Shown here piece by piece: positions 1 to 22,990 of a stretch of 22,990 nucleotides of DNA (its first letter is position 1; every line of letters starts with the position of its first letter). A program made the position numbers and the translations under genes. The DNA lies in IMG/VR virus record IMGVR_UViG_3300028375_000014, positions 1 to 22,990 of that record. One strand, 5' to 3'. This DNA is from a virus. Under the pieces are notes generated by a model, which was not told the DNA's origin, made no database searches, and was given only the letters and a program-made list of their open reading frames with translations.

Positions 1-86
1 CACTCTCTAAACTCATACACCCTAGGCCACCCAAAACCACACCCGCGATAATTATCCATTCTATCCAAATTTATTGAGTAGGCCAT
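1..86 (-). CDS. Unknown protein, 5' part only (runs off left edge)
   Basis: An ATG on the minus strand at 86-84 opens a frame that stays open to the window edge (28 codons, beginning MAYSINLDRMDNYRG). The A of this ATG is the last base of the preceding gene's TAA stop (TAATG overlap), the coupling used repeatedly in this phage. An AGGAG lies 10 bases upstream. The visible residues are rich in aromatic and Gly residues (CGFGWPRVYEF) and match no family I recognise. It continues the run of small leftward genes. Confidence rests on the start context only, because the stop lies outside the window. Confidence 0.6.
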   Translation of the reverse strand, partial: MAYSINLDRMDNYRGCGFGWPRVYEFRE

Positions 87-355
87 TATTTCTTAACTCC
101 TAGCCATGGTTCGGGGATTATCCCGTTACATTCACATTCAAAACAGTATTTAGAATAATCTATCCTATCCTTCTCGCTTAAATCAATTTCGTACTCTTTA
201 CGCAGCCGCTTACGCTCCATATGGTCCTCTATGCCTCGCCGAGTTAGAACACTCGCTACGTTGGCCGCGCTTCTGTTACGCTCGTTACGGGCCGCTATTT
301 GCTTCGCGGTTGATTCATCTACTACTTTTTTATACAGTTTTGCCATGATAACCAT
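86..355 (-). CDS. Small basic hypothetical protein (89 aa)
   Basis: Unrecognised. The N-terminal two thirds is strongly charged and probably helical (many Lys, Arg and Glu between residues 5 and 65). The C-terminal third carries a short Cys cluster (FECECNG) that could bind metal but has too few ligands to call a zinc ribbon. The start at 355 has AAAGGAG only 4-5 bases upstream. The in-frame ATG three codons later (346) would be further from the same site and is a possible alternative. The start lies inside the 3' end of the 330-500 gene, whose final codons supply the Shine-Dalgarno, so translation is probably coupled. The TAA overlaps the next ATG by one base. Function unknown; the dense packing supports it as a real gene. 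Confidence 0.7.
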   Translation of the reverse strand: MVIMAKLYKKVVDESTAKQIAARNERNRSAANVASVLTRRGIEDHMERKRLRKEYEIDLSEKDRIDYSKYCFECECNGIIPEPWLGVKK

Positions 356-500
356 TTAACTCCTTTAGTAAATCACGTATATGCGCCTGCGCTTTTGCCT
401 TCTTAGCGTTCGAATGTGGGTCGTCATCCTCAAGCCCCCACCTAAGACCGCACGAACAGGCGTATTCGTCGCCCTCTTGCCATGTTTTACAAATAGACAT
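330..500 (-). CDS. Small Cys-containing hypothetical protein (56 aa)
   Basis: This ORF fills an otherwise empty stretch. It starts with ATG at 500 and reads MSICKTWQEGDEYACSCGLRW, ending NGYHGKTV at 330. The Cys pattern C4...C15-S-C17-G is reminiscent of a minimal metal-binding knuckle, with His29 and His40 as possible further ligands. The upstream sequence has a run of six G about 7 bases before the ATG, a usable but unusual ribosome binding site. Its 3' end overlaps the next leftward gene by 26 bases and provides that gene's AAAGGAG. Expected function unknown. The coding call rests on the uninterrupted frame, a start and ribosome site in the right place, and coupling with the gene downstream. 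Confidence 0.6.
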   Translation of the reverse strand: MSICKTWQEGDEYACSCGLRWGLEDDDPHSNAKKAKAQAHIRDLLKELNGYHGKTV

Positions 501-554
501 ACCAAAACCCCCCGTTAAGCGCGCACCGTTGTATAGTGCGCCCTGGATAAATGC

Positions 555-583
555 ATAATAATGAGCCTAAACTCTCGCTGCAA
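555..583 (-). promoter_or_regulatory. Candidate leftward promoter for the small-gene cluster
   Basis: Reading the minus strand: TTGCAG (583-578), a 17-base spacer, then TATTAT (560-555). The -10 matches consensus at five of six positions; the -35 at three. It lies in the only sizeable gap of the left end (501-607) and would start transcription near 548, upstream of the gene at 500. A 6-bp inverted repeat (GCGCAC 521-526, GTGCGC 536-541) would lie in the leader. No T-run follows, so it does not look like a terminator. Confidence 0.4.
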
Positions 584-607
584 TACCACATATCTAATTT
601 ACTCCGT

Positions 608-952
608 TTAGTCTGGTATTTTGATCCATTCACGATGTTGAACCATGTGCAAAGGAAACACATTTTCTCCGAGCTGAACCATCCAAGCGCCGTTTCGGTT
701 AATATCTATTGTGCAGAACTCAGCGCTATCGCCGTGCGCGTCTATCTTTTTCCACATGTACCGACCAGGCAATACCGGCATCGCTTTGTCCCAAGGCGAA
801 CTAGGTGCCTGTTTCTTAGCTATGTAGGTCTCAACCTTTCGGGCTGTTGTCTCTAACTTAAATGATTCAGCTTGAAGCTTGGCTATTTCTCGGTCGATAT
901 TATTCCTATATGACTCTAGCTCTGCGACTGTCAATTTTTCATATGCGTACAT
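608..952 (-). CDS. Hypothetical protein with N-terminal coiled coil (114 aa)
   Basis: Unrecognised. Residues 5-50 form a heptad-rich helix (LTVAELESYRNNIDREIAKLQ and onward, rich in Glu, Lys, Ala and Leu) that is very likely a coiled coil. The C-terminal half (GRYMWKKIDAHGDSAEFCTI... to ...HREWIKIPD) looks like a small beta-rich domain. This suggests an oligomeric accessory protein, but no function can be assigned. The start at 952 has GAGGG a suitable distance upstream. The start overlaps the previous gene's stop by 14 bases. A forward-strand frame over the same bases is its shadow. Confidence 0.75.
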   Translation of the reverse strand: MYAYEKLTVAELESYRNNIDREIAKLQAESFKLETTARKVETYIAKKQAPSSPWDKAMPVLPGRYMWKKIDAHGDSAEFCTIDINRNGAWMVQLGENVFPLHMVQHREWIKIPD

Positions 953-1130
953 GTTTTAACCCTCTTAGAAAAATAGTTTGATTAAAATCCACTTTTGGAT
1001 CTGCTAGTTTCGGACTCAATTCCCACAAATAGGCGCGGCCGCTTTTAACATTATTTAAAAACTTCCTAGCGCCCCATAAAGAAGAAAATTTCCACCAGAA
1101 TCCTGAATAATAAAGATAATGAGGTTTCAT
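939..1130 (-). CDS. Small hypothetical protein (63 aa)
   Basis: Unrecognised small protein, rich in aromatic and basic residues near the N-terminus (MKPHYLYYSGFWWKF). It has no membrane segment or Cys cluster. The start at 1130 is well supported by an AGGAGT 10 bases upstream, which lies inside the last codons of the 1132-1389 gene. The 24 bases covering this initiation site are nearly the same as those before the neighbouring gene at 1389. The 3' end overlaps the following gene by 14 bases. Probably one of the accessory or early host-interaction genes common at this position in phages; that is inference from context only. Confidence 0.7.
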   Translation of the reverse strand: MKPHYLYYSGFWWKFSSLWGARKFLNNVKSGRAYLWELSPKLADPKVDFNQTIFLRGLKHVRI

Positions 1131-1131
1131 G

Positions 1132-1389
1132 TTATTTACTCCTGTTGTTTTCTAACCTAAACGAGGTAGAAGGGGGGTATAGCAATTTCTTGATTAAAAC
1201 CTTTTTTCTTAGGGCTTTCAGCGCACTTAACGCTAGTTTGATTTGGTCGCGCAGCTCACTTTCCGATAAACCCCAATTGCGCATGTCCAAAATATCAACA
1301 GGCTCTTTTAAAGCAATTTCAAGATCTTCAATAGTGTTTATTTCAAAACATGCTGCGGCGAATGTGTTTTCTTGAATTTGGTTAGTCAT
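1132..1389 (-). CDS. Small hypothetical protein (85 aa)
   Basis: Unrecognised. A longer frame opens at 1455, but ATG 1389 is the better start. It has a perfect GGAGT 10 bases upstream, and the extra 22 codons would cover a likely promoter and palindrome (1424-1452). The protein (MTNQIQENTFAAACFEI...) has an acidic N-terminal half and a basic helical segment LKALRKKVLIKKLL near the C-terminus. It may be a small helical regulator or inhibitor, but there is no family evidence. Its last codons contain the AGGAGT used by the next gene, so the two are translationally linked. Confidence 0.7.
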   Translation of the reverse strand: MTNQIQENTFAAACFEINTIEDLEIALKEPVDILDMRNWGLSESELRDQIKLALSALKALRKKVLIKKLLYPPSTSFRLENNRSK

Positions 1390-1423
1390 GTTGTTTACTC
1401 CAGTTGTTTGCTTCGATGGGTTA

Positions 1424-1452
1424 ACCTTACGCTCTATTGACGACCCCGTCAA
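1424..1452 (-). promoter_or_regulatory. Candidate leftward promoter with TTGACG-N4-CGTCAA palindrome
   Basis: On the minus strand, TTGACG (1452-1447) lies 17 bases before TAAGGT (1429-1424), a good -35 with a weak -10. The -35 is the first arm of a perfect 6-bp inverted repeat, TTGACG-GGGT-CGTCAA (1452-1437). A GGTTAACC palindrome overlaps the -10. The same first element, TTGACG-N4-CGTCA, and a GGTTAA sequence occur in the promoter at 4800-4828. It sits 48 bases before the ATG at 1389, in the non-coding gap 1390-1465. Confidence 0.45.
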
Positions 1453-1465
1453 CATAAAATAGTAA

Positions 1466-1645
1466 TTAATTTTTAAGCGTCGTTAAATGCCACGAATCAC
1501 AATAGCGGCAGTCGTAAGCGCGCAGCTTGCGCCCCGACTTCTTGCTACGTCCGAGCTTTTTGGTGTAATGCTTTCGCTGAGTTTGTATGTAAGTGGCGTG
1601 TTCTAAAGCATCCGCTTTGTCTATGTAAGGTATTTTTTGACACAT
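1466..1645 (-). CDS. Small zinc-ribbon-like phage protein (59 aa)
   Basis: An uninterrupted 59-codon frame starting ATG at 1645 (MCQKIPYIDKADALEHATYI) and ending at 1466. GAGGTGA lies 7 bases upstream, inside the last codons of the primase-helicase gene. The C-terminus has the pattern Y-D-C-x2-C-x2-WHLTT. C-x2-C followed by WHLT is a recurring ending in very small phage proteins that probably bind one metal ion. The middle is strongly basic (KKLGRSKKSGRK), so nucleic-acid contact is plausible. It begins one base after the primase-helicase stop and is almost certainly co-translated. Function unknown. The recognisable Cys/Trp/His signature makes this more secure than its length suggests. Confidence 0.75.
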   Translation of the reverse strand: MCQKIPYIDKADALEHATYIQTQRKHYTKKLGRSKKSGRKLRAYDCRYCDSWHLTTLKN

Positions 1646-1646
1646 A

Positions 1647-4265
1647 TTATTTCACCTCGAATATTTCTGCAGCGTTCCCCGTTGGCATTATTTGAGCGCC
1701 TTGGGCCTCTTGGTAAACCCGCGCCACTTCTGCAGCGCCTTGAATATTACAATTTATATGGCCTTTACGCACAAACAGGCGAGGCTTTTTATTATCATCC
1801 ATGGGTATGGGATTATTGACGCGCCCATCAATCAGCGCGGGATGCCACACATACCCAAGTAATTCAAGCAGGTCTTTACGCTTATTATGTGGAATTGTGC
1901 GCGTGGCATGTATCGCATAAAGCAAGCGCTCAACCGCAACGGATGAAATCCACCCGCCCGCAAAGCCTGGCCTCCCTTCTTCAACCGCTTCTAGTATTTC
2001 CTGTTCTACACCCCCTAGCGACGTAAATATGGCCTCATCTGTGCTAGTCGTTTCCGGTGCTCTATGACATGCACCCGCCGGGTTTAATTCGTCCGGAATG
2101 GCGTAGTTAGTTAAATAGTTGGCAACGATGGCGTACCCGTCAGCTTTAAGCCAGTTATACAGGTCCGGGAAATACGAACCGTCCATTTTGTCGCGAACAA
2201 TGTCAGTCGCTACCTGCTGAGCACAATAGAAAACAGAGAAGCGACGGTCATTGCGGGTTTTGCGTATACCATCCTTATAATTGCTATTTAATATAAAATT
2301 AGCAAAATTGTCACCCATAACTTGCGCTACTTGCATGGCACGCTTTGCTAGCCGGTCGTTTGTTATCATCGGTTTAAGTACTTCGATTATCTCTTTTTTA
2401 TGATCAGGAACGTAAACGTCCTCGATCCCTATGAAGAGTTTGTTAAATAACCATTCGTTGAATTTTTCTGATATTTCGCTCGCCGGCGGCAGATGGGTGT
2501 ATTTATCCCCAATAGCAAAAGCCACACAGCGCGTAAACAGCGTTTTACCATTACCTTCAACGCCTTGTATTAACGGTGCCCATTGAAACTTAATACCTTT
2601 GTGCTGTATGCACGCGGCCATATACGCTAACAGTATGCTGCGGTCGTGCTCATTTGGCAGTACTTTGGCCAGGTGTAACAAAAACGGCGCGGGATCACCT
2701 TCAAGGCGCTTAGTTTCTATAGGTAGATACGCGTTAAGTAATAGTCGCCCGTCCTCGTTAAGTAAAGCGCCCGGCGACTGTAGTGGCCTAAATGCCATAG
2801 CCTCGGCTTTCGGGTATCTGACTATCTGAGACTCTGTGAACGCGTCCCACGCCTTGCGAGTCACTTTGTCCCCGCCGTCGTCAAGCTGAAATGTATACCC
2901 GCCATAGGTGGCATTAAATTGCTCAGACTTAAGCAACGCGCCGTTTGGCGTAAAAACTTTGTGTATTTCTTGAATATAAACGCACCCTTTGAAATATTCT
3001 ATTTGCTGAGTGGCCCCAAGGTACTGATAGCCCGACAGTATTTCCGGCTCGGTTTTACCATCTGCAAGTGGTGCAGCTGCACTCTCGATAGGTGTCAACG
3101 TTTTGCGTAATTCTTTGGTTGTTTTGTCTTTGTTATCTAACCAAAATTTAGCGTTTGGCACCTTGCAAAACATTTCTATTAATTCAACTTCGCCCAAGCA
3201 TTCTTGCAGCTTTTGCGCTCTGACGCTAACAGCATAGTCTCTTTGAGGGTCACTGTTCGCGCGTAGTTTTACAGCGCCGAATTGTTGTGCTATAGCGTCA
3301 TCTACTTGCTGGACCGAATAAACAACGTCTTGCAGCGACACGGCCCGCGTAATAGTCCTAATGAGATAATCTTCGCGATCCCATTTGTCGCGCACCATGG
3401 CCGACATTTCCATTAGCTTTTGTATTCGTTCGCAATTGTTACCCGTCCAAAATGCTAAATGTTGGGCGAGGGCTGCGTCAGCACTACTGCCGTCATAAGC
3501 GCGCTGACCTTCTGTGTCTGGATATGCTTTTCCGAGGGCGTCCTCGTCACACTCCCATAGATGCTTAAAAGTGGCTCTATCGCCAAAAATAGCACCACCA
3601 CCACCTGTCTTAAGCGCGCGTTCGATAAGTTCATCGTCGTCGTCTGTACCCGTCCAACTTTCCACTGGTTCGGTCGTCCAATCTTGGTCCTTAGTTGCTG
3701 ATTTAGGCGCGAAGTAGCTCTCTATGACATCGCGTAAATGTGTGGAATGGTCATAACCGGCAGACCCAATAGTATTATCACCTGTTAAGGCAACGAAGCG
3801 GCCTTCTGTGTAGAGCTCTAAGCCTAACGGTATGTTTTTACATGAGTGCTCGGGTGGCGCGCCTGAGTATTGACTGAATATGTGCAAACCACGGCCCGAT
3901 TGAGACACCTCAACCGCTGCGCTAGGCAAACGCGCTAATATATCCATTGCAACGCTAGACCAGGTTGTATTGTCCGCGTTTAAACATTTATCTAAGTCCA
4001 CAAAGAAAAAAGGATCATTAGCGGTAAATAGGAACCCGACGCCATACTCAGGGCCGCAAAGGTTGGCCATTGCAAGGGCGTTCTGCGCGTCCGTTGTGCT
4101 GCCTGGGTCTTTTTGCCAATCGGCGCCTTTAGGGTATGACAAGCATGTATGCGGGCTTATGGGAAACTTTTTATTACTTTTAGAATCTTCGTCCCAAACT
4201 AACTTATACAAACAAAACTGATTATAGGCTGCTAGGGGCTTCAGCGCCTCGGGTAAATTTTGCAT
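1647..4265 (-). CDS. Primase-polymerase/helicase fusion (NrS-1-like, DUF5906-type helicase)
   Basis: Replicative protein expected to prime and unwind phage DNA. The N-terminal primase-polymerase core shows FFFVDLDKC (metal-binding D90 and D92), SGRGLHIF (123-130, the S-x-H type motif with H128) and the conserved strand ELYTEGRFVALTGD (150-163). A helical linker follows (about 265-310). The C-terminal SF3/AAA-type helicase has Walker A GVEGNGKT (568-575), Walker B-like LFIGIEDV (610-617) and an arginine-finger candidate NDRRF (672-676), as in phage D5/DUF5906 helicases. This order matches NrS-1-type phage primase-helicases. At 872 aa it appears complete. The start has AGGGGTG 5 bases upstream, and it begins one base after the TetR-like gene's stop. 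Its partners are probably the PolA-type polymerase and SSB encoded on the opposite strand. Confidence 0.9.
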   Translation of the reverse strand: MQNLPEALKPLAAYNQFCLYKLVWDEDSKSNKKFPISPHTCLSYPKGADWQKDPGSTTDAQNALAMANLCGPEYGVGFLFTANDPFFFVDLDKCLNADNTTWSSVAMDILARLPSAAVEVSQSGRGLHIFSQYSGAPPEHSCKNIPLGLELYTEGRFVALTGDNTIGSAGYDHSTHLRDVIESYFAPKSATKDQDWTTEPVESWTGTDDDDELIERALKTGGGGAIFGDRATFKHLWECDEDALGKAYPDTEGQRAYDGSSADAALAQHLAFWTGNNCERIQKLMEMSAMVRDKWDREDYLIRTITRAVSLQDVVYSVQQVDDAIAQQFGAVKLRANSDPQRDYAVSVRAQKLQECLGEVELIEMFCKVPNAKFWLDNKDKTTKELRKTLTPIESAAAPLADGKTEPEILSGYQYLGATQQIEYFKGCVYIQEIHKVFTPNGALLKSEQFNATYGGYTFQLDDGGDKVTRKAWDAFTESQIVRYPKAEAMAFRPLQSPGALLNEDGRLLLNAYLPIETKRLEGDPAPFLLHLAKVLPNEHDRSILLAYMAACIQHKGIKFQWAPLIQGVEGNGKTLFTRCVAFAIGDKYTHLPPASEISEKFNEWLFNKLFIGIEDVYVPDHKKEIIEVLKPMITNDRLAKRAMQVAQVMGDNFANFILNSNYKDGIRKTRNDRRFSVFYCAQQVATDIVRDKMDGSYFPDLYNWLKADGYAIVANYLTNYAIPDELNPAGACHRAPETTSTDEAIFTSLGGVEQEILEAVEEGRPGFAGGWISSVAVERLLYAIHATRTIPHNKRKDLLELLGYVWHPALIDGRVNNPIPMDDNKKPRLFVRKGHINCNIQGAAEVARVYQEAQGAQIMPTGNAAEIFEVK

Positions 4266-4266
4266 A

Positions 4267-4770
4267 TTACACCCCTAATAGTTTAATCGCTGCTTCCTTC
4301 AATTCAGGGTCCGCTTTTTTAGCGTGCTCATCCCCGTTTGCTAGCCCCTGCGCTATTACTTCGGTAACGCCTTGTTTTATGGCCCGGCGCATGATAGCCG
4401 TCTTAAGCTGCCCCATAGTGCCAAAATACCGCGTTACGAGCCCCATTGATACTCCCGCCCCCTCTGCGACCTTGTCCCGAGTAATGCGCGTATAACCTAG
4501 CTCGCGCGACATTAGTACCGCAATATTCAATATGTGGTCTTTGCGCAGCGCTGGATTGGCACGCGTTTTGCTTACGGTGTACGAAAATTCTGGAATGTTT
4601 TCGAGCTTTAACTCTTCAACAAAATCAGAAAAATTGCACCCCATAATATGCGGGAATGAGCCGTCCGGGATACCCGAACGCTCACATAATTGGCGGCGAG
4701 ACAAATTGATTAAACCATCACCTTTGACCATGCAAACAGCCACTTTTTTAACTTCGTCACGTTGATTCAT
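4267..4770 (-). CDS. TetR-like DNA-binding regulator with two tandem HTH units
   Basis: Residues 80-130 form a classical TetR/AcrR-type N-terminal domain: helix 1 ILNIAVLMSRELG, then ITRDKVAEGAGVSMGLVTRYFG, the turn and recognition helix, then the helix 4 start. Residues 7-53 align to it without gaps (10-44 against 83-117, 9 identities in 35 by eye, including the A-V-x-M, E-x-x-G and final G positions) and look like a second, diverged copy. The usual TetR ligand-binding domain is missing: only about 40 residues follow the second HTH. So this resembles a two-HTH monomer rather than a normal TetR dimer. AGGAAG precedes the ATG. A 25-bp palindrome and a promoter lie just upstream, suggesting that it represses itself and the primase operon. 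It is less likely to act only in replication initiation. Confidence 0.75.
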   Translation of the reverse strand: MNQRDEVKKVAVCMVKGDGLINLSRRQLCERSGIPDGSFPHIMGCNFSDFVEELKLENIPEFSYTVSKTRANPALRKDHILNIAVLMSRELGYTRITRDKVAEGAGVSMGLVTRYFGTMGQLKTAIMRRAIKQGVTEVIAQGLANGDEHAKKADPELKEAAIKLLGV

Positions 4771-4783
4771 TTCTTTACTTCCT

Positions 4784-4808
4784 GGTTATTATTAAGTTGA
4801 TATTAACC
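4784..4808. promoter_or_regulatory. 25-bp palindromic operator candidate
   Basis: The segment has half-sites GGTTA at one end and TAACC at the other. Ten of twelve base pairs are symmetric around a central base at 4796. It covers the -10 box and the predicted transcription start of the leftward promoter at 4800-4828, and ends 13 bases before the TetR-like gene's ATG. Location and length fit an autorepression site for that protein. Binding is inference. Confidence 0.5.
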
Positions 4809-4828
4809 CGTAGTGACGCAATCGTCAA
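4800..4828 (-). promoter_or_regulatory. Candidate leftward promoter of the TetR-like/primase operon segment
   Basis: Minus strand TTGACG (4828-4823), a 17-base spacer, then TAATAT (4805-4800). The -35 matches consensus at five of six and the -10 at four. The -35 is part of TTGACG-ATTG-CGTCAC (arms TGACG/CGTCA), the same element as at 1437-1452. The promoter overlaps the final codons of the 4803-5015 gene, and its start point would fall in the palindrome at 4784-4808. Confidence 0.5.
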
Positions 4829-5015
4829 TACACAGTATAAAATCACTGAATATAACTCGATCATCCCCTTGGCCATAGATTAACGTTTTCTTTGTGCGCG
4901 GTAAATCCGGCGGCCCCATAATGGCGACCACATCATCGAGTGTCTTAAAGCCCGAGTCTGTTGATACCCCCGTGCTTTGCTTATTAGCGTTTGTAAATGG
5001 CGTTGCGTATATCAT
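4803..5015 (-). CDS. Small hypothetical protein (70 aa)
   Basis: Unrecognised. The middle (GFKTLDDVVAIMGPPDLPRTKK) looks like a short helix followed by a Pro turn, then two or three beta strands (TLIYGQGDDRVIFSDFILCIDDC). It could be a single compact domain. It is tightly tied to the nuclease gene upstream: its ATG overlaps the nuclease TGA as ATGA, and GAGGGT in the nuclease's last codons is its ribosome site. Its last codons double as the -35 region of the next promoter. Co-translation with the nuclease suggests a partner role, but that is only inference. Confidence 0.7.
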   Translation of the reverse strand: MIYATPFTNANKQSTGVSTDSGFKTLDDVVAIMGPPDLPRTKKTLIYGQGDDRVIFSDFILCIDDCVTTG

Positions 5016-5485
5016 AATGTACCCTCACTATTGGCAAACGCCGCGTTACCACCCAGTGACGCGACTAGATTTAAAAAATTAAGCTGAGCTACTTCTCTAT
5101 CCGTACCTGAATACGTCCAAAAGGATTCTTTAACCTCTCTCGCTAGAAACTGGCCAACTATAGAACCCACGTGGTTTTGAGTTATTAACAGCGGGCTAAT
5201 GCCTATCAAATCACTTGACTTTAAAACCGCGTTCATTTGCTTCGACTCATTACAAAGACCGTATCGGAAAAAGCTACCGTCCTCAGTGTAAGCCCCGCCC
5301 ACATTATTACGCCACAAGCGCGCCCCCTTGCTACTCGCCTCAATACGTATCTGCGATTGTACGGCGCTTTCGCTCCGGCCTTCCTGGCGTTCGGGATCGG
5401 TTTTAGCCAGTCCAAACTCGCGGCGTAAGTCCTCAACCGCAGCCATAGGAACACCCCATTTTATAGCCCATTGTATTAAATTCAT
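5012..5485 (-). CDS. VRR-NUC domain nuclease
   Basis: PD-(D/E)XK-fold nuclease of the VRR-NUC type common in phage replication modules, where such proteins are thought to cut branched or structured DNA. Visible features: SESAVQSQIRIEASSKGARLWRNN (38-61, the helix and strand with the conserved Glu and Arg/Asn), SSDLIGI (90-96, with catalytic D92), AREVKE (115-120, the E-x-K motif with E117 and K119) and a C-terminal helix with Q134 and A/F-rich ending, as expected for the family. Residues 1-35 look like an added helical segment. At 157 aa it is somewhat longer than stand-alone VRR-NUC proteins. ATGA overlaps join it both to the methyltransferase upstream and the small gene downstream. Confidence 0.85.
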   Translation of the reverse strand: MNLIQWAIKWGVPMAAVEDLRREFGLAKTDPERQEGRSESAVQSQIRIEASSKGARLWRNNVGGAYTEDGSFFRYGLCNESKQMNAVLKSSDLIGISPLLITQNHVGSIVGQFLAREVKESFWTYSGTDREVAQLNFLNLVASLGGNAAFANSEGTL

Positions 5486-6582
5486 TGTTCTATTCCTTGT
5501 TTAAAAATGTGAGCGATAACGTCAATCGTCCAGCCGTTACCAAACATTTTATATAATTGCGAGTTGCTTATGCCGGCGCTTAGTAATGTGTCTAAAATGT
5601 CCTCGGGTATTGTTTGCAGTCTGCCGCATTCGCGCGGGGTTAGTTTTCGGTAGTGAACGTTTTTAAGACATTCTTTAAATTCTTTTTCAATTGCGTCAGT
5701 AGTTGCAACCATAGGCCGACTATCTGCGTCTACTCCTTTGTAGTAATTTGCTGTTAAACATAATGCTTTACCGTTATCGTTATATCTTCCGCGTTGTGCA
5801 GCGCATTTAACCTCTAAATAATTACCATAGCAAGTTTCGCTAATATCATGCTCTTTAATCATTGTTTTTTGCTTTCTTTCGATGCTATTCCAAGCTACTG
5901 CACCGTTATAGGAAGCAGTTAAAACAAAGCTTTTATCTTGCTTTGTTGTCATTAAATCACACGCTTCACCGCCTTCTAAAATATCAGCTAATACAATCCC
6001 TTTATCTTTTGGCTGCTCAACACCCCAGTTACACCAATAAAATCGCTGTCTGTTCTGTGCGCTAACTAATGCGCTATTGATAAAAACAGGCTCTACACCG
6101 ATTGCATTACTAATCAAGTCCAAAAATTCCTTTTTCATCTTTACGTTTTCAAGAAAAAACTTGATTTTAGGATTGCACATTTTTACGAAATCAAGGCAAA
6201 GAATGTATTCCCAAAATAGATAAGATTGACTTAAAAACTCGGCTTTTGCTAATTTAAGCTCAAGATACTTTTCTCGGCTATCGACAACTATTTTTTCACC
6301 GTTTAGTATTGCAGCAGTGCCAGCCATTTTTCCAGCCATTGAGAAGCCCTGGCAAGGTGAGCCCCCTATAAACCAATCTAGCGAACACCAATCAATCGTC
6401 CATTCTCGCCATCGGGTTATATCGCCCAATTGTATTGTGTCTGGAAAAACAGCCATTGACCCCTCTATCGCGTACTTGTCAACTTCGCTAGAGTAGTATT
6501 TGCCTGGCGTAATGCCTAGCACCTCAAAAGCAATGCGACCCCTCCCGTGACCATCAAAACACGCTAATACGTTATTACTCAT
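5482..6582 (-). CDS. DNA (cytosine-5) methyltransferase
   Basis: Adds a methyl group to C5 of cytosine in a specific DNA site using S-adenosylmethionine. In order: motif I LACFDGHGRGRIAFEVLG (6-23, with a Gly-rich DGxGxG variant), motif II SSEVDKYA with E33, motif IV GGSPCQGFS with nucleophile C77, motif VI ENV (145-147), motif VIII QNRQR (176-180), motif IX LTPRECGRLQ and motif X GNGWTIDVIAHI near the end. Between VIII and IX is a target-recognition region of about 120 residues. A TTG two codons upstream (6588) also opens the frame, but ATG 6582 has AGG 6 bases upstream and forms an ATGA overlap with the preceding gene. All catalytic motifs are intact. It probably protects phage DNA from host restriction or marks it; target site unknown. 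Confidence 0.92.
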   Translation of the reverse strand: MSNNVLACFDGHGRGRIAFEVLGITPGKYYSSEVDKYAIEGSMAVFPDTIQLGDITRWREWTIDWCSLDWFIGGSPCQGFSMAGKMAGTAAILNGEKIVVDSREKYLELKLAKAEFLSQSYLFWEYILCLDFVKMCNPKIKFFLENVKMKKEFLDLISNAIGVEPVFINSALVSAQNRQRFYWCNWGVEQPKDKGIVLADILEGGEACDLMTTKQDKSFVLTASYNGAVAWNSIERKQKTMIKEHDISETCYGNYLEVKCAAQRGRYNDNGKALCLTANYYKGVDADSRPMVATTDAIEKEFKECLKNVHYRKLTPRECGRLQTIPEDILDTLLSAGISNSQLYKMFGNGWTIDVIAHIFKQGIEQ

Positions 6583-6857
6583 AAGCAACCTCGCGGCTTT
6601 GCAGGCGTATTCGGTGCGGTTAGTACCTCCGTCGTTCCATCGCTATAGTAGAATGTCCATTGCTTTACACCCTCGTCGGGAAAATACGCGGCTCTTTCGT
6701 CAAAGCAAACCCGCTGCGTTTCGTTATCGCCTAATAACCACGATACCGGCGCCCGTCGTACATATTCGTGCATTACTCGCCGAGCTAACTGCGGGTTGGA
6801 TTCTAAAAACCGCCGCTTAAGGCCGAGTTCTTTCGCGCTTTCGTCTAAATCTTTCAT
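6579..6857 (-). CDS. Hypothetical protein (92 aa)
   Basis: Unrecognised. The N-terminal 35 residues are helical and charged (MKDLDESAKELGLKRRFLES). The remainder has likely beta strands around KQWTFYYSDGTTEVLTA, a layout seen in small phage proteins of unknown role. The first residues, DLDESAKE, match a stretch in the preceding gene (DLDESANE) and are encoded by an identical 20-base sequence. The ATG shares its A with the upstream TAA, and the TGA overlaps the methyltransferase ATG. It lies between the helicase and the methyltransferase in the same transcript, which gives no specific clue to its job. Confidence 0.7.
   Translation of the reverse strand: MKDLDESAKELGLKRRFLESNPQLARRVMHEYVRRAPVSWLLGDNETQRVCFDERAAYFPDEGVKQWTFYYSDGTTEVLTAPNTPAKPRGCL
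6832..6851 (-). repeat. 20-base direct repeat, copy 1 (codes DLDESA)
   Basis: The forward-strand sequence TTCGCGCTTTCGTCTAAATC is found here and again at 7071-7090, identical at all 20 bases. Both copies are in the same reading frame of two adjacent leftward genes. Each encodes Asp-Leu-Asp-Glu-Ser-Ala. Confidence 0.85.
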
Positions 6858-7135
6858 TATCCTTTACCCTTTAGTTCTTTATTAATACGCTTTTCTAACA
6901 TAGACCAAACAGGCTCATATTCGGGCCAATCTGTCTCTATAACCACGCAGCCCGTTGTGCTGATACCTAAGCTGTCAACAAAATCTTCCAGATCTTCATA
7001 TTGTGATTCAGTTAAGTATTTCCGCTTAACGACTAAATACCGTTCTTCTCGCTTAATCGTTTCACATTCGTTCGCGCTTTCGTCTAAATCATTTTTTTTG
7101 AGATCATCGTCTATCCACATTTCTAATTCACTCAC
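6857..7135 (-). CDS. Acidic hypothetical protein (92 aa)
   Basis: Unrecognised, acidic protein with a likely central helix and strands (REERYLVVKRKYLTESQYEDLEDFV, then TGCVVIETDWPEYEPVW). The frame also contains GTG at 7144, but GTG 7135 is preferred: AAAGG is then 8 bases upstream and the start falls just after the helicase TAA, whereas at 7144 the purine run touches the start codon. The stop overlaps the next ATG as TAATG. Residues near the N-terminus (DLDESANE) are shared with the next gene and are encoded by a perfect 20-base repeat. The small, acidic, beta-containing character would fit a protein inhibitor or DNA mimic, but nothing in the sequence proves it. Confidence 0.68.
   Translation of the reverse strand: MSELEMWIDDDLKKNDLDESANECETIKREERYLVVKRKYLTESQYEDLEDFVDSLGISTTGCVVIETDWPEYEPVWSMLEKRINKELKGKG
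7071..7090 (-). repeat. 20-base direct repeat, copy 2 (codes DLDESA)
   Basis: Second copy of the repeat at 6832-6851, 239 bases away. Here it encodes residues near the N-terminus of the 6857-7135 protein. Confidence 0.85.
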
Positions 7136-7136
7136 G

Positions 7137-8897
7137 TTAAACACCTTTTTCTATTTGTTGGTTAATCTTATCGGTTAGCTCTGCAGCATCCCCGGCGTTA
7201 AATGTCTGGGCTGTCAGTACGTCGACGCCAAACTTAAAATAAAACCGCCTAAAACTCTCGCTATCGGGTCGGCCTGCTGCTCGTTGATGCCCCGCCCACC
7301 AACTCATTGCATCACGTAGTATAAGCTGCGCGGGTAGCCTATCAATGTGGTTTTGTATTTCGACTTCTTGTTTAGCAACGAAGCGCTTAACGTTAGCTAA
7401 CTGATTAATTAACGGTACGTGCTTGCTGACCAATTCTTGCCTATATAATTCTTTATCGGGCAGTGAATTTTTAAAATCATCAGCACTTATGTGGACATCA
7501 TCGACCTCGCCCCGCATAGCGGCCAGGACTTCGGCGTCCAACTCTATTAGATCGCCGTCGACTTCTTCCATACTTTTACGCGATACGGGTTTATTTTTAT
7601 CGCCACAAACAGGGCAAACGGTATGAATGCGGGCGTAAACAGCGTCACATATGACGCCAGTAACTTCATTCATAATTAAACAGGTACGCGTTGGTATGGT
7701 ATCAGAGTCTAACGAGCTCCCTTTTTTATCTCGCCTGTCGAGTGTCCACTCCCGGCGCGCATCTGGCAGGCCGTGGCGCTGCACGTTGCCAACATGGTCG
7801 ATGATAAGCGCAAACTTTTTACCCTCTAACAAACGCAATGGCCGCCCAAACTGCTGCACATAAAGCGCGTATGATTCGGTAGCCCGGCCCATACTTACGA
7901 CCTCCATGGCGGGCACGTCCACCCCCTCGCCGAGTAAATCCACATTGACAATTTGCATCAACTCGCGGCGTTTAAACCGCTGCATTATAGCGATCCGTTC
8001 TTCGTTCGGCGTATCGGCGCTAATGGCTGCCGCTGGCACGCCTGCCTCGTTAAATTTAGCGGCTACTTCGACGGCGGTTTCAACGCTATCGGTAAACGTA
8101 ACCCCTAATTTACCGGGTGCTATGCGCAAATAATGCTTAACGATGTCGCCTGTTATTTGTGATTTACGCCCGGCCGCTTTCAGTTTAGCTTTTCCAAAAT
8201 CGCCATCCCCGACTATTGCGTCTTGACCCGGGCGCACAAAGTCCGAAGGCGGCGCAAATATGCGGTATTCCGTTAAGTACCCCATATTTATCAATTCTCG
8301 CGCAGTAGGCCCTAATACCATTATATCGAATAAGCCATCTACGTGGCGCCCTAACCCCCTACCATCGGCACGCAAGGGCGTAGCAGTGACGCCTAGCCCC
8401 TTGGCGTTCGGGAACATGGCAAACGCCGTGCCCCATTTATTATTTTTCAATACGTGGTGCGCCTCGTCTTGCACGCATAGAGTGACAGAGTTAAGCCATG
8501 CGCCTAGCTCCTTGGTACGACGGACCAACGTATCGACACCCGCTACGGCACAAGTGGAATTAGGATCATAATAGCTGACCCCCAGTTCCATCATGTGCAA
8601 ATTGACGCATAACTTAACCACTGATTTAGGGCCTATTATGCGGTGACGAACTTTGTCGCGTGCTAGCGCCAGTGATATCTGACTGACTAACTCTTGACGA
8701 TGCGCGATAGCGCAGCAAGCCCCTTTGTGGTCGTGAATAATATCAGAAAATAACACCGTTTTACCGGCGCCTGTTGGCAGCACGGCGAGCACATTAGGCG
8801 CACCGTTGGCCCAGCCGCCGTATATTTCCGACTTGGCTTTCGCTTGATACGGCCGTAAATGCTGCGACCGTCCGGCGCGTGTTTGTACTGGGATCAT
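7137..8897 (-). CDS. SF2 DEAD/DEAH-type helicase with C-terminal Cys cluster
   Basis: ATP-dependent DNA or RNA unwinding enzyme of superfamily 2. RecA domain 1 has the Q-region RPYQ (15-18), Walker A LPTGAGKT (40-47), DEAH (144-147) and motif III TATPLR (171-176). Domain 2 has motif V VDLLGEGVDVP (319-329) and motif VI QQFGRPLR (348-355). Four cysteines (C406, C417 and the pair C428-x2-C431) follow, probably a zinc-binding module. The last 130 residues are helical and unrecognised, perhaps a partner-binding tail. The architecture resembles RadD/YejH-like and phage T4 UvsW/T5-type repair helicases. The ATG directly follows the upstream TAA. It is the second gene of the leftward operon and probably acts in replication fork processing or recombination-dependent replication. 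Confidence 0.9.
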   Translation of the reverse strand: MIPVQTRAGRSQHLRPYQAKAKSEIYGGWANGAPNVLAVLPTGAGKTVLFSDIIHDHKGACCAIAHRQELVSQISLALARDKVRHRIIGPKSVVKLCVNLHMMELGVSYYDPNSTCAVAGVDTLVRRTKELGAWLNSVTLCVQDEAHHVLKNNKWGTAFAMFPNAKGLGVTATPLRADGRGLGRHVDGLFDIMVLGPTARELINMGYLTEYRIFAPPSDFVRPGQDAIVGDGDFGKAKLKAAGRKSQITGDIVKHYLRIAPGKLGVTFTDSVETAVEVAAKFNEAGVPAAAISADTPNEERIAIMQRFKRRELMQIVNVDLLGEGVDVPAMEVVSMGRATESYALYVQQFGRPLRLLEGKKFALIIDHVGNVQRHGLPDARREWTLDRRDKKGSSLDSDTIPTRTCLIMNEVTGVICDAVYARIHTVCPVCGDKNKPVSRKSMEEVDGDLIELDAEVLAAMRGEVDDVHISADDFKNSLPDKELYRQELVSKHVPLINQLANVKRFVAKQEVEIQNHIDRLPAQLILRDAMSWWAGHQRAAGRPDSESFRRFYFKFGVDVLTAQTFNAGDAAELTDKINQQIEKGV

Positions 8898-9164
8898 TTA
8901 CTTAGCCTTAGCTGTCGGATAATGCTTTTCACCCGATAACAAATAAGACTCTTTGCCCGCTCGCTTAAATACCTCTCGTTCAAATTCTTCGCACATTTTT
9001 TTTAGTTCGCAGGCGGGTACTTCATACAGATGAAAAGTGCGCCGTTCTAATGCCGGGACAGGCCAATCAGGGGTGATTAGCGCTGCTCTCGGTTTTTTAA
9101 CCTCCGTAACGCTAGTAGGTACGGAAAAATTTTGTAGCACTAAATTGAATGTCGCTATAATCAT
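8898..9164 (-). CDS. Hypothetical protein, first gene of leftward operon (88 aa)
   Basis: Unrecognised. The N-terminus is beta-rich (MIIATFNLVLQNFSVPTSVTEV), followed by a Pro-rich stretch (ALITPDWPVPALERR) and a charged helix (CELKKMCEEFEREVFKR). No membrane segment or motif. It is the gene closest to the bidirectional promoter at 9195-9244 and so the first to be made from the leftward transcript. The start at 9164 has AGAGAGA 8 bases upstream. First genes after such promoters often encode early regulators or host-takeover proteins; for this one that is conjecture. Confidence 0.72.
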   Translation of the reverse strand: MIIATFNLVLQNFSVPTSVTEVKKPRAALITPDWPVPALERRTFHLYEVPACELKKMCEEFEREVFKRAGKESYLLSGEKHYPTAKAK

Positions 9165-9194
9165 TTTTAATTCTCTCTTAATAAATTGTTATTT

Positions 9195-9244
9195 GTTGTT
9201 GACGCCAATGACAATACGCTATAATATAACTCCCTGTCAACAAC
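9195..9244. promoter_or_regulatory. Overlapping face-to-face promoters within a 9-bp perfect inverted repeat
   Basis: GTTGTTGAC (9195-9203) and GTCAACAAC (9236-9244) are exact inverted repeats separated by 32 bases. The left arm provides the rightward -35 (TTGTTG 9196-9201 with an 18-base spacer, or TTGACG 9199-9204 with 15) to a consensus -10 TATAAT (9220-9225). The right arm contains a consensus leftward -35 TTGACA (9240-9235) with an 18-base spacer to TATTGT (9216-9211). Each promoter reads across the other, so polymerase on one should block the other. The rightward start would be near 9232 and the leftward near 9204. Confidence 0.65.
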
Positions 9245-9263
9245 TAAACAGGATTTAAAAAAG

Positions 9264-10196
9264 ATGAAATCAATTAGTATCACAATACCCCTAACGCACT
9301 CAGCACTAACCCGCGCATCAGATATGTTGCATGGCTTGGCGATAGATGCAAGTAAAGAAACCAATACAGGCCATGAGCGAGCGGAAGCGTTGCGGTATCA
9401 AGCGCAAAAGCACGGACGCAAAGACCCAATGTTTAGCCCCGAAGAGATAGAGCAGGCCACATACCACGCTAATAACGAATCCGAGGGCCGAACCGCTTGG
9501 CAAGACCACATAGATGAGCAAGCAGAAGCGGCGGAGGTATTCGCTAGCCCAAAAACGGGGCCTGCGCTTACTGTTACGGAGAAATCGGGCCCTGTCGCTG
9601 CATCTGGCCCGGAGGTATTCGCTGACCCAAAGACGGCGGCCGCACCGGCCGGTGCGCCTGTTGCGGAAGTGCCACAAGCCACGGATCAGACGCAGCCACA
9701 TGCAGCGAGTGCAACGGAAACGACCCCGGAATTTGTGGATTCTGCAAAGGAAGCGGGCGAGGCGTCATCTGGGGTTGAATTAGCCGACGGCATACCGTGG
9801 GATAATAGAATACACGGAAGCGGTCGCGGTAAACTAGCCAAAGCACCTCACGGCTGGAAGAAAAAGCGCAACGTAGACCCTGATCTCGTTATAGAAGTCG
9901 AGGCGGAATTACGCGCGGCTATGTCTGCGGGTACTGCACCAGCACCAGCATCAGCACCAGCACCAGCACCAGCACCGAGTTCGAAATCTGAGCCTCAAGC
10001 GGTACCTGTGGACTTTACAAAGCTAGCACCCGCCGAGGTGACTACGTTTCCGGCGCTCATGGCGGCCTGCACTGCCAAAGGTCTGACCGCCGAGCAAGTG
10101 CTCGCGGCTGTTAATTTCATCGGGCTTAGTTCAATACCGTTATTAGCGGCGCGCCCTGATCTTATTCCGGCCGTAGCGCAAAGCTTAGGGGTGTAA
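9264..10196 (+). CDS. Low-complexity phage replication-associated protein (310 aa)
   Basis: Unknown function. The first 80 residues are a probably folded helical region. Residues 85-170 are disordered and rich in Ala, Pro, Glu and Thr, with a short internal duplication (EVFASPKT 91-98, EVFADPKT 117-124). A conserved-looking core GIPWDNRIHGSGRGKLAKAP then ...GWKKKRNVDPDLVIEVEAELR (176-217) follows. This motif recurs in phage proteins encoded next to SSB/DUF2800 genes. An Ala-Pro tract (225-238) links it to a small C-terminal helical domain (250-310). A CAGGAT lies upstream, although 11-12 bases from the ATG. It is the first gene of the rightward operon and ends one base before the nuclease gene. 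It probably acts with the SSB or nuclease; the mechanism is not visible. Confidence 0.8.
   Translation: MKSISITIPLTHSALTRASDMLHGLAIDASKETNTGHERAEALRYQAQKHGRKDPMFSPEEIEQATYHANNESEGRTAWQDHIDEQAEAAEVFASPKTGPALTVTEKSGPVAASGPEVFADPKTAAAPAGAPVAEVPQATDQTQPHAASATETTPEFVDSAKEAGEASSGVELADGIPWDNRIHGSGRGKLAKAPHGWKKKRNVDPDLVIEVEAELRAAMSAGTAPAPASAPAPAPAPSSKSEPQAVPVDFTKLAPAEVTTFPALMAACTAKGLTAEQVLAAVNFIGLSSIPLLAARPDLIPAVAQSLGV
9936..9977 (+). repeat. GCACCA hexanucleotide repeat (7 units) coding Ala-Pro tract
   Basis: Seven tandem in-frame GCACCA units, one with GCATCA and the last GCACCG, encode residues 225-238 (Ala-Pro, with one Ser). The same unit is used for the linker in the SSB gene at 12093-12152. 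Confidence 0.9.
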
Positions 10197-10197
10197 C

Positions 10198-11367
10198 ATG
10201 GGGCATTCCATTCTACCCCCCTCTTCGGCGCATATTTGGGGTAAGCCTGACGGCTGTACTGGCTGGGTGCAAATGTCGCAGACCTACCCTGACGACGAAG
10301 AGTCTCAAGCCTCGCGCGAAGGTACAGCGGCGCATGATATAGGCGCGCAGCTAATAACGGACGCGAAAACTAATCGAGTGCAAAATCATTCGGCGAGTGA
10401 TTGGGTCGGGATAACTGCATCGAACGGCGTACTATTTACCGAGGAAATGTTCGACTCTGCTAAGGAATACGCCGACGACGTCATTACCGTAATGCGCAAA
10501 ACGGGCATATTTGGCGGCGAGCATTTGAGAATAGAACAACGCGTCGAGATCCCAAAGGTTCACGAAATTAATTGGGGCACGCCCGACTGTTCCATCTATC
10601 ACGCCGCAGGTAATGCGCTTTATTTGTGGGATTATAAGCATGGTTTTGAAGTCGTCGAAGCGTTCGAAAACTGGCAGGGCATTGACTACCTAGCAGGGTT
10701 GTTAGATTTGCACGGAATTGATGGCCACACAGACCAAAGAACTAAGGTTTATCTACGCATAGCCCAGCCGCGAGCCTTTCACCGCGAAGGTACAATTCGC
10801 GAATGGGTAATAACTGCTAGCGACTTACGGGCTTATTTTAATACGCTCAATGCTAACGCTCACGAAGCACTAAGCCCTAACGCTAAGTTTCGTACCGGTA
10901 GCCACTGCAAACACTGCACGGGTCGCCAAGCTTGCCCCGCCGCACTTAAAGCCGGTCTCGGTATGTATGAGGCTGTTAGTAAACCCGTACCGGTAGAATT
11001 GTCGCCCGACGCGCTTGGCCTGCAATTGTCAATTGTTAAGCGCGCTCGTAAACAGTTGGAATATTTAGAATCGGGATTTGAGACACAAGCCAGCGCGCTA
11101 ATAAAAAAGGGAACTATGGTTCCGGGTTGGTCCGTTGAACAAAAAATCGGCCGTCAGAAGTGGGACAAGCCCGTCGAAGAAGTCATCGCGCTTGGTGATA
11201 TGCTTAATTTAGATTTACGCAAAGCACCCGACGCGATAACACCGATACAAGCTAAAAAATTAGGTATTGACGATGCCGTCATTATGGCATACAGTACACA
11301 CCCTAGAACCGGGCTAGAGATAGTTCCGGATAATGGAAATAAAGCAAAACAGGTATTTAAAAAATGA
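10198..11367 (+). CDS. DUF2800-type RecB/Cas4-like nuclease
   Basis: PD-(D/E)XK exonuclease-like protein of phage recombination/replication modules. Motifs: EGTAAHDIG (41-49, the G-x3-H of RecB-family nucleases), RIEQRV with E113, GTPDCSIY with D130, LWDYKHG with the D145-Y-K147 catalytic pair, and Q160 in the following helix. Four cysteines are placed as in AddB/Cas4: C20 near the N-terminus and C237-x2-C240-x5-C246 near the C-terminal side, a probable iron-sulfur cluster. The C-terminal 100 residues are unassigned. The ATG follows the preceding stop by one base with GGGGTG upstream. The next gene starts in an ATGA overlap. DUF2800 and DUF2815 genes are commonly adjacent in phages, which supports joint action on DNA ends. 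Confidence 0.85.
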   Translation: MGHSILPPSSAHIWGKPDGCTGWVQMSQTYPDDEESQASREGTAAHDIGAQLITDAKTNRVQNHSASDWVGITASNGVLFTEEMFDSAKEYADDVITVMRKTGIFGGEHLRIEQRVEIPKVHEINWGTPDCSIYHAAGNALYLWDYKHGFEVVEAFENWQGIDYLAGLLDLHGIDGHTDQRTKVYLRIAQPRAFHREGTIREWVITASDLRAYFNTLNANAHEALSPNAKFRTGSHCKHCTGRQACPAALKAGLGMYEAVSKPVPVELSPDALGLQLSIVKRARKQLEYLESGFETQASALIKKGTMVPGWSVEQKIGRQKWDKPVEEVIALGDMLNLDLRKAPDAITPIQAKKLGIDDAVIMAYSTHPRTGLEIVPDNGNKAKQVFKK

Positions 11368-12254
11368 CATCAATTACGAATATACTAACCCCCGTCGGTC
11401 GCCTAGTACAAGGCGATTGCTTCGAAGCACAAACAAAGGACGCTGAGGGCAACCCTTTAACTATTAAATTCGGCGCCAATGCCGGACAGCCTCGGGTAGA
11501 TTTTTACATGGGAATTGCTATTCCTAAAACTGATCCAGGCTGGGCTGAAACATGGGGCCTTATACATGGGGTGGCCCGCGCGTCCGCTCCGTCGCTTTTT
11601 GACGCAGCCGGAAACTGTATTAGTCCGAAATTCGCGTTTAAAATAATTGACGGCGATAGTGTGGTGCCTAATACAAAAGGCAAAAAGCCATGCGAGCGCG
11701 AAGGTTTTCCAGGTAACTGGATATTAAACTTTAGTGGCGGATTTGCGCCCAAGTGCTACACCGCCAACGGCGCCGCGCTAATAACCGATCCGCTAATGCT
11801 CAAGCGTGGCTATTATGTTCGGATCTATGGCAGCGTTAAGGGCAACGGTTCAACGCAGCAACCAGGTATATTTTTAAACCACACAATGGTCGAATTAGTT
11901 GGTTACGGTGAAGAAATTGTGATTGGTCAAAGCGGCGACGCTGTTTTTGGTGCGTCACCCGCTGCAGCACTGCCCGCCGGTGCGAGCGCTACGCCTTTGG
12001 CTACGTCCGCACCGTTAGCACAAGCCCCCGCACAAGGTCCGGCAATGGCTCCACCAAGCAACGTTGCACCTGCCCCAGACTTTTTAGAGGGGCCAGCACC
12101 CGCGCCAGCACCCGCGCCAGCACCAGCACCAGCACCAGCACCAGCACCGGCCGAGGTAAAATATCTTGACGCAAACGGGACAGCGTGGACTAGCGAGCAA
12201 TTGCTCTCGTTTAATTACACCGCCGCGCAAATAGAAGCATTACCGCGCGCTTAG
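11364..12254 (+). CDS. Probable DUF2815-like single-stranded DNA-binding protein
   Basis: Residues 1-195 look like a single OB-fold-type domain. It has many beta strands and ends in the pattern RGYYVRIYGSVKGNGSTQQ...GIFLNHTMVELVGYGEEI, as in phage DUF2815-type SSBs, which coat ssDNA at the fork. A Pro/Ala-rich linker follows, including ten Pro-Ala repeats (244-263). A small C-terminal module (KYLDANGTAWTSEQLLSFNYTAAQIEALPRA) ends the protein. There is no acidic C-terminal tip of the bacterial SSB kind, so partner recruitment may use this module instead. It sits next to the DUF2800 nuclease, sharing an ATGA overlap, the usual arrangement. A strong terminator follows at once, which may allow a high SSB level compared with the polymerase downstream. 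Confidence 0.72.
   Translation: MTSITNILTPVGRLVQGDCFEAQTKDAEGNPLTIKFGANAGQPRVDFYMGIAIPKTDPGWAETWGLIHGVARASAPSLFDAAGNCISPKFAFKIIDGDSVVPNTKGKKPCEREGFPGNWILNFSGGFAPKCYTANGAALITDPLMLKRGYYVRIYGSVKGNGSTQQPGIFLNHTMVELVGYGEEIVIGQSGDAVFGASPAAALPAGASATPLATSAPLAQAPAQGPAMAPPSNVAPAPDFLEGPAPAPAPAPAPAPAPAPAPAEVKYLDANGTAWTSEQLLSFNYTAAQIEALPRA
12093..12152 (+). repeat. Ten-unit Pro-Ala coding repeat in SSB linker
   Basis: Ten consecutive in-frame six-base units encode Pro-Ala. The 3' half is built of near-identical CCAGCA units and the 5' half alternates CCAGCA with CCCGCG. The array is related to the tract at 9936-9977, about 2.1 kb upstream in the same operon and orientation. Confidence 0.9.
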
Positions 12255-12267
12255 TTTCTCCGACCTT

Positions 12268-12291
12268 GGCCCGCTTCGGCGGGTCCTTTTT
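12268..12291 (+). terminator. Rho-independent terminator with UUCG tetraloop
   Basis: GGCCCGC (12268-12274), loop TTCG, then GCGGGTC (12279-12285): a 7-bp stem with one G-U pair, followed by T5 (12287-12291). It lies 14 bases after the SSB stop. The stable UUCG loop makes it a strong candidate. The next gene's ribosome site begins right after it. Confidence 0.85.
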
Positions 12292-12307
12292 AATTTAGAG
12301 GTGGCAC

Positions 12308-12550
12308 ATGTATTTCTACAAAAAAGGCGGTAAACAGATCCTTGATTTACGCGGGGACCTAATATTAACCCACAACGACGGACTGATAAAAGGCCGCGTA
12401 AAAAGCGCAGCGCCCGGCAGCGTTAAAAACGCAAAGTATATAGTGGCCCGAAACATGAGCTTTATAAGCAAAATAAAGGCCACATTTCACGTTATTAGGT
12501 TTATATTCGGCTCAAGCCAAGCGCTAGACGCTGACAAAGAAGGGCTTTAA
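12308..12550 (+). CDS. Small basic hypothetical protein (80 aa)
   Basis: Unrecognised. Basic N-terminal half (MYFYKKGGKQILDLRGDLIL) followed by RVKSAAPGSVKNAKYIVARN, with a moderately hydrophobic stretch (FHVIRFIFG, 60-68) too short for a membrane span. The ATG has GAGGTG 5 bases upstream. The gene lies directly after a strong terminator with no room for a new promoter, so its expression should depend on read-through. It comes just before the polymerase gene pair; function unknown. Confidence 0.68.
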   Translation: MYFYKKGGKQILDLRGDLILTHNDGLIKGRVKSAAPGSVKNAKYIVARNMSFISKIKATFHVIRFIFGSSQALDADKEGL

Positions 12551-12552
12551 TT

Positions 12553-12924
12553 ATGGCTGTTGATGTGTCCCTGGTGTGCGCCGAACTCGAGGCTATAGCC
12601 TGCATTTTTGCTGCATTTGAAAACCCAGATACAGCCGTCAAGTTGTTGGGCGACAAAGCTTGTTTTGAACAAGGTGATTTAGTTTACAGAACATCCCTTT
12701 TTAAGTGTAAATTGAAGCTGGTTATGCACCCGAGCGAGCAGGGCATACTTGATAGGGTCGAAAGGTTAAAAAAGACCGCTCGAAAACAATCGCGAGCTTT
12801 TGGTGGTAATAAAGCACGGAAAAGATCGTTAAATCGTGTCCGGTACAGTAAAGCCGTGGCCCAATCTTTTTTAGACGATGGCGAGATTGAGAATCATAAA
12901 ACTTACGTCGAGTCCTACACATGA
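12553..12924 (+). CDS. Hypothetical protein (123 aa), coupled to DNA polymerase
   Basis: Unrecognised. The N-terminal 60 residues are helical and mildly acidic, with three Cys (AELEAIACIF, KACFEQGD, LFKCKL). The second half is strongly basic (VERLKKTARKQSRAFGGNKARKRSLNRVRYSKAV), suggesting contact with nucleic acid. AAGGGC precedes the ATG. Its TGA overlaps the polymerase ATG as ATGA, so the two are probably made together. A polymerase accessory role (processivity or DNA binding) is conceivable but there is no family evidence. Confidence 0.72.
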   Translation: MAVDVSLVCAELEAIACIFAAFENPDTAVKLLGDKACFEQGDLVYRTSLFKCKLKLVMHPSEQGILDRVERLKKTARKQSRAFGGNKARKRSLNRVRYSKAVAQSFLDDGEIENHKTYVESYT

Positions 12925-15143
12925 ACGCTTCGACGCTCTTAGCTGGCCACCGCTTACCCGCCGGGTGCGGCTTTTCGACCGTGCTCCCAGACTTAGACTT
13001 CGAGACCTATAGCGAGGCGGGTTATACCTGGGACAATGAGCTCAACAAATGGGTGTCGATAACTAAATCACCCCCGCATGGTCTAGGCGCGGTAGGCGCG
13101 TCCGCATACTCTGAGCATCCATCGACGGAAGTGCTTAGCTTGGCGTACGATTTAAAAGATGGCCAAGGCGCAAGAATGTGGATTCCATCCATGCCTCCAC
13201 CTGTTGAACTATTCGAACATATTGCCAAACTCGGGCTTCTAGAAGCCCACAACAGCGCTTTCGAGTGGTACATTTGGGCGAACGTCTGTCATGCTCGCAT
13301 GGGTTGGCCTGCACTTCCGTATTGGCTTTTACGTGATTCTATGGCCAAAGCGCGGGCGTTCTCATTGCCTGGCAAATTAGCGAAGCTGGCCGAAGTACTA
13401 AAAGTGTCGGATCAGAAAATAGATGACGGCAAACGCTTAATTAATAAATTAACAAAACCGCGTAATCCAACAAAAAAAGACCCTAGAACGCGCATAAGAC
13501 CAGAAGAAGAACCCGTCGATGGGCCTAAATTCTACGCTTACAACGTAGGCGACATCAAAGCAGAATCGGCCGTGTCCGCGCTTATGCCGGATTTAAGCAC
13601 GGATGAATTAGAATTATGGCTGTTAGACCAATGCATCAATTTAAGAGGCGTTCACATTGACTCTGACGGCCTTAATAATTGCCTAGCGATAGTCAAGCAA
13701 GCATTTGAGCAGTACACGGCCGAACTAATAAGTATAACCGATGGCCAGGTGCAAAGTGCGGGCGAGATTGGCAAGATAATAAACTGGCTCGGGTGTAAAG
13801 GCGTCCACATGAGTAGCATTGACGCCGACCATGTAGAGGAAGCCCTAAAGCGTGAAAACTTGCCCGCCAATGCCCGCCGTGTTTTAGAAATACGCGCATT
13901 AATAGGCGCGGCCAGTGTTAAAAAACTGTTTGCGATAGATCGTCGCCGCTCCGCCGATGGGCGCCTGCGAGACTTATTTGCGTTCTGTGGCGCCGACCGA
14001 ACGGGCCGATTTGCAGGCCGAGGACCGCAACCGCAAAACTTGCCAAACAGCGGGCCTGAGGTTGTGCGCTGCAAATGCGATCGCCATTACGGGTCACATT
14101 TACAAGAATGTTCTTGGTGTCGTTCTCCTAAAGCTTTTGCAGAATCTGCTGAATGGGGGATAGACGCTGTAAATGACGCGCTCACAGTTATAGCGTCGAA
14201 AGACCTAAGAATGGTAGAGCATTACTTCGGGGACGCTGTTGCGGCTGTTTCGGGCTGCCTGCGCGGCTTGTTTTCCGCTGCGCCTGGTTGCGACTTTCTT
14301 TGCTCCGATTACTCGGCTATTGAAGCCGTGGTCTTGGCTATGTTGTCGGGCGAGCAATGGCGAATAGACGTTTTTCGCACGCATGGCAAAATTTACGAAA
14401 TGTCAGCCGCTAAAATATCCGGCGTGCCGTTCGAAGAATTGATCCGACACAAAGAAGAAACGGGGGAACATCACCCGCTACGTAAAAAAGGGAAAGTAAA
14501 CGAGCTCGCTTTAGGGTTTCAAGGAGGCTACGGTGCTTGCGTTGCTTTTGGCGCTGACAAGTACATGAATGAAGAAGAGATCCGCGAGTCAATCAAATCG
14601 TGGCGCATAGAATCGCCGATGATAGTTAAATTTTGGTACGGATTACAAGACGCGGCCACCGCTGCAGTGCAAAACCCAGGCACTTGTTACGCTTATAACG
14701 GGTTAACTTATGGCGTGAAAGACGATGTTTTATACTGCCGGTTATTGAGTGGCCGTAAATTATCGTATCATCAGCCGAGGTTGCACCCGGACGTTACGCC
14801 TTGGGGTAAACAGGTTCTAAAACTTACGTATATGGGCTGGAATTCTGACTATAAAAAAGGGCCTCAAGGCTGGATGCGAATGGACACTTACGGCGGCAAG
14901 CTATGCGAGAACGTCGTCCAAGCAATAGCACGGGACATATTAACGTTTGCTATGAAAAACATCGAGCGCGCCGGGTACGCTATCGCGCTGCATGTACACG
15001 ATGAAATTGTTAGCGAAGTAGTAGAGGGCACGGGCTCAATAGAAGAATTCGAGCGAATTATGGCAACAATGCCAACATGGGCCTCTAATTGGCCAATACG
15101 CGCCGCCGGTGGCTGGCGTGGTAAACGATATAGGAAGGATTAA
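12921..15143 (+). CDS. Family A (PolA-type) DNA polymerase with 3'-5' exonuclease
   Basis: Replicative phage polymerase, 740 aa, without a 5'-nuclease domain. Exonuclease motifs: Exo I DLDFETYS (D26, E28), Exo II AHNSAFEW (N111 region), Exo III YNVGD (Y207, D211). Polymerase motifs: A CSDYSAIE (D463, E468), B RKKGKVNELALGFQGG (521-536) and C HVHDE (D694, E695). All catalytic residues are present, so proofreading and synthesis should both work. The template/thumb element DRTGRFAGRGPQPQNLP (359-375) is typical of phage enzymes. Right after it lies a Cys/His insertion (C384-x-C386...C397-x2-C400) that looks like a small metal-binding knuckle. The gene begins in an ATGA overlap with the 123-aa gene. 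Its partners in this genome are the primase-helicase and the SSB. Confidence 0.95.
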   Translation: MNASTLLAGHRLPAGCGFSTVLPDLDFETYSEAGYTWDNELNKWVSITKSPPHGLGAVGASAYSEHPSTEVLSLAYDLKDGQGARMWIPSMPPPVELFEHIAKLGLLEAHNSAFEWYIWANVCHARMGWPALPYWLLRDSMAKARAFSLPGKLAKLAEVLKVSDQKIDDGKRLINKLTKPRNPTKKDPRTRIRPEEEPVDGPKFYAYNVGDIKAESAVSALMPDLSTDELELWLLDQCINLRGVHIDSDGLNNCLAIVKQAFEQYTAELISITDGQVQSAGEIGKIINWLGCKGVHMSSIDADHVEEALKRENLPANARRVLEIRALIGAASVKKLFAIDRRRSADGRLRDLFAFCGADRTGRFAGRGPQPQNLPNSGPEVVRCKCDRHYGSHLQECSWCRSPKAFAESAEWGIDAVNDALTVIASKDLRMVEHYFGDAVAAVSGCLRGLFSAAPGCDFLCSDYSAIEAVVLAMLSGEQWRIDVFRTHGKIYEMSAAKISGVPFEELIRHKEETGEHHPLRKKGKVNELALGFQGGYGACVAFGADKYMNEEEIRESIKSWRIESPMIVKFWYGLQDAATAAVQNPGTCYAYNGLTYGVKDDVLYCRLLSGRKLSYHQPRLHPDVTPWGKQVLKLTYMGWNSDYKKGPQGWMRMDTYGGKLCENVVQAIARDILTFAMKNIERAGYAIALHVHDEIVSEVVEGTGSIEEFERIMATMPTWASNWPIRAAGGWRGKRYRKD

Positions 15144-15146
15144 CAT

Positions 15147-15329
15147 ATGGCTGAACTAGATTTATGGACGCTTAAGACGGCGATACAATCCGGAAACGAA
15201 AAGTTTCATCACGGGGATGTAAAAAAAGACATGGTCGATGCATTAGACGAACTGATCGAGACTCGCGACAAGCTAGAAGAAATTAAAGAATTAGCTGCTA
15301 CCCTGGTCACTCTCTCGATTAGCGGGTAG
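15147..15329 (+). CDS. Small acidic coiled-coil protein (60 aa)
   Basis: Unrecognised. The C-terminal two thirds is a continuous charged helix with heptad spacing (VDALDELIETRDKLEEIKELAATLV), so a short coiled coil or helical hairpin is likely. AAGGA lies about 8 bases upstream of the ATG, three bases after the polymerase stop. Its last 39 bases overlap the 3' end of the leftward membrane-protein gene on the other strand. Last gene of the rightward operon. Small proteins at this place can be polymerase cofactors, but nothing here shows it. Confidence 0.72.
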   Translation: MAELDLWTLKTAIQSGNEKFHHGDVKKDMVDALDELIETRDKLEEIKELAATLVTLSISG

Positions 15330-15596
15330 GCCTGAGTTTCTTCGGCGGTTCGCAGCTTCGACGCGTTCCGCTTCTTTTTCTTTGAGTATACAAATTTCAA
15401 GCTGAGTTTTTTGATACTCTATCCGACCCTTTCTAAAGTGAGTGTAAATCAATACTGACGAGAGAATAATACCAACCAGTGTAGCAAGTTTTCCAATGTC
15501 GTTTGGTATCATTTCAAGCGCTATGCCCATTCCTGACGCTATGGTCCCGACTACGGTGGTCCAAGCTACTTTAATATCATTAACCAAGTTATCCAC
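15291..15596 (-). CDS. Holin-like membrane protein (101 aa)
   Basis: Probable lysis membrane protein. A short hydrophobic segment at residues 15-30 (VVGTIASGMGIALEMI) and a clear one at 35-53 (GKLATLVGIILSSVLIYTHF) are followed by a basic turn (RKGRIEY) and a charged helical tail (KTQLEICILKEKEAERVEAANRRR). This is the plan of class II (T7-type) holins with two membrane spans and a cytoplasmic tail; a spanin-type partner is an alternative. The start is GTG 15596 with AAAGGA 9 bases upstream. It follows the muramidase and the 3TM-type protein in the same transcript. The 3' end overlaps the opposite-strand 60-aa gene by 39 bases and holds the terminator of the rightward operon. Confidence 0.78.
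   Translation of the reverse strand: MDNLVNDIKVAWTTVVGTIASGMGIALEMIPNDIGKLATLVGIILSSVLIYTHFRKGRIEYQKTQLEICILKEKEAERVEAANRRRNSGLPANRESDQGSS
15345..15383 (+). terminator. Candidate terminator for rightward operon
   Basis: Stem GCGG-TT-CGC (15345-15353) pairs with GCG-TT-CCGC (15363-15371) around a 9-base loop, with a 2x2 T-T internal loop. A T-rich tract (TTCTTTTTCTTT) follows. It lies 16 bases after the stop of the 60-aa gene, inside the coding sequence of the opposite-strand membrane protein. The imperfect stem makes it moderate in strength. Confidence 0.4.
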
Positions 15597-15655
15597 GCCG
15601 TTGTTTCCTTTAGTAATTGTTTAGAGTGTACGCGAAATTATTGTCGCGGTCTAAC

Positions 15656-16063
15656 TTACTTTCCCGCTTTTGCGTTTGCATAATTGACACCGAAACTAGC
15701 GCTGACTATGATCCCAAATAGTGTGGTTATGGGTACAAATAAAGTCGCTACTTTATCGGTGGCCACTGATACTGATAACTGCCCGCCTACTAACACGCCG
15801 TTAACAAACTCGCCGCCTACCGTTTTTCCGATGCCAAAACTTTCTAAGATTAATAATACAAGCGTAACCACAATATAAAGCGTGTAAAGGCCCGTGACCC
15901 GTCTTGATAGTTCGCGCCTCATAAGTCCATTGGGGTCTAATGTTTTGACCATTAGCACCTTCGCCTCGGCGCTCTCTTTGTCCGTTTCTATCCATTCAGA
16001 CGCTATATTTTCAATGGATTTAACAGCACCCCCACTAATGAAACTTTTAATAAAACCTATCAT
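15656..16063 (-). CDS. Holin-like protein, GTA 3TM-holin type (135 aa)
   Basis: Membrane protein of the lysis cassette. An N-terminal amphipathic region (MIGFIKSFISGGAVKSIENIASEWIETDKES) is followed by MVKTLDPNGLMRRELSRR. Transmembrane spans are at about 58-78 (GLYTLYIVVTLVLLILESFG) and 104-126 (KVATLFVPITTLFGIIVSASFGV). The conserved-looking AEAKxLMVKxLDPNGxMRR segment and span placement resemble the 3TM holin of gene-transfer-agent release. The ATG overlaps the muramidase TGA (ATGA). The muramidase lacks a signal peptide, so a holin is needed to export it; with the 15291-15596 protein there are two candidates, perhaps a holin and an antiholin. Confidence 0.75.
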   Translation of the reverse strand: MIGFIKSFISGGAVKSIENIASEWIETDKESAEAKVLMVKTLDPNGLMRRELSRRVTGLYTLYIVVTLVLLILESFGIGKTVGGEFVNGVLVGGQLSVSVATDKVATLFVPITTLFGIIVSASFGVNYANAKAGK

Positions 16064-16599
16064 ATTTTAACCCTATGCTTGAACCAGCCATAAACGAAAG
16101 TCTCGTCTTTCTCGCGGCGCTCTGCTAACTCTATGTAAAACGCCCCTTGTAAGCAGTTAAGCGCCCGGAGTAGCGCCCTCTCGTTGCGTTGCTCTAGGTA
16201 TCGAGTTAACGCGCTAATTGTGGCCAGTCCGATAATACCGTCGACTTTAAGATCACAATATAAGCCCTCGCGGTTATTTAGCACGTTAAGCGAACGCTGC
16301 AGAAATAAACCCGTGCGATTGACACCCATATTAACGCCCGTGTCGACCACCTCTTCGGTTATCGCTTCGGATAATTTAAATAGATAGTCGCCCTGCACCG
16401 CGTCCCAGTATTGCGCCTCGTAAATACTGAAAGCCACATATCTGGGTAGCGTACGCATGGCCCCCTCGTATCCGTAGGCGCGAGCAACGGCCAAAGTTAT
16501 ACCAAAGTTTGTCTCGCCGCCAGAATCGCTAGGGTCGTTGACATAGCCGCCCTCGACTTTGATTATTTTGTCAATTACGTGAGCCTTAAAATCAAACAT
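16060..16599 (-). CDS. Endolysin: GH108-type N-acetylmuramidase with peptidoglycan-binding C-terminus
   Basis: Cell-wall hydrolase that cuts the glycan backbone of peptidoglycan at lysis. The signature VEGGYVNDPSDSGGETNFGIT (15-35) carries the catalytic Glu (E16) of GH108 (ZliS-type) muramidases and the family D-x-GG-x-T pattern. The C-terminal third (DGIIGLATISALTRYLEQRNERALLRALN...) matches the family's peptidoglycan-binding domain. At 179 aa its length is normal. There is no signal peptide, so release depends on the holin(s) downstream. GGTGGAA precedes the ATG. The start overlaps the tailspike's 3' end by 8 bases, and the stop overlaps the next ATG, placing lysis genes directly behind tail genes in the late transcript. 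Confidence 0.92.
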   Translation of the reverse strand: MFDFKAHVIDKIIKVEGGYVNDPSDSGGETNFGITLAVARAYGYEGAMRTLPRYVAFSIYEAQYWDAVQGDYLFKLSEAITEEVVDTGVNMGVNRTGLFLQRSLNVLNNREGLYCDLKVDGIIGLATISALTRYLEQRNERALLRALNCLQGAFYIELAERREKDETFVYGWFKHRVKI

Positions 16600-19500
16600 T
16601 TGTATATTCCACCGCTTGCGTGGCTGTCGATATAAGCATTAAGGATGCATCGTGTATGTCGATCCCGGTAGCACTTAAACCACTCTCTAAAACAAGAGTA
16701 ACTGTGCCGCCCGTATTTGCGGATGTGTAAACCCTCCCATCGGAAAGAACATAATAAAAAGAGGTCCCTGATGCAGAAAAGCCAACGATGCTTGACAGGT
16801 CAACAGAAAAACCGGTTTCTTCTGTCAAAGTTGACTTGTTCCATTTTCTTACGACGCCATTACTAACAACGGTGTATATCGCGGCGGAATCATTTGCCGA
16901 AGCTTGAGTCCCGCTCGACGCGTTTATTTGTCTGCCCGTAGCTACAAAGCTGCTGTTTAACTCTACTACGATACCCCCGTCCCCGGTTATCCACCTATTC
17001 CCTGTGGCTAAATCGTAATCTATATCATAAACTAAAGTGCGGCCCGATCGGTCCTCAATAACATTTGCGGTAATAGCATAGTCGTTGTATTGATATATTT
17101 TTTCGGGCGTGTCGTTATCCAATAAGTACTGAAATGCACCTCCGGAGTCCACATAAATAACGCCCGTTATCTGTGAGAAGCCAGCGGGCGGGGTCAGTGT
17201 TTCTCCTGTCGTTGTCCAAGTTTCAGATGGCGGTGACACAGAACCGCCTAAGCGCAGAGGCACCCAATCAACATTTAGAACGTGACCCGTCCCGTAAGTC
17301 GCCCGCCTATAACCAAATAGGATATTTCCATCTGTTACCGATGAGTTACGCGCGACTATGTTTTGGCCTCTGAAATAATAACCTGATGACGGAGGGTTAA
17401 ATTCAACACTCTTAAACTGTTGGACTAGCTTCTCGCTGTAAGTAGCGCTTAAAGGATCAGAATCCGTGTAAACCAGTGTTGCCTCGTAATCCATATCTCC
17501 CGGATACAAGCCCACGCCTTTGTGTGAGGTTGAAAAAGAGGTTGGCGAAATATCTGGGTCCGAAGAAGGCTCTCCGACAATAAAGTTATTAAGTATTAAA
17601 TTTTGGTTTTTCGTAGAGCCAAAGCTATACGACAGGGAAACATTAGAAAAAGTATTTCTCGTGACCGTGAGCCCTCGCAATCTTGTACTATTTATCCCCC
17701 TGCAATCACCTAACGTAGTCCACCCACCTGTAAGCGTGCCCCCGAATCCGTCACGATCTGTGTTTTTAAAATAAGGGTCACCATTAAAATTGTTATCTTC
17801 GAACGTAATATCTTGTACGGTGTCGTTGTAATCACTGTCTAAATCAACCCCAACTTTTCTAAAGTCCCTTATAATATTATTTTTAAATACTAAATCTCTG
17901 TAATGAAAATCGGCTTTCGTTAAACGCCCTACACGAAATTTTACCCCTTCCTGTCCAGTTCCGTCGAACGTGTTGTCCACTATTAAAGACTGTTGAAGTC
18001 CGTCCCTAATCTCTAATGAGCGGGCTGAAAGATGTTGATCTAATATGACGGGGTCCGCTTCGCCGTCTACTATGTAACCCGGCACCACCTCAGTATCTTT
18101 AAATCTGCTGAACATTTTTCCATAGCCCCAATCGCTATAATTATCAACAGCCGGCAGCGTTCTTTTTACAATATTACCCTCAATTAATACGCCCGAATTA
18201 ACTCTTTGAGGCAAGGAACCACTAGGTCCCGTATCAGTGTTAAAATACTCATAGGTCGAATCTAGGTCCGAGGAATCTTTAGTCCAAGCCCCGCTTAACG
18301 CCCTGATGCCCACGCGTAAGTTACTAAACACGCTGTCGTATTGCTCCCTCGCGAGCAATCTCTCTATTGTATCGAGAATGGTGTTATTAGATATAATACA
18401 ACTGTGTACATTAGATTCTCTTACTTCTGCTGTTGTTACTCCTTCAAGAGAAATAGCAAACCCACCTTTATTAAGTTTTATTACATTACCATCAATTACA
18501 CAATTTTTAGCACTTTGTATTCTTATAGAACCAGTATCTTGTAAGTAATTACCTTGAACAATAATACCTTGTCTTGGCCTACCTGCTACTACGTTTTCAA
18601 AACCTGCCATGTTAATAGATATACAGTCATCATCATTACGTAAAAACGTATTACCAATAACACTACTGTTGTCTGTGTTCCATAAACGGCACATATCTCT
18701 TGCACTGTTAATAAACCAATTGCCATGCACGTGTGCATTTCTACATTGATTTAAAACTATACTACCAAATTCAGCGTTTTTAACCCAACACCTATTCATA
18801 GTAAAACCATCACAACCAACAAGGATTAACTGGGAGTTAGAGTTTAGTTCTCTGTATACTTCATCCCATATACCTTCTATACGCATATCTCTAAATACAA
18901 CATCCGTTATACCAATAGCAGGTCTTAATGGATTGACGTACTGAAAACAAGGATTTCCTATATCATTTTCGGCGTTATATATACTTTTTATACAACTAGC
19001 GTAGCCGTCGCCCTTGACGGTCATATTACTGCTTAAGGGGATAGCTAAACTTGTTCTAAAAGTTCCCGAAGGAACGTAAAACACACCGCCACCCGCTGCA
19101 GCTAGGTACGCTTGCGCGGCTAACAATTGGTCTTTGTTGTCTGTTTGGTCATCCCCTTTCGCCCCGTATTTTAAAATATTTACAATTTTATCGATCTGCA
19201 ATATTAACACGAGCCCATTGTCGGCAGTGTGGTTTCCGTATCCGTCGATTACATCGCCGTTCGAACTTGCTTGAGCGGCTGTTTTTACTAAATAAGAAGA
19301 CTGTCCCCCACCGCCCCTAGCGTAATACCCCTGTGTACTGACTGTTTTATCTTCGGAAGAACTTCGTAAATTGGTTTTCATATCCGCAACATTATTAAAA
19401 ATGGCGGCGCCCACGATGGCGAGGATACCATCTAGATATTGGGATTCCCTGGCGGTGTCCGGGTTCCCCGTAGGAGTGAACCCAGCCGCGCCTAATATCG

Positions 19501-19657
19501 CTTGTTGAAACCCGAAGCTATCATTAACTAGGTCCGCGACAAATGGCGTACCCGTGCCGTCGCCGGAAACCGTTACATTTCTCGCTGAGCCTAGCGGGTA
19601 ATTTGAGTCAGCGGGGTTTATTTTCCCCGAGAATAATGTTTCTGGATTAATAGCCAT
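16592..19657 (-). CDS. Tailspike/tail fibre with right-handed beta-helix (probable depolymerase)
   Basis: Receptor-binding tail protein of 1021 aa. Residues 1-85 match the N-terminus of the collar fibre encoded next door and are probably the virion-attachment module. Residues 159-218 (ILKYGAKGDDQTDNKDQL... GGGVFYVPSGTF) are a pectate-lyase-3/tailspike start of a right-handed parallel beta-helix, which continues to about 700 through many N-x-h and DNxF/NxI turns. Within it, NTD (327-329) and DDDC (342-345) resemble catalytic Asp clusters of GH28-like helix enzymes. The C-terminal 250 residues (FSQITGVIYVDSGGAFQYLL... to ...QAVEYTNV) are repeat-like beta strands, perhaps a propeller. AGGAG precedes the ATG. 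The coding DNA for residues about 230-410 is much richer in AT than the rest, suggesting exchange of the receptor-binding core. Confidence 0.88.
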   Translation of the reverse strand: MAINPETLFSGKINPADSNYPLGSARNVTVSGDGTGTPFVADLVNDSFGFQQAILGAAGFTPTGNPDTARESQYLDGILAIVGAAIFNNVADMKTNLRSSSEDKTVSTQGYYARGGGGQSSYLVKTAAQASSNGDVIDGYGNHTADNGLVLILQIDKIVNILKYGAKGDDQTDNKDQLLAAQAYLAAAGGGVFYVPSGTFRTSLAIPLSSNMTVKGDGYASCIKSIYNAENDIGNPCFQYVNPLRPAIGITDVVFRDMRIEGIWDEVYRELNSNSQLILVGCDGFTMNRCWVKNAEFGSIVLNQCRNAHVHGNWFINSARDMCRLWNTDNSSVIGNTFLRNDDDCISINMAGFENVVAGRPRQGIIVQGNYLQDTGSIRIQSAKNCVIDGNVIKLNKGGFAISLEGVTTAEVRESNVHSCIISNNTILDTIERLLAREQYDSVFSNLRVGIRALSGAWTKDSSDLDSTYEYFNTDTGPSGSLPQRVNSGVLIEGNIVKRTLPAVDNYSDWGYGKMFSRFKDTEVVPGYIVDGEADPVILDQHLSARSLEIRDGLQQSLIVDNTFDGTGQEGVKFRVGRLTKADFHYRDLVFKNNIIRDFRKVGVDLDSDYNDTVQDITFEDNNFNGDPYFKNTDRDGFGGTLTGGWTTLGDCRGINSTRLRGLTVTRNTFSNVSLSYSFGSTKNQNLILNNFIVGEPSSDPDISPTSFSTSHKGVGLYPGDMDYEATLVYTDSDPLSATYSEKLVQQFKSVEFNPPSSGYYFRGQNIVARNSSVTDGNILFGYRRATYGTGHVLNVDWVPLRLGGSVSPPSETWTTTGETLTPPAGFSQITGVIYVDSGGAFQYLLDNDTPEKIYQYNDYAITANVIEDRSGRTLVYDIDYDLATGNRWITGDGGIVVELNSSFVATGRQINASSGTQASANDSAAIYTVVSNGVVRKWNKSTLTEETGFSVDLSSIVGFSASGTSFYYVLSDGRVYTSANTGGTVTLVLESGLSATGIDIHDASLMLISTATQAVEYTNV

Positions 19658-19681
19658 GTTACAAGCTCCTGTTTTTTAAAT

Positions 19682-20518
19682 TTACAGCATTCTATACCAC
19701 ATATGGAAAACCATGTAAGGAGGTATTAAATCCTGGTCACTAACGCCCCCACTTAGTCCGTGATTGTGGCCTAGGTTACCGCCCGTGCTTGAGGTGTCTT
19801 GGTCAAAGAAACTTGAGTCCCCATCAGATGCGCCGTTTGACCCCGCCCCCCTTGTATTCTCTCGGACATAATTGTGGTTGTGGTTGGGCATCTGGTCAAC
19901 CGTCAAAGTGTGGTCATCAACCGCGAAATCATCCCCGTGGCTGTGCGTTTTAGTGCCCCCCATTTCGCCAGACGTATCGAAATCTGTGTCCGCCTCATCT
20001 AAGCCAACTAAAAATTTACCACTTACCCGCTTCCAAGTTCCGACACCATAAAGATCCCCCGGATCAGTTGAGTCAAGTGATATGTAGAGTTTACCGACGG
20101 GGTGATTTGTTGCAAATGTATTTGCGGCTTCGGATAACCATTTTGTGCGCGGGGTTGATTCGCTCACAGGGTTTTGTATGGTACTGGACGGGCCATTAGC
20201 CTCGGCGCATACGTATGTCACGCCGTCAGAACCCACAACTTTTGTGCCGACCGCAAAATCAACGCGGCTGTACCAACGTAAATTAAAAATCGACGCTAAA
20301 TACTGGGGCGCTTGGACCGTGTCGGGATTGCCGTTTGGTACAAGCCCTGCGGCGGCGAGTAGCGACTGCATTAAACCGTATAAATCATCCAGACCCGCTT
20401 TTTCTAACGGCGTGCCATCCAAAGCGCCTGGCGATGTTTCGTTTTTAGCGGAGCCGTACGGATAACTAGCGTCTGCGGCGGTCGTGTTGGCGTAGGTGTT
20501 GTTAATATTTAAAGCCAT
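19682..20518 (-). CDS. Tail fibre/collar-domain protein (278 aa)
   Basis: Structural tail protein. The N-terminal 80 residues (ADASYPYGSAKNETSPG... LVPNGNPDTVQAPQYLASIF) match those of the tailspike and likely attach it to the baseplate. The C-terminal half is of the phage tail collar type: VGTWKRVSGKFLVGLDEADTDF (164-185 region), GGTKTHSH, MPNHNHNY, GHNHGLSGG and a final PPYMVFHMWYRML. The repeated His pairs probably bind metal along a trimeric stem, as in collar domains. The ATG follows the gp48-like stop without a gap, with GGAG 9 bases before it. It may be a second, shorter fibre or a hinge piece between baseplate and spike. Confidence 0.85.
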   Translation of the reverse strand: MALNINNTYANTTAADASYPYGSAKNETSPGALDGTPLEKAGLDDLYGLMQSLLAAAGLVPNGNPDTVQAPQYLASIFNLRWYSRVDFAVGTKVVGSDGVTYVCAEANGPSSTIQNPVSESTPRTKWLSEAANTFATNHPVGKLYISLDSTDPGDLYGVGTWKRVSGKFLVGLDEADTDFDTSGEMGGTKTHSHGDDFAVDDHTLTVDQMPNHNHNYVRENTRGAGSNGASDGDSSFFDQDTSSTGGNLGHNHGLSGGVSDQDLIPPYMVFHMWYRML

Positions 20519-21292
20519 CTAGCTATACTCCACTATTAAGCCTATCCACTGTTGGGCTGGGCATAATTTTAAACATAAAGCCTCGAACTCGTCTCGTCGG
20601 GCTAAGTCTATTGTTGCCTTGGCGCCAAAATCCTCGGCGCCAAGATAAATAATATAAGGCCATTTAGCCTCGTCTGTTGGTATTTCGTACACTATTGTAG
20701 CAGGTTTATTTACTAATAACTTGCCCGAAGCGCCGTTAGTAGCGCCACTAATTGCCTGCGCGTTGCCGCTAATTGCTACTGAGCCCCCGCTGTTTAGATA
20801 GAAACCTAGCCCGGTTGTACCGTCGGCTAACACTTCGAACGGGTTCCGGGGCGTTGGCGCGGAGGCTGTCTCAGTGCGTATAATGTTGCCCGCTTCTGCT
20901 AGGGGTTCGCCACACTCAGCTAAAGTTTCTCCGCATTCTATGATGTAAGACAATTGCCACCATTCGTGTACGTAGATGTCGAATCCCGCCGCTTGTAATG
21001 AGTCTTGTATATATCGGGGTGATTGCCCGCCTAATGCTTTCCAAGTAGCGTCTAAACGGTCTCGGCGCTCCTGTATAGTCAATGTGGTTGCGGGTAGCCC
21101 GAACTGTTTTTCCCATGCGTCAAGCTCGCGGGTAGTCTGCGGGAATATATCGGACCATACTAAATCCACATATTCTTTAATATCAGCGCCTAAAAAAGTT
21201 AAGCCCTCGAAAAATTGGCGGAGCTTTTTATTAACAGTTAGGCGCCACGCTCTAGCGTTAGGTAGTAAGTGTTGAAAAATTCTAAGAAACAT
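20519..21292 (-). CDS. Baseplate protein, Mu gp48/YmfQ-like (DUF2313)
   Basis: Tail/baseplate component that in Mu-type phages lies between the J-like protein and the fibres. The N-terminus (LLPNARAWRLTVNKKLRQFFEGLTFLGADI, 9-38) and RELDAWEKQFGLP...ERRDRLDATWKALGGQSPRYIQDSLQAAGFDIYVHEWW (55-112) are characteristic of YmfQ/gp48. Next comes a short three-copy motif ECGETLA-ECGEPLA-EAGNI (119-137), a variant of the Cys-Gly segment usual here. The C-terminal strand region with AKWPYIIYLGAEDFG is standard. Full length. The ATG shares one base with the stop of the J-like gene, so the order gp46-gp47-gp48-fibre is kept. Confidence 0.9.
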   Translation of the reverse strand: MFLRIFQHLLPNARAWRLTVNKKLRQFFEGLTFLGADIKEYVDLVWSDIFPQTTRELDAWEKQFGLPATTLTIQERRDRLDATWKALGGQSPRYIQDSLQAAGFDIYVHEWWQLSYIIECGETLAECGEPLAEAGNIIRTETASAPTPRNPFEVLADGTTGLGFYLNSGGSVAISGNAQAISGATNGASGKLLVNKPATIVYEIPTDEAKWPYIIYLGAEDFGAKATIDLARRDEFEALCLKLCPAQQWIGLIVEYS

Positions 21293-22488
21293 TAGATAAA
21301 CCCTATGCTAGCCGCTTTCGCCTTTTCTCCGATACCCAGTTCGTAGGTTGTTACGGGCGTTGTGTCGGTTTCCTCTATCGTGGCCGTGTCAAATACTCCG
21401 CCCGAGGCGCTTACGATACTATCAACAATGCTAATGATGGCGCCCTGAGTTATCCGGTCCCGTCTAGGTGGTATGCTTAAGCCTATAATAAACGGTTCGC
21501 GGTCTAAAAAATACTGTGTTATAGCCGCCGTTATAGCTGCTTGAACCGCCGCTAAATCGTCTACGACTACCCCGTCAATTTCCACATTAAAACCCGTTCT
21601 AGTAATTGCGTTACTGTTTACAAACGCATTAACGGGGCGGCGCGTTGCTCGGCCATTTTGATCTAATTCTACCGAGTTAAGTACCGCCAGTAATTGCGCT
21701 GACGTGGGTATCCCATCGGCTGATCCAGAACTTGCGACCGTCGCTTCTGAGTATAAATCGACTTCGCCAGGGTCGCCGGTGTACGGGTAGACGTTTATTA
21801 TTCCGACGACTTCCTCGCCCCACCCTTCATAATCCGCGTATGCGCCACCCTGCGGGCGTTTTTGAAATTTATCGACAATACGCTGGCGATATGCTTCGGT
21901 AGACTCTGCGTTGGCGCCCGTGACTGCTTGAGAGTACACAACTGCATTACGATTAACGTTGGCTAGCGGGTTGGCAAAGCTGACAACATCCGCGATCTCT
22001 AAATTGCCAATAACACCCGCGCCCCCTCCGCCTTGCTGGTCCGCCGAAGCGCGTATCGTGACTTGCACCGTTGACGCGTTTAAATTTATTGTGCCGATTG
22101 TTATATATGTCACGCCGTTGGCTGAATTAACTAGTTGAGACCCCGAGGGTAATGTCCCCGTTTGATTATTGACTGTTATGTCTATAAGTAGCTCGGCGTT
22201 AGTCGCGGCCACGGGGTCGCCTATGCCAATCAACCGGCCCCATTGCGTTAGTGGCGATATGGTAATCCCGTTAATTGTGGTTTCACTGATGCTGGCTGTT
22301 TGCACAAACATTTGTAAAAACATAAAGCCTGCATATTTATACAGTAGAATGAAAACGCTTCCGAGTGCTTTAGCTAAGACTCGTAAGAATGCTTTAGGCA
22401 ACAACGGTATGGACTGATTAAGCGACGCTTCTAACTGCGCGATTATGTTGTCGCTGATATCTTTTGTGGTAGGTGTCTGTAAACTCAT
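21292..22488 (-). CDS. Baseplate J-like protein (Mu gp47-like)
   Basis: Baseplate wedge protein of contractile tails. Features: N-terminal helical region TPTTKDISDNIIAQLEASL...FLRVLAKALGSVFILLYKYAGFMFLQMFVQTAS, then the family beta domain (GTLPSGSQLVNSANGVTYITIG), the Gly-rich turn GGGGAGVIGNLEIADVVSFANPLANV, and the conserved TGANAESTEAYRQRIVDKFQKRPQGGAYADYEGW. The C-terminus IPPRRDRITQGAIISIVDSIVSASGG is also typical. The frame can be read from a TTG at 22503, but ATG 22488 overlaps the gp46-like TGA as ATGA, matching the coupling of its neighbours. Predicted length 398 aa, normal for the family. Confidence 0.92.
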   Translation of the reverse strand: MSLQTPTTKDISDNIIAQLEASLNQSIPLLPKAFLRVLAKALGSVFILLYKYAGFMFLQMFVQTASISETTINGITISPLTQWGRLIGIGDPVAATNAELLIDITVNNQTGTLPSGSQLVNSANGVTYITIGTINLNASTVQVTIRASADQQGGGGAGVIGNLEIADVVSFANPLANVNRNAVVYSQAVTGANAESTEAYRQRIVDKFQKRPQGGAYADYEGWGEEVVGIINVYPYTGDPGEVDLYSEATVASSGSADGIPTSAQLLAVLNSVELDQNGRATRRPVNAFVNSNAITRTGFNVEIDGVVVDDLAAVQAAITAAITQYFLDREPFIIGLSIPPRRDRITQGAIISIVDSIVSASGGVFDTATIEETDTTPVTTYELGIGEKAKAASIGFI

Positions 22489-22931
22489 GATCCCGCCTTC
22501 CAATTTTCGACAAACTCGAATCGAGACTCTTGGCCAAGCGCTTCGATATCAATTGTTAATTTAATTTTATTTACGCCCGGAATGCTAGCAACCACTTTTA
22601 TATAAGACGCGGCGCTGTCATTTAGCATCCAAGCTAAGTCGCGGACCGCTGCGTCCTGTAGTCGTTTAAGATTGCCGGTTGTCGCTGGCAGCCCTTGAAG
22701 TAAATTTTGTGTTTCGCTGTGATACTCTCTTGACGGGTTTTCCTCGCCAATATTACCCCACCAATTAGCGGAGTTATTGGGGCGCCCGTCATCATCTTCA
22801 TTGCCGCCGAAAAGCGACAGATAAACGGCTGTATTTAGTCCGCCACCCATGATAAGTATGCCGCTGTCGACTGTAATGTCACCACCGTCGGGTGTCTGAA
22901 ATAAACTAATGTCGCCCTGTTGTGCTGTCAT
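22485..22931 (-). CDS. Mu gp46-like tail protein
   Basis: Small baseplate protein of the gp46 family. The pattern LNTAVYLSLFGGNEDDDG (33-50 region), NWWGNIGEE (a WWGD-type motif), then LLQGLPATTGNLKRLQDAAVRDLAWML and a C-terminal FEFVENW is typical. Length 148 aa is normal. The ATG shares its A with the stop of the upstream gene (TAATG); its stop overlaps the J-like ATG. Its position between the gp45-like gene and J-like gene keeps the usual Mu-type order. Confidence 0.9.
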   Translation of the reverse strand: MTAQQGDISLFQTPDGGDITVDSGILIMGGGLNTAVYLSLFGGNEDDDGRPNNSANWWGNIGEENPSREYHSETQNLLQGLPATTGNLKRLQDAAVRDLAWMLNDSAASYIKVVASIPGVNKIKLTIDIEALGQESRFEFVENWKAGS

Positions 22932-22990
22932 TATGTCCCCGGTGTCGGTGGCGCGTTGAATGATGGCGTTTCGTGTGTACTAAGTGTTAC
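22931..22990 (-). CDS. C-terminal end of a tail protein, probably Mu gp45/baseplate spike type (partial)
   Basis: A minus-strand frame is open from the right edge to TAA at 22931-22933 and encodes 19 residues ending STHETPSFNAPPTPGT. A Thr/Pro/Gly-rich tail with a His, placed directly before gp46, fits the end of a gp45/gpV-like baseplate spike protein. Position is the main evidence, since nothing of the fold is visible. The TAA overlaps the next ATG by one base. Confidence 0.5.
   Translation of the reverse strand, partial: VTLSTHETPSFNAPPTPGT

Follow-up and report, generated by a model that had tools for sequence, protein, structure and literature searches.

A TetR-like phage protein with two tandem HTH domains and candidate double-dyad operators in replication promoters

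The locus and its protein

The stretch of DNA considered here (the window) is an IMG/VR virus record of 22,990 bases. Its replication cassette has the order helicase, cytosine methylase, endonuclease, a small gene, the gene under study and primase; genes for an exonuclease, an ssDNA-binding protein and a DNA polymerase lie to the right of the cassette. The gene under study starts with ATG and encodes a TetR-like protein of 167 aa, in which two HTH domains (D1 and D2) are joined by a linker and followed by a short tail (Table 1). The protein matches the profile of PHROG 8723 in two stretches (E 9.3e-40). Two residues of the linker, K68 and R70, are invariant in the alignment of relatives, and AlphaFold2 places helices in the tail at residues 136-144 and 155-166.

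Table 1. Features of the window discussed in the text
Feature	Position	Strand	Basis
Coding sequence for the two-HTH protein (167 aa plus stop codon)	4267..4770	-	PHROG 8723 match and relatives
D1, first TetR-type HTH, residues 1-56	4603..4770	-	AlphaFold2, Foldseek/VIA, D1 profile against PDB
D1 recognition helix, residues 36-43	4642..4665	-	AlphaFold2
Linker, residues 57-72, lower confidence	4555..4602	-	pLDDT 64-85 by block
D2, second TetR-type HTH and helix 4, residues 73-133	4372..4554	-	Pfam TetR_N, VIA
D2 recognition helix, residues 109-116	4423..4446	-	AlphaFold2
Helical tail, short, conserved, residues 134-167	4270..4371	-	AlphaFold2 and single-HTH relatives
DNA primase/helicase gene, downstream of the two-HTH gene, expected under the O2 promoter	1647..4265	-
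Candidate operator O1, 34 bp, core 1438-1451	1428..1461	-	PWM 35.0
Candidate operator O2, 34-bp double dyad, core 4814-4827, at the gene's own promoter	4804..4837	-	PWM 30.2
Candidate operator O3, core 9200-9213, divergent region	9190..9223	+	PWM 25.2
Candidate operator O4, core 11268-11281	11258..11291	+	PWM 35.0

Two homologous HTH domains, no ligand-binding domain

The original prediction saw in this protein two tandem TetR-type HTHs and no ligand-binding domain. The gapless alignment of residues 10-44 with 83-117 on which it rested indeed has exactly 9 of 35 positions identical. The BLOSUM62 local score of the repeat is 47, against a mean of 21 for shuffled sequence, and none of 5000 shuffles scored as well; in 15 relatives at most 1 shuffle in 1000 did. 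Profile-profile comparison of D1 with D2 gives a probability of 96.7% (E 4.4e-10), and the D1 profile also matches the D2 domains in the same set of proteins, along with the single-HTH proteins from Jedunavirus. When modelled by AlphaFold2 as a full-length single chain, the protein has HTH helices at 3-43 and 73-116 (mean pLDDT 88.9), and residues 1-65 modelled alone take the same HTH fold (pLDDT 87.6). The structural neighbors of D1 alone, as listed by Foldseek/VIA, are by title TetR-type regulators almost without exception, and TetR proteins are the top matches of the D1 profile in the PDB (best E 0.0033). D1 on its own has no TetR_N match in Pfam; as assigned by predicted fold and profile, it is a cryptic TetR HTH.

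The second unit was expected to be a TetR N-terminal domain, and residues ~71-167 do match TetR structures (VIA Z 9-12). The Pfam TetR_N (PF00440) score of D2 is 22.3 bits here, slightly under the cut-off of 24, and 29-35 bits in single-HTH relatives. Shuffles, profile-profile comparison, AlphaFold2 and the TetR neighbors of both halves agree on the tandem arrangement. Since only 34 residues are left past helix 4 of D2 (residues 119-133), the TetR ligand-binding domain is absent, which was also foreseen, and all relatives compared share the absence of the C-terminal helical ligand-binding/dimerization domain. The protein thus has the N-terminal HTH that marks the TetR/AcrR family but not the C-terminal ligand/dimer domain, and it contains no pocket-bearing domain through which a small ligand could release it. 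The conservation of the tail extends to single-HTH relatives; our guess is that the tail might serve as the dimerization unit in place of the ligand-binding domain.

Relatives and their distribution

Homologs with the two-unit layout occur in more than 20 further phage contigs (29 loci in the second contig scan, including the 16 from the first) and in two isolates, Shewanella phage SppYZU01 and Acinetobacter phage Scuro. About 90 other phage records, mostly of the Klebsiella Jedunavirus type, match mainly across D2 and the tail. The single-HTH records examined among them have D2 with the same short tail and are sited in the replication cassette. The single-HTH group is the larger of the two. 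The protein had been thought an unusual phage regulator: it is most likely a phage regulator and its doubled form is rare, but an HTH-only layout as such is widespread among these phages.

An apparent 89% coverage of the Klebsiella phage MEW1 protein proved to be an artefact, that protein being a 92-aa single-HTH form. Searched with the D1 profile, the single-HTH loci examined yielded no separate gene for D1 beside D2. A prophage or chromosomal origin was considered too, and a scan, which reaches close relatives only, found no relative in bacterial genome contigs; this is consistent with, though not proof of, the probably virulent lifestyle of the phage. In loci L013 and L048-L050 a T-arm-like sequence precedes the HTH gene, but ARAGORN detected no tRNA gene there. 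A search of open-access literature by title and abstract (Jedunavirus, JD001, VchM-138 promoters or TetR function) found no study of the protein.

The recognition helices of D1 and D2 differ and each is conserved separately; D1 is very strongly conserved along its length (GLINLSR..LC...). The two-HTH phages may be one lineage, and a tree counting D1 gains is compatible with a single origin. The tails are mosaic among close relatives. Four two-HTH genes (L001 5998-6498, L035 4998-5501, L042 869-1369 and L043 4998-5498) share 83-100% DNA identity until about codon 120, past which identity falls to 30-70% in every pair except L001/L042. Read from these alignments, the C-terminal tail is exchanged among the four genes, with a sharp junction immediately after D2.

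A recurrent palindrome in promoters

Inspection of the 120 bases before the gene in all relatives brought out a sigma70-like promoter whose spacer holds a palindrome; even the single-HTH phage JD001 shares it. We counted every 5-mer inverted repeat with a spacing of 0-14, without preselection, and TGACG-N4-CGTCA came first in each of three sets: JD001 (10 copies where 0.12 were expected), the pool of ten two-HTH genomes (25 where 0.3 were expected; p 5e-39) and the window (3 where 0.03 were expected). In the pooled genomes a spacing of 4 alone stands out among 0-20. The general core of the recurrent symmetric site is TGACR-N4-YGTCA, common to the two-HTH phages and the single-HTH Jedunavirus despite their unlike D2 helices (AMGSVNHHW in Jedunavirus vs. 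SMGLVTRYF in the two-HTH clade). The promoters with sites have a 17-nt spacer.

The single-HTH phages MSW-3 and VchM-138 have the form TTGAC-N6-GTCAA. Elsewhere in the family the palindrome differs. In Scuro, whose helices are different, the core is TGACA-N4-TGTCA; two more distant single-HTH phages with different D2 helices have the promoter palindromes GTAGCGC-N4-GCGCTAC (PY6) and GGGCT-N6-AGCCC (AeroV). As far as sequence comparison goes, core and D2 helix vary together in these three phages. The inverted-repeat count gave no clear recurrent palindrome in the single-HTH phages Vibrio 1.009.O and PD0307. The control phages T7 and Carvaje have zero TGACR-N4-YGTCA sites; the HTH of this family was found in neither, and Carvaje has a similar replication cassette. 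In Pseudoalteromonas phage PY6 (L069), five copies of its palindrome (at 7107, 8014, 12382, 19992, and 28188) lie mostly between a -35-like and a -10-like hexamer. In Shewanella phage SFCi1 (L066), an identical TATAGTTACGTAACACTAACA block covers the -10 and start region of three promoters (24421, 37640, and 38256).

Of the 12 sites in JD001, 10 precede an annotated start by 50-82 bp. JD001 (L063) has about 10 operator-bearing promoters, many of them in front of short hypothetical genes that are interspersed with structural genes; these promoters are a candidate early regulon of Jedunavirus, as read from the sequence.

Four candidate operators in the window

A PWM built without the window's own sites finds exactly four sites there, scoring 25-35; the next best scores 4.9 and the maximum in 20 shuffles is 13.4. 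Each of the four lies within the replication half, in sequence that resembles a promoter; the lysis and tail half has none. O2 lies at the promoter of the two-HTH gene itself (-35 TTGACG, 4828-4823; -10 TAATAT, 4805-4800). A palindromic operator at the regulator's own promoter, a feature of the TetR/AcrR family, is thus present as a candidate, and it recurs in relatives. The promoter at O4 (TTGACG, 11267-11272; TACAGT, 11290-11295) precedes the gene for the ssDNA-binding protein (at 11364). At O3 a rightward promoter (TTGACG, 9199-9204; TAATAT, 9222-9227) is overlapped by a leftward one (TTGACA, 9240-9235; TATTGT, 9216-9211); in 9185-9245 the two are face to face and O3 spans elements of both. 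The promoter at O1 is weak (TTGACG/TAAGGT) and points leftward to a gene starting near 1389. The start of the ORF concerned (1132-1455) is at 1455, upstream of both O1 and the promoter, and a start at ~1389 after CTGGAG is more likely.

The position of the sites bears on the sign of the regulation. Were the protein to bind its operators as an activator of class II type, or to switch early and middle promoters, operators embedded in the promoters of several replication genes would be expected, as would the weak -10 of O1 (TAAGGT), since activated promoters often have such a -10. However, the sites extend over the -35 and the spacer into the start of the -10, where repressors of bacterial promoters typically bind, and the -35 and -10 hexamers are good at most of them. 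We regard activation or switching as rather unlikely, and the position of the sites makes repression likely.

An outer dyad accompanies D1

Beyond the core, the sites of two-HTH phages carry a second dyad. Among 32 promoter-oriented two-HTH sites (near-copies removed), A-8 (31/32), T-2 (30/32), and R-1 (31/32) are nearly fixed on one flank and Y16 (32/32), A17 (31/32), and G20 (27/32) on the other. These positions mirror across the core dyad (A-8/T23, T-2/A17, R-1/Y16). When Y+2, A+3 and T+9 are required on both flanks, with no promoter requirement, 19 of 27 two-HTH sites have the outer elements vs. 0 of 37 single-HTH sites with the same core (p 2.5e-10); for the half away from the -10 only, the counts are 21/27 vs. 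7/37 (p 3e-6), and as the Fisher tests assume independent sites once near-copies are gone, both p values overstate the evidence. The outer marks are retained across many otherwise dissimilar two-HTH promoters. The recurrent double dyad in promoters and its association with D1 are computed directly, as are the doubled HTH and the missing ligand domain. A single evolutionary event could be all that underlies the association, because the two-HTH phages may share one origin. The outer frame used alone in a pattern search is not specific by itself.

Palindrome and outer marks could instead be intrinsic features of strong or bidirectional sigma70 phage promoters and no operator of this protein. TTGAC doubles as the -35 hexamer, the outer TA on one side partly coincides with the -10 hexamer, and at some sites there are -10-like hexamers on both strands. 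But divergent -10 elements do not account for the outer dyad: the mirrored -7T expected of them is in just 5 of 32 sites, whereas the mirrored outer T is in 31 of 32. Moreover, YA at +2/+3 sits in the spacer and is missing from Jedunavirus promoters; Carvaje promoters (TTGACG...TATAGT) have no palindrome, and the core has no copy in either Carvaje or T7. In AeroV the palindrome lies over the -10 at two promoters and over the spacer at a third. We find it quite improbable that the pattern belongs to the promoters themselves.

It is about as improbable that another phage or host protein reads the outer dyad and that D1 is a protein-interaction or structural domain. D1 is conserved as a whole, which need not signal DNA reading, and its predicted recognition helix contains a Pro (PDGSFPH). 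Against this, D1 has the TetR HTH fold, and the outer dyad accompanies D1 and is absent without it.

One two-HTH phage (G011; locus L049, L094-L096) has the D2 helix SVSLVGYYF instead of SMGLVTRYF and no TGACR-N4-YGTCA core. At two or three promoters with altered core it appears to retain the outer marks in their usual positions, a pattern that thinly suggests an assignment of D2 to the inner and D1 to the outer element.

One polypeptide or two

The original prediction further proposed that one polypeptide may mimic a TetR dimer, a monomer binding with D1 and D2 as the two halves. The presence of two HTHs per chain, the missing ligand/dimer domain and the homology of D1 to D2 all speak for such a design. 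The recognition helices of D1 and D2, however, are unlike and separately conserved, yet the operators are symmetric. The inner palindrome is unchanged in single-HTH relatives, where a dimer of D2 alone suffices to explain it, and the two-HTH phages gain a second dyad rather than retaining only one. The proposal is therefore not supported, and we give it very little credence.

Judging by the single-HTH relatives, D2 and the tail, presumably dimeric, would suffice to read the inner palindrome, and operator symmetry suggests homodimerization. With a D2 dimer on the core shared with single-HTH phages, and D1 accompanying the outer dyad, a symmetric dimer with four HTHs is thus the simplest arrangement.

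A model for the regulator

Binding, the assignment of domains to elements, dimerization via the tail, repression and timing are what we infer from these patterns. The protein would be a ligand-independent transcriptional repressor that arose from a TetR HTH duplication. In the homodimer the pair of D2 domains would occupy the inner palindrome TGACR-N4-YGTCA, just as in single-HTH relatives, and the pair of D1 domains would lie further out, on elements around YA (+2/+3) and TA (+9/+10). The outer element is ~11 bp from the inner half-site, about one helical turn, and therefore on the same face of the DNA. The full predicted operator of 34 bp reads TA-N5-TR-N-TGACR-N4-YGTCA-N-YA-N5-TA. Because the operator reaches over the -35 and the spacer into the first part of the -10, the bound protein would block RNA polymerase at promoters of the host sigma70 type, and because its own promoter carries an operator, the protein would limit itself. 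Lacking a ligand pocket, the protein would be timed by the rise in its own concentration, by which early and replication promoters would be shut off in the course of infection. The single-HTH JD001 gp45 would be expected to bind TTGACGNNNNCGTCAA, with or without the outer marks.

We consider it probable that this explanation as a whole (a ligand-independent homodimeric repressor with four HTHs, 34-bp operators embedded in promoters, and an autolimiting early/replication switch) is right. Two findings weigh against it: Jedunavirus and the two-HTH clade have one core in spite of their unlike D2 helices, and in Vibrio 1.009.O and PD0307 no palindrome clearly recurs. With somewhat less assurance, we lean to the view that the HTH duplication lengthened the operator from one dyad to a 34-bp nested dyad instead of replacing dimerization, the outer marks being near-universal in the controlled promoters.

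Known systems and implications

The TetR/AcrR repressors (PF00440) share with the phage protein the HTH fold of both its domains, a palindromic operator overlapping the promoter and likely autorepression. The phage protein differs in having two HTHs per chain and no ligand/dimer domain, and its candidate operator is a 34-bp double dyad, whereas tetO is about 15 bp. PHROG 8723 and the single-HTH proteins of JD001 (gp45), Yokohamavirus MSW-3 and VchM-138 (gp14) share D2 and the short tail; the three phages also share the replication cassette and the TGACR-N4-YGTCA promoter sites, but have neither D1 nor the outer dyad. Mycobacterium Mce3R (PDB 9b7y, 406 aa), a phmmer match of the protein, has tandem TetR units in one chain. 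In Mce3R both units are complete TetR proteins, C-terminal domain included, whereas the phage protein, at 167 aa, doubles the HTHs only and does not consist of two complete TetR units. The proposed role resembles in kind the early switch of the lambda Cro type, in which a small ligand-free repressor acts on early promoters and on its own gene; Cro, however, is unrelated in sequence, has one HTH per chain and belongs to a temperate phage.

If the model is true, single- and double-HTH repressors on one core operator form a natural before-and-after pair that shows a gain of specificity. It would also provide a predicted early-promoter regulon for a widespread phage group, Klebsiella Jedunavirus included, whose "TetR" genes are given no known function in the records examined. 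The double operators and ligand-free design could become orthogonal repressors. Finally, a minor point of annotation concerns JD001: gp48 (L063, 30700-33396) is annotated as the terminase large subunit, a second terminase is annotated at 21028-22476, and the position of gp48 corresponds to that of the helicase in relatives.
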